From Eunapius fragilis (taxonomy: Eukaryota > Porifera > Demospongiae > Spongillida > Spongillidae): DNA of 64,000 nucleotides. Positions within the stretch are counted from its first letter, which is position 1. Every line of letters starts with the position of its first letter. Made by a program: the position numbers and the translations under genes. Location: contig OY811992.1 of the NCBI GenBank assembly GCA_963681505.1, positions 3,781,389 through 3,845,388 on the forward strand, written 5' to 3'. This document shows positions 1-64,000 of this stretch, in pieces. Below the pieces are notes generated by a model. That model was not told where the DNA came from, made no database searches, and saw nothing but the letters and a program-made list of their open reading frames with translations.

Positions 1-250
1 GGAGGGGTCCCTGCCCACCGCAGCTAGGGGGTATGGGGGAGCACCGTACGCTCCCCCACTGGGGTCCTGGCCGGGGGGCCCCAGAAGCTTTGCAATTTTG
101 GTGTTTCGGCAGGACAGGGTAGAGCAGGACACAAGATAATGGCTGGGGGAGCAAGGTTGTGTTATACGATAACACTTAGGAGGCTTACCACCATATGTAC
201 TAACACTTAGGAGGCTTATCACCATATGTATTAATGCACTCTTTATGCAG

Positions 251-1401
251 GTTCTTGAAGGCTCGCATGCAGCTGGGAGAATTGACCATATCATGGTTGG
301 GGGTCAGACAGGAGCTGATGTGAAGCAGGTTGAGCGTCTGCAGAAGGTAAGTCCTTTTGCCACAAAATCCTGTTAACTGGCCACTACCCCCTATGACCAC
401 GCCCACCTAGGAGCCTCTCTCCCTATGACCACGCCCACCTAGGAGCCTCTCCTCCCTATGACCACGCCCACCTAGGAGCCTCTCCTCCTGGGATAATGTG
501 CCCTCCAACCATTCCAATGCGTACAAACATCTAACCTCATCCCCAGGCCATTTAAGTTGGGGGGCCTGGTAGTGTTAGTGCACATGTGTTAGCCCATTAA
601 CCCCTGAAGGTATTCTAGGCGATCGTAATTTTGTCTGTTAAAAATTTTCTTAACTTGCTTGAGTGAGGATGTATACGGAAGACTTCTTGTCTGCAGCCAT
701 GGCTTAGGCTTATTCTCTTTTGTGTAATTGCCAATAAAGCCTCACACTCAGGGCCAAGCAGGAAGGGGCTCTCCCCGCAATGGGATGGGATGTCTTTGCG
801 TGGTTTCCTACTGAGTCAGGGAATAACAGGTTGCCACGGCGTCGTGTCCCGTGCCCCCCAAACTAGAGAGTCCGGGTCAGTTTGTGCAGCTTAAGCCATT
901 GGACCTGGCTTTGTCGTTAAACTGGAGCACATGTAATTATAAACCTGGCCGTTTATACAATGATCCGGTTCATTTTAGATGTTGTAAAAAATGGACTGGG
1001 GATGAGGCTCTTGTTGTGGGAATGAGTTAGCATACATTACAATTACCCAAAATCTGGGTAATGGCCTAGTGTATGCACGTTAAAATCTGCATTAAAATCC
1101 TGGCAACTGTTTACCAGGCAACTAGTTGACCTTAATATTTTTTTAAAGGCCTGGGGAAGAGGTTAGCAAGCATCATCTTGATATTGGGTAGTGTGCACCC
1201 ACCACAGACCACACCCACCACAGACCACACCCACCACAGACCACACCACATGGAGATATAAGTTGTATGTGTGTGGCATTAGTGATGGTGTACATTAAAT
1301 TTAGTGATGGTGTGATGTTAGTGATGGTGTGGTGCTAGTGATGGTGTGACATTAGTGATCGTGTGACATTACACCATAGATATTTGTATCAAATATCTAT
1401 G

Positions 1402-1462
<61 letters not shown>

Positions 1463-1868
1463 ACACACACACATACACTGCTAACCAAAAAGGTGCTCCC
1501 GCTGGTTGAAGTGGAGCTGGCGCCCGGGGACGCTGTGTATTTCCACTGCAACCTCCTCCACCGCAGCGATGCCAACCACAGTGACCGCAGGAGGTGGGCG
1601 TTCCTCATCGCCTACAACAGAGCCTCCAACAACCCAGTGGAACTACACCACCATCCTCAGTACACACCTCTGTCCAAGGTCTGACCCACCCCCAATACCA
1701 TTAAATTATTCAGCACATGAACCTCATTTGTTTCATAAACACGCATGCAATTTATTACTCCAGGTTCCCGACGAGGCTGTTCTAAGTTGCATCGAGAATG
1801 GCCTGTCAGGAAAAGACTTCATGAACCCCGCAGATGACAAAACGTCTGTCGGGCGTCTCGCTCCGTAA
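251..1868 (+). CDS. Phytanoyl-CoA dioxygenase family protein, 3' end (three exons)
   Basis: This is the 3' part of an Fe(II)/2-oxoglutarate-dependent dioxygenase gene; its 5' exons lie before the window. Three phase-0 exons are seen: 251-346 (ends AAG|GTAAGT), 1493-1678 and 1764-1868 (stop TAA 1866-1868). The first encodes a [10 protein letters not shown]...GGQTGAD stretch typical of PhyH proteins. The second encodes [21 protein letters not shown], whose second histidine/arginine region matches the distal iron-binding His and the 2-oxoglutarate-binding Arg of the family. The last encodes a short polar C-terminus. The exons join in frame without loss of conserved sequence. The 1.1 kb intron (347-1492) holds tandem repeats and a CA microsatellite. 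The donor after 1678 (GTCTGA) is weak. The stop is only 89 bp before the next start codon, a very compact arrangement. The family assignment is firm; the substrate is unknown. Confidence 0.85.
391..488. repeat. Three tandem copies of a ~32-33 bp repeat
   Basis: CTATGACCACGCCCACCTAG followed by GAGCCTCTC is repeated three times in the intron of the phytanoyl-CoA dioxygenase-like gene. No function is evident. Confidence 0.85.
1196..1245. repeat. Short tandem repeat ACCACAGACCACACCC
   Basis: A unit of about 16 bp is repeated three times inside the same intron. It is followed at 1278-1360 by five imperfect copies of a TAGTGATGGTGTG-like motif. Confidence 0.75.
1405..1477. repeat. CA microsatellite
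   Basis: An almost pure (CA)n tract ends 16 bp before the second dioxygenase exon, so it sits where the polypyrimidine tract of the acceptor would be expected. Confidence 0.95.
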
Positions 1869-1957
1869 AAATCATCTTTGGTGATGCACCAAATTTAAGA
1901 AATGTGTACCGTATATTCTAATTAGTCACTTATTTCTTTTCAAAAACGCTTTTAAAG

Positions 1958-2320
1958 ATGGCTTCTCCGGTAGCCGATATTTCCATGCAAGATCTAAATG
2001 TCGAAGAAGTGAACGTAACTTCTGCCGTTCTCGTGGCGTCAGCCCACCACTATGGAAATTTCTGCAGGAAGCAGAACGATACCTTTATGGATTGTCGGAC
2101 CGAGGGCAAGGACCCGAGGAAGTGTTTGAACGAGGGGAAGGAGGTGACCCAGTGCGCATTAGAGTTCTTCAAGAAGGTAAAAGGGTCCTGCAACGAGTCT
2201 TTCACGGAATTCTGGACGTGTTTGGACTATAACAATCAGGACTTTGAGGCCTGCAGGAAAAAGCAGAAGGTATTCGATGGCTGCATGGCCGAGAAACTGG
2301 GCCTGAAGAAAACCAGCTGA
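1958..2320 (+). CDS. NDUFA8: NADH dehydrogenase 1 alpha subcomplex subunit 8 (complex I PGIV subunit)
   Basis: This is a single-exon, 120-residue protein with four CX9C motifs: C36-C46, C56-C66, C78-C88 and C99-C109. It also has the family stretch VTSAVLVASAHHYGNFC near the N-terminus and ESFTEFWTCLDYNNQ in the second half. NDUFA8 is an accessory subunit of mitochondrial complex I. It is imported into the intermembrane space through the Mia40 oxidative relay, where the twin CX9C pairs form disulfides. The protein is shorter than the vertebrate one because the C-terminal tail after the fourth motif is nearly absent. The ATG directly follows TTTTAAAG, which could be an acceptor of a 5' UTR intron. 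It is convergent with the phosphatase gene that ends at 2625. Confidence 0.93.
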   Translation: MASPVADISMQDLNVEEVNVTSAVLVASAHHYGNFCRKQNDTFMDCRTEGKDPRKCLNEGKEVTQCALEFFKKVKGSCNESFTEFWTCLDYNNQDFEACRKKQKVFDGCMAEKLGLKKTS

Positions 2321-2624
2321 GCCATTAGCCCGCCATTTTAGTTTCAAAGCATTCCCAGCACAGTTCGCATCATTTATGAAATTTTTGCTGGTTGCGTCTG
2401 AGCCTTACAGAGGTGTGGCATATATATTGTTTACTTCTTGTTTAGGTATGATTGTAAAAAAAAAAACACCAGTACAGTAATTGGCGTTGCATTTTAACTG
2501 CGCCACTTGAACAAGTGGACAGAAATGGTTTCCTTGGCTTATCTTAAGACCAGTTATAATTGTGTGGTGTGTATGTGTGTGTGTGTGTGCTTTAGTTTGC
2601 ATACATAGAATGGCTTTTGTCCAC

Positions 2625-4262
2625 TCAGTAGTGCTTCAGCCAGACGCTGTCGGGGATGCTGGTGTCGTTGCTCCTCACGTACTCCCACAGGAGAGCCGAA
2701 CTGTTGGCCACCGTGATCCTGCCGTACCCAAAGCTGGGGTCAAAGTGCTCAGACCACGGGGCGTAGAACGTGGGGGCGTCATCCAGCGTGTTCCCGGCCG
2801 ACCCTATCACGATATGCACCGTGCCCTGGGAGGGGGAGGAGGAGGAGGAGGAGGAGGAGGGGTCGCACGCCCCCCTGTACACGGAGCACGTCCTCTCGTA
2901 GCTGTGGTAGTGACCCCACAGGGCCATGTCCACCCGGTACAGGTGTATGAGGTCCTCCAGCTCCTGCTGCATCATCAGGGTCACCACGTAGTCGCTAAAG
3001 TACTCCTCACTCGAGTACATTGGACGGTGACCCACAAGGATGAGCCAAGGGGTGGAGCTCCTGTCTACCGACTTGAGGTCGCTCTCCAGCCAACCGTACT
3101 GGGCGGAGCCTCTGGTGAAGTTGTGCTCTGTGCTCATGACCGTAAAGTGCACCATCCCGTACTCGAAGCTGTACCACCAGGGCTGGTAGCCCGAGAGGTC
3201 GGGCATGTGGAAGCGGTTGTAGAACGGGACCCCGCACTCCCCTCCCGAATCGTCGCCGTAGTTACCCCACCAGGGGTGGAACCCGTTGCCGGAGGCGTGG
3301 CTGGGGTCCTTGTCCCCGCCCACCGTGTGATCCTGCTCGTGGTTGCCGATGCTCACCATGTAAGGGGCCCTGGAGGCGTAGGGCTCGATGAGAGACATCC
3401 ACGCGTCCCAGATGTAAGACTGGCCCAGCGCGTAGGAGAGGTCCCCCTGGTGCACGACGAGGGAGACGTTGTTCTCTTCCACCTCGCGCAGGACCATGGC
3501 GGCTACCTTGGTGGCGCCCGGTGCGGGAGAGAGACCCATGTCCCCGTACGTGATGAACGAGAAGGGCTGTTTGCTGGACGTGTCCAGGCTGGTGGTAAAA
3601 GTAGTGACGTCGCTGAATACGATACCCCCGCCGTACTGGTAGAAGTATTTTGTGCCCGTGGTGAGGCCGGTGAGGAGAACGTCGTGGAGGTAGCCGGGGT
3701 CGACGAATGTTTCGGACGTGTTGGCGGGAGGCCCGCACATGTCCGTGTAGCTGTACGTGTGGGTAGATCCAACGGCGGCGTGCACGAGGGAGTCCGGGGC
3801 TAGTCCGTACCTCACGACGGGGACGTCCTGGCTGCCCGAGGTCCACTGGACGCGCATCTCGGTCGGGTTCCCGGTGAGCGCCAGGTGGCACTGTAAGGGG
3901 GCGCCCCCTCCGCCTTCGAACGTGATGACGTCGCTGCGCGCCACGAGTTCGGTGAAAGAGTAATATCGAAGCTCGCAGGAGGTCCTCGCGTTGTAGAGGG
4001 GTACGGACATGCTCCAGTAACCGTCTTCGTAGGTCGCCGAGTTGACTACCGGCCAGCGCTGGAGAAACAGGTGTCCGTGTCTCTCTGGAGGGCAGTACAG
4101 ACCCACCCAGTCGTCCTCCCTGGGCGACCCAGGGGTCCAGCTGATAACCACTTGTTGTCCGTTCTTCACTCGCGACGGAGGTTCCACTTCCAGTCTTTTT
4201 ACATGAGCAGCACCAGCTGCCGCAATGAGACATGCTATTATTAGCACTGACGAAGCCATCAT
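2625..4262 (-). CDS. Secreted purple acid phosphatase (metallophosphoesterase)
   Basis: This is an intronless 545-residue protein. Residues 1-19 form a hydrophobic signal peptide. An N-terminal fibronectin-like domain (about 25-225, with DWVGLYCPPE near 51-60) precedes the catalytic domain. All five metal-ligand motifs of purple acid phosphatases are present: GDMG (D241), GDLSY (D274, Y277), GNHE (N307, H308), GHRP (H412) and GHYH (H451, H453). The family hydrolyses phosphate monoesters with an Fe-Zn/Fe-Mn centre. Several N-glycosylation sequons agree with secretion or a lysosomal location. A run of nine serines (469-477), encoded by AGG/AGC-type repeats, sits in a loop. The start at 4262 places the signal peptide at the N-terminus. 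The gene is higher in GC than its surroundings. A long open frame on the opposite strand (2562-3803) is a shadow of it. Confidence 0.93.
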   Translation of the reverse strand: MMASSVLIIACLIAAAGAAHVKRLEVEPPSRVKNGQQVVISWTPGSPREDDWVGLYCPPERHGHLFLQRWPVVNSATYEDGYWSMSVPLYNARTSCELRYYSFTELVARSDVITFEGGGGAPLQCHLALTGNPTEMRVQWTSGSQDVPVVRYGLAPDSLVHAAVGSTHTYSYTDMCGPPANTSETFVDPGYLHDVLLTGLTTGTKYFYQYGGGIVFSDVTTFTTSLDTSSKQPFSFITYGDMGLSPAPGATKVAAMVLREVEENNVSLVVHQGDLSYALGQSYIWDAWMSLIEPYASRAPYMVSIGNHEQDHTVGGDKDPSHASGNGFHPWWGNYGDDSGGECGVPFYNRFHMPDLSGYQPWWYSFEYGMVHFTVMSTEHNFTRGSAQYGWLESDLKSVDRSSTPWLILVGHRPMYSSEEYFSDYVVTLMMQQELEDLIHLYRVDMALWGHYHSYERTCSVYRGACDPSSSSSSSSPSQGTVHIVIGSAGNTLDDAPTFYAPWSEHFDPSFGYGRITVANSSALLWEYVRSNDTSIPDSVWLKHY

Positions 4263-4717
4263 AATAGGCCTATCTCGAAGCCCTTGGTATGTATAATATT
4301 ATTCATACACTGCGCACCTGAAGGGGGTTTACCTCACCACTGATAAAAGTCTTGCCAAAAACAACAACAACAACAAAAAAAAAACATCCACGGTACAATT
4401 TTTGTATGCACAGAAGGTTATGGTGCGCGTACCGGACCGGTTTAGTAGGTTTACGTACACAAGATCTGTTCCAGGTTTGTAGCTGTATTACCCTGCAAAA
4501 TATTCACAGTGAGATCAGCCGACTATGTTGCATTGTTTGTCAATTCGACCGTAGCTGCATTGCCCTAGCTGTTTGAAGTTCACAGATACATGTAGACGCT
4601 ACAACGTGTGCCAAAAATAGCATTTAATTCATTTCCGGTGCCACGCCTTATTGCAACAGGCGCTTAGGCAATTGCTCTATTTAGATTTATTTGACCGTTT
4701 GTTTGGTGGGAGGTAGA
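4263..4717. promoter_or_regulatory. Divergent intergenic region, probable bidirectional promoter
   Basis: This is 455 bp between the oppositely oriented phosphatase and DUF4419 genes. It is AT-rich with a CAA/A-rich stretch at 4360-4385. I see no convincing TATA box. The bidirectional role is inferred only from the head-to-head arrangement. Confidence 0.45.
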
Positions 4718-5827
4718 ATGACGACTTTCCAAGTCCACGACGTAGTCCAAGCCAGAAAGGCTCTCCCGAGGGGTAACCTGAAGCAGATAGTACACGAGCG
4801 TTGTGGAAGCGTACGGTTAGAGTGCTTCTCTCATTTCAAGCACGTCCCCTTCGAGTGCTCGGGGGACTGGAGACCCCTCAACAACGCCTTCATTGCCGCC
4901 GTTCACGCGGCATTTTCACAGCACTACCCGCTGGTACTGACTCCCGACGTCATATGGCTGTGCATAGTACAGGGGCTCGCCCACCACGTAAGCGCTCACT
5001 CGGAGAAGCTGAGACGACACTTCGTTGCGCACGAAGACAACCAACCCATGACCATCAAGCGCGACGATTTCATCAAAGGCTCTCCGATCAACAACTGGCC
5101 AGAGGCCTTCGAAGCGTTCTCCGAAGAGGTGAGACGGCACGTAGGCGAAGAGACCCACGATCGCCTCTCCCCAAACTTTTCCACCACGGGACCAGTCGAG
5201 AGGGCAGCTGCCCAGGTGGTCCTCATGGACTGCTTCAGGCAGTACTTCTGCTACAAGATGGTCTGCATATGCGGCATACCCTCGATCACACTCAAGGGGA
5301 CCCCCGAGGACTGGACCCTTCTGAGGAGGAAGGTAGTGGAGCTGATTGGGAGGAGCGAGATGGAATGGTGGGTGGACGCTCTGGAGCCGATCCTGGACCA
5401 GTTCGTTGAGGCAGCCTCGGGGAGGGTGGACAGAAAGTTCTGGTCGTCCATATACAAGTTGGAGGAAGCGTACGGGGAGTCATACATCAACGGCTGGATC
5501 GTTGCACTCTTCCCGTACCTTCACACCTCTGGGGGGAAGTCCCACACGCGCAACCATCACCTCGAGCAATGGGTGGACGGCAACTACTCGGGACACCTCA
5601 CGAGCAGCCGGTTTCCTCCGGGAGTCGTGTCCGTCCCATTCAAGTGGCAGGTGTTGGAGACCGTCTACCCGATGCACCTGTACGTAGGGTTCATGGCCGC
5701 CACTCAGGACCCCAAGACCCTCGCCATTCACGCTGAGATCGGTTGGGCGGTGTCTGACGCCAAGGACGTGGAAGCCGCCCAACATGAGCTGAGCAAAAGT
5801 AGGAGGAAGCGTCAGCGCGTGTCTTAG
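4718..5827 (+). CDS. DUF4419 family protein
   Basis: This is an intronless protein of 369 residues counted from the ATG at 4718; the frame is open further upstream but only with non-ATG codons. It shows the conserved features I associate with DUF4419: the N-terminal DWRPLNNAFIAAVHAAFSQH segment followed by LTPDVIWLCIVQGLAHHV, the central NFSTTGPVERAAAQVVLMD stretch, then INGWIVALFPY and a C-terminal GFMAATQDPKTLAIHAEIGW. The family is widespread in fungi, amoebae and invertebrates, and its function is unknown. The C-terminus is very basic (KSRRKRQR), possibly a nuclear localisation signal. Like the phosphatase it is GC-rich and intronless, so a retrogene or laterally acquired origin is possible but unproven. 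Confidence 0.85.
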   Translation: MTTFQVHDVVQARKALPRGNLKQIVHERCGSVRLECFSHFKHVPFECSGDWRPLNNAFIAAVHAAFSQHYPLVLTPDVIWLCIVQGLAHHVSAHSEKLRRHFVAHEDNQPMTIKRDDFIKGSPINNWPEAFEAFSEEVRRHVGEETHDRLSPNFSTTGPVERAAAQVVLMDCFRQYFCYKMVCICGIPSITLKGTPEDWTLLRRKVVELIGRSEMEWWVDALEPILDQFVEAASGRVDRKFWSSIYKLEEAYGESYINGWIVALFPYLHTSGGKSHTRNHHLEQWVDGNYSGHLTSSRFPPGVVSVPFKWQVLETVYPMHLYVGFMAATQDPKTLAIHAEIGWAVSDAKDVEAAQHELSKSRRKRQRVS

Positions 5828-6885
5828 AAGTCGGACATGTGCACGCGTATGTGTGTTGTGTGTGTTTTTGTCGTATTCTTAAGTGTCTGTCCTTATAAGG
5901 GCATGCAAATCAGTTCTTTTTTTTTAAACCCGAGGGGGAAAAAAACGTTTATTTTTGGGCCAAGAGTTCATTACCTTTGTAAACAAAGTCTATCATTGTA
6001 TACATGTACAGAGCCACATGAGTGTGGTGTGTATGTGATTGTGCATGCGTACATTATGATGGTTCAGTAACTGCCAGTTAACGTTTTTAGGTAAATTACC
6101 ACATCCCTTTAAAAAAAGACTACTTCACCTGGAACTGCCGCTTGCGATCTTGGGGCGTATAAGCAGTGAATTTCATCACGCAGGTTGATACGAAAGAACA
6201 GTTTCTACAGTTCCAGATAAATGTAGTTATTTTTCCTGAAAAAAAAAAAAAAACAAAGCAGATGTGCCAATTAACTCAAAAACGGGCCGTTACCGTAACG
6301 TAGCGGGCCTTTTGGTTGAGTGGAATATGCAGGCCTTGGGTGTGAAAATTTCACCTCATGTTTCTCTCTCACGTGCGCTCATTTATGCTCCGCAAGTATC
6401 TAATCGTTAAACCAGCAGCCAAAACTGATCTCTAGTGATATTATTGGTATGGCCCGGTTTGGAGCCAACCAGCAGCCATTAGAGTGCAGTTGGAGCCTTT
6501 TCCTGTGGGGGTGGAGTGGCTGGAGCAATCTATAGGCCTACACACAATGTATTGTTGGCAATTGAAGGGATTTCATACCCTGTACGGCTGTGTATGCTAA
6601 TTGAGGTCAGATCAATGCAAGCAGTGCAGAACGAATGGTGTCATTTCAATTACAGTAATGAGTAACACGATTGTCAATGTACTTAATGAACTGGACTGTA
6701 TGTGTGCTTCTACTGGTTATCAATGTATAATGTATGCATGTATAAATTATCATTTAAAACGATCAAAGGCTAGATACATCATATCATGCATACTGTATTT
6801 AATACATCATATGATATGTGTATCTAATACATCATACCACGTATCCTAATACAATACTAATATTTAACTCTTCAAGTCACTAAAT
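5828..6885. other. Intergenic region, no gene seen
   Basis: AT-rich sequence with short open frames only, a GT-rich stretch just after the DUF4419 stop and two A-runs (near 5939 and 6240). TACATCATA-like short repeats occur at 6770-6840. No recognisable coding exon was found. Confidence 0.6.
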
Positions 6886-6889
6886 CATG

Positions 6890-7050
6890 CATTGCAACTG
6901 GTGAGGATGGCGGTGGTGTTGGCTCTCACCAGGAGGGCTGTAAATTTCTGTCAGTAGCTATTGTAAAACTTGGGCTTGCTAGCTAGGGTGGTGAGTTGAG
7001 AGGCAAGCTGGGAGCATGCTTCAGTATCTCCTTTCCGCATTGCACCAGTG
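6890..7050 (-). mobile_element. Retroelement fragment (3' end of the 60-64 kb family)
   Basis: Translating the minus strand gives a SQLASQLTTLA segment and then LVRANTTAIL. These match the C-terminal ALSRLATRLST and LVRANSSAIL of the element at 61.7-63.9 kb. The fragment has stops and is a relic. Confidence 0.65.
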
Positions 7051-7649
7051 ACAAGGGGACAACAAAACCAGACTAGTAGTTAATGCCAAGTGGCACACAT
7101 TGACCCCATGTTTCCTCTCTTTGGTGGCTAGGGTGCAGAATCTGACTTCCATCAAAGTAAGGGAAGAGTACAGAGTATTTTTTTATGCAGGCATGAAGCC
7201 AGGTGAGAGAAGGTGTGGGTGGCTATGTTATCTCAAGCACCAAAGGATTCCACAACAACCGGCAAACATGCCAGCTCAAGGAGGAACATTTTGGGTCATT
7301 ACTGAGTGTCCTTCAGTGGATGTGTTGCTGCTGTTGCTGAATATGCTTCTTGCTTTAAGATGACAGATCTAAAGTCGCAGCAGGCTTGCCAATAACTCTC
7401 AATTATACAATAATGACGTTAGCAGGTCTCATGAAGTGGACCCCAACCACTTTCCAACCTCAGCTGCGGTTTGAGCAAGGCTAGTTTGTAATTTGTAAAT
7501 ACTGTATCCAGGAGGCCACTGTGTCTACAAATGACGTCTGTGTAGCAGCAATTGTAGCTGTATACAGGAAACACAATGGAAACACACAGGACACACACAG
7601 GAAATGATGCCAAATATACAGAGTTAGGCTGCGCTGCATCCGTTTAGCA

Positions 7650-7850
7650 GTACGAATGTATAGAGCTTGGGGTGCAGAAGCAATGCAAGCTCTTTCACAA
7701 ATGGGCCCACACCTTGCCGTAAAAGAGCAGCAGCCCCAAATTCATAGGTGTTATGTGATCTATGGCCAACTTGGTTTAACTTTGAGTAGAGCCAATGCTA
7801 GGGCTATCCTTAGCAGGTCACAGACATCTCCACATGTAGATAGCTAGCTG
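7650..7850 (+). mobile_element. Retroelement fragment (C-terminal coding end)
   Basis: The plus strand encodes YRAWGAEAMQALSQMGPHLA and later LTLSRANARAILSRS. This is the C-terminus of the reverse transcriptase family at 60-64 kb. It is only a 60-codon remnant. Confidence 0.75.
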
Positions 7851-8559
7851 TGTATGCCATGTGTTCATGTGCATGTAACTTGCCTGGATGTACCCTTAGC
7901 CCTAAAAAACAAAAATGAAAGCACTTAAATACAAAAAGGGTCTGCATAGTAGGAAGTGATCTTCTGATGGATGGAGCATTGCCCCGACTTTGGACAGCCA
8001 CCGAAAGGACGCTCTGTAACACTGGGACATCATCAGTTGTGGCTTGACTGAAATGATGTCATAACAAGAAGAAAACCCTCGCACAAGTGAGCCACACGCA
8101 CACTCTGATACCACTGACACTTGCTAATATATAAAAACAATTGCTCTGACATGTTTAAAATAGCACTAATCTAATTATGAGACTGGTGAACAATTTAACC
8201 AACAAATATGGAGCAAGGAGTATGTGATACCACCAAACAAATATTTACGTATGCTTGTTTTGCACTTCCATTATCCAATATCAATTGTGGAACAATAAAT
8301 TGGAATACAATAATTAGGACACTTCATGTACATGTCTACGGAAAAGTCAAGTCAAACCAACATATAATTATTCATGATGATATTACTATTCACAATACTA
8401 CTTGATTTAGGTGAGCAGATTCTGAGGGTGCAACTATTTTGGCATTTTTCTTCATACCTAGGCTCAATTAGCTCAGACTTGGTGTCCAGTCATTATGTCA
8501 TAGATGCTATTAACCTATTTAACCTCTAGGTTTCTGCAAAGGATACAGTATCCATCCCA

Positions 8560-8833
8560 TTGCAAATCGAGTCCAATTCAGTGTACTATACGACTCTGGC
8601 AGCCTTGCAGATCAGGTTCATATGCTCTCCATTTCTTCTGTGCATGCCCCCTCATGGTTACAAGTAGTCCCCTCCCCAGGTTGGGGTTTGACATGGCTCC
8701 CAATGAAATGCAGTGGGCCATCAAATGGTGGCTTGGTCTGCCTCTAACATCAAAAGGAGGGGTATGTGCTTACTGTCCTGATAAAGCTCTGGATGCACAG
8801 GTGCTTGCAAAAGAGGCTTAAAAAAAAAAAAAA
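8560..8833 (+). mobile_element. Retroelement fragment (zinc-finger region) with A-tail
   Basis: Encodes LGFDMAPNEMQWAIKWWLGL and then VCAYCPDKALDAQ, matching the QTAIKWWLGL...CPFCSGIALD region of the 60-61 kb copy. It ends in a run of 13 A (8821-8833). Confidence 0.75.
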
Positions 8834-9660
8834 GGCCTGCACTGCCTTCCAATGACGCTTGAGTGTTAAAAGTGCAACCTCGGATAAATGTGACCCAGCC
8901 AAGGTGTTTACGTTTAATGACGAACGCACACAACATAGATTGCACTCCTACAATTATTTTGCGGTTTCGGAATCCTTGTTTGTCTGTAGGTCGTGAATAT
9001 TGTTAGGTTGGTTGCTCAGTACTGTAGGCGGCGAAAGGGGAACTGCAAAAAATAGGTAAGTAGTATTTTACTAGCATTCCATGAAATAGTTCACCTTCCA
9101 TTTGAAAAAATAAATAAATAGAAGGAAACGGGAAAAAAAAAACCCTGGGGTGGTGGGAAAGTCCAACGCCTAACATTCGGATAGTTAATTATGTCCCTCT
9201 CAGCATATGTATAGCGCGTGCATTTGATGCATATGAAAACTAAGTCTAGAACATATGTATGTACCTGGTGCAAGCAAAGACGTGGTAGTTCGCATGTATT
9301 TCTATTGGACTTTGGCAGCACTAACGCCATCAAACGTGGCTAGGCGGCCATTTTGTGGAGGTGGGGGCTCAACACAATTCGCTCCGCGTGACTTGATTCC
9401 ACTACAGCCCATATATAGCTGCAGCATTAAAATAATTCAATTATCAATGTTCGTTGGGAATATCTATGTGTAACAAGGCCTCTTGTGAATCTGCAGTACA
9501 GAGGCACTGCAGGTAGCTGAATTATCTTACCTCTTTTCGCATGTGTACATGTAAGACCTCAGTCTCCACAGGGAATTCCATATATAAGGCCACCCTCCTA
9601 GCTTGGACGTGTGTGCTAACATACCCGGTTTTAAACATACACGCAATTAAAATTTTCTGT
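8834..9660. other. Intergenic region, no gene seen
   Basis: Only short frames are present. Nothing recognisable apart from A-rich runs near 9105-9140. Confidence 0.55.
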
Positions 9661-9669
9661 GACCTGTTT

Positions 9670-9960
9670 GAGCATCGGAACCTGCGGAAGCAGCTTCCAT
9701 GTAGGATTGATGTCGGATAATGGTCATTAAAAAACGTGACTCGTGTCTGGAGGGACGACCGTGAATCGAATCATTTCCCTCTTTGTCGCTATCGAACGAT
9801 AGAACAAATAGGCCTAGAACAATTTAGCGTTGGTTTTGTGTCATACAGCGCGTGCTTTTAGAAAACAAAAATACTCGTGCTCACGTCTCGTACCCGGTCC
9901 AACTGTTCTTCTTCTTCCTCCTCCTCATCATCATCCTCATTTTAGGGGTCAGAAACATGT
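9670..9960 (+). repeat. Dispersed repeat family, copy 1
   Basis: Shares GGTCATTAAAAAACGTGACTCG, a TATCGAACGATAGAA-like stretch, a CTCGTACCCGG stretch and a TTCTTCTTCCTCCTC tract with copies at 16.74-17.05 kb (inverted), 23.33-23.55 kb and 33.88-34.20 kb. It looks like a short interspersed element; its ends are not defined. Confidence 0.6.
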
Positions 9961-10431
9961 ATGACGCATCGGGCGAAATACAAAAGCGAGTAGTACTCAA
10001 TTTGGTATATATGGCTTGATAAACAAATAAAATGTCGTACCCTGGCCATATTCTTTCTTTTCTGGATAGCCTCGTAGCTGTCGCAGTCATAGTCCTTTTC
10101 TGGATTGGCCTTGTAGCTCTGCCTTATATATATTGTGCTTGCCTTGTTAAACAGATGATTTTTAATAACCAAAATGGTCTTGTGCGTAAAGCTTATAGGT
10201 GTGACTTACCGTATGTAGGTGAATAGCATTAGCATAGTAAATGTATGAGCATGACAGCTACGAGTCTGATATTGTTGCAGTCCAATTGGACACCATGTCA
10301 TCTGTTCATATTTAGTACAAATTACTTAGTTTCAAGTTTGTGTTTGGTTAAATTGCAGGAGGGAGGGGTGCGAACACCACAAAATTAAATGATCTTATTT
10401 CAAAATAGTCATGAAGAAATTAAAAACTGAT

Positions 10432-10660
10432 GATAAAAACATTCTCTATGAGAACGTTGGTGGCATATTGGATTGAAAGGCAATAGTAATAGTGGAGAAA
10501 TGTAATAGTCATACATTTCGCACACAAACAGGATGTCCTACAATTATTAGGACTATTAAATTTCTCCTTCTTATTAGACCCTTGTTTCTTTCCCTTTTAC
10601 ACCACTACTGCCTTCCAATCCTATATGCCACCAACTTTCTCATAGAGAATGTATTCATTA
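10432..10660. mobile_element. MITE, palindromic (family with AACATTCTCTA...GAGAA ends)
   Basis: Terminal AAAAACATTCTCTATGAGAA and its near complement TTCTCATAGAGAATGT bracket a foldable 230-bp sequence. The inner arms share GGTGG...GATTG and ...CCAATCCTATATGCCACCAA. Same family as 15634-15922, 23618-23840 and 34475-34760. Confidence 0.75.
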
Positions 10661-11326
10661 CTTCTACCTTTAGTCTTGCAACATTCTTGTCAGTTCATTT
10701 TGTACCTAAACATTTTATCTATATAGTTGCATACAAAAATCATTAAAAATAAATTATGACTATCCAAAAAATGCAATTCTGACCAAAACTATATAGGAAG
10801 CTAATCATACCCCTAACATCTTCGGGATGCATATTCTCTGGGCTGGGACAACCTTCACAATTCCGATAGCCATTTTCCTCTCCTTGCAACTGTTTGTTTA
10901 TTTAGGATGACAAGGAGTACTGCTGTCTAAACACTCTCATGCCTAAGCTACCATAATCAAAACAAGTTTATTCACTTAGACATCGCCCATTGCTACAAAT
11001 AGTCATTTCTAGAGGAAACCATTTTCTGAGCTGATGAAAATATAGGTATCAAATTTAAAGGTTCCATGCCAATGACAGTCTAATGCCACCGTCACACCTT
11101 ATATTCACATGTGCACACACATACACACAAACACACATGCACACATAAACACACACGCACCCGCACACACAAACACACTCACTGCAATGTGGAGACATAT
11201 AGCATACCACATTGGGACAGCGCTATGGAGGGCCAGTCCATACCCCATCTAATTATAAGTAGTACTGCATTGAATAGTGGAAATTCCGCTACGCGTTAAA
11301 AATCAATATCATTAATACCTTTATTA
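10661..11326. other. Intergenic region with a CA-rich tract
   Basis: Contains an imperfect (CA)n tract at about 11101-11180. No gene recognised. Confidence 0.6.
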
Positions 11327-11446
11327 ATGCATTATTACCACCTCATTGGTATTTTATGTGCCCATATGTATGTGTGTTCAGTACGTTACTGTGGGCCAAC
11401 AGGTGGTATCGATTTCATGTGTGGATTAAGCTACTTTCAAAGTTTG

Positions 11447-14400
11447 ATGCTCTTGATGAGCATGCTGTTTTCTGGGTATCAGAGCTTATGCCAAGAAGGC
11501 CGTCTGTGGTATGTGGTGCCAGTTGGTGGATCATGCCCTCCTGACCACGCAGCCGCTTGTTTTGACATCAACATTTATGTTCAGAATGCCTCTGTATATT
11601 TTATATCCAACACTACATTTGTGTTCTTACTGGGGACTCACGTCTTGAAAGCTGATAATCTTGTTCAAATCCACGATGTAGAAAAATTATGTTTTATCAG
11701 TGCAGGTAACTTTACGAAGTCCACAATTGCTGATGATGTTGTAAGGTATGGATTTGACCCATATGAGGATGACAGCAGTGTCACGTATTTGGAATCATTA
11801 ACCACAATCACTTGCACTGGGGCATCAGGTTTCTTGTTCCACAATGCTACAGAACTGCACTTAGAAAACCTTACAATAACCAACTGTGGAGCAGTTTCAT
11901 CTTTGAAGACCAAACTCAGTGCAAGTCTTCACCTTGTAAACATCTCCAACCTTTTGATGGAGGGTGTGACCATCAAAAACAGCACAGGATATGGTTTCCT
12001 CGGGATTAATGTGTTGGGACAATCAGCAATAAGTAGATCATAATTTATTGCTAACAATCAAATGATAAAAGATGTATGCACCAAACAAGTAGTGCTTGTG
12101 AGGTGCAACAATGAGATCAATACAATTACATCTTATCTTTACAATGGCGCAGAGTTTAGTATGAGTAATGGAGGGAATCTTAATATTCAGTATGAGGGTT
12201 CAATAAGAACAAGTGACGAACACCAGCTATTTCTATCAGACCTGCTTTTCAGTTTGGGTATTAATGGATCATACACATCTGGAACAGGTTTAGTTTTGGT
12301 GTCAATACAGGGTTCTCCAGGTCATGTTAGAGCCAACATCTATCACACCACATCATACAGGAACCAAGGGTACTATGGGGCAAACTATTATTTTGAAGTA
12401 CTCTCTAGCTTGGATATTGAAATATTTGATGCTAACAGCAAGTTAGGTCTATCTACCTATGGCAGTGTGTATTATCACTTGTTCAAACTGCCTAATGTAC
12501 ATAGCAATACCACAGCACTGTTTTTGATCAACGCTTCAATATTTCAGTGTAACTATGCACAGCAGTATGCTGCTTCAATGAACATTCAGCTGTATGGTAG
12601 TTCTCTTCAATCAACAATTATTTTTGAAAATTCCACATTCTGGAATGACACGTCCTATAATGGAGTTTCTATATTCGTGGCTAGTGTTACTGATATTGCA
12701 ATGTACATTACCAATTGTACATTTAGGATATTGCAACTAAATGGCAATTATGGACAAATGTATATAGAAGGATTTTCGAAAAACCAGGTATTTGTGAGTA
12801 ACTCTTTAATTATGTACACTGTGTTGCTTTTAGAAGCAGCAGAAGTCTATGTTAGAAATAGTACCTTTAACTTTGCACTTGTAGGTGCTATTCGATCCAC
12901 TATGGTTTGCAGTGGTATTGTATATTTTCAAAATTCCTACACTCATCTCAGCGGAGGAGCAGTAGCACTCTATTCATCATCTGTACTTATTATAGATAAG
13001 TACGCAAGTGTAAACTTTGTAAACAATAATGCTACTAATGGAGGAGCCCTTTTTATTGACCAGTCATCCACAATAAACTTCACATCTCCATGCAATGTGA
13101 CATTTATTAACAATACCGCATACCTTAGTGGAGGAGCTATATATGTCCAAGAGGTTAACAGGCTTTTTGAAAAATCAAGATGTTTCTTTCAGTTCAATGA
13201 AACATCTAACACAGAGCAATATGATGTGAATGTGTACTTTGAAGGCAATCATGCAGATGAGGCAGGCAGTGTGCTGTACGGAGGTGCAATAGATAACTGC
13301 ATCTTGTATTGTAACAACATGTGCAATTCATCCTCTGGAAGTATCTTTGATATGATAACACATGTTGGAAATCATGATGATTCAGTTTCTATATATTCAT
13401 CTGATCCTATAATGATATGCTATTGCAATCTAAGTATGCCGCTAAATTGTTCTGACACTTTGAACAATTCAATAGTTATATATCCAGGAGAAGAGATTCC
13501 CCTGCCAATTATCACACTTGGCCAAAGAAATGGAGCTGCTCCTGGAATAATTTATATTTATTACAATGACGGAAGAGATGTAATCATTATTTCAGTACTG
13601 AGGAGTAAAAATCTGTGTGATGTATATAGTATTCCGTATAGAAAGGAAATTGGTTTGTACTACCAATTTATGACAATTCGTAGTTCACTCATCTTTCGTA
13701 GTGGAATTGATACCATTGCTCTGAACATCTCTGTTTTACCTTGTCCTATTGGGTTTGATATTGATAACACATTATTCAAGTGCATATGCAATGACCTTCT
13801 TCAGAGCCATGGTCTCACATGTGAAATCAAAGGTATGGTGCTTTCATGGCCATCAGGAGAAAAATGGATCGGTAATACCTCACATGGTGTTCTTGGAATT
13901 GTTGATGACTGCCCGTATGACTATTGCAGGGACACTGCGAACCTTAGTATACTTAATCCCAACTTGCATTGTAGTTTTAATCACTGTGGTGTGATGTGTG
14001 GTCAGTGCTGTGGTGGTCTTAGCATGAAATTTGGATCATCTCAGTGTGGAAATTGTGCAAACTACTACATGCTTCTTCTGATTCCCTTTGCCATCATGGG
14101 TGTGGTTATGGTGTATGTTCTAGCTGTGATCAACTTCACTGTCACTAGTGGGACAATTAACGGATTGATTCTGTATGCATTTGTCATCAAGCTCAATGCT
14201 CAAATTTTTTTCCTGCCATCTTGTGGTGGAGAGTACAAGGTTGTGAAGATCATTTCAGGTTTTGTAGCTTGGTTAAATTTTGACCTGGGAATTGAAACAT
14301 GCTTTTATGATGGTATGGGTAGCATTGGCAAAGTATGGCTGCAGTTTGTATTCCCCGGGTATGTGATTGCAATCATTGTGGTCATTGTTTTTGCCGGGAG

Positions 14401-15244
14401 TGTCTCAAATACTGTTTCTAGGCTGTGTCGGCGGTACCATATGATTTCTGTCATCGGAACCTTAGTACTACTTGTCTATTCCAAAATGCTGAGAGTCATT
14501 TTAAATATATTCACTTTCAGTCGTATCTACACTTCCACCACATCTTCACAGTTTGTTTGGTCGTATGATGGAAATGTGCCATACGTAGGCACAGACCACA
14601 TTGGCCTCTTTATTGTTGGTGTACTGGTCACCGTCGTATTTATTGTTCCATACACCTTGCTGCTATTACTGACACAATATTTGGTGAGGCTGTCACACTG
14701 GAGAATATTCCGCTGGATGAACAATATCAAACCACTTGTTGATTGCTATGAAGCTCCGTTCAAGGACCAGTACCGTTTCTGGACTGGTGCTATGCTTATT
14801 TATCGCATCGCATTAGGTATCATAACGACACTCTTTTCCCAAGAGCCAACCTTGATACTATTGGCAATTGTTGTGCTCCATGCAGCAATATTATTCTCAG
14901 GTTTTGCCATTTACAAAAGTTGGATCATCAGTGCACTAGAGAGTGTCCTTCATATTAGCCTCATCACCAACTCACTAATGCTGTTTATTCTGGTTCAAAG
15001 CAACTACCAGTGCCCGTCATTGGCCACGGCTATATTTGGATCAGTTGCATTCCTTTGTTTCCTGGGGATCCTTGCACACAGCATCTATGCATATGTGCAG
15101 TTGAATTGCAAAAGAGCTATTGGTCCAAGACCACAGAGCTTGAACTCTAATGGTGCGCCCACGGAGAACCATGGGGATGGAATGCAGCACGTGTATGTAA
15201 ATGATGATGAATATCGTGAACCATTGCTAGAAAGCATTAAGTAG
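11447..15244 (+). CDS. Large surface protein: Pmp-like beta-helix repeats plus multi-pass membrane domain, with one in-frame stop
   Basis: The reading frame runs from an ATG at 11447 (MLLMSMLFSGYQSL, signal-peptide-like; the frame is open back to an ATG at 11327) to TAG at 15244, about 1265 codons. It is interrupted by a single in-frame TAA at 12041-12043. The ectodomain (to about 14040) is rich in N-glycosylation sites and in GGA[IVL] / FxxN motifs (for example YLSGGAIYV near 13120 and NGGALFI near 13035), as in polymorphic outer membrane protein beta-helix repeats. A cysteine-rich stretch (13780-14070) precedes at least seven hydrophobic segments between 14065 and 15110. The cytoplasmic tail is short. 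Secreted beta-helix plus multi-pass proteins like this form large families in sponges; the function is unknown. The stop lies between SAISRS and FIANNQ, which together resemble one continuous repeat, so it looks like a nonsense mutation. A 39-nt GT...AG intron spanning it (12034-12072, with a GCTAAC branch-like site) would also restore the frame. Confidence 0.75.
12034..12072 (+). other. Possible 39-nt intron covering the in-frame stop
   Basis: GTAGATC ... GCTAAC ... AAAAG spans the TAA at 12041-12043 and its length is a multiple of three. Against an intron: the sequence it would remove (FIANNQ) fits the repeat consensus of the ectodomain. Confidence 0.3.
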
Positions 15245-15633
15245 TGACTTAACCTGTATACACATGTATTTCCTTGTGTACTTGATAGATGTATAATGTG
15301 ATTTCTTTCCCTGTGTTGATAAATTACTATGTTGCGCATAAATGTATCCATTACACTCCCAATATGTGTGTGCATGTGTGTGTTAGTACGTGCACGTGTG
15401 AAGAGGGGGAGGGGGGGGGGGATAAATGAGAGAATCCGAGCTAAAAGACTGAGTCCATACAACATTAGCATATAATCTATATAAGCGGCACAAAAAAATA
15501 TTGTAGGGCGAAAATGGTACCATAAAAGATGCCGCGTCCACCATGTACCAATTAAAATTTGGCATGCATCTTTAACTTGATGTTAATTATTCAGATGATA
15601 AAAAATTATCATGCCGTCGGAAACTCATCTAAT

Positions 15634-15922
15634 ACAAGTAATAAAAACATTCTCTACACGAGAAGGTTGGTGGTATATAGGAATCAAAGGTGAGATGGTG
15701 GTGTAAAAAGCAAGGGAACAAGGCTTTTGATTGAAAAGGAAAAATGAAATAGACCTATATTAGCCGCATGTTGTCATATTTTAATGTGCGTGCTAATATA
15801 GGTCTATTTCATTTTTCCTTTTCAATCAAAAGCCTTGTTCCCTTGCTTTTTACACCACCATCTCACCTTTGATTCCTATATACCACCAACCTTCTCGTGT
15901 AGAGAATGTTTTTATTACTTGT
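15634..15922. mobile_element. MITE, nearly perfect 289-bp hairpin
   Basis: ACAAGTAATAAAAACATTCT at the left end is mirrored by GAATGTTTTTATTACTTGT at the right. The arms are almost perfectly complementary up to a loop near 15770-15790. Same family as the 34475-34760 copy. Confidence 0.88.
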
Positions 15923-16739
15923 TTCCTATATTTTTCTGGTGCATTTGGTATTGTACTTAGTTCTTGAAACGCATAGAATCAGGTAGCATAAACGTCAACT
16001 TGCGCGATCATGACAGGTTTATATTAGAATATGCAATTCTGTTGAGGTGTGTACCAAATATTACACTAGTCCCCAGACTATCTCCATTGAGGAGCAAAGG
16101 ATTGATAAAGGTTAAAAACGAAGCCATATAATACAAAGAATAAATGCACTCTAAGTAAACTGATCTCACGCTATAATCAGATAAACCATGCACCACAATA
16201 CATGACCAAATTGACGTAAGCAACTTTGGCGTTATACACACATTTCAAACAGCGCATATTACTGTAAAACGGAGAGACGCAGTATCTCTACCGCTGTAAC
16301 TAAACTATTCCTTCCATTTTAGCGATATACCATATGCATGCTTATAATTTATCGATCCAACATTTATCGATGCCGTATAAACGTACCTTTGGGTGGTCGT
16401 TTTGTTGTTCCTTTCGGTACCGCGCTTGACATACGCACGTTTGACAGATCTGGCAGCATCTGGATCTTTCCACTTTTATATGCTCGAGTGGAATCAGAAT
16501 TGTCCTCATGAGATTATATGGTAAAACCATCGAATTTGATAACGCTGGTTATATTATACTGGTGCGTCATGAACATTGTGATAGCTGATGTAATGTGCTA
16601 TTTGTAGATCAACACCAAATAAGGTACTACTCGCTTCAGCCAATTGCCTGATCGGTTAGGCGTCTAACAGATACCTGAAGATAACATGCGGACACATCCT
16701 GAAGCGATTGGTACACATGGCGTGCTTTACAAACGTTCC

Positions 16740-17045
16740 TGTCGTGAGTTATACTCTCCGGAAGGAAGAAGAAGAAGAAGAAGAAGAAGACGACGACGAA
16801 GGAGAAATTTTAGGTGGGACTGGGTACGGACGATGGGGACGAGTATTTTTGTTCTCTAAAAGTACACCGTCTTATGACATATGTATAACGCAGAACTGTT
16901 CTCCTTTTTGATATTGCTCGATTGCCACTAAAAGCGAAGTGACCCGACTCTTGGCTGTCCCGCTAGACGCGAGTGACGTTTTTTTAATGACATTCATGAT
17001 ACTGCAGGATTCCTATATGGAACCTACTCGCGTAGGTTCCGATAT
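16740..17045 (-). repeat. Dispersed repeat family, copy 2 (inverted)
   Basis: Minus-strand copy of the repeat at 9670-9960. It has a GAA-repeat (16761-16795), a GGGTACGGACG-like stretch and CGAGTGACGTTTTTTTAATGAC, and ends at the small palindrome GGAACCTACTCGCGTAGGTTCC, part of which lies at 17019-17041. Confidence 0.6.
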
Positions 17046-17115
17046 GCATACGGCGCAATTCTAATTATAATTAAATATCGCTTCCTTATATGTTTCTATG
17101 TACATTGGCGTGAGG

Positions 17116-20100
17116 ATGTTGAAACGATGCCTTTTCGTGTGTTCCCTGGTAACTGCCCTGGCAAACCTTGGTGAGCCGTCTGCTGTGGTAACGCCTCGTT
17201 CCTTCTACCCACACGGATCTGAAGCCGGCGACGAATCGTTTTACAACGCGAACCATCTCAACTATTCTCCCCCAATTCTCTTGAAGATCTCATTTAGCAT
17301 TTACAATGTATCCTACAATGTTGCACACGTGAGTTATTAATCTATGTAGACATTAAACCTTGCCTTTTTAAAATTTCACTACGGAACCCATTGCCGGATA
17401 ATCTATTGCCTGTGAAATCAGCTAGATAGAACTAATACGCACATAGTTGGCCGGATACTTCATAATCACGTAGAATATAGCAATCAATTATAGGCAATTA
17501 CGCGGATGCAGTTAGAAGTTATACGGAAGCTCTAGAAAAATCCATGTACATTTGTGCAGACAACGCAATCGTGATTCTGTCACAAAATCGCTCTGCTTAT
17601 GCATCAATACAATTCAAAGGCTTGTTTTTTGTATCCTTATACAAGCTAAAACCAGTAAACATTCTGACGTATTCAGTCCCAACACAGGAAGAGTTCTCGT
17701 CCTTGGATTCCCAGGCTTAATAAAGTGGGTGTGTATGGGTCAAAATCCAAAGGTTGTGAACACGGAATTTTTCTCTCTGCAAGCATACTGAACGATTCCT
17801 TTTTTTTTTCTTCTGTTTGCCTTTGATGATGCAAGGCTTTATCATACATGCATGCATACAACATTTGGAGAGGTGGGAAGTAAAATAAACAAACAGGAAG
17901 ATGGGGTTGATATCATACACATGCACACTGATAACACACATGCAGGTCAGTCAATCAGGACACATATCGCTCTCGGCTCCATGCTCACCTCGCACGCCAG
18001 CTACTTTTATGTTTCCTTTCCGAGGATGCACCATTGTTGCTCCACTGTGGGCCACCAATGCAGACAGCTACACTGATTGGGCGTGGTATCGTGTGACCAA
18101 CAGTCCTGAACTGCTGGCTAGGTCTAGACTAGAAATTGAGAGTGCATCAAACGGAAGAGATGTATTCAACCCAGCTGTGTTGTTCATAACAACATGGCAG
18201 AGCAGCAGGTCTTCACACAAGGCCAGTGGTATTTTGTGTTGTTAATACTTCTAACATTGCTTTGGTTTGACCAACAGGACCCTATAGTTCAGTGCGTAAT
18301 GGCCACCAATGGAACACAATCGTATGTATTTTTCCTGTATGCTGACCAACTGATACACTGGAAACCATCAAAGAGGCGTGGCCAAGCCAAGAGACTTGAA
18401 GAAAATACAACAGTGGGCGGAGTCAACATTGGGGATGGTATTCACTATATTGGTACCCAAGGGAGCCATTTATTAACTGCAGCTAGTACCCAAGGGCTTT
18501 TGCACATGATATTCGGTAAGAAACTAGTTCTACTAAGAATTAACTCACCTACGCATAAGAATAAGCTCGCCTACCCATAGGTAACCGATCTCTTGTACCA
18601 ATTGCATTATGATCCATTGATTATGTTTGACCTTTGGAATATAGGAATCAATGTCACCTGGCCATTCAGAGCTCCAAATAATTTACAAGTCATTCATTTA
18701 TACAATGTAGTTTGTAAACCAAATGGTTATCACACTACCCTCCACTTCCCTGGCATTGCTAAACTAGCAGGTGACAATAAGCCAACTGCTTGTGCACGTG
18801 TCATCTCGCCTGTTTCAATAATACATTGTACATAGCTTGATGCGAGGGAGTGTTAGTATATAACATGCCACTGTGATTTATTGCCTAGGACTACAGATGC
18901 CTGATCAACATGCTGGAACGTCTCTGGCAGTACTTACTGGAACAGTTGCAGCAGTGGACAAGCACATATTGCATCACAGCAACATCAGAGGTAACAGCAT
19001 GGGAGTTGAATGGACATATTTCTATACTATTGGTGGACCTTACAAGAGTTATCTTTATATTTGGAAGCTTCAATCCCAGTTCAGAATTCTTCTATCAGAT
19101 ATGTGATGAATTGGTTCTCATTTTATTGTTTGCTACTTATAACTAGAAGTATCACTTCTTGATAAACCAACAGCCATGTTGTAACTACTCAACACGCAGC
19201 AATCAATACTATTTCTATTGTGTGATAAGGATTTAAACTTGTGATATAAGTAATCTTCACATTGATATATTTATTTAAAAATTTCTTACTTAATGCATAA
19301 TCTTTAATTGTGCATAATGTGATTATCCTGATATGAATAAGTAGTTCTGAATATACAAAATCAGACCTTGATATAAAAAGTTTCCCTTCCTTTTCCCCTC
19401 ACAGGGTCACCCATGCCACTCTGTGGAGTTTTGTATAACTACGATGAGGCCTTTCTGATTGCTAATGGTTTCATGAAGTGTTATGACCAACCTTACTCAG
19501 CCAACACAAAATCAGCAGATTTGGATGCCTGTAGTGGATCACCTGTAGTTTTTGTTGGGGCCAAAGGCTCCAACCTTACAACCAAATTCACCATTGGTGC
19601 ATTCGGTACTTCTAACATCTTCACACAGACTTCCTCAAATAGAACAGCTTATCTTGACCCCGGGGGAGCTTACTGGTATCGATTTCCAAACCACAGTTTT
19701 GGTTTTGCATCTTCATCTAGTGTGAATTTGAGTGCTTGTGATTACGGCCAAGGTCCAGATGACTGTGCCAGCCGTTTGTGTTGGCACCTGGACGAAAATA
19801 TTGGTGGATACCGTGCAGGATGTATGATAGGACTAAACAATAACAGCACATGGAGGAAGGCAATTTACAAGGGAAACATTTTGATCACATGTCTGACAGG
19901 TAACTTTATACACTTTGCATGTTGCTTCCAATACCTCAGTACTTGCATGCTTACGTGTGCATAAGTGGTTTTCAGCATCTAATCAATTCAGAGAAGGCAC
20001 ACTAGTTTGCTTCCATTTAGAGTGAAGGAAGTAACAAAACGGAAAGTGAGAAAATACTATATTATGTGTTGTGTTCCAGATAAATGTACCCCGGGGATAA

Positions 20101-21201
20101 GTGGATGCAGCCAAACATGCGTTGACACAAGTGCAGGCTACGAATGTGGCTGCTACAGTGGATACAGGCTTGATTCAAACAACAAGACATGTTGTGGTAG
20201 TTTCATGAGCATGTCTTTTTTTTTTGTATGTCCACAATTCATTATGCTTATGCATGTGCCTTCTATCCCACAGCCAAATCTCTATCAGGTTTAGCATTGC
20301 CTATTATTGTAATTTTTATGGACAGTTTGAAATCGTTTGATGCACACAAAAAAAATCAGTTCACATTATTTGATTTTCATGCTTAAAGTGCAATGCTAAC
20401 TTATGCTCATATTAACATAAATAGGGTTTTTCTCTCTACATATTACTACATGAATAATGCTAGAACATATATAAACTAACACACTGGAATCCTGTATGTT
20501 TATCCAATGTTTATCCTCCAGACATAGATGAATGTTCAATTGGCACCAGTGGGTGCAGTCAACTTTGCCACAACACAAATGGAAGTTTTACGTGCAGCTG
20601 CAAATCTGGTTACCAACTTGATTCTGATAATCAAACTTGTAAGTGAGCCATTACAATTAAGACCCCCTTCATGTAGTTAATAAATGAAGCATTCTTCCAT
20701 TGTAATGCCACAACAGTCAAAAGGACTGTTTCAACACAAAACATCTGACTCAAGGATCAACTGCTGTGGCATTGATTCACACACTAGTTTCATTCCAGGA
20801 TACACGTATGCATGACTATGTTTTATTTAACAGGTGTGATCATTTCACTGATAATCGCAGTTATTGGTGGCTCCAGTGCTGCGTGTGCAGTCACCATCAT
20901 CGTTTGCATAGCAGTGGTTTTTGGCACTGCCTGTCTGTATAAACATTTGAAAACAAAGCTAAGCCAAATAGCAAGGCATGTTATATGGTACACCAGGTAT
21001 TGAATATGGTAGTTAACAGTTACACTCTTCCACTTTGTTTGTGTGCGTAGGAAAAGGGACACATGGCACATTCCCATGACAGAGTGTGATGCATACAGGG
21101 TTTCTACTGGATACCAACGGTTTCCCTCCGAGTCTCAAGGCTCTTTCTGCAGCAGCAGTAGCAGCAGCCACTATATAAACGTGAACAATGATTATATATA
21201 G
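17116..21201 (+). CDS. Type I membrane protein with NIDO domain, two EGF-like domains and TM segment
   Basis: Multi-exon gene. Exon 1 (17116-17328) encodes a signal peptide and the NIDO start [13 protein letters not shown]. Exon 2 starts at 17946 (ISL...[16 protein letters not shown]...FITTW), but its donor near 18208-18228 is unresolved. Then come 18278-18515 ([18 protein letters not shown]), 18645-18770, 18889-18990, 19405-19899 ([30 protein letters not shown]), EGF 20080-20196, calcium-binding EGF 20522-20638 (DIDEC start), TM 20834-20996 and tail 21051-21201 ending TAG. Exons from 18515 to 20834 join in phase 1, and the TM exon supplies the last EGF cysteine. The last intron is only 54 nt. 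NIDO/EGF proteins are extracellular matrix or surface adhesion proteins; the ligand here is unknown. The cytoplasmic tail has a serine run and ends YINVNNDYI. Confidence 0.82.
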
Positions 21202-21389
21202 GCATGTGATAGTGCTGTGTGCATAGTTAGATTATGCCAATATTCTCCCTTGTTGTATATATCATGTACAGACCTATCCTGTCATCTACAGGTTTATACT
21301 TGTGTCTGGACTATCTATATATAGAACCACACTGTGTACTGAACCATCATTACTAGGAAACCATGACACTGCTACTTCCCCTTATCATT

Positions 21390-21535
21390 ATGTAACTACC
21401 TAACCCGTACCCTTACAAACCTAACTGCTTATGTAACTACCCCCCCCCCCACCCTTATGTAACTACCTAACCCTCACCCTTACATACCTAACTGCTTATG
21501 TAACTAACCCCCCCCCCCCCCCCCCCCTTCTCTTT
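21390..21535. repeat. Tandem repeat with poly-C tracts
   Basis: Imperfect repeats of TTATGTAACTACC followed by CCTAACC/ACCCTTACA, interrupted by C-runs at about 21440-21451 and 21508-21527. Low-complexity DNA downstream of the NIDO gene. Confidence 0.8.
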
Positions 21536-22875
21536 ACGTAACACCGTTCCCATTTGAGTCATCATCTGGTGGAATTGAACTTAAAGGGCACCACATGTAT
21601 TGATGCCAAACATCGATCCCTCAATTCTTGGAAGAGAAAGACCTCTCCTCCCCCCCGACCCCCTCCCCTCCAATCGTAACACAATCCACTCACATGTAAT
21701 TGGTTGCAATTGACTTACATGGTGCCATCCTGGCATAGTCTGGGTGAAATTAGGTGGAGATAAGGGTGGAGTTGTGTTGAATACCTTCAAAATGAACTTT
21801 CAAATAGTGAATATGCCAGTCCCAAACTACTCTGTCCTTAACACCTGTGTGTTTAGTTGCTTTGAAGCACGCAATAGTGTCACCAATTTGCATAGTGCTT
21901 TGGACAGTTTCAAAGACCAAGTGCAGGTTAAGGAATGAAGGTACATAAATGCTTCAGTGGATTGCAATGGCATTTGCATACAGACAACACACAATATTTC
22001 AGAGAAGCATCCATGTCTGGTTTGTGAGATACAGTGAACACATGCAACAGTCACCACAAGGGGAAGGTTTCCAGAGAGATCTTTGGAAACAATCCCCACA
22101 AACACACAAGCACAAACTAACAACAAACAGCCAGCCAACCCACCTAACCTACACATCATTAGTACAACACCGATAGAATTTACACCCACACACTCACCCA
22201 CACACACACATACACACACACACACCATTAGCTCTAAACATCAGCACACATGAAAACAGTGAACATAACAGTGAACACTACTAGTCCCACATACAGGGTC
22301 TTTGTAGAAAAAACTTTGTGGGGGATTTTAAATTTTTTTGCTAAGGCAACTCTGAGGGTTATTTCACTTATTGCCAAGAAGGGGCAACAATATGGCAAAT
22401 TCCCCTACCCACACCCAATACACCATGAACCCATATACACACCAAAGACATGCACTAACAACAAGAAAACATGCAGTTCCATTAAAACCCATAATTTAAC
22501 CATTCATGTAGTGTACATTGGTAAGAGTTCTGTACGCCTAGTCAGAGGTTATCTGGGTAGTGATCAATAGAATAGGCTAAGAACACTACAAGTTTATTGT
22601 TCCTACCCTCGTTTAGGTGGCTGTATTATGCATCAGCTAATTTCCATGACTCATATCTCAATTCAGGGGTTGGTAGGTTCACAAAATAATTACACTGAAA
22701 CCATGCAATTACAGTGTAAGTGCAAACCCACAATTACTATAATCAATTCAAGGTATATAAAGGTGGTTAGGGTGTAAGCTTAAGTGCAGGGTAAGTTCTG
22801 AATTTCCTCATCACTCTTCTCCTTTTGGAGGGAGGGATGGCACCTCTTGCTCCTTGGTAAGTGGAGCAAGAGGTG
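21536..22875. other. Intergenic region, no gene seen
   Basis: Holds a CA-rich tract (22190-22226) and only short open frames with no recognisable domain. Confidence 0.55.
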
Positions 22876-22880
22876 GGGGT

Positions 22881-23150
22881 AGATATATAAGGGGTGGGGG
22901 GTAGATATATAAGGGGTGGGGGGTAGATATATAAGGGGTGGGGGGTAGATATATAAGGGGTGGGGGGTAGATATATAAGGGGTGGGGGGTAGATATATAA
23001 GGGGTGGGGGGTAGATATATAAGGGGTGGGGGGTAGATATATAAGGGGTGGGGGGTAGATATATAAGGGGTGGGGGGTAGATATATAAGGGGTGGGGGGT
23101 AGATTTATAAGGGGTGGGGGGTAGATATATAAGGGGTAGGGGTTGGGGTG
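22881..23150. repeat. 22-bp G-rich minisatellite, 12 copies
   Basis: AGATATATAAGGGGTGGGGGGT recurs with a strict 22-bp period from 22881 (starts at 22881, 22903, 22925 and so on to 23123). One copy has AGATTTATAA. Every unit pairs a TATATAA box with a GGGG-T-GGGGGG block, so G-quadruplex formation is plausible. Confidence 0.93.
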
Positions 23151-23334
23151 GGGTAGATGGGATAGGGGATTGGTGTATTATCTCTTTAGGTGCCCACCAG
23201 AGAAAGTGGTACCAGAAATTTCAACAGACAATAAAGTTACTCGTGATTAGCATCGGGCACTTTTGAAAACCTCATGTTTATATCTCGCTATTGAATTTAG
23301 TTACTTGAAATCAATGTTGTTCCACTGCATATTC

Positions 23335-23550
23335 ATATCTTGTGCTATCGTTCCACAATGTTAGGTTCCATGTAAGATTGTGCCATATCTGAATATCATT
23401 TAAAACATGTGACCCCGAGTTTGGCTCTTTCTTCCTATCGAACCAGAAAGTAAAGACGGTCATTATAATATTCCGTGTCTTCAGACCGTTTACTTTAAGA
23501 GAACAAAAAAAGCTCGTGATGTTCTCGTTCCCAGACCCATTCTTCTACTA
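23335..23550 (+). repeat. Dispersed repeat family, copy 3
   Basis: Degenerate copy of the 9.7 kb repeat: GTTCCATGTAAGATTG, ATCATTTAAAACATGTGACC, CTATCGAACCAGAA and CTCGTTCCCAGACCC are recognisable in the same order. Confidence 0.5.
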
Positions 23551-23617
23551 AAAGCGTTCCCACGTCAACATTTCACGTATAATTACAATGGGGTATCATT
23601 ATACAAAAATGATAGAA

Positions 23618-23840
23618 ACAAGATACAAAAACATTCCTGAGAAAATATAGGATTTGAACGCAATAGTGGTGTAAAAGGGAAGCAAACAAGGGATCAACAA
23701 TGATGCAAATTTTTTGAATAGTCCTACATTTAGCAATGTAAAATGTACGAGCTATACAATAAATCTCTTGTTCCTTTCCTTTTTACACCACCATTGCTTT
23801 CAAATCACCAACTTTCTCAGAGAGCATTGTATAAAAATGA
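23618..23840. mobile_element. MITE, degenerate copy, with partial second copy after it
   Basis: AAAACATTCCTGAGAAAATA at the left and TTTCTCAGAGAGCATTGTAT at the right are near-complements. The inner GGTGTAAAAGGGAAGCAAAC is mirrored by CCTTTCCTTTTTACACCACC. A one-arm fragment of the same family follows at 23841-23912. Confidence 0.7.
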
Positions 23841-24439
23841 AGGAAACAAGATATAAAAACATATCTCTCTAAGAAAGTTGGTGGTATATAGGATTTGAAG
23901 GCAATGGTGGATAATTTTATTTTATTTTATTTTTAAAATCATCCGTACAGTCATGTGTAATAGACTTTTTATACTTGCATATGTATGTGCTTTTATTCAT
24001 GTATTGATATTATGCTGTATTAGTATCTTTCCTAATACAATATATACATGAACTACGACTGAAAAATAATTACGCGACATTATAAGAGTACAACCTATCA
24101 CACAGCAACACTGCATAACTAAATCTACAATGCAATTCTACTCGATATAGCTCTGGAGTTAACCTTAACTAGTGCCATGTCAGATGACCTACAGATCCAT
24201 AACCACCCTGGACATGGACTGTTTGGTTCTGATGGAGAGCCTGCAGGCCAAACATGAGAAGTTGTGCTGTGCCCCATGCACCATACGCTTCAACTGCTAG
24301 AGGCGCACAATCTCCAAGTTTTACATGAACTATTATGACAAACAACGAACAAAAGCTTAAATATTCAGGGACAAAGTATCTGGAGTAGAAGGCTGCAGTG
24401 TTGGCTCTAACTTACGGTGGCCCGGTAGGTCGCGGGTAC

Positions 24440-24700
24440 GAGCAGCGGTTTGAGAGCAAAAATGAGTACGAGCAACGGTCTGAGAGCAAAATTGCGTACG
24501 GTCTGAGAGCAAAATTGCGTACGGTCCGAGAGCAAAATTGCGTACGGTCCGAGAGCAAAATTGCGTACGGTCCAAGAGCAAAATTGCGTACGGTCTGAGA
24601 GCAAAATTGCGTACGGTCCAAGAGCAAAATTGCGTATGGTCCGAGAGCAAAAACGCGCAGGAGCTGAGAGCAAAAATGCGTACGAGCTGAGAGCAGTTGT
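24440..24700. repeat. 23-bp minisatellite, left arm
   Basis: Unit GGTCYGAGAGCAAAATTGCGTAC, about ten copies with variants at the edges. The complement array lies in the right arm at about 26660-26900. Its repetitive open frames are not genes. Confidence 0.92.
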
Positions 24701-24869
24701 TTACATTGGATTTAGGCATTACGCCATTTGTTTTTTTTCTTTAAAAAAATGGCTTCCAGATGCATTGTTAGCGTCATCCGTTTGTAACTTTTCCAAGGGC
24801 TGTTAACATTCTGAGGCAGCGCAAGGCAGCTATTATTTAGAGTGTAACTGTGTGTGGGCATGAGTGTCT

Positions 24870-24880
24870 TGTGTGTGTGT

Positions 24881-24920
<40 letters not shown>

Positions 24921-24985
24921 ATGCGTGCGGGCGTGTGTATATGTGTGTGTGTGTGCGCGCGCGTGCGTGCGTGCGCGTGTGTGCG
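24870..24985. repeat. GT microsatellite (left arm)
   Basis: Imperfect (GT)n with GC-containing interruptions. A second (GT)n lies at 25105-25135, and the mirrored CA tracts are at about 26199-26272 and 26417-26506. Confidence 0.93.
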
Positions 24986-25103
24986 ATTCCTTTTACATCG
25001 TGATGTGTATCTCTTTATTTGTCATACACTGGTCAGAGCTTATTACGCATATAGAAAGCTGTGATCTCATCTTATTTACTTTGCAATAAGTCGGTTGTCT
25101 GAA

Positions 25104-25136
<33 letters not shown>

Positions 25137-25239
25137 GTTTTGTCTGCATCATGCATGTGTATGTTCTAGGCGTTAAAGAAGGGAAATTTTACTTTTAAAT
25201 CATGCATACTGTTTTGTCCCACTATTGATTGGGCCGAGG

Positions 25240-25700
25240 ATCTTGTAACACTCAAGATTGAGATAATCAGCTTCAACCCAGAACTCTTCAACTTGCTGAC
25301 ATGTTGTCCCTCTCTCTCTCATTGCGTTGTTGCAGCTTTGATTGCCTCCCTGTCATTCTCAGGCTTGGGCAGTGCTGTTAACAGTAGGCAACGGCAGTGT
25401 TCAACACCAAGGTCTCCCTCTCCAATGCCATCTCTGCTCTGGACCCTCCCATTTCCCAGAGGGTCTTGTCAGGAATGATGATATAAGCTCAACATTTCCA
25501 CATCTTGTTGGAGTCTTCCTCCCCAGCCAACAGAGCTTACCTTCTGTCAGTAGCAGTTAGCTCCTCATGCTTCCTCTTGCATGGCTACCAGTGGTCACTT
25601 CCCCTGGTATGGGTTTGTACCTGGATTCCAATGAGTACCAGATGGCCATTGGTGGTGGCTTGAGTTGCATACTTCCGATTAGTCTATGTACCCATTCTAC
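25240..25700 (+). mobile_element. Retroelement relic inside the palindrome
   Basis: Frame-broken similarity to the 60.6-60.9 kb part of the reverse transcriptase element, such as the SPANRAYLLSVAVS-like stretch against SPVNKARLLSVSASH. The same relic is repeated inverted at 25760-26080. Confidence 0.55.
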
Positions 25701-26195
25701 CCCAATACTGCTCTCAACCCTTTTGGTCACCAAAAGGGGAAGGGACCACCGGTAGCCAAGAGGAAGCATGAGTAGCTAACTGCTACTGACAGAAGGTAAG
25801 CTCTGTTGGAGACTCCAACGAGATGTGGAAATGTTGAGCTTATATCATTATCATTCCTGACAAGACCCTCTGAGGAATGGGAGAGTCCAGAGCAGACATG
25901 GCATTGGAGAGGGAGACCTTGGTGCTGAACACTGCCGTCGCCTACTGTTAACAGCACTGCCCAAGCCTGAGAATGACAGGGAGGCAATCAAAGCTGCAAC
26001 AACGCAATGAGAGAGAGAGTGAGGGACAACATGTCAGCAAGTTGAAGAGTTCTGGGTTGAAGCTGATTATCTCAATCTTGAGGGTTATTGGCCCAATTAA
26101 TAGTGGGAGAAAACAATAAATGAAAGTATGCATGATTTAAAAGTAAATTTCCCTTCTTTAACGCCTAGAACATACACATGCATGATGCAGACAAA

Positions 26196-26240
<45 letters not shown>

Positions 26241-26414
26241 CACACACACGCACGCACGCACGCACACTTCAGCCAGCCGACTTAGTGCACAGTACAGTAA
26301 ATAAGATAAGACCACAGCTGTCCGTGCTTTCGGTAAATCTCCCAAGACTGCTCTTAACTGTACCTGTGTATAACAAATACAGATACACATCACGATGTAA
26401 AAGGAATATTAATT

Positions 26415-26498
<84 letters not shown>

Positions 26499-26929
26499 GA
26501 CACTCATGCCCACACACAGTTACACTCTAAATAATAGCTGCCTTGCGCTGCCTCAGGATGTTAACAGCCCTTGGACAAACGGATGACGCTAACGATGCAT
26601 CTGGAAGCCATTTTTTTAAAGAAAAAAAAAACAAATGGCGTAATGCCTAAATCCAATGTAAACAACTGCTCTCAGCTCGTACGCATTTTTGCTCTCAGCT
26701 CCTGCGCGTTTTTGCTCTCGGACCGTACGCAATTTTGCTCTCGGACCGTACGCAATTTTGCTCTCAGACCGTACGCAATTTTGCTCTTGGACCGTACGCA
26801 ATTTTGCTCTCGGACCGTACGCAATTTTGCTCTCGGACCGTACGCAATTTTGCTCTCAGACCGTTGCTCGTACTCATTTTTGCTCTCAAACCGCTGCTCG
26901 TACCCGCGACCTACCGGGCCACCGTACTA

Positions 26930-27480
26930 ACTAGATTGAAGTTCAGCCTGCCATATAGGTTAGCTATAACTAGGACCACAGGCATGGCCCTGTTGTAAAT
27001 GGTTGCAAGGCGAGAGGCCAGAAGTGAAAATGACTCCATTGCTTCTGTCCCCCAAGCACAATATGCCTCAGTCACCATGGAGATGCAAAACCCTCCTTGC
27101 ATTTGCTCTATTTTTTTCTGCTTAGTAGCTCTGACAGCCTCCACTTAAGTAAAAATATTTGGAGTTATGCAGTGATGTCACAGACAGGTTGAAGGCTGCT
27201 GGCTTGCCCAAAGACCAGTTAGGTACAAGGATGTCTGCAGGGCGAGTGTGGCTATGATCTTTGGAGAGGTTACTCCCTGCCTCCACCTTAACATGCAAGT
27301 GGACCGTGTGACAGGTTTTAGCAAGTGTGCCCCTCAGTTCATTGTGGCAGGTTACAATATCACCACCACACTTGCACAGGTGAGTGCATGGTGGCCAGGG
27401 GATCAAGCACTCTCCCAGGAAAAATTGAACCATCTGAGGTGTCTAGACCAGGCCACTTGATGGCCACCTAAAACTCTGAT
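26930..27480 (-). mobile_element. Retroelement relic, nuclease-like C-terminal region
   Basis: The minus strand encodes RPADILVPNWSLGKPAAFNL (about 27290-27180) and AYCAWGTEAMESFSLLASRL (about 27070-27000). These match the PADILVQGW and WGMEARSTLKRLASL parts of the 60-61 kb copy. It is broken by stops. A further plus-strand piece follows to about 27700. Confidence 0.75.
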
Positions 27481-27969
27481 GGCCCTTGCCACTAGAATAT
27501 TATATTTATAATAATAATTAAGCCACTGAAGGTAGAAAGCACAGGGCCAATGATGCCAAATGTGGAGAACTAGACTGGTTATGTAATCCCATAGTAGCAG
27601 GGACCTATGGTACTTGGGGAAATGATGCAATTGAAGCCTTCTCTCAGCTGGTGTCTTGGCTTGCTATCCTCACATGCCATGACTGTCAGACGAGGCTATA
27701 CTAAATAAGGCTCGCTCAAAGAACAAGCGTAGGAAGGTAGAGAGGGAGTACTTGTAGGCTAGGGGTTATCTACGTGTAGAATAATTATGTAACTGTGTTT
27801 ATTGTAAATGATATAAATATGATTATTATACATCTCATGTGCTATGTTTCCCTGGGATCCCATGTTTGTCATGCAGGGTTTCGAGTGATTTAAATTCCCT
27901 CCTAAACACAAGAGAGTGAATTTGTGCAATTTGCCTGGGATAAAGTGAACTTGCTCATCCGAAATTTGC

Positions 27970-30900
27970 TCAAATACAAGTCCTAGTCAAACTATAGTCA
28001 CTACATAACTGGAAGCAGCTGCAGCAAGTCATTCTGTCCTTTCTCACAGTTGAGTGACTGGAATGGGTCTGTTAGAAGAGAGAATTAGGTGCACAAATAC
28101 AACCATGGTGGGTGAGTACATGGAAAGCTGGAAACACAAAAAATTAGCAAAACTGTTCAGTCAAACTTACCTTGTTGGCTTTGGTGGTCATGGTAAGGTG
28201 AGAATCTATGTCTGTTTTAAGAGAGATCCATAGACATGCTCTGATGATGAGTGGGGAGCAGTCTAGGGCATTTGAGGATGGTAGAGTAGCGCATTGCATA
28301 TCCACAATAGCAAGAAATTATTTAGTAGGGGTTTATGTGCATGGGATAATGCCATTGGTGGTAATACTTACGCATTGCATTTTCAGAATAGTATATCAAT
28401 GATGACAGGGAATGTTAAGGTGCAATGGAAAGCTCCTTTTTATTGATACTTACACACTGTATCACACATGATAGTATCCATGTAGACAAGCAATAAGTGT
28501 AGGCACATTAATATCCAATGGGAAATGTAGCATTGCTTATACTTACGCACTACATTTTCGGTAACAGTGTGCGTAGTGACAAGGAATAAGCAGGAGTGTT
28601 AAGGTGCAATGAGAATACAGCACCATTGATACTAACCAACTGCATCGTTCATAATAGTATCCAAGAGAACAATGTATATAGGGTGTGATAAAGGTGCAAT
28701 GGGAAATTCAGCAACATTGCTATTTACCTTCTGCATTGTCCGTATATAATCCACGGCAGAGATAAGTATGGGCAGTAAAAAAATCAAGATCATTGATACT
28801 TACAACCTGCATTGTACATAATGTCATGGTAAAGTACTATGGGAAACGTGACATCATTGATACTTACATACTGCATTGATCATAATAGCATCATAATGGA
28901 ATAAGTAAGGATAGTATAGTGAAATGGGAAATATACATCATTGATTCTTACACTCTGTTTTGTTCAGAATAGTATCCATGGTGACATGGGATGGGTGGGC
29001 GTTGTAAAGAGCAGCGGGGAAATACAACAACCTTGGTACTTACATGCTGCATTATTCATAATTGTAACCATAACAACAGAGTATAGGCAGCAACTTAAAC
29101 ACCATACGTCATCATCACTGATACTTACAGGCTGCATTGTCCATAATAGCATCCATGGGAACAAGGTATATGTGTGCGTGATCAAGTTGCAATGGGAAAT
29201 TCAGCATTAATGATACTTACAACCTGCATTGTTCATAATAATATCCATTGCAATAGGCAAGAAGTAGGCGTGGTACATTTCAATAGGAAATGCTAAATCA
29301 TTGATACTAACGATCTGCATTATTCATAATAGTATTTATGGTGACAAGACATAAGTATGCATGGTAAAATGCAATAGGAAATTATGCAACACCATTGATA
29401 TACTTACAGCCTGTGGCATTGTTCATAATAGTATTCATGACAAGATGAAGGCACGGTAAAGTGCAATAGGAAATACAATATCAATGATCATTACCGTCTG
29501 CAGCATTCATAATAGTAACCATGTCAACGTGGGATAATGGCAAAGTGCAATTGGATAATACGACATCACTTACAGACTACATGTTCACAGTAGTATCCAT
29601 AGGAATTAGAAATATGCTAAAATGCATTATCATTGATACTTACAACCTGAATTGTTCGTATAGTAGTATTCATGGTGATGTGGATTAAGCAGGCATTGTA
29701 ACGTGATGGAATTGGTTGGAACTTACAATCTACATTGTTCATGATCATATCCACGGTATTGGAACAGGTAGGCACGAAAAGGGTGTAATAGGAAATCCTA
29801 ACATCACCGTTACTTACGCTCTGCATTGTTCAGAATAGCATCCATAGTGGCATGGCCCCCAAAAATCAGACATGTTGCAGTTCAAATGTCATTGATACTT
29901 ACACACTGTATTGTCAGTAGAATGATAGTATCCATGGTAACGTGAAAAATAGATACGTTAAGGCACAATGGGAAATCCGACATCAATGATACTTACAGGC
30001 TGTGTTGCATCCAATTGTGATAAGGGATTAACAAGCATGATAAGGTGAAATGAGGAAATGCAACATTATTGATACTTACACGCTGCGCATTTCATTCATG
30101 GTGACAAGGAAGAAGTAGCAAGTTTAAGGTACAATGAGAAGATGCAACATCATTGATACTTACTGTCTGCATTGTTAGTACCAGTGATGGAGATTAGTAA
30201 TTTTATAGATGCGGTACTGAAAGGCATACATCACTTATACTTACGCACTGCATTTTTTATAATGGTATTCAGGGTGACAAGGAATACGTAGCCGGTCATA
30301 ATAGACAATGTAACATCATTGAGAACTTACTAGCTGCAGTCACCATTGTGGCAAGGAATAAGAAGTAGGCATATTAAGGTGCAATGAGGAAAGTAACATC
30401 CTTGATACTTACTCTCTGCATTGTTAGTAGTATTAATGGTGGCACATGCATAATCATAGGGCATGGTAAAGTTCCAATGGGAATTGCAACACCATTGATA
30501 CTTACAGGCTGCGATGTTCACAATAGTTTCCATGGCAATAAGGAATCAGCAGGCACGGTAACGAATGTAACATCATGATACTTACTTGCTGTATCGTTCA
30601 CAATATAGTATCCACGGAGACAAACAATATGTGGGCATGATAAAGGTGCAATGGGAATGCAACAGCATTGATCTTACTTTCTGCATTGTTTACGACAATG
30701 TCCATGGCACAAGAGGTAGGCAGGGTAAAGTGCAATGGAAAATGCCATATCAATAAAACGTACCCACTGCATGCAGTGTTCACAAATGTATCCATGGCAA
30801 CATGGAATTAGTGAATTGCGACGCGAGAAATCATTGATACTTACGCTCTACATTGTTCATAATAGTAAACCCATGACAACATGGAATAAGTGCCGTGCTA

Positions 30901-31214
30901 CGGGAATTGCAACATCATTGATACTTACACACTACATTGGATGCAAGGAATAACCGGTATACGGATTATAACCGAAGTACAATGCCGGGAAATTTAACGT
31001 CATTGATACTCACAAATACCGGAGCCTTTCCGTTGATATCGACCTCTTTGCTCATCTCATGATCAATTTCATCGTTCAGCTGCTACTTTACATAAGTCAG
31101 TTGTTGTAAATACCTCTATTTGACACTTATACGGTCGCAAACCTTGTATCTCTGGGGACTTGCGTCAGCGAATAGAGCCAGTAGGGCCACAAGAAGAGCC
31201 AGTTCCTTCAGCAT
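27970..31214 (-). CDS. Copy A: secreted cysteine-rich peptide gene made of 31 one-codon exons
   Basis: Exon 1 (31214-31143) encodes the signal peptide MLKELALLVALLALFADAS. A 60-63-nt intron with an AACTGACTTA branch-like site follows, then a polar propeptide-like exon (31082 or 31079 to 31014, donor GTGAGT). Next come 31 exons of exactly 3 nt, lowest coordinates in order: 30929, 30845, 30764, 30678, 30586, 30506, 30413, 30331, 30245, 30164, 30080, 29997, 29903, 29818, 29727, 29644, 29574, 29495, 29408, 29312, 29221, 29129, 29044, 28952, 28868, 28804, 28728, 28637, 28547, 28454, 28372. Each lies between an AG (mostly GCAG) and a GT donor (mostly GTAAGT). None is a stop. Exons 1, 9, 13 and 29-31 are TGT/TGC. 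The terminal exon (28068-27970) starts in phase 0, has a CC-x-C motif and ends TGA. Weak sites: GTTAGT (28637, 29312), GTAATG (29495), CAA acceptor (28372). The alternative is a non-coding minisatellite. The function (defence or venom-like peptide) is inferred from layout only. Confidence 0.65.
28372..31011 (-). repeat. Array A of ~85-bp intron units
   Basis: The minus-strand unit begins GTAAGTATCAATGATG, passes through TTGCATTTCCCATTGCAC, TTACCATGCCTACTTATTC, TTGTTGCCATGGATAC and TATTATGAACAATGCAG, then 3 nt, then the next GTAAGT. Spacing ranges from 64 to 96 bp, mean about 85. Units are divergent enough for unique alignment between arrays. Confidence 0.93.
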
Positions 31215-31267
31215 TCTGTTGTTCTGTCGGCTGTCACAAGGGTATGAAATGCGACTGGAACAATTTG

Positions 31268-31275
31268 TTTAAATA
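31268..31275 (-). promoter_or_regulatory. TATA-like box of copy A
   Basis: TATTTAAA on the minus strand, 53 nt before the start codon, inside a block (CAATTTCCGT...GTTCCAGTC) conserved upstream of copies A, B and C. Confidence 0.55.
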
Positions 31276-31287
31276 CACATGTCCAGA

Positions 31288-31350
31288 CGGAAATTGCGGA
31301 CACGAGAATACGGAAATTGCGGACGCGAGAATACGGAAATTGCGGACATT
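31288..31350. repeat. Short tandem repeat upstream of copy A
   Basis: Three copies of GGAAATTGCGGACRCGAGAA-like sequence of about 21 bp. Copies B and C have a single copy. Confidence 0.8.
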
Positions 31351-31430
31351 AGAATATTCCGCAACGTACAGTGCTCCAAATGAAAAGCTGCCTAAACTGA
31401 ATTTTTCAATTTTTGGCTCATATCTTTTCA

Positions 31431-32610
31431 ACCGATCATATTTAGAGCAGGGCAATTACATTTCCAAATTCAGCAAACACTTCTGTGTAAGAAACTGTGG
31501 TGTTAATCTAATTAGCACACGTAAACAAAGCTTGGCTACTTGTAAACAAATAACGGTCAAACGCTCATTTTTCAATCATAACTCCCACCAGGAATGTAAC
31601 AGTAAGTTCAAATTTATGTTGTAAGAACAACATTAGACCTCCTATATAAATGGTTGATTTGGCATCTTAAGTCCAACTGCTTGGGAAGATCGGTCCGGAT
31701 TTATGAAATTTTCGAGGACGTTCGCGGTTCGCTGAAATTCAGACGATTTTGTTCGACTTAAGAAATGATTTTTACATACTGTTACAAAGAAGTGGCAGGA
31801 GTATCTGTAATTATGTACGGCGTTTGCGAAGGTGCGCAATACGAGATTAAAAGCTAAAAGCTTTAGTTTCATCATTATTTAAGAAATCAGTGACGTTTTA
31901 TGACTTTGTTGACATAACCGTGCAACGTCATTTTTACGCGGCGCGCACTAAATGAATTGCAAATGCTTTCTGCAGTTCGAGTTCCCAGGTAGCATTTCGT
32001 TCTAATACTATGTACAAAAACAAACTATACATTCCTGTCAAACATCAGACTTGTTCTCTTTCAAAATGCTTCTTGTTGTGTTTGTAACTTTGTGTTCAGG
32101 AGATTTTCTTGACATGAGAAATGTGTGTAATCTATCATTTGCCTTTGCGCTGCTTGATCTTGTGCCTTTTCCAGTTGAAGTACTGGAGACTACTTCAAAA
32201 CTACTCGCTTGTTCTAACAAGGCTGACATGTCTCGCTTCCGTCGCTTAGCACAGTAGAACACTCGTAGGCCTAGTTTCCAAGGCATGGTCTGATTCTACG
32301 CTTGTTTGGCTCAGAAAAGAACTCGTAGACAAAGAAGCTTTCGACGACATAAATCCGGATCTAGTTGGACTTAAGATGCCAGATCAATCATATATATAGG
32401 AGATCTAATGTTGTACTTACAACATAAATTTGAACTTCTGTTACATTCCTGGTGGGAGTTTTGATTGAAAAATGAGCGTTTGACCGTTATTTGTTTACAA
32501 GTAACCAAGCTTTAATTGTTTACGTGTGCTAATTAGATTAACACCACAGTTTCTTACACAGAAGTGTTTGAATGTGAAAATGTAATTGCCCTGCTATAAA
32601 TATGATCGGT
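31431..32610. mobile_element. Non-autonomous DNA transposon with ~270-bp inverted ends
   Basis: ACCGATCATATTTA at 31431 is mirrored by TATGATCGGT at 32610. The arms (31431 to about 31706 and about 32348 to 32610) match over their length with small indels. The 640-bp interior has only short frames (longest about 80 codons) and no recognisable transposase. It separates copy A from upstream sequence that is continuous in copy B. Confidence 0.85.
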
Positions 32611-32764
32611 TGCCGGCATATTTATAAATAAAAAATGATTATCGAACCTAAAAAACTACATGCCGCTGTTACGTAAGAGGATCAGTATCTATATAGGTAT
32701 ACGCTGGAAAACCTATAACTGTACATGTGTTTGTTATAAATGCCGGCTACGCAGGCATGCGTGC

Positions 32765-32900
32765 ATGTACATTGTCACGAAAAATTTGGTCCGGGGAATA
32801 AATCGGTCCGGCCGGACCAATTTTGGCGACCAAAAGTGATCCGGCCGGACCTAAAATGACACCAAAATTTGTCCGGCTAATCCAAAACTGGTCCGTGCAC
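32765..32900. repeat. GGTCCGGCCGGACC palindromic repeat cluster
   Basis: Repeated GGTCCGGCCGGACC and AATTTTGGCGACCAAAA blocks. A second cluster lies at 40085-40235. The two clusters mark the two ends of the insertion that splits the upstream flank of copy A. Confidence 0.75.
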
Positions 32901-33269
32901 ATAAACATCTTAAACACGTGGAGATTAATCCTATTCTCTGTGAAAATGGCTTATTCAAGTGAAGAGTGAGATGCCAATAGTGGGAACCTAGTAGAAGAAT
33001 TAAGCATATGAGTACTTTGTAAGAAATGTGGACCCCGTGGGTGCAAGCGTAGCACGCAAGCGATGCATACAAAGAAAGGCTCAGAAATTTGATGCGAAAG
33101 GTACTTTAAGAAGAAGAAGGGCAAGATTTGTTCATTTCAATTTGGCTAATGCACACAACTGTGTTGTCCGCAAGTCATGGGTTGTGCTTTATTATAGAAG
33201 ATCGATTGGAGTTAAGAAAGTTAGAGCAGCGTCGTATTCTGCATGAATGTTATCCGGGCACATATGAGT

Positions 33270-33640
33270 GAAGCGAACTTTGAGCTGGATCATTGAACGG
33301 TTTATTTGGCCTGGAATGGTCAAAGATACGGTGAGGCATGCAACTGAACCATAGAATCTATTGAGAACTACCTTCATTAATTTAACTACAGGTTTCCATC
33401 TGCCAGCATGCGAACCGGAAAAGCCTTCATACTGCCCTAGAACTGCATGCACCCGGTCCAGTGAAGTCACCATGGAATCACATTGGCATTGATTTTGTTG
33501 GGCCACTTGCGAAGTCTAAGTCAGTACATCCTGACTGTGTGTGACTGCTTATCTAAATGGTAGCAGCAGTTCCACTTCCATCTAAACATGCAGTTGAAGT
33601 TAAAATGAATTGAACAAGCACCTAATTCCTCAGGGGAGTT
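33270..33640 (+). pseudogene. LTR-retrotransposon integrase fragment (Ty3/gypsy-like)
   Basis: Frame-broken segments read RFIWPGMVKDTVRHAT (end of the integrase zinc-binding domain) and then HIGIDFVGPL (start of the catalytic core, with its first Asp), followed by an interrupted continuation. The zinc-finger part before it is degraded. No LTRs or other pol domains are seen nearby. Confidence 0.7.
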
Positions 33641-33689
33641 GTGGGGGGCGGGACATGTCAGTGAACTCCATTAGAATGAGATGTTCTGA

Positions 33690-33870
33690 ACTGCACACTG
33701 CGTAAAAAAAACGGGTTTACGCAAGCGGTAAACACGATGTAAACATGAGGTAAAGCTCAGGTTTACACATATTTACTTTTGTTTACAACGAAGTAAACCT
33801 GATGTTTACGCTATTGTGTATAGGTGGTAAAGGCTCAGTTTACGCGTGTTTACACATCGCAAATATGATG
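33690..33870. repeat. Region rich in GTAAAC/GTTTAC motifs
   Basis: GTTTAC and its complement recur about a dozen times with irregular spacing. Similar GTAAA/TTTAC-rich stretches flank the retroelement at 37985-38060 and 39205-39275. The nature is unknown. Confidence 0.55.
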
Positions 33871-33884
33871 TCAAATGTGGTATC

Positions 33885-34200
33885 GGAAGTTTCGTTAGAA
33901 ACTTCCATATAGGATTTGACCCCGACTATGAATGTCATTAAAAAAACGCGACCCGTCTGTAACAACACTCCCGACGATCGGATCGTGTAGCTTGTTTTAG
34001 CAATCGATCTAGAAGTCAAAAATGAGTAGTTTCGTTTTTGTTTCATGTCGCTGAACCGCGTGGTTGTTGAGAACAAGAGTGTACTGCCCGTCCTCGTACC
34101 CAGTCTCGGAACAAGGGGCGGGTCGTCTTCTCATTCTTCTTCTCCTTCTTCTTGGCAACGCATAACTCAGGACAGTAACATTTCTAAGCGATGAAAATTT
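33885..34200 (+). repeat. Dispersed repeat family, copy 4
   Basis: GTCATTAAAAAAACGCGACC, CTCGTACCCAGTC and a TTCTTCTTCTCC tract occur in the same order as in the 9.7 kb copy. Confidence 0.6.
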
Positions 34201-34290
34201 CCCCAATAGCTTCAGAATCGGCTGGAGGACTCGCTTTTATATAATATAATACTTTGATAAACAATCGACTATCAGCCTCCTATGTCTTGT

Positions 34291-34432
34291 TAGTCTCGTA
34301 CCCAGACCGTCTATGACGTAAGCGATTATCGCTGTAAACAGTATAATCACTACGTCCATACGTATGGACGTAGTGATTATACTGTTTACAGCGATAATCG
34401 CTTACGTCATAGACGGTCTGGGTAAGAGACTA
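34291..34432. repeat. 142-bp nearly perfect palindrome without spacer
   Basis: The centre is CCATACGTATGG at 34356-34367. Both 71-bp arms are complementary with one mismatch seen near the ends. It is directly followed by a MITE hairpin. Confidence 0.92.
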
Positions 34433-34474
34433 ATGTCTTGTATAATTAAATGGGTATGAAAAAAAATAAAGAAA

Positions 34475-34760
34475 ACAAGTAAATAAAAACATTCTCTACG
34501 AGAAAGTTGGTGGGATATAGGATTTGATTATGACATTGGTGGTGTAAAAAGCAAGGAAACAAGGTCTTATCAGAAGGGAAAATGTCATAGTCCTATATTT
34601 AGCACACAAACAACACATGCCCTAGAAATGTGCTAAATATAGGACTATGACATTTTCCCTTCTGATAAGACCTTGTTTCCTTGCTTTTTACACCACCAAT
34701 GTCATAATCAAATCCTACATCCCACCAACTTTCTCGTAGAGAATGTTTTTATTGACTTGT
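34475..34760. mobile_element. MITE, nearly perfect 286-bp hairpin
   Basis: ACAAGTAAATAAAAACATTC at the left end and GAATGTTTTTATTGACTTGT at the right. Arms share CCACCAATGTCATAATCAAA and its complement. Same family as 15634-15922. Confidence 0.9.
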
Positions 34761-36030
34761 AGCTTTACACTCCCTCGTAAAAGTCAGATCTATATTTAGC
34801 ACTATTGAGTGTGACAGCTTTTATTTTTAGATCTACAGCTACCTAGATACTCTTAATTTTAATTCATCACTTCAAATTGGTTAGCGTTGCATGATGAATT
34901 GCAAAAACAAATAGCAGTATACAACACACAAGGAAATAAAAGTACACTATTGCAGCATGGCGGAGGCTTGGGAGCTGAAGAAGGGTTCGCTCCGCGCCAC
35001 CGTTTGCGCCGCTCTGCTGGTGCGCCTTTGCTCAATTGTGAGAATGAACCCCCGTATCTACCTCTTCTCCTGATTCCTCTGTGGACAGATTATGTATTAT
35101 ACATGAAGTACATTATATGCATGTATATTTTACTAACTTTTGACGAGCTGGCGAAGTTTCTGTACAACATGGCATGCATGCAGGCATGGTGAACATTTTT
35201 TTAAAGGTTAAAAGCGGAGACCTATCCGTGATGCTTTTGTTCTTAGTCTCTGCATGCTTCACGTCGGCCACCAGCGCAGCATATTATCAGGTGCTGACAC
35301 TGCAGAGTATTTAATACATAAGAGATAACATATGATACATACTATAGTACTAGCTCAGCTGCATACCTTGCTCCCGTTGCACTTGATTGTCTTTCCGATC
35401 TTTCACGATACTGTGAATAAAGAACAAATCTTTTGGATTTCTCTTTTGAGAATCACAATGGTCAGAGGCTTACCAGCAAATCCGTGGCCACTTGGTCCTG
35501 AAGCGATTTTAATCACGTCGCTAGTAGTTGTACTTTGCCTGCGGCGGTCGGCAACAATTGAAACTTGAATGCTCTTATTACAATGATTTATTGCTTGCAA
35601 ACCTTTAACGACGACCAAGGAACGTACGTATAGAAGAACTCGAACGAACTGGAGTACGTGCTGGGAGCATATTGTGCTGCACTGTCTGAAATCACAAACT
35701 GAACTGCTGCCAACAGCTGCATGCCGGTATGAGTGTTTCGCGCGTACGCAGGTGTAAATATTGATTGGTCCGATTTTACCGCCTTGAATTAATAATTTGT
35801 GCATGACGTCGTGTTGTACTCTCGATGGCCTACCTCAGAGGGCAAGATAAGCAACAGAACCGGAAAACTAAACCCGATCGCTTTGTTGTAAGTGACTCGC
35901 GTGCAGTTTAGGAGAGGGGCTTTCTTTAAATCCTGCCCGCCGTTGCTCTCTGATCCTCAAGCTGTGGTGTTGTATTGGGCTGAGTTGTACTCCAATCCTA
36001 ATGTGGGTCGGAAACTGAGAACGAAGGATA
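34761..36030. other. Region without a recognised gene
   Basis: Several open frames of 60-130 codons occur on both strands (for example 35403-35804 minus). None shows a domain I recognise. Confidence 0.5.
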
Positions 36031-36033
36031 CAT

Positions 36034-36234
36034 CTGATGGTTAGGTTCAGCGTCAGATCGGACTGCTATACCCCTAAGTGCGACGGAGATGGGACGCTGC
36101 TGCCTGTGCAGTGTTGGCTTGGGGTGTCACGCCAAGGTGTGTGGCAAATAGTTCAACGGTATGTTTGGACCCATGTTCTGGCAGAAGGAGAGGTACCTCC
36201 AGACCCCTACCCCTTAAGTGGAGGAGCTAGATAG
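36034..36234 (+). pseudogene. Thyroglobulin type-1 domain fragment
   Basis: The frame encodes CYTPKCDGDGTLLPVQCW, the signature front half of a thyroglobulin type-1 repeat (PxCxxDGxxxPxQC). The usual CWCV continuation is not found in frame, and the sequence runs into an unrelated tail. It is probably an isolated exon relic; an exon of a gene cut by the following GT-rich DNA is possible. Confidence 0.55.
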
Positions 36235-36269
36235 AGCCACAGCCATGGTAAGGGGCTTACATGTTTGTA

Positions 36270-36709
36270 CTGGTGATGTGATGTGTGTGTACATGTGTGT
36301 AGGGAGAGGGGAAATGTTATGTGCTGTAGAATAAGTATGTGTGTGTACACATGTACATGTGTGTGGGGAGAAGGGATGTGTGTATGTACATGTGCATGCA
36401 TGGGTAAAGGACTTTTAATAAGTATGTGTGTGTGTTTGTGTGTGTGTACATGTGCATGGGTAGAGGGGAATGGTTGCATGATACACTTTATGTACCGGTG
36501 AATAAGTATACATATTATGCAACCAATACCCCTCTCCCCATGCACACACACACATACACAACACACACATGTTTATCACACAGCCAATTTTTACACACAA
36601 GTAGTGCACACACACATATATCGAAGGTGATGAATGTGTGTGTGTGTGTACATGTGCATGGGTAAAGGGGAATTGGTTGCATTATACACTTTATGTACCG
36701 GTGTGTACA

Positions 36710-36741
<32 letters not shown>

Positions 36742-37325
36742 TGTGCATGTGTGTTATGTATACTGTACACATGTGTGTTGTGTGTGTTTGTGTGTGTGTA
36801 GTATGTGTGTTGTGTGTGTTGTCACGTGTGTGTGTTGTGTGTGTGTGTTGTGTGTGTGCATGTGTGTTATGTATACTGTGTGTGTTGTGTATGTGTTTGT
36901 GTGTGTGTGTGCTGTGTGTGTGTTGTATGTGTGTTGTGTGTGTTGTGTGTGTGCATGTGTATTATGTATACTGTGTGTATGTTGTGTGTGTGTGTTTCTG
37001 TGTGCATGTTGTGTGTTTGTGCGTGTGTGTGTTGTGGGTGTGTGTGTTGTGTGGTGTGTGTTGTGTGCGTGTTGTGTGTGTGTTGTGTGTGTGCATGTGT
37101 GTCATGTATACTGTGTGTGTGTTGTGTGTGCATGTGTCATGTATATATATACTGTGTGTGTTGTGTGTGTGTGTTGTGTGTGTGTGTGTTGTGTGTGCAT
37201 GTGTGTCATGTATACTGTGTTCATGTGTTGTGTGTGGGTAGTATGTGTGTTGTGTGTTTGTGTGTGTGTGTTGTGTGTGTATGTGTGTGTGCATGTGTGT
37301 GTACATGTGCATGGGGAGAGGTGAA
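36270..37325. repeat. 1 kb GT-rich low-complexity tract
   Basis: Imperfect (GT)n with TTGTGTGTG and CATGTGTGT sub-motifs and higher-order repeats (GTGTTATGTATACTGT recurs). Long open frames on both strands here are artefacts of composition. Confidence 0.95.
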
Positions 37326-37803
37326 TGGGTTGCATAATATTAAACAAGTGGAAAAGTATCTACGGAGCCTTTGACCATGTGTATGTGTAATGTGTGAGAG
37401 GGGAATTGGTTGCAATTGCTAGATATTGTACATGTGTATAATACCGGTATAAAAGTATATGATTCATTTGCATTCTATCTCTATATACAGCATGTTTGCC
37501 AGCGGAGACTACACATATAGAGGCCTGTTCATCGTTGGAACTTCTATGTGAAAGTGTAGACATGTGTGCATTGCCAGACGATGTATATGTATCATATACA
37601 TGTATGTGTGTATGTCTACGCTGCGCGCATTGAGTTAATCTGCATGTAGCGCGCTGAACGCGGAGTGGACCCTACAATACAAAAGTAAGGGCGAAAGAGC
37701 ACTCAAGATATACGTTGGAGTGTCTGCGTCTCTCCGCTTATTGCAGTGCTACCTATATGCATTCACATCGCGATATCACCCCCTTTACTTTGTACAGAGT
37801 GTT

Positions 37804-37848
37804 GGGTGTAGCCCGACCTTCGCTACGCGAATCGAAGGTCGGGCAACG
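37804..37848. repeat. Short perfect hairpin
   Basis: GCCCGACCTTCG and CGAAGGTCGGGC are separated by a 10-nt AT/GC loop. Isolated; no gene context. Confidence 0.7.
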
Positions 37849-38071
37849 CCCAACTAAGAGTACTCCACGTAGACTCGTAGTAGCCTACTAGTACATGTAG
37901 TCGAAGAAGCAGTGAAAACAAGGGACCGGGTTTCGTTTTATATTTGGAAGCTAGCTAGGTCATATTTGCTTATCCAAGTACCTTTACGTAAGCCGTAAAT
38001 GTATTGTAAATATTAGCGTAAAGCTATAAATGTTTATACGTCTGTGTAAATGCGAGCGTAAATATGATGTT

Positions 38072-38073
<2 letters not shown>

Positions 38074-38104
<31 letters not shown>

Positions 38105-39267
38105 CCCCCATAATTTTATTATATTAGTAAGCAACTATACACATAAATGAAAAGGAAACAAAATATCAAAATTTATGGTTCAAGTAGAAGGGCTTCCCTT
38201 GACACCAGGTCAAGAGGAGGTTGTGTAGCAGACATATAATGGCCAAGGTGAGAGCGTGCCCCTCGAATGCACATAACTGAACTTCGCAGCAATGAATAGG
38301 CAAGGCGGCATCTCAACCACATGATGGTTAGGCTATAGGCCTGATTCCATTTGGCAGATAGCAGAGAGGCCAGACGCTTATAGCTTGTTGTGGCTTGAGG
38401 CCCAAGGCCACCAGTGCAAGAGAGAAAAAGTGGAGTGAAAGAGGCATGTTCAATTTCACGAATGCGTTGGTCATATTTCCTCTTTTTCTCGTTTTCATGG
38501 CTACGGTAGCATGCGGATAAAGGAGTCTTTTGATTTGAGGGGGCGTAAGGATTAAAAACCTTTACATCAAAAAATGCCCTTTCAAACCGACTCCCCCAAA
38601 ATCCATCTGCTGCAATATCCAATCGCGCACCATCCTGTATATTCGCTGAGAGTCCACTCATGACCTCACCTGTTATGGGTTGTAGATGAGGCTCTGTTGA
38701 TACATTGTGGCACACTTCTGACAAGAGAGCAGCTGTTAAGTCTCTGATTTCGTTGTGTCTGATTGATGGATACCCTCCCTTAGGGCATGACAGTACATGT
38801 TCAACAGAAAAGTGGGTGCCACAAGCACAATTTAGTGGAGCATTCACAGGACTCCAGCCGTAACGTAAAGCCAAAGCATCACGAAAGGCTCCCTTATGGA
38901 GCGCAAAGCCATATTCTTCAAGTGGTAGAACTGAAAGCCAGGTGGAGGCACCTTTTTCTTGGGAGAGGTCCATGGCATGTGCAAGAGAAGGTGGAAGAAT
39001 ATCCTTTAATGTCGAAGCTGCATTTAAATGGTGTTCTCGTTTGGATTTGTGGACTTCGGCTTTGGCAGAAAGTTGATCTTGAAGGATCTCATATCCATAT
39101 CTTTCATCCTGTTTTATGATATGGTCTACTAGAGGCTGTTTCACATTTGCAATAAATTTACGCATAGTGTTCAGACATAGCAAATTCATTATTTTGTCCA
39201 ATGAACTACAAACATATTTACATACATATTTACGCATTACGAGTAAAGTCAGTATATATTTACGCAT
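38074..39267 (-). mobile_element. 5'-truncated retroelement: zinc finger plus PD-(D/E)XK-like C-terminus, poly-A tail
   Basis: The minus-strand frame 39267-38173 (364 codons; the conserved part starts near residue 30) encodes ASTWLSVLPLEEYGFALHKG and a CACGTHFSVEHVLSC zinc-finger-like motif. It then has a nuclease-like signature, ARLDIAAD...AFFDVKV (Asp...Asp-x-Lys). A 31-nt T-run at 38074-38104 is the poly-A tail on the minus strand. The reverse transcriptase part is missing, as expected from 5' truncation in target-primed insertion. It is a different family from the 60-64 kb elements. The frame is open, so insertion may be recent. Confidence 0.7.
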
Positions 39268-39269
39268 GT

Positions 39270-40084
39270 ATTTGCTACATGTTTGCTGGCACTAGATATG
39301 GGATCACCTTACATATGACCCACAGGGTCACCATACATTCCTTCCCTACATATGGTTCCAGCAATATGCACAGGTAGTAAATAAGGAAATAAGAAATACA
39401 TGTCCATGTAAACAGGGTGCATGTTTATGCTTACACGTGAGGTGTTGGACGTGTACCAACATCTTCTTTCTAATGGACCGGAGGAAACAGCAGCACTCCT
39501 CACATGGTCGCGTGCAGGGATGTGGGGGGGCTCAGAGGGATGGGGATTCTTTATCACCATCTACTCACACCACCCCCTTTCCTCCTTTCCTTATACCTCC
39601 TCCTCCTCCCATGGGGAAGTCATTATAAAAGGACTATTCTTCTAGGCATGCAGTTGGAGTTATACATGCATTATTGTAGTGAATCATTATAATTCAAGGA
39701 TTCATCCTTTTGAATATAATTATATCATTGCTTATATATACATGTTTATTGATGGAATCAAAGGAATCAAATCTATAGAGTTACTGGGCATTGATCACAG
39801 ATTGACAACAGCTTCTCAACATAAGCATTGCAAATTCACCATTTATTGCATCACATGCAGCATGTGTTTTGCTTGTATATGCATGATGCATGTATTCACT
39901 GAGCATGCACAATGCATTTATAATTGATATAATTTATCACTCTCCCTTTATTACATGTGGCACCATGAGATAAACTTACAATTATAATATTGTAAATAGC
40001 AAGCCAAATACATTGTCCTCCAGCTGAAGAAAAAAAAAGCTAGGACAGACTTTGAGTGTATAGTTAACAACTATCTGAATAGCG
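39270..40084. other. Intergenic region, no gene seen
   Basis: Only short frames; one C/T-rich tract at 39570-39610. Confidence 0.5.
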
Positions 40085-40235
40085 GACCGTTTATGGCAAG
40101 GCAGGACCATTTTTAGCGGACAAATATGGTCCGGGCTGACCAATTTTAGCGTCCAAAGGTGGTCCGGCCAGACCAATTTTGGCGACCAAAAATGGTCCGC
40201 CGGACCACTTTTAGGTAGGACCACTTTTGCCATGA
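40085..40235. repeat. GGTCCGG / TTTTAGCG-CCAAAA repeat cluster
   Basis: Four to five imperfect copies of TGGTCCGGSYGGACCA plus AATTTTRGCGNCCAAA. Related to the cluster at 32765-32900. Confidence 0.8.
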
Positions 40236-40244
40236 CATCATACC

Positions 40245-42460
40245 TTCTCGTACTATTTATACAATCCTGAATTCTTATAGCACCCTTAAAGTACATGGAA
40301 AAAGTCTATGGTGCCACTTTCATATCTGCGCTGGAGTAACAGCTAGGTATAAAAATTCGTATATTGGGATAGAGTATGTGACTACATGAATACATTATAA
40401 TATATCGATGCGTAATTTTCGATACTTGGTTTTGCAAACATGAGTTGCATGATATTGAATGTTACAAATTCAATTACAAGGTTCATAAATAATAATGAAT
40501 GAAAATAATACTTTTAAAAATAAAAACTTCTTACAATGCACTAATCATCAAGGAGATATATTTCTTCCCATACTATATCCTCTCCATCATATGAAATTCG
40601 CACACACAATACAAACAACTATGCATTTTTGAAAAAGTTCATCCACCCGCTGCACAAGTGAGTGTATCAATGAATCAGGATGGCATGAGCATTAGCTCTA
40701 ATTAGCGAGTGGCTGAGGCGACTATAGAGGTCAGCCGTCACCACGGATTTGGAGGCATTCCCACGAATGGTAAGACGTGTAGCTACTTGTGAAAAAGTTC
40801 TCAAAGCCTTTAGGACCCCATGCACCATAACTCCCCACCGCCCACAGAATATGTATCTGTATTGTTATTGTACATTCGTACACACAAATCATTCTTTTTT
40901 CCTCGTATACTTCTGCGAAGGCTCTATGATAATCAATGGTTGTATCTTAGAATTGAACTCACAGCACACATGTATACTATTACATGATCGTATCCCATGG
41001 CTTCCACTACTCATGTCCCATGGCCTCAACGACATTCATTCGTTCCATACACGTGTCTTGCACCTGTGTCTTTAACTGTTTAAATGTGAATCATTGTTTG
41101 CTACAATCCTAATGCTCTGTCAATTCTCTATTGTATCTGAGAATAGAACCAGCAGTGCACTCTTAGGATATTGCTAGTACATAGATGCAGTATAACTGTG
41201 TAAGGAAAGATAGTGGCCTCTATTACATGTTTGTATCCCATGGCTTCCCATTACAGGCTCATGTTGACCACAACTGCATTCACTTGTCTGCATATGTGTC
41301 CCTTATTTTGAACTGTTTAATTGTGAATGATTGTTTTCTTTTTCCATACAGCTACAATCGTGCTAATGCTCCTCCAATCCTCTATTGTATCTGAGAGACT
41401 GATGAATAGAACCAACAGCACACACTTAGGATTTTGCTAGTACATAGTGTAACAAAGATATTGGTCTCTAATCCCAAAGCTTCCATTACATTCAGGCTTA
41501 CCATGGTCTCAACTACATTCACATATGTTTTATTATTAACTGTTTAAATGTGAATCATTGCTTTCTTTTTCTATACTGCTACAATCATCCTAATGCTCTG
41601 CCAATCGTTAGTTGTATCTGAGAATAGAACCAGCAGTGCACACTTAGGATATTTCTAGTACATAGATGCAGTTTAACTGTATAAGGAAAGATACTACATT
41701 TCACTACATTCTCATGTCCCATAGTCTCCACTACATTCTCATGTCCCATGCATGGTATACAATACATGGTTATGTTTGTTTCATGGCCTCCACTATGAGA
41801 TTATTTCCATGATTTTAATAACTCAATTATTTGCTTTTTAAACACAATAAAGACAACTACACATAAAATTAGGCCACCCTGAGGCTATAAACTAGTCATT
41901 GCCTCTAATTAGTCAGTGACTGAGGCGGCAGATGTCAGACAATGCCTTAGATTTGGAGGTACATTTCCTGACACCAATCAAAAAGTTTAAATTGCAAAAA
42001 AATTGGAATTTTTTTGACATCCACAGATTACAGGGGAATACACATACTGGCATGGAAACCATTACTTTGTTATAGTCAGAAGGTTCAAGGGCGCAAATTG
42101 GAGAAACTGTTCTCTCACGGAGGGATCAATGCTCTCAACCAGCTGCCCATAAACTGGTCCGTGAATAAACCTACATTCCTCCAGCTTAGAGGCAATGTAG
42201 GTCTGGAGACTGGTAGTGAAGACTGCATCACACTGGGCTATCTACATAGGAAAGAGACTGCATCACACTGTTCCATGTACTGTAAAATTCCAACTAACTG
42301 CCCCTGGAGGGTCTGTTTGGGACTAAAAACTGTTGCGTCAAACGTTTGGATACTTCCCATAGAAATACTAGCACTGGTTAAAGGCTGCACACATGCTTAT
42401 GTCAAAAACATAAGTTTTTGTTTGTACTCCTGTAGTATGTATTCACTATTACCTTGAGGC
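40245..42460. repeat. Segmental-duplication spacer, copy 1
   Basis: Matches 45955-47730 and 51190-52600, with shared blocks such as TTCATCCACCCGCTGCACAA, GAGGTCAGCCGTCACCACGG, CTCAAAGCCTTTAGGAC and several GAATAGAACCAGCAGTGCAC repeats. Inside, a block of about 230 bp (GTATCTGAGAATAGAACC ... TACTGCTACAATC) is itself tandemly repeated. No convincing coding exon. Confidence 0.8.
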
Positions 42461-42826
42461 TGCCTTGAATGACACCGTAGATATTTGTCAAAAACCACGA
42501 CTGCTGGACGAGGCTATACCTAATAAGGCTCGCTCAAAGAACAAGTGTAGGAAGGTAGAGAGGGAGTACGTGTAGGCTAGGGGTTAGTTACGTGTAGAAT
42601 AATTATGTAATTATACAAAATATAAGTATGATGATATATATCGCATATGTTATGGTTCCCCAGGATCTCATGTTTGTCATGTGGGCTTTCAAGTGATTTA
42701 AATTCCCTCCTAAACATGAGAATCTGTGACAGAGTGAATTTGTGCAATTTGCCTGGGTTTGTGCAATTTGCTCATCTGAAATTTGCTCAAATACAAGTCC
42801 TAGTCAAAAATACAGTCACTACAAAA

Positions 42827-45708
42827 CTAGAAGCAGCTGCAGCAAGTCATTCTGTCCTTTCTCACAGTTGAGTGGCTGGAGTGGGCCTGTTAGAGGATAA
42901 TTAGGTGCACAAATACAACCGTGGTGGGTGAGTACATGGAAAGCAGGAAACACAAAAAATTAGCAAATTTGTTCAGTCAAACTTACCTTGTTAGCTTTGG
43001 TGGTCATGGTAAGGTGAAAATTGTAGAGTAGCGCATTGTGTATCCACAATGGCAAGAAAGTATTTCGTAGGGGTTTATGTGCACTGGTAAATGCCATTGG
43101 TGGTAGTACTTATGCACTGCAGTTTTCATAATAGTATATCAATGATGACAAGGAATGTTAAGGTGCAATGGAAATGCTCCACTTATACACTGTATCATGC
43201 ATGGTAGTATCCATGTAGACATGCAATAAGTGTAGGCACGTTAAAATCCAATGGGAAATGTAGCATTGCTTATACTTACGCACTACATTTTTGGTAACAG
43301 TGTGCATAGTGACAAGGAACAAGCAGGAGTGTTAAGGTGCAATGAGAAATGCAGCACCATTATTGTTCATAATAGTATCCAAGGGAAGAGAAATGTATAT
43401 AGGGCACGATAAAGGTGCAATGCCATTTACCTTCTGCATTGCCCATAATGTAATCCACGGCAGAGATAAGTACGGGCAGTAAAAAATTCAAAGTCATTGA
43501 TACTTACAACCGGCATTGTTCATAATAATGTCATGGTAAAGTACAATGGGAAATGTGACGGCATTGATACTTACAGGCTGCATTTGTTCATAATAATATC
43601 CATAGCAATGTGGATTAACATGTTAAAGTGCCGAGAATAATGCAATATCATTGATGCTCACAGGCTGTTTAATATCCATGGCAACAGATATGTGGAGATC
43701 GTGAAGAGCAGTGTGAAATGTAGCACAGTTGATACTTACATACTGCATTGTTCATAATAGCATCAAAATGGAATAAGTAGGTGAAATGGGAAATATACAT
43801 CATTGATACTTACAATCTGTTTTTTTTTTTAGAATAGTATTCATGGCAACAAGGGATAGGTGGGCGTGGTAAAGAGCAGCGGGGAAATACAACAACCTTG
43901 GTACTTACAAGCTGCATTTTTCATAATTGTAACCATAACAACAGGGAATAGGTAGCAAGTTAAATACCTCACAACATCATCACCACTGATACATACAGGC
44001 TGCATGGTCCATAATTGCATCCATGGGAACAAGACATATGTTTGAGTGATCATGTTGCAATGGGGAATTCAACATTAATGATACTTACAACTTGCATTGT
44101 TCATAAAAATATCCATTGCAATAGGCAAGAAGTAGGCATGTCACATTTCAATGGGAAATGCAAAATCATTGATACTAATGGCATTATTCATAATTATTTA
44201 TGGTGACAAGACATAAGTACGCATGGTAAAATACAATGGGAAATTATGCAACATCATTGATACTTACAAGCTGCAGCATTGTTCATAAATAGTATTTATG
44301 ACAACATGGATTAAGTAGGCATGGTATAGGAAATGCAATATCAATGATAATTACCGTCTGCATCATTCATAATAGTATCCATGTCAACATGGGATAAGTA
44401 GGCATGGCAAAGTGCAATTGGAAATACGACATCACTTACAGGCTCCATGTTCACAGTAGTATCTGTAGGAATAAGAAATATGTAGGCATGCTAAATGCAT
44501 TATCATTGACACTTACAACCTGAATTGTTCGTATAATAGTTTCATGGTGATGTGGATTAAGTAGGCGATGGAAATGGTGGGAACTTACAGTCTACATTTT
44601 TCATGACCATATCCATGGTATTGGAATAGGTAGGCATGAAAAAGATGCTAAGGGAAATCCTAACATCACCGATACTTACGCGCTGCTTTGTTCAGAATAG
44701 AATCCATAGTGGCATGGTCCAAAAAAATCAGACATGCTGCAGTACAAATGTCATTGATACTTACACACTGTATTGTCAGTAGAATGGATAGTATCCATGG
44801 TAACATGAAAAAAATAATTAGATATGTTAAGGCACAATGGGAAATCCGACATCATTGATAAACTTACAGGCTGTGTTATATCCAATTGTGATAAGGGCGT
44901 TAAGGTGAAATGAGGAAATGCAACATTATTGATACTTACACGCTGCGCATTTCATTCATGGTGACAAGGAAAAAGTAGCAAGTTTAAGGTACAATGAGAA
45001 AATGCAACATCATTGATACTTACTTTCTGCATTGTTAGTACCAGTGATGGAGATTAGTAATTTTATAGGTGCGGTAATGAAAGGCAAACATCAGTACGCA
45101 CTGCATTTTTTATAATGGTATCCAGGGTGACAAGGAATACGTAGCCGGTCATAATAGACAATGTAACATCATTGAGAACTTACTAGCTGCAGTCACCATT
45201 GTGGCAAGGAATAAGAAGTAGGCATATTAAGGTGCTTACCCACTACAACAGTATCCATGGCAACATGGAATTAGTAGGCATGATAAATATGCAGCGTAAG
45301 AAATGCAACATCATTGATACTTACGCTCTACATTGTTCATAATAGCATAGCCATGACAACATGGAATAAATGCGCATTATAACATGCAACGGGAATTGCA
45401 ATGTCATTGATACTTACACACTACATTGGATTCTAGGAATAACCGGTATACGGATTATAACCGAAGTACAATGCCGGAAAATTTAACGTCATTGATACTT
45501 ACAGATACTGGAAGCGTGCCTTTCATATCGACCTCTTTGCTCATCTCATGATCTACTTCATCGTTCAGCTGCTGCTGTACATAAGTCAGTTGTTCGAGTC
45601 TAAATACCTTTATTTGACATTTGTACGGTCGCAAACTCTGTACCCCTTGGAACTTGCGTCAGCGAATAGAGCCAGTAGGGTCACAAGAAGAGCCAGTTCC
45701 TTCAGCGT
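42827..45708 (-). pseudogene. Copy B: one-codon-exon peptide gene, decayed
   Basis: Same structure as copy A. The signal exon begins at 45708 but its start codon reads ACG instead of ATG. The short intron is 68 nt (5 nt longer than in A), and the propeptide-like exon ends at 45503 (CCAGTATCT|GTAAGT). One-codon exons lie at 45418, 45325, 45240, 45184, 45098, 45024, 44940, 44878, 44765, 44680, 44589, 44517, 44440, 44355, 44268, 44089, 43997, 43909, 43814, 43740, 43662, 43575, 43508, 43431, 43280, 43187 and 43114. Damage: two donors changed GT to AT (43187, 43114), acceptors changed to CAA (44089) and CCG (43508), two units lost their splice core (near 44180 and 43360), and four units present in A are absent. 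The terminal exon (42886-42827) stops early (TAG for CAG). All six framework cysteine codons survive. A non-ATG start cannot be excluded, but the sum suggests a pseudogene. Confidence 0.65.
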
Positions 45709-45751
45709 TTTGTTGTTCTGTCGGCTGTCGCATAGCGACTGGAACAATTTG

Positions 45752-45759
45752 TTTAAATA
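45752..45759 (-). promoter_or_regulatory. TATA-like box of copy B
   Basis: TATTTAAA on the minus strand at the same distance from the (mutated) start as in copy A. Confidence 0.45.
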
Positions 45760-46319
45760 CACATGTCCAAACGGAAATTGCGGACGGACACGACGCAACG
45801 TATATTACTACATGCCGCGGTTTCGTAAGGGGATCAGTATTGTCTATATAGGCATACGCTGGAAAACCTATAACTGCACACCGTTATGTATGTCACGCAA
45901 GAACCTTTTAATGCCCGCTACACATGCGTGTATGTCATACCTTCCATGTATATATTTATACAATCCTCAATACTTATAGCACCCGTAAAGTACATGGAAA
46001 ATGTCTATGGTACTCAACACATTCCCCATCGGAGCTGTAGTAACAGCTTGGAATAAAAAATTGTATATTGGGATAGAATATGTGACTACATGAAATATAT
46101 AGTATATAATATCGATGCGTAATTTTCGATATTTGGCTTTGCAATCATGAGTTGAATTTTACAAATTCAATTACAAGATTCATAAATCAATTAAAATAGT
46201 ACTTTTAATAAACAGAACTTCTTACAATGCGCTAATCATCAAGGAGATATAGGTCTTCCCATACCCTGTCCTCTTCATCATATGAAATTCGTACACACAA
46301 TATAATGCAAACAGCAAAC

Positions 46320-47730
46320 TTTTTTTTAAAAAGTTCATCCATCCGCTGCACAAGTGAGTGTATGAATGAATCAGGATAACATGAGCGAGGCAACTATATA
46401 TAGAGGTCAGCCGTCACCACGGATTCGGAGGCATTCCCACGAATGGTCCGGTTTAGACGCGTGGCTACTTGTGAAAGAGTTCTCAAAGCCTTTAGGACAA
46501 CCATCACTCTCCACCACCCACAGAATGTGTATTTGTACATTCGCACACACATATCATTCATTCCCCCCCCCATACTTCTGCAAAGGCTCTATGATAATCA
46601 ATGATTGTGTCTTAGAATTGAACTCACAGCACACATGTGTAAGGAAAGATAGTGGTCTCTACTACATGATCGTATCCCATGGCTTCCACTACTCATGTCC
46701 CATGGCCTCAACGACATTCACTCGTTTCATAAACGTGTTTTGCACCTGTGTCTTTATTTTTAACTGTTCAATGTGAATCATTATTTATATTCATACTACT
46801 ATAATCGTCCTAATGCTCTCCCAATCCTCCATTGTATCTGAGACTGGTGAATAGAACAAACAGCACACACTTACGATTTTGCTAGTACATAGTGTAACCA
46901 AGATATTGGTCTCTAATACATGCTCGTGTCCCAAAGCTTCCATTACATACAGGAATGGTCTCAACTACATTCACATTAATTAACTGTTTAAATGTGAATC
47001 ATTGTTTTCTTTTTCTATACTGCTACTGTAACAATCATCCTAATGCTCTGTAAATCCTCTATTGTATCTGAGAATAGAACCAGCAGTGCACACTTAGGAT
47101 ATTGCTAGTACATAGATGCAGTGTAACTGTATAAGGAAAGATAGTGGCCTCTATTACATGTTCGTATCTCATGGCTTACTATTACAGGCAACGCGTTCAC
47201 TTATCCATAAATGTGTTCTGCATATGTGTCCCTTATTTTGAACTGTTTAATTGTGGATGATTGATTTCTTTTTCTATACTGCTACAATCGTGCTAATGCT
47301 CTTCCAATCTTTAGTAGTATCTGAGAATAGAACCAGCAGTGAACACTTAGGTACTGCTAATACATAGATGCGTTTTAACTGTATAAGGAAAGATATTGCA
47401 TGGCCTCCACTACATTCTTATGTCCCATATCATGCATTGTATCCATTACATGATTTTATATTATTATTATATCCATGATTATAATAACTCGATTATTTGC
47501 ACAATAAAGACAACTACACACAAAATTAGTCCACCCTGAGGCTATAAATTAGTCACTGCCTCTAATTAGTGAGTGATTGAGGTGGCAGAGGTCAGCCAGT
47601 GCCTTGGATTGGATGTATATTTCCTGATAACCAATCACAAAGTTTAAATTCACACAAAATTTGAACTTTTTTTGACATCCACAGATTGCAAGAGAATACA
47701 CATACAGGCATGCACACCATAGTTACTTTG
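46320..47730. repeat. Segmental-duplication spacer, copy 2
   Basis: Parallel to 40590-41990 with scattered indels. It is followed at 47745-48000 by a rearranged piece carrying the inverted CGAGCCTTTTTAGGTATAGC block and a minus-strand retroelement scrap (LVxANSIAILTRS). Confidence 0.75.
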
Positions 47731-48321
47731 TTATAGTCAGAAGGTGCATAGGCACAAACTGGAGAACATGAACTCCCACTCTACCTTCCTACACTTGTTC
47801 TTTGAGCGAGCCTTTTTAGGTATAGCGTCGTCCATCAGTCGTGGTTTTTGAAAAATAACCACGATGTCATTCAAGGCAGCCTCAAGGGGACAGTGAATAC
47901 ATAATACAGGAGTACAAACAAAAACACAACCTATAGTTAATTCACAATACTTCTGGTGAGGATGGCAATAGAATTTGCTCACACTAGCTGGAGGTTGAGC
48001 CTACCATAGATATGCATAAGTACAGCTGACAAGAACAGACAATGCTAAATTTGATACTGATTTGGCTGTGAGGCACAAGGCACAAGGGTTTATTTACGTG
48101 TAGAATAATTATGTAACTGTATTTATTGTACAAAATATAAGTATGATTACATACATCACATGTGTTATGGTTCCCCATGATCCCATATTTGTCATGTGGG
48201 CTTTCAAGTGATTTAAATTCCCTCCTAAACACGAGAATCTGGGACAAAGTGATTTTTTGCAATGTCCTCATCCAAAATTTGCTCAAATACAAGTCCTAGT
48301 CAAACTATAGTCACTACAAAA

Positions 48322-50500
48322 CTAGAAGCAGCTGCAGCAAGTCATTCTGTCTATTCTCACAGTTGAGTGACTGGAGTGGACCTTTTAGAAGAGAATTAGG
48401 TACACAAATACAACCATGGTAGGTTAGTACATGGAAGGCTGGATACACACAAAATTGTTCAGTCAAACTTACTGTGTTTGCTTTGGTGGTCATGGTAAGG
48501 TGAAAATGATAGAGTTGCACATTGTGCATCCACATTAGCAAGAATTTATTAATAGGGGTTTTATGTGCACTGGTAAATGCCATTGATAATACGTACGCAC
48601 TGCATTTTCAGAATAGTATATCAATGATGACAGGGAATGTTAAGGTGCAATGGAAATGCTCCTTTTTATTGATACTTACACACTGTATCACGCATGGTAG
48701 TATCCATGTAGACATGCAATATATGCAGGCACGTTAAAATCCAATGGGAAATGTAGCATTGCTTATACACACTACATTTTAGGTAACGGTGTGCGTAGTG
48801 ACAAGGAATAAGCAGGCGTGTTAAGGGGCAATGAGAAATGCAACACCATTGATACTTACCAACTGCATAGTTCATAATAGTATCCAAGAGAACAATGTAT
48901 ATAGGGTGTGGTAAAGGTGCAATGGGAAATTCAGCAACATTGCTATTTACCTTCTGCATTGTCCGTATATAATTCATGGCAGTGATAAGTATGGGCAGTA
49001 AAAACTCAAGGTCATTGATTACTTACAACACACTGCATTATACATAATGTCATGGTAAAGTACAATGGGAAATGTGACATCATTGATACTTACAGGCTTG
49101 TTCATAATAATATCCATAGCAATGTGGATTAATATGGTAAAGTGCCGAGAATAATGCAATATCATTGATTCTCACAGGCTGTTTTATTCATTATAGAATC
49201 CATGGCAAAAGAATATGTGGAGATCGTGAAGAGCAGTGGGAAATGTAGCACAGTTTATACTTACAAACTGCATTGGTCATAATTGCATCAAAATTGAATA
49301 AGTAGGTGAAATGGGAAATACAATATCATTGATACTTACAATCTGTTTTGTTCAGAATAGTATCCATGGCAACGTGGGATAAGTAGGCATGGCAAAGTGC
49401 AATTGGAAAACACGACATCACTTACAGGCTGCATTGTTCACAGTAGTATCCATAGGAATAAGAAATATGTAGTCATGCTAAATGCATTATCATTGATACC
49501 TACAAACTGAATTGTTCATATAATAGTATTCATGGGGATGTGGATTAAGTAGGCATTGTAACGTGATGGAAATGGTTGGAACTTACAATCTACATTGTTC
49601 ATGATCGTATTCATGGTATTGGAACAGGTAGGCACGAAAAAGGTGCAATGGGAAATCACGGTTACTTACAGCTTGCATTATTCAGAATTGTATCCATAGT
49701 AGCATGGCCAAAAAATCAGACATGTTGCAGTACTAATGTCATTGATACTTACACACTGTATTTTCAGTAGAATGGATAGAATCCATTGTAATGTGAAAAA
49801 TAATTGGACATAAGGTGCAATGGGAAATCCGACACCATTGATACTTACAGGCTGTGTTGCATTCAGTTGTGGTAAGGGATTAGCAAGCATGTTAAGGTGA
49901 AATGAGGAAATGCAACATTATTGATACTTACATGCTGCGTATTCCATTCATGGTGACAAGGAAGAATTAGCAAGTTTAAAGTATATGCAACACCATTGAT
50001 ACTTACTCTCTGCATTGTTAGTACCAGTAATGTTGATAAGTAATTTTATAGGTGCGGTACTGACAGGCTTGCTAACATCACTTATACTTACGCACTGCAT
50101 TTATTATAATGGTATCCAGGGTGACAAGGAATACGTAGCCGGTCATAATAAGTTGAAATAGACAATCTAACATCATTGAGATCTTACTGGCTTCTGTGTT
50201 CATAATAGCACCATTGTGGCAAGGAATCAGAAATAGGCATTTAAAAGGTGCAATGAAGAAATGTAACAGCCTTGGTTCTTACAGCTACAGTAACCTGCAT
50301 TTTAGTAGTATTAATGGGGGGCACATAATCATAGGGCATGGTAAAAACACCATTGATACTTACAGGCTGCATTGTTAACAATAGTTTCCATGGCAATAAG
50401 GAATCAGCAGGCATCATTCAAAGTATATTATCCACGGAGACAAACAATATGTGGGCATGATAAAGGTGCAATGGGAATGCAACAGCATTGATCTTACTTC
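48322..50500 (-). pseudogene. Copy D: one-codon-exon array lacking its 5' exons
   Basis: The 3' part is like copies A and B: terminal exon 48381-48322 (stops at TAG as in B) and small exons at 50498, 50364, 50283 (12 nt), 50188, 50092, 50007, 49932, 49849, 49753, 49670, 49587, 49504, 49426, 49340, 49265, 49176, 49094, 49027 (6 nt), 48951, 48860, 48769, 48680 and 48597. Beyond 50540 the sequence jumps to spacer DNA (like 42135-42400), so the signal and propeptide exons are deleted. The second to sixth framework cysteines are kept, and one has changed silently between TGC and TGT (48769 versus 28547 in A). The acceptor at 49670 reads CAA. Without a first exon it is presumably a relic, unless it is spliced onto an upstream gene copy. 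Confidence 0.65.
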
Positions 50501-50850
50501 CTGCATTGATCACGACAATGTCCATGGCACATGAGGTAGGCGCCCATAAACTACATTCCTCCAGCTTAGAGGCAATGTAGGTCTGGAGACTGGTAGTGAA
50601 GACTGCATCATACTGGGCTATCTACATAGGAAAGAGACTGCATGAACACTGTGCCATGTACTGTAAAATTCCAACTAACTGCCCCTGGAGCATCTATTTG
50701 GGACTAAAAACTGTTGGGTCGAACGTTTTGATACTCCCCACAGTAATACTAGCACTGGTTAAAGGCTGCACATACTTGGACAATCAATGATTGCAATCCA
50801 AAAGCCTGGTGATGCGAGGGTATGCCGTTACAGCGATGCTGCTGTTTATG

Positions 50851-50878
50851 AAAGGGGGGGGGGGGGGGGGGGGGGGGG
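50851..50878. repeat. Poly-G tract (~28 G)
   Basis: Uninterrupted G run in a spacer region. Confidence 0.95.
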
Positions 50879-51189
50879 TAATTCATGTTTGTCATCCCAA
50901 ATAAATGTCACGGCATTTAGTTGGGATTTTACGGCATACACAGATACTACCATATTATGCTATGTAAGGAAATGGAAGGTGCAATAGGTTCAAAAGTTCA
51001 CCACTGCACTCTCAGTTGGGATAAACAGGCTGTGGATTATACATATACGGTATTTCAGTACTCAAAGATCATAAAACTATCCAATGGTATTGCAGATTGG
51101 TAACCCAATGTGTTAATTTTGTTGTCCAGCTGCTAATGATTGGGCACAAGCTGCACCATATCTATCCTAAATGCAGCCCACCCTTACAA

Positions 51190-52600
51190 ATGTGACATTT
51201 GCACACACAATACAAACAACTAAAAAAATTTTTTTAAAAGTTCATCCATCCGCTGCACAAGTGAGTGTATCAAAGAATCAGGATGACATCAGCATTAGCT
51301 CTAATTAGCAAGTGGTGAGGCGACTATAGAGGTCAGCCGTCACCACAGATTCGGAGGCATGCCCACGAATGGTCCGGTTGGGCTACTTGTGAAAAAGTTC
51401 TCAAAGCCTTTAGGACAACCATAACTCTCCACCACCCACAGAATGTGTATCTGTACATTTGCACATACAAATCATTCTTTTCCCCCCCTATACTTCTGCA
51501 AAGGTTCTATGATAATCAATGGTTATATCTTAGAATTGAACTCACAGCACACATGTATAAGGAAAGATATTGGTCTCTATTACATGATCGTTCCCATGGC
51601 TTCCACTACTCATGTCCCATGGTCTTAACAACATTCACTCGTTCCCCATAAAGGTGTTTTGCACCTGTGTCTTTATTTTTAACTGTTCAATGTGAATCAT
51701 ACTGCTATACGTCCTAATGCTCTGCCAATCATCTACTGTATCTGAGACTGGTGAATAGAACCAGCAGCACACACTTACGAGGTACATAGTGTAACCAAGA
51801 TATACAGGCATGGTCTCAACTACATTTACATTAATTAACTGTTTAAATGTGAATCATTGTTTTCTTTTTTTATACTGCTACTGTAACAATCATCCTAATG
51901 CTCTGTCAATCCTCTATTGTATCTGAGAATAGAACCAGCAGTGCACACTTAGGATATTGCTAGTACATAGATGCAGTATAACTGTATAAGGAAAGATAGT
52001 GACCTCTATTACATGTTCGTATCCCATGGCTTCCCATTACAGGCTCATGTTGACCACAACTGCGTTCACTTGTCCATAAATGTGTTTTGCATATGTGTCC
52101 TTTATTTTGAACTGTTTAATTGTGAATTATTGTTTTCTTTTTCCATACTGGTGCAATCATCCTAATGCTCTGCCAATCCTCTATTGTAGTTGAATAGAAC
52201 CAACAGCACCCACTTAGGATTTTGCTAGTACATAGTGTAACCAAGATATTGGTCTCTATTACATGCTCGTGTCCCAAAGCTTCCATTACATACAGGCTTA
52301 CCATGGTCTCAACTACATTCACAGGTGTTTTATTTTTAAATATGAATCACACGACACGAGTAGTGGAAGCCATGGGATACAAACATTGAATAGAGACCAC
52401 TATCTTTCCTTATACAGTTATACTGCAACTCTGAGATAATTTACATGATTTTAATAACTCGATTATTTGCTTTTTAAACACAATAAAGACAACTACACAT
52501 AAAATTAGGCCACCCTGAGGCTATAAACTAGTCATTGCCTCTAATAAGTGAGTGACTGAGGCCTTGGATTTGGGGGTATATTTCAATCACCAAAGTCGGT
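51190..52600. repeat. Segmental-duplication spacer, copy 3
   Basis: Parallel to 40590-41950 and 46300-47600. Near 52345-52440 a short inverted piece of the same spacer is present (complement of ATCCCATGGCTTCCACTACT). Confidence 0.75.
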
Positions 52601-53173
52601 ATTCTACCACCACTTGGAGGAGGGTGGAGCAACGAAACTTCAAAAAGGGATGTACAGATAGTGCTGTGCAAGCTGAACTGCCCAGTACCACCATCTACAG
52701 TTGCACAATTCATTTCAAATTCCATAATTGTTAATGCGGACCTCACATGAAAAGTGCATCTACAAAGCAGACATGATTTTCCTAGGTTAGCTGGCAAAAA
52801 GAGTTTAGTTTGAACTTCTACAGCTAGCTTTGAACAACAAAAATGGATACTCCCCTACTACAAGCAATCCTCCTCTGTTGTATATGCCCGTCCAGTGCAA
52901 GGTGTACTTAAAATAAGATTACTCGTCACCCTCACAAGCCATATTGACAGCTTACGTATGTCAAGCTTGGAACAGATTTGAACAGTGTATCATCCGCATG
53001 GGGGTTCGATAGATGCAAATTACATCGAGCAAAATACCAAAGCGAGTAGTATACCTTATTTGGTATAATATTATAACAAAGCAGCTTGTCCTCGGGCAGC
53101 AACCATGCATCAATACAGTGTAACCGCGGCATGCATTATTATTCCGCAATTTCCGTTTGGACAGGTGTATTTT

Positions 53174-53181
53174 TATTTAAA
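53174..53181 (+). promoter_or_regulatory. TATA-like box of copy C
   Basis: TATTTAAA 50 nt before the start codon. The surrounding GCAATTTCCGTTTGGACA and GTTTGTTCCAGTC blocks are shared with copies A and B, although copy C lies in the opposite orientation. Confidence 0.55.
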
Positions 53182-53230
53182 AACAGTTTGTTCCAGTCAC
53201 ATTTCATATACCTTTGCGATAACGGCAATA

Positions 53231-56200
53231 ATGCTGAAGGAACTGGCTGTTCTTGCGACGTTACTGGCGCTTTTCGCTGACGCCCGCTTTACGAGTTATG
53301 AGGTTTGCCATCGCAAGCGTCATCTGAGAGAGCCAACGATTGTTTCACTTGCAACAGCAGCAGAAATATACAGACAAAGTGGTTGATACCAGTGACAGCG
53401 GAAAATTTTTGACTAACCGTGACGACGTCGACGTTCCTGCGAACGGTAAGATTAGTGCGCTGCTGTTAGGCGTGATTGATTTATAATCAATATACCGGTA
53501 TAATTATGTTATTTTTTTCTACTCAAAGAAATCATGAATTATTATTTGAGTGGAGAAAGTTTGACGACCCAGGTCAGAATTAGCGTTTAATATGAACAAT
53601 TGTAATCATCTTCGCGTACTGCCGTGCACCGGCATTGATGAACAATGAAGGGGAAGGAGACAGTAAGCATCAATGTTGTTGCATTTTCAATTACTATTGC
53701 ACTTGTTCCTTGCCAACATTGATGCAAATATCAACAATTCAGTGTGTATGTATCAAAAATCTTTGCGCTTTATAATGAAAATATACGTATTTCTTGTTGC
53801 CGCTGATTGATTTTTTAATAACGCTGCAGTCGGTAAGTATATCGACGAGGTTGCATTTCCAACCATTTATAATTCTTGTTTGTTACCATGCTGGATACTA
53901 TTATAAAAAATCAAGTTGGTAAGAATCAATGGTTTTACAATGCCCATTGCTTTACTGCCCTACATACTTCTTGATGCCGTGATTAATGCAGTTGGTAAGT
54001 ATAAGTCACGTGGCGTTTCCCATTGCACCATTACATTCCCTACTTATTCTTTGTTACCATGGATATTACAATGCAGGGTGTAAGTATCTAATGTGTTGCA
54101 TTCCCTGCCTTGCCGTATCTATTACCTATTATTCTTGTTGCTATACGCAGCGCGGTAACGTAAGTACATCGTTGCAGTTCGCGTGCATCTTTGTCATGCC
54201 TTCTATAATTTCTTCCCACTATGCATAACTATTTCCTGTACTAATAATGCAGACCGTTAGTATCAATGATATTGCATTTCCTTAATATGCCTATACGTAT
54301 TCCTTTCGGCCATGCGAACGATGTATAGTGCGTAAGTTTCAGTTGTAAAGCATTTTCCACTGCACCGTTACCATGCCCACTAATTCCTTACCACCATGTA
54401 AACTATTTCCGGTAATAACAATGCAGAAGGTAGTAACATTTCGTCGTTGTACATTAACATGCATTAAATAATATTTCTTGTCACCATGGTACTGTTATGA
54501 ACTATGCTATAGATACCCGTAAGTATCAATGATATTGCATTTCATTAACACGCATACTAACCTTCTGTCACCATGGATACAATACAGCCTGTAAGTATCA
54601 ATGATGTTGGATTTCTCATTTTCCAATTGCATCTTGACATGGGTTGATTATTATTTTGACTTTGTCATTATGGAACTTATATTTATACAATCCAGTGTGT
54701 AAGTACCATTGGATGTTATATTTCTGCACTGTAAGATGTCTTAAATTTTTCGGACCTTGTCCCATGCATAATGCAGAGGGTAAGTACGAAAGATGCAGCA
54801 TTTCCTATTGCATACCACACCTACTGATTACTTTATTGGCACGAACACTATAATGAACATTGCAGCTTGTAAGTATCGATTTATGTTGCTGCTTTTATCA
54901 TGCCTACTTACTACTATGAACAATGCAGCATGTAAGTATCAGTGATGTTGCAATTTCCATTGCACATTACTGTGCCTGCATACTGTCATGGATGCTATTA
55001 TGAACAATGCAGATTGTAAGTCTCGCGCATTTCCCATTGTACTTTACCTATTACTTGTTGCTCTGGTGAACAAACGTATCAATGATGTTGCACTTTCCTT
55101 TGCACTTCACTTATTACTTAACTTGTTGGCATGGTACTATTATGAACAATTCACCCCGCAGAGTAACGTAAGTATCAATGATGCATGCTACCGCATTGCT
55201 ATAGCTCATTTCACTTTACTTGTACCTTGTTGCCATGATGGTATTATGAACAATTATGAACAATGCAGTTTGTAAGTATCAATGCTGTATCAATGAAGTT
55301 GCATTTCTCGTTGTATCTTCATGACTTTACCATGCATATCTATTCCTTGTTGCCATGCATATTATTGTGAGCAGGGCGTAAGTATGAATGGTGATACTGC
55401 ATTGCCTATTACACTTTACCATGCCTATGTATTGCTTTTTGCCATGGATACTATTCTGAACAATGCAGGATGTAAGTATCCATGATGCTACTGCTTTTCT
55501 AGTTCATTGCACTTTACTTGTACCTTGTTGCCATGGATGGTATTATGAACAATTATGAACAATGCAGATTGTAAGTATCAATGATCTTATCAATGAAGTT
55601 GCATTTCTCATTGTATCTTATTGCCATGGATACTATTGCACTTTACCATGCGTAATTATTCTTGTTGCCATGGATATTATTGTGAGCAGGGTGTAAGTAT
55701 GAATGGTGATGCTGCATTGCCTATTACACTTTACCATGCCTACGTATTGCTTTTTGCCATGGATACTATTCTGAACAATGCAGGGTGTAAGAATCACTGA
55801 ATGATGTTGCATTTCCCATTCATTTTACTTCTTTTCTTTTTCTTGTTACTATGATTATTTCGGGCAATGCAGTATGTAAGTATATCATTGAATGATGATA
55901 CAGTTCGAATTGCACTTCACATCTGTTTATTCCTTTTCGCTATTACTAACATGAACAATTCAGCTCGTAAGTATATCAAACATGTTGCATTTCCCACTGA
56001 ACTTTACCACGCATTAATACTTATGAAAATGCAGTATGTAAGTATCAATGATATTGCATTTCCCGTTGCACCTTAACATACCGTCCTATTCCTTGTCAAT
56101 CACACTATTATTGACAATTCATGTAGTGCGTAAGTACAACCAATTCTGCACTTTTCATTGCACATTACCATGCCTACTTACTCCTTGTCAACATGGATAC

Positions 56201-56527
56201 TATTATGCGTAATGCAGTGCGTAAGTAACAATACTTTTGTGTTTCCCATGACTCCTTATTTTATCCCTCATCACAATCGATATTGTTCTGAATAATATAG
56301 TGTGTAAGTATACATTTCCTATAACACTTAACCCAACTGACTAACAATGTCATGCGACAATGGACACACTACTGAATCAAAGGTAAGTTTTTTAATCAAG
56401 TATTTATTCCTTTACTACTGTCATATTGTGTTAAATTCTCTGCAGCCATTAAAGCTGTAATTGTAAGTTTAACTGAATAATTGTTTACATTTGATGTGTT
56501 TTGTATAAAACCATTACATTCATTTGT

Positions 56528-56567
<40 letters not shown>

Positions 56568-56649
56568 GGTACTGAGAACCATGAAGAAACATAATGGCTG
56601 CTGTAACTGCACTAAGCTGTGTAGTGACTATAGTTTGAATTCAACTTGA
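53231..56649 (+). CDS. Copy C: secreted cysteine-rich peptide gene made of one-codon exons
   Basis: Exon 1 (53231-53302) encodes the signal peptide MLKELAVLATLLALFADA. A 58-61-nt intron is followed by a propeptide-like exon (53361 or 53364 to 53445) and probably exon 53529-53572, which returns the phase to 0. Thirty small exons follow: 53651 (12 nt), 53743, 53830, 53916, 53992, 54077, 54151 (9 nt), 54253, 54329, 54427, 54513 (6 nt), 54588, 54696, 54777, 54866, 54929, 55013, 55162 (6 nt), 55269, 55375, 55469, 55568, 55690, 55784, 55873, 55964, 56035, 56127, 56218, 56301; all unmarked ones are 3 nt. Each has AG before and GT after. No codon is a stop. Cysteines fall at 53743, 54329, 54696, 56127, 56218 and 56301: C-x8-C-x4-C-x15-C-C-C, against C-x7-C-x3-C-x15-C-C-C in copy A. 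The terminal exon 56569-56649 opens in phase 0, keeps the CC-x-C and CSDYSL motifs of copy A, and ends TGA. A unit near 55070 has lost its splice core. The donor-like site at 56452-56470 suggests an alternative 3' end. The product class is inferred. Confidence 0.65.
53663..56300 (+). repeat. Array C of ~85-bp intron units
   Basis: Same unit as arrays A, B and D, now on the plus strand. Units are more divergent than A from B, so the inverted copy is older or has evolved faster. Confidence 0.92.
56525..56562. repeat. TG microsatellite in the last intron of copy C
   Basis: (TG)n directly before the TAATAG acceptor of the terminal exon. Confidence 0.92.
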
Positions 56650-57387
56650 ATTTGAGCATCTTTTTAAAATGCAGATTAGCAATATGCCCTTATTTACACC
56701 CTTAATAGAAGAGACCGTTTGTAAAGCGGTAACACTAATTGATTAATCGCATCATTACACTGTTCAAATACATTTTCCTAATACGCGACGATGTCTCGTT
56801 CCCACACCTTACAGCTGTAGCCTTTCATGTTTAAAACTCCTAGTAAACGTTACATTTCCCTCAAACATGTGAAAACCTCCACCTCATAGTGTTATACGAT
56901 TGTTCAGATTAGCTTTAGTAACATGACTACCTTTTGCACATAAACTTCGATGATTACTGGGAGGTTGTTATGATAAAGTTGCAGAACAAGGTAACGGACC
57001 GAGTCAAATCGATCACAAACAATGATCAGTGGCAACTGGTCAGTAAGTTTAGCTTCCTGACTATGGTAATAAATTGAATAATGCATGTAACCATATATAT
57101 TACAAGTGACTGTACACCTTCAAGAAACTTTTCACCATGCATTTCTGGATCATAGCAGAGATAATCTAATATCATCTCTGATCGTAGCAATTGCGCTCCA
57201 TGCAAATTCTTTCATGGCTTGCAGCATTGCTTTCAGACAATCCAGAGAGTTTTCAACGGACATTGAACCTAAGTAAGTCACCACCCAGTCAGGATTGAGC
57301 GCATATGGGTGTGCACAACAGCATGCTTATATCATAAATATCAATATCTATGTAGTGTTCAAGAGCTCGCTACAGCAGACCTGCTTT
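56650..57387. other. Intergenic region, no gene seen
   Basis: Short frames only; a small hairpin AGATAATCTAATATCATCTCT lies near 57160. Confidence 0.5.
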
Positions 57388-58224
57388 CGGCATTCATGTA
57401 GTTTAGCTTCCCCATCATTATTCATAACCGCTGTAAGGATTCTGGTCAGAATCGACTAGGGCATGTGTTATGAATATAATTAAAGCGAATCCGTTGAATT
57501 CTGGTCTAGTATTCTACGGTCGAACCACATAACGTGCAAACCAGCTCGCGGCATACCCAACGTCGACCACAGCCACAGCCCCTTCCCGCTAGCGGTATTA
57601 TAGGCAGCCCCGGGATTACACAAAACACGTGTATCCCATCATGGCGACCGTGTACGACACACGCTTCAACAAAGAATTAATACTATTTGGGCTCACCTCT
57701 AGAACTCGCGTTGGATTTCTTGGACTATCTAGTTATTGATGAAGCTGCCGACAGCCGCACGCAGCCTCAGTATCACACGCGATAGCACAATCACGTGACT
57801 GCTAACCACGCCTCTTCATTACCCGTAAATTACATTTTTACGAATCTGAGAGCGATCTTCGACCAATCAATTTTAGGGCGCTCTTTTTATCTACTTAGTA
57901 CCGATATAGTAATATGTAATTGCATGCTGCGGCTATACCACTTACTGATAGCCATTGATTCCAGCGTATTTTATCCAAAGCATATCTTTGTTACAACCCG
58001 AGCATGTTTGAGATGATGCTAGCAAGCCGTAATGCTTGCACCACACAATGGTAGTTCATGGTCAGAGAGAACTCGCTGCAGCCTCGTTGGTGACTAAAAC
58101 TCTGCGGGCAAACCAGAGATAATATATATTATCTCTGGGCAAACCATGAGGACCAAAAAACTGCATTATCAACACGTTTCCAATGCTTTTTAACACTTAG
58201 AACCTTGCGTTTATATTATACATC

Positions 58225-59187
58225 CAGGGCTGCCGTAGGCCGGCCGACCTGCCAATCCGGCCTGACAGATCGGCTTGGCAGGCCAAATTAGTAGAAATTA
58301 TAGTGTATAAATGTCAATCATTTATTGTATTAATGTCAATCAACGAAGCGTGTCCGTCGGTTTCTGTACCATCTGCTCAGCGGCTCAAACCTGGTTCAAA
58401 CCCGGATCTGCGGGAACACAATCCCGAGGAACTCGTGAGATTCACGCCATTGTGAAGGTTTAGTAGTACTGTAGTAGTGCAAACACATCCGCTGTCTGGT
58501 CTCATTATATTTCAAGGTTTATACATCAAAGGAGTACGCATGCAGATAAAGCGTGGTGTGATTACTGCCACAGGCCGTTCTCCAGGGAACACTCCACTTT
58601 GTCTAGACACATTGAACGGCATCACAAGGATGAACAACAATGTATGTGTAGCAGTCTTCGCAACACAGTTAAGGAGGAATATGATGCTTGGCTTCGACTC
58701 TCGGAGATCTGATCAGTAGATGTCATGGCCTATTTAGACCCTTTGGTTAATGGTGTAAAATGCATAACACACAATTTACCACTATTGCAAAGCTCGCTCG
58801 AAAGTACCTGGCTATTCCAGCGTCATCCGCTCCATCAGAGGGCGGAATGTTTCAAGAGCCAAGTTGTTGTAATTCCCCAACGGCTGGAGGCATCAATTAT
58901 GCTAAAGCAAAATGAATGGATATTCGATGCTTCGAAAGAAAAAAGCCAATGCTATTGCTCAATGCGAAGCTATAAACAATAAACTGATCCATATTTATTC
59001 GCATCTCAATCTCAGTATGATTTATTATTATTGCACAATCGATGTATCATCTTCATGCACGATTACATTAATATTTGAATTCTGAACAAGAAGCAAGCTT
59101 GATCTGTACATGTACAAAACATTAAGCACGTATTCGCACGAGGGGCGTGGTCCGGCCTGGCAGGCCGGCTGGCCTTTCGCAGCCCTG
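58225..59187. mobile_element. Nested element with CAGGGCTGC ends
   Basis: CAGGGCTGCCGTAGGCCGGCC at 58225 faces GGCCGGCTGGCCTTTCGCAG...CCCTG at 59187. The CAGGG...CCCTG ends resemble hAT-type elements, but no 8-bp target duplication is visible, so the class is tentative. The interior holds a zinc-finger coding relic. Confidence 0.65.
58551..58713 (+). pseudogene. C2H2/BED-like zinc-finger fragment of the nested element
   Basis: From GCG at 58551 the frame reads WCDYCHRPFSREH then STLSRHIERHH, a C-x2-C-x13-H-x4-H pattern, and ends at a TGA near 58713. It has no start codon of its own and is probably the DNA-binding N-terminus of a transposase. Confidence 0.5.
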
Positions 59188-59967
59188 ACAACCAATAAAC
59201 TAGAAGCCCGCCTTTTCAAACACTTAGACACGAACTGATCCGGTACTCGTAAGTACATTTTAAAAAAAAGGGCGCCCTAAAATTGATTGGTCGAAGATCG
59301 TAATTTACGGGTAATGAAGAGGCGTGGTTAGCAGTCACGTGATTGTGCTATCGCGTGTGATACTGAGGCTGCGTGCGGCTGTCGGCAGCTTCATCAATAA
59401 CTAGATAGTCCAAGAAATCCAACGCGAGTTCTAGAGGTGAGCCCAAATAGTATTAATTCTTTGTTGAAGCGTGTGTCGTACACGGTCGCCATGATGGGAT
59501 ACACGTGTTTTGTGTAATCCCGGGGCTGCCTATAATACCGCTAGCGGGAAGGGGCTGTGGCTGTGGTCGACGTTGGGTATGCCGCGAGCTGGTTTGCACG
59601 TTATGTGGTTCGACCGTAGAATACTAGACCAGAATTCAACGGATTCGCTTTAATTATATTCATAACACATGCCCTAGTCGATTCTGACCAGAATCCTTAC
59701 AGCGGTTATGAATAATGATGGGGAAGCTAAACTACATGAATGCCGGCCTGGCAGCTACATTGCAGTAAGTCCAAAGCCTTGGTCAGCATTTACCAACGGC
59801 TGAACCTCACTTTGGTTCGCTGCGTAGCCAGGGCCTTACTTTCCCGTGTCGGCACCTAGACCCCAGAGGGTTAAAACTTTAGTTTAGGACTCCCTCGTGA
59901 TTTCATTTTGTTCATGTTATTGATACGTGCTACTGTTTAATGTTGGAAAATAATAAAAATAATAATA

Positions 59968-61658
59968 ACTTGGCCCAATGTTGTTTGCTCTGGTCCTCCG
60001 TAAACTGGTATCTTCCGTGGAGGCAGATGATGGCTGCTATAACCTCCTTTTGAACCTTTGGTATCTTGATGATGGGGTCCTGGCAGGAGACCGATTGGCA
60101 GTGTCACGTGCCTTAAACCTTATTGAAGAGTTGGGTCCAAACCTGGGCCTTCACATTAATCTTCCAAAATGTGAGTTATTCAGTAGGAATGGTAGTGCAT
60201 TGTTCCCACCAGAGGTGAAAGTATCCAACTCATCAAATTTGGAGGTCCTTGGAGTTCCAGTTGGGGACTTCATCCACTGTTCCCGGGTCATTTCTGAGAA
60301 ATGTGCTCAGAGCAGTGTTACTTTCGGCTATTGTAGATGTCTCAGTGGTAGACTTGCATGTCTCCCTATCTCTGCTTCGTATATGTGGAGGTTTTTGTAA
60401 ACTTATCCATCTGGCCAGAGCCACTCCACCTAGTCTTTGTGTGGACAGTTTGAAACACTTTGATGATGAAGTCAGGAAATGCTTTGCTTCATGTCTGGCT
60501 TTATCTATCCCTGATAGTAATTGGAACCAGGCACAGCTTAGCCTCAGCTCTGGTGGGTTAGGGCTCCGTTCCCTTGCACTGTATGTTCCAGCTGCTTCTT
60601 TGGCAGCCTCGGGGTGTGCTAGTCCTGGCAACATGCATCTAGAGAAGGCTGTGGCGTCTTTCAACAATCAGGTCTCCATGCTTGATGTTATAACAGTTGA
60701 CACGGTCCTAGCAGTCCCTCCACATCAACATACTTTGTCCAAAAAGCTGGACCATCAACTATTCCAGTCTCTCCTGTCCTCGGCTTCCCCTGTAAACAAG
60801 GCACGTCTCCTATCTGTGTCTGCTTCACATGCAAGTTCCTGGATCTCAGTGGTCCCTTCTACGAGCCTTGGTCATCATCTTGATCCTGCTGAATGTCAAA
60901 CAGCCATCAAATGGTGGCTTGGCCTGGACACATCCGGAGGCTCCCTTTGTCCTTTCTGCTCTGGCATCGCCCTGGACCCTCTTGGACACCATGCCATCTC
61001 TTGTAGACATGGTGGGTTTGTTGTTCTTCGTCCTAACCACCTCCGTGACACCATAGCCAACTTCTGTCACCGTGCCCACCTTTCGGTGAAAGTGGAAATG
61101 GGACATGGGCTATCCCCAAGTCATTCTAATTCCTGTCCAGCTGACATTCTTGTTCAGGGCTGGGATAGGGGTCGCCCTGCAGCCTTTGATGTGACAGTGA
61201 CCTCTCCTCTCACTCCAGCCATCATGGAGGAGACTAGTGCCTTGGCAGGTGCTGCAGCTCACATTGCTGAAACAAGAAAGCACTCAGCCAATGATGCCAA
61301 GTGTGAGGAGTTGGGCTGGGTGTGCATCCCATTGGCTGTGGAATCCTATGGTAATTGGGGGATGGAGGCTCGTTCCACTCTCAAACGCTTGGCCTCCCTA
61401 ATTGCCATCTATGAGTCACGCATAATGGCTTCGGTGTTGTCAGAGCTATAGGGCCACCTCAACTTATCTTTAGTTAGGTCAGTAGCAAGAGCCATAATGG
61501 GTAGGGAGTCTATGGGAGTGGGTTGTTAGGCTGTTTATGCATACATAATGTGTAGATAGTGTGCATTAGTTCTATTGTATACACTTTTACTTGGTGTGTT
61601 GATTCCGTGCTTTATATTCCTTTGAAGATTTATTAAAATAATAATAATAATAATAATT
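59968..61658 (+). mobile_element. Retroelement copy 1: reverse transcriptase C-half plus zinc finger and nuclease-like domain
   Basis: 5'-truncated inside the reverse transcriptase. The palm motif C is NLWYLDDGVLAGD (near 60050-60090), followed by a LGLHINLPKCELF segment. A frameshift lies between about 60249 and 60400, after which the frame is open to 61451. The C-terminal part has IKWWLGL, a zinc-finger-like CPFCSGIALDPLGHHAISC, then SCPADILVQGWDRGRPAAFD VTVTS with the spacing of a PD-(D/E)XK-type nuclease. Such an arrangement resembles site-specific non-LTR elements of the R2/NeSL type; this is inference. The copy ends in an (AAT)n tail (61637-61658). An identical tail type at 59947-59965 suggests another copy's 3' end just upstream. 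Confidence 0.78.
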
Positions 61659-61659
61659 T

Positions 61660-63970
61660 CTAAGCATCCTAAGAGTCCTCTTCCATCTCCACCTTCTGCA
61701 ACTTCAGCACCACTTCTCCCTTCTGATTTTGACTTGAAAGCAATATTACATTCGTTTCCAAAGAGCACAGCCTGTGGTCCATCAGGCCTACGCATACAGC
61801 ATTTGATTGAGGTAGCTAGTATTCCAATGCCGTCTCCAATTTGTGCAGTCCTCAGGGATGTAGTAAATTTACTTATGTCAGGTAAGGTTGCTGTTTCTGT
61901 GGCAAAGTTTATGGAAGGGGGTAGTCTTGTGGCCTTGGAGAAGAATAAGCCAAATTGCCCACCTGATGTATGTCCAATTGCTGTTGGTGAATCTTTAAGA
62001 CGACTGGCTAGCAAATGTATTTGTGCTATAGTTAAGAACAAGGCCTCCGAATTTTTTTCCCCTTTCCAGCTAGGAGTGGCCTGCCCTTCAGGGACTGAAA
62101 AAGTTATTCATGGTTTGAAAAGTTGTGTGGATGATAATTGGCTCAATGGGGACTTTGCTGTTATGAAAATTGATCTACGTAACGCATTTAATCTGGTGTC
62201 TAGGCAAGCTGTGCTGAATGCTGTTAATCTCCATTTCCCGGAACGGTTGTCATGGTCTACCTGGTGTTACGGTCAATACCCTATACTGTGGCACACTCTT
62301 GGTTCCATTACATCTGAATCAGGTGTCCAGCAGGGAGATCCCTTAGGCCCTTTGCTTTTTTGTCTGGTTTTACATTAAGTAGTTTGTGCCATTGTTACTG
62401 ACAGTGAATGTGCCTCTCTGTTGTTTCATCGGTGGTATCTAGATGATGGTGTTGTGGCCGGTCCCATCTCTGCTGTTTTACTTGTGCTTTCCATCATAAC
62501 AGACTTGGGACCTCCTCTTGGCCTTCATATCAACCTGTCTAAATGTGAATTATTCAGTGTCAATGATCTTAGTAGGTTCCCAAATGAAATGAAAAAATCC
62601 AACGTGCCTCATTTCGATATACTAGGGGCCCCAATAGGAGATTTTTTGTTCTGTGCCAAGTATATTGCTCAAAAGCGTACAGATGCCTCCAAGTTGCTCC
62701 CAGGTAGGTTCTTCAGATCAATGCTTCTACTTCGTCAATGTGGAGGGTTTTGTAGGTTGATACATCTGGCTAGAACTATCCCACCTTTTTTAGCTGGTGA
62801 TGCCTTCAGTCTATTTGATGATGAGGTGCGGCAGTGTTTTGCAGAGTGTACTGCGGTAGACACTTCTGACTCTGCATGGCTGCAGGCGCAACTTATTAAA
62901 GTCGAGGCGGTCTAGGCTTGCGACGTGTGTCCTACCATTCTCCTGATGCGTATTTAGCTTCAGCTGTCAGTTCAGGCTTATCTTATGAGGTTTGTAGGTA
63001 CTTGCACCACTCTGTAGACCTTTACAACAACCTTGTTGATCCTCCTGACTCACTTACTTCGGATTTTGTTGACAACAGCTGTTCCTCCACCACCCAGAAG
63101 TTCCTGTCAAACAAAATAGAGGATTTTCAGTTCAGGAAATTGTTTAATAACTCCACTCCAATCGACAGGGCACGTCTGTTGTCAATTTCATCACCTCATG
63201 CCTCAGCTTGGCTATCAGTTACTCCATCCCCTAGCATAGGCCTTCACTTGGAGCCTTCTGAATTTCAGGCGGCAATAAAATGGTGGCTCGGTATACCAGT
63301 TGCTCAACGCCAAAGTTGCACTCAGTGCAATGCTGCCTTGGATGATTATGGTCATCATGCACTGTGTTGCAAGTTGGGAGGTGATGTCGTCTCCCGTCAT
63401 AACAAGTTGAGAGACATCTGTAATGATTTCTGTCACCGTGCCTGTCTTGCTCCACAGCTAGAGATGGGAGGGTGGTCAAAGGGAACATACTCGTCCAGCT
63501 GATGTTCTTGTTCCAAACTGGGTCCCGAGTAAGTCAGCAGCATTTGACCTGTCTGTCACATCAACGCTTAACGCAGATGTTTTTCAAGAAGCGAGTGTGA
63601 CAGCAGGTTCGGCTGCTATGGCTGCCCAGATCCGCAAGCACAGGGTTAACGATGGAAGGTGCAGTGAACTAGGCTGGGTTTGTATTCCTCTTGTAGTGGA
63701 GACATGTAGATGTTGGGGTACTGAGGCTATTCAGGCACTATCAAGACTTGCCACACGTTTGTCCACCAGGCATGGTCTCCCCAAGTCGCTAGTGTGTAAC
63801 AAACTATTTGGTGGACTAAGTTTAGCCCTTGTGAGAGCAAACTCTTCAGCCATCCTATCCCACTCCCTATAAACTGTGCATGTTGATGCTGTAGGTAGAT
63901 TTTGTTTTGTGCATACTGTATCATATATCTGAAATAGTTAATTGACCTTATTATTAAAATATATGTATAC
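61660..63970 (+). mobile_element. Retroelement copy 2: reverse transcriptase with frame breaks
   Basis: It starts directly after the (AAT)n tail of copy 1. The reverse transcriptase fingers and palm are seen: ACGPSGLRIQHL, CPIAVGESLRRLASK, motif A MKIDLRNAFNLVS (near 62165), motif B SGVQQGDPLGPLLF (near 62325) and motif C HRWYLDDGVVAGP (near 62435). An in-frame TAA at 62376-62378 splits motifs B and C. A frameshift at about 62915 and breaks at about 63500-63597 split the zinc-finger (CTQCNAALDDYGHHALCC) and C-terminal parts. It ends in AAT repeats at about 63955-63985. Not functional as read. Confidence 0.8.
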
Positions 63971-64000
63971 AAAAATAATAATAATGCTCAGATCTAGGAT

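Follow-up and report, generated by a model that had tools for sequence, protein, structure and literature searches.

The plus strand at positions 53231–56649 of the window, the 64-kb stretch of DNA analysed here, raises the question of whether a whole region of a protein can be assembled from a run of exons that are each only one codon long. The preliminary description had proposed a gene in which a signal-peptide exon and a propeptide-like exon precede 30 pieces of 3, 6, 9 or 12 nt lying between splice sites and separated by introns of about 60–150 nt. We located all 30 pieces, at 53651–56303, and measured introns of 60–146 nt between them; in phase 0 they contain zero stops and six Cys codons, as had been described. 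Both of the proposed 5′ exons are present, but a third pre-array exon (53529–53572, 44 nt) had been omitted. The gene consists of the following parts:

53231–56649, plus strand: predicted gene of the one-codon-exon type, exon phases followed from ATG to stop
53231–53302, plus strand: exon 1, signal peptide MLKELAVLATLLALFADARFTSYE; ends in phase 0, donor gtttgc; like the exon 5′ of 20 of 25 arrays
53364–53445, plus strand: exon 2, acidic propeptide KYTDKVVDTSDSGKFLTNRDDVDVPAN; ends in phase 1; homologous exon in paralogs and in Ephydatia muelleri models
53529–53572, plus strand: exon 3, adaptor (E)IMNYYLSGESLTTQ; 44 nt = 3n+2, phase 1 to phase 0; homologs MIISYLRAKNAGSLTSQ and others
53651–53662, plus strand: array exon 1, GKET, 12 nt; alternative acceptors give 6 or 3 nt
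53743–53745, plus strand: array exon 2, TGT (Cys)
53830–53832, plus strand: array exon 3, TCG (Ser)
53916–53918, plus strand: array exon 4, TTG (Leu)
53992–53994, plus strand: array exon 5, TTG (Leu)
54077–54079, plus strand: array exon 6, GGT (Gly)
54151–54159, plus strand: array exon 7, CGCGGTAAC (Arg-Gly-Asn)
54253–54255, plus strand: array exon 8, ACC (Thr); donor gttagt
54329–54331, plus strand: array exon 9, TGC (Cys)
54427–54429, plus strand: array exon 10, AAG (Lys); weak donor gtagta
54513–54518, plus strand: array exon 11, ATACCC (Ile-Pro)
54588–54590, plus strand: array exon 12, CCT (Pro)
54696–54698, plus strand: array exon 13, TGT (Cys)
54777–54779, plus strand: array exon 14, AGG (Arg)
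54866–54868, plus strand: array exon 15, CTT (Leu)
54929–54931, plus strand: array exon 16, CAT (His)
55013–55015, plus strand: array exon 17, ATT (Ile)
55162–55167, plus strand: array exon 18, AGTAAC (Ser-Asn)
55269–55271, plus strand: array exon 19, TTT (Phe)
55375–55377, plus strand: array exon 20, GGC (Gly)
55469–55471, plus strand: array exon 21, GAT (Asp)
55568–55570, plus strand: array exon 22, ATT (Ile)
55690–55692, plus strand: array exon 23, GGT (Gly)
55784–55786, plus strand: array exon 24, GGT (Gly)
55873–55875, plus strand: array exon 25, TAT (Tyr)
55964–55966, plus strand: array exon 26, CTC (Leu)
56035–56037, plus strand: array exon 27, TAT (Tyr)
56127–56129, plus strand: array exon 28, TGC (Cys)
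56218–56220, plus strand: array exon 29, TGC (Cys)
56301–56303, plus strand: array exon 30, TGT (Cys)

The 30 array exons (53651–56303, plus strand) comprise 26 of 3 nt, two of 6 nt, one of 9 nt and one of 12 nt. By eye, the first (GKET) has several candidate acceptors, every one of which leaves a multiple of 3. The exact acceptor of exon 2 at 53364 is uncertain among adjoining cag sequences, one unit near 55070 seems by eye to have no acceptor, and some other sites are weak. When joined, the exons read MLKELAVLATLLALFADARFTSYE-KYTDKVVDTSDSGKFLTNRDDVDVPAN-EIMNYYLSGESLTTQ-GKETCSLLGRGNTCKIPPCRLHISNFGDIGGYLYCCC-PLKL-stop with no internal stop, and the phases of this plus-strand gene agree from the ATG through to the stop.

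Two further exons lie downstream of the array:

56446–56462, plus strand: likely stop exon, 17 nt, CCA TTA AAG CTG TAA TT (PLKL-stop), counterpart of the paralog stop exons TGATGAnn and AAATAAG
56569–56649, plus strand: terminal exon bearing the CC-x-C motif; use of the 17-nt exon would leave it as 3′ UTR, skipping would make it an alternative phase-0 C-terminus

The CC-x-C exon had originally been taken to open in the phase of the array. This holds if the 17-nt exon (56446–56462) is skipped, in which case the terminal exon reads on in phase 0 as VLRTMKKHNGCCNCTKLCSDYSLNST-stop; otherwise PLKL-stop precedes it. Between array exon 30 and the stop exon there is by eye a zero-length site near 56381, where AAAG is followed directly by GTAAGT. 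Across 25 modelled arrays, the first post-array exon reaches a phase-0 stop in eight (L014, L023–L028 and the window gene), and an in-frame stop after the array was also seen by eye in L010, L019 and L020. The models of the other 17 arrays contain no in-frame stop exon, and in the three minus-strand genes of the window the first post-array exon reaches no phase-0 stop. Five of nine 8-nt pieces contain an in-frame stop, the remaining four (those of the three minus-strand window genes and L013) do not, and two 7-nt pieces do.

The gene does not stand alone: the window contains three further arrays on the minus strand (about 31214–28171, 45705–42987 and 50500–48473).

28171–31214, minus strand: second family member, signal exon MLKELALLVALLALFADASPQRYK (ATG at 31214), array 30931–28456, 8-nt exon 28178–28171
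42987–45705, minus strand: third family member, weaker signal-exon match 45616–45705 (E 0.29), array 45420–43282, 8-nt exon at 42994
48473–50500, minus strand: fourth array, possibly incomplete, array 50366–48599 with one more site at 50500, 8-nt exon at 48480

The splice-flanked triplets are far more numerous than base composition would give. The window contains 73 matches to the pattern YAG-NNN-GTAAGT, where 100 shuffles lead one to expect 1.11 and never exceed 6; 21 of the sites are in the plus-strand array, 51 in the three minus-strand arrays and one elsewhere. Genome-wide (218.9 Mb, 24 contigs), GAACAATGCAG-NNN-GTAAGTATCA occurs 283 times and its reversed control 0 times; a similar pattern, with up to two mismatches allowed, has 521 occurrences and again none for the control. 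The length of the piece between identical flanks was measured without bias towards 3: 283 pieces are 3 nt long, none are 0–2 nt, and only seven are 4–12 nt (4 nt once, 6 nt three times, 9 nt twice and 12 nt once). Multiples of 3 therefore account for 289 of 290 pieces, the sole exception being a 4-nt piece on contig C13. Of the 593 pieces predicted in the model of 25 arrays, 551 are 3 nt long and 22 are not multiples of 3; we take pieces of 14, 17, 22 and 23 nt to be bits of pre-array or last exons, a few odd pieces (7 and 29 nt) to be wrongly chosen sites, and the 2-, 4-, 7- and 10-nt pieces added by gap filling likewise to be wrong sites. Introns below 130 nt in the arrays span 51–119 nt and are most commonly 88 nt, and the few longer gaps may hide missed exons. 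Intron lengths leave remainders of 0, 1 and 2 on division by 3 in 162, 254 and 153 of 569 cases, the excess at remainder 1 arising because the common length is 88. Because introns do not keep to multiples of 3, a coding repeat that is read through is ruled out.

The triplets are also free of stop codons. Among the one-codon pieces of 23 arrays, 0 of 572 are stops against 32.3 expected (P ~6e-17), where the expectation was taken from codons starting with TA or TG and third-base use in other codons, and the near-identical duplicates L016 and L022 and pieces other than 3 nt were left out. Counting each codon once per gene gives 0 stops against 15.1 expected (P ~2e-8). Across the 635 codons of the concatenated arrays, frame 0 has 0 stops, frame 1 has 12 and frame 2 has 67, which rules out the other phases; the triplets on the opposite strand have 5. 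T is the last base in 66% of triplets, whereas two other frames of the window have it in 10% and 39%; NNT is never a stop, and the expected stop numbers already allow for this bias.

The arrays share their 5′ exons. A signal exon of the type MLKELALLVTLLALFADARP lies 5′ of 20 of the 25 arrays, including two near-identical duplicates. The remaining five are the window array with the weaker match at 45616–45705; L025, whose signal exon may fall outside the fetched stretch (there is a match at C20:2402770); the second array of L018; and L013 and the window array at 50366, for both of which no signal exon was found. Queried with exons 1 and 2, the genome shows 66 matches, 53 of them to the signal-exon part and spread over 13 contigs, at E values up to 1.6, so that the weakest may be chance; the total is a lower bound because the window gene itself is absent from the list. 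Exons 2 and 3 are together acidic, with net charges of −4, −3 and −7 in three genes. Exon 3 takes phase 1 to phase 0 in six genes read by eye (the window gene, L009, L011, L014, L017 and L020), and a phase-fitting exon 3 is not plain in L015, L018, L019, L021 and L022.

A cysteine framework recurs among the predicted products. The window product has C..C-K-IPP-C..CCC, and related forms are C..C-KRP-C..CCC in L019, C..C-KPP-C..CCC in L023 and L024, C..C-KAP-C..CCC in L027 and C..C-RHP-C..CCC in L031. Products off this framework are those of L009, L010, L011, L012, L014, L015, L017 and L028, and those of L018 and L029 are Pro-rich and without Cys. A CC ending is found in 12 of 17 genes against 0.38 expected, the 17 having been chosen from the 25 arrays and being non-independent through shared descent. 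Loci L029–L032 were read by pattern only and stand outside the piece, stop and divergence counts. Three predicted products match no Pfam family with an E value of 1 or below, and the 64-kb window yielded no hits to Rfam at gathering scores and no tRNAs.

Comparison of paralogs separates the three codon positions. In seven close pairs, chosen after inspection from 15 compared, related and overlapping, with four arrays in two pairs each, the 146 codons compared show 42, 54 and 20 differences at positions 1, 2 and 3 (0.288, 0.370 and 0.137). The mid-intron difference in these pairs is 0.116; positions 1 and 2 are thus 2.5–3.2 times higher, and position 3 alone is in line with the introns (P 0.44). 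In the same seven pairs, 31 of 32 Cys codons are conserved, against 49 of 114 for other residues (P 8e-9). Over all 15 pairs, the more distant of which may align unlike units, exons diverge more than introns in each of the 13 that are not near-identical, and exon differences are zero in the two near-identical pairs. Across 571 units, entropy among 50 unit positions peaks at codon positions 1 and 2 (1.98 and 1.96 bits), and position 3 has 1.42. Just such a position-wise pattern is expected of triplets translated in phase 0, with selection diversifying the residues and sparing the disulphides. Taken together, (i) the length rule, (ii) the zero stops, (iii) the shared signal exon, (iv) the position-wise divergence and (v) the kept cysteines indicate that the triplets behave as codons. 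With the stop exons added, these lines of evidence bear out the one-codon-exon reading of the preliminary description, and sequence comparison strongly supports codons that would be read in order under diversifying selection. Very probably, then, this is a sponge family of genes for small secreted peptides whose mature part is split codon by codon.

All named precursor homologs are E. muelleri "hypothetical proteins" or carry Em- names, which we took to denote the same species because two records bear both names; in the precursor search, seven of the best eight matches (E 2.3e-14 to 5.0e-7) are of this kind. The E. muelleri MLKEL precursors share the signal, propeptide and adaptor exons with the window family, and in P0121 exons 1–3 are joined in the way predicted for the window gene. 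In P0127, P0131 and P0146, exons 1–3 are followed by one codon and then VSI-type sequence (VSINDVA in P0131). This is a translated intron unit. The array unit thus also exists in a second sponge, where those models overlook the array; several E. muelleri models read through into the intron in this way. According to the excerpted text of the genome paper, the Em- models were made with AUGUSTUS, with RNA-seq used for training (PMC7385117). None of the 30 proteins read, out of 31 found by the precursor search, recognisably joins two or more one-codon exons, and no protein derived from a transcript turned up among them. A genome search with three predicted products yielded no intronless copy; one candidate, C17:1563405 (E 0.22), proved on reading to be unrelated. 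The window also encodes a purple acid phosphatase, whose closest match is Em0009g1136a (74% identical). With the Em- names read in this way, we take the host to be a freshwater sponge.

Could the arrays be non-coding? An untranslated 91-bp minisatellite with splice-site-like words around a variable three-base core would account for tandem repeats with a common consensus, and T at the third base in 66% of triplets lowers the chance of a stop. However, stops are absent even after third-base correction, the core is kept to multiples of 3 while introns vary, positions 1 and 2 are fast with position 3 at the intron rate and Cys kept, and the same signal exon stands 5′ of 20 of the 25 arrays, which makes a minisatellite very improbable. 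It is unlikely, though less far-fetched, that many arrays, perhaps including the plus-strand gene of the window, are decaying pseudogenes of a once-working family. The lack of a detected signal exon for the array at 50366, the unit without an acceptor near 55070 and the weak donors are what decay would leave, but 635 array codons contain zero stops, and aligned exons retain their AG and GT apart from a single AG change (L023/L024), a conservation that is partly due to site choice.

Other alternatives accept the codons and concern their origin or use. An exon already in place could have been broken up between its codons by the insertion of near-identical introns, instead of codon and intron having been duplicated together. 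Two pairs of units with 86-nt flanks identical across genes and different codons (GGT/CCT and GCT/GTT) suit such an origin, and the few 6-, 9- and 12-nt exons could be remnants not yet split. Insertion would be expected in all phases, yet lengths of 1, 2, 4 and 5 nt are nearly absent, and codon block repeats in L014, L018, L025 and L029 fit unit duplication; we regard introner insertion as quite unlikely. Single codons might instead serve as cassettes, skipped or included in varying sets to give many peptides per gene. The array exons are symmetric (phase 0–0), so any subset stays in frame, and splice-site strength varies along the array. The order C..C..PC..CCC nevertheless recurs in several genes with the cysteines kept, which argues for one main full product and leaves cassette use possible but doubtful.

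Under the one-codon-exon reading, the precursor would begin with a conserved signal peptide and an acidic propeptide, and a short adaptor exon would link these to a mature peptide encoded by the array. The mature part would comprise about 12 to 52 tandem units, each of one codon (rarely two to four) plus a GT-AG intron of about 88 nt, and removal of the introns, all in phase 0, would join the single codons into a peptide. The splicing of one-codon exons is itself inferred from the sequence. In several members the product would have the framework C-x(n)-C-x-x-P-C-x(n)-C-C-C, and many would then have an exon with an in-frame stop. Splicing would probably proceed by intron definition, with introns removed one after another. 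The introns are short, which makes intron definition probable, and by eye there are strong GTAAGT donors and a CTTAAC-like branch point about 50 nt 5′ of the acceptor; these features, with introns of about 88 nt, suit it well. A 3-nt exon can hardly bind both splice complexes at once, so sequential removal is probable.

Units would be gained and lost by tandem duplication, as the block repeats suggest, which would add or remove whole residues, and codons would be altered under diversifying selection with the cysteines kept. Units with nearly the same flanks nevertheless carry different codons. Of 132 unit pairs with at most 2/64 flank differences, 36% have unlike bases at position 1 and 37% at position 2. 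Among 107 pairs within 3/86 flank differences, 43 have unlike codons, 28 of these at two or three bases, and 36 of the 107 link different genes; nearest pairs by flank are not necessarily the latest copies, and these figures are a lead rather than a rate. Either gene conversion homogenises the introns while selection guards the codons, or there may be a special route of codon replacement. A bolder idea, and a rather unlikely one, is a machine for codon-by-codon diversity, in which conversion would keep introns alike while codons are replaced, often at two or three bases, and whole-residue gain and loss together with alternative inclusion would yield a peptide library from each gene. A signal-like exon lies 5′ of 20 of the 25 sponge arrays, and secretion of the product is a prediction. 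The chances that the products act as defence or other externally acting peptides seem about even, and a defence role for the family in particular is a guess.

If true, this family represents the extreme of exon size for building a whole protein region, and it asks how the spliceosome handles 20–50 successive one-codon exons. It suggests a route by which peptides could evolve residue by residue without frameshifts, and since codon positions adjoin a neutral intron yardstick in every unit, selection is directly measurable. Genes of this kind escape gene finding, as the E. muelleri models show by running into the first array intron, and other genomes may harbour similar families unnoticed.

So long a run of one-codon exons had been put forward as not known to be described, and among the matches listed from open-licence PMC papers we found no report of one-codon-exon arrays or of sponge micro-exons. 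The nearest architecture is that of the schistosome micro-exon genes (MEGs), which excerpts of one paper describe as encoding secreted variable proteins in runs of short exons, mostly multiples of three, that are hard to annotate automatically, with exons of 6–81 bp (3–81 bp in its abstract), mostly 15 bp, and introns of 0.1–5 kb (PMC10526429). So far as these excerpts go, and by architecture only, the sponge arrays are alike in their runs of short multiple-of-three exons, their variable proteins and the difficulty of annotation, and unlike in that their exons are mostly 3 nt (551 of 593), their introns about 88 nt and their units tandem and near-identical. Aphid bicycle genes, putative effectors, have many small exons, and one "megacycle" gene has more than 100 microexons; their internal exons, described as small in the text available, are almost all in phase 2, whereas the sponge exons are in phase 0 and one codon long (PMC9168663). 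Splicing of very small exons is on record in partial texts for 3-nt exons and for a 1-nt exon in Arabidopsis APC11 (PMC4674806), and for a 1-nt exon in a Fusarium P450 (PMC12940212). Those are isolated cases, whereas the sponge family has runs of 20–50.

Introners are likewise many near-identical introns, and they insert in all phases. Near-identical introns in many genes are found here too, but the sponge introns are in phase 0 and tied to tandem codon units (289 of 290 multiples of 3). Conotoxin-type precursors combine a conserved signal and propeptide with a hypervariable mature peptide in which the cysteines are kept. The sponge precursors are alike in their conserved 5′ parts and their variable mature peptide with kept Cys, and differ in that the mature part is split codon by codon, with no Pfam match for three products. 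In the way it may work, the family most resembles secreted-peptide precursors that vary outside their cysteines.

Three arrays of the same family as the plus-strand gene at 53231-56649, each a run of mostly one-codon predicted exons between short introns, lie on the minus strand of the window, among the following features:

12044-15244, plus strand: open frame, 1066 aa
24475-24695 and 26667-26864: 23-bp repeat, two arrays
28171-31214, minus strand: array of the family
36710-37302: long TG-rich repeat
42987-45705, minus strand: array of the family
48473-50500, minus strand: array of the family
59969-63872, plus strand: retroelement-like reading frames

Among the three minus-strand arrays, the match to the signal exon is clear in one and weaker in another. 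The 1066-aa frame matches a Chlamydia-type polymorphic membrane protein repeat, and the retroelement-like frames include a match to RVT_1 (reverse transcriptase) within 61626-62375. Both 23-bp arrays consist of the same repeat in opposed orientations, separated by ~2 kb, and the TG-rich repeat has a higher-order period of 239 bp.

Elsewhere in the genome, the family arrays L015 and L016 (contig C12, 3.126 and 3.138 Mb) are inverted relative to each other and show no differences across the ~2.3 kb compared, an identity that suggests either that the duplication is very recent or that the assembly is at issue.

By eye, the last exons of several members (the window genes and family loci L011, L014, L017 and L019) share a small cysteine motif, CC-x-C or C-x-x-C in type, followed by a stop, even though the array frame often reaches a stop upstream of this motif. 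Between the array and the stop exon of the plus-strand gene, at ~56381, there is a zero-length site, with AAAG immediately 5' of GTAAGT, that resembles a recursive splice site.
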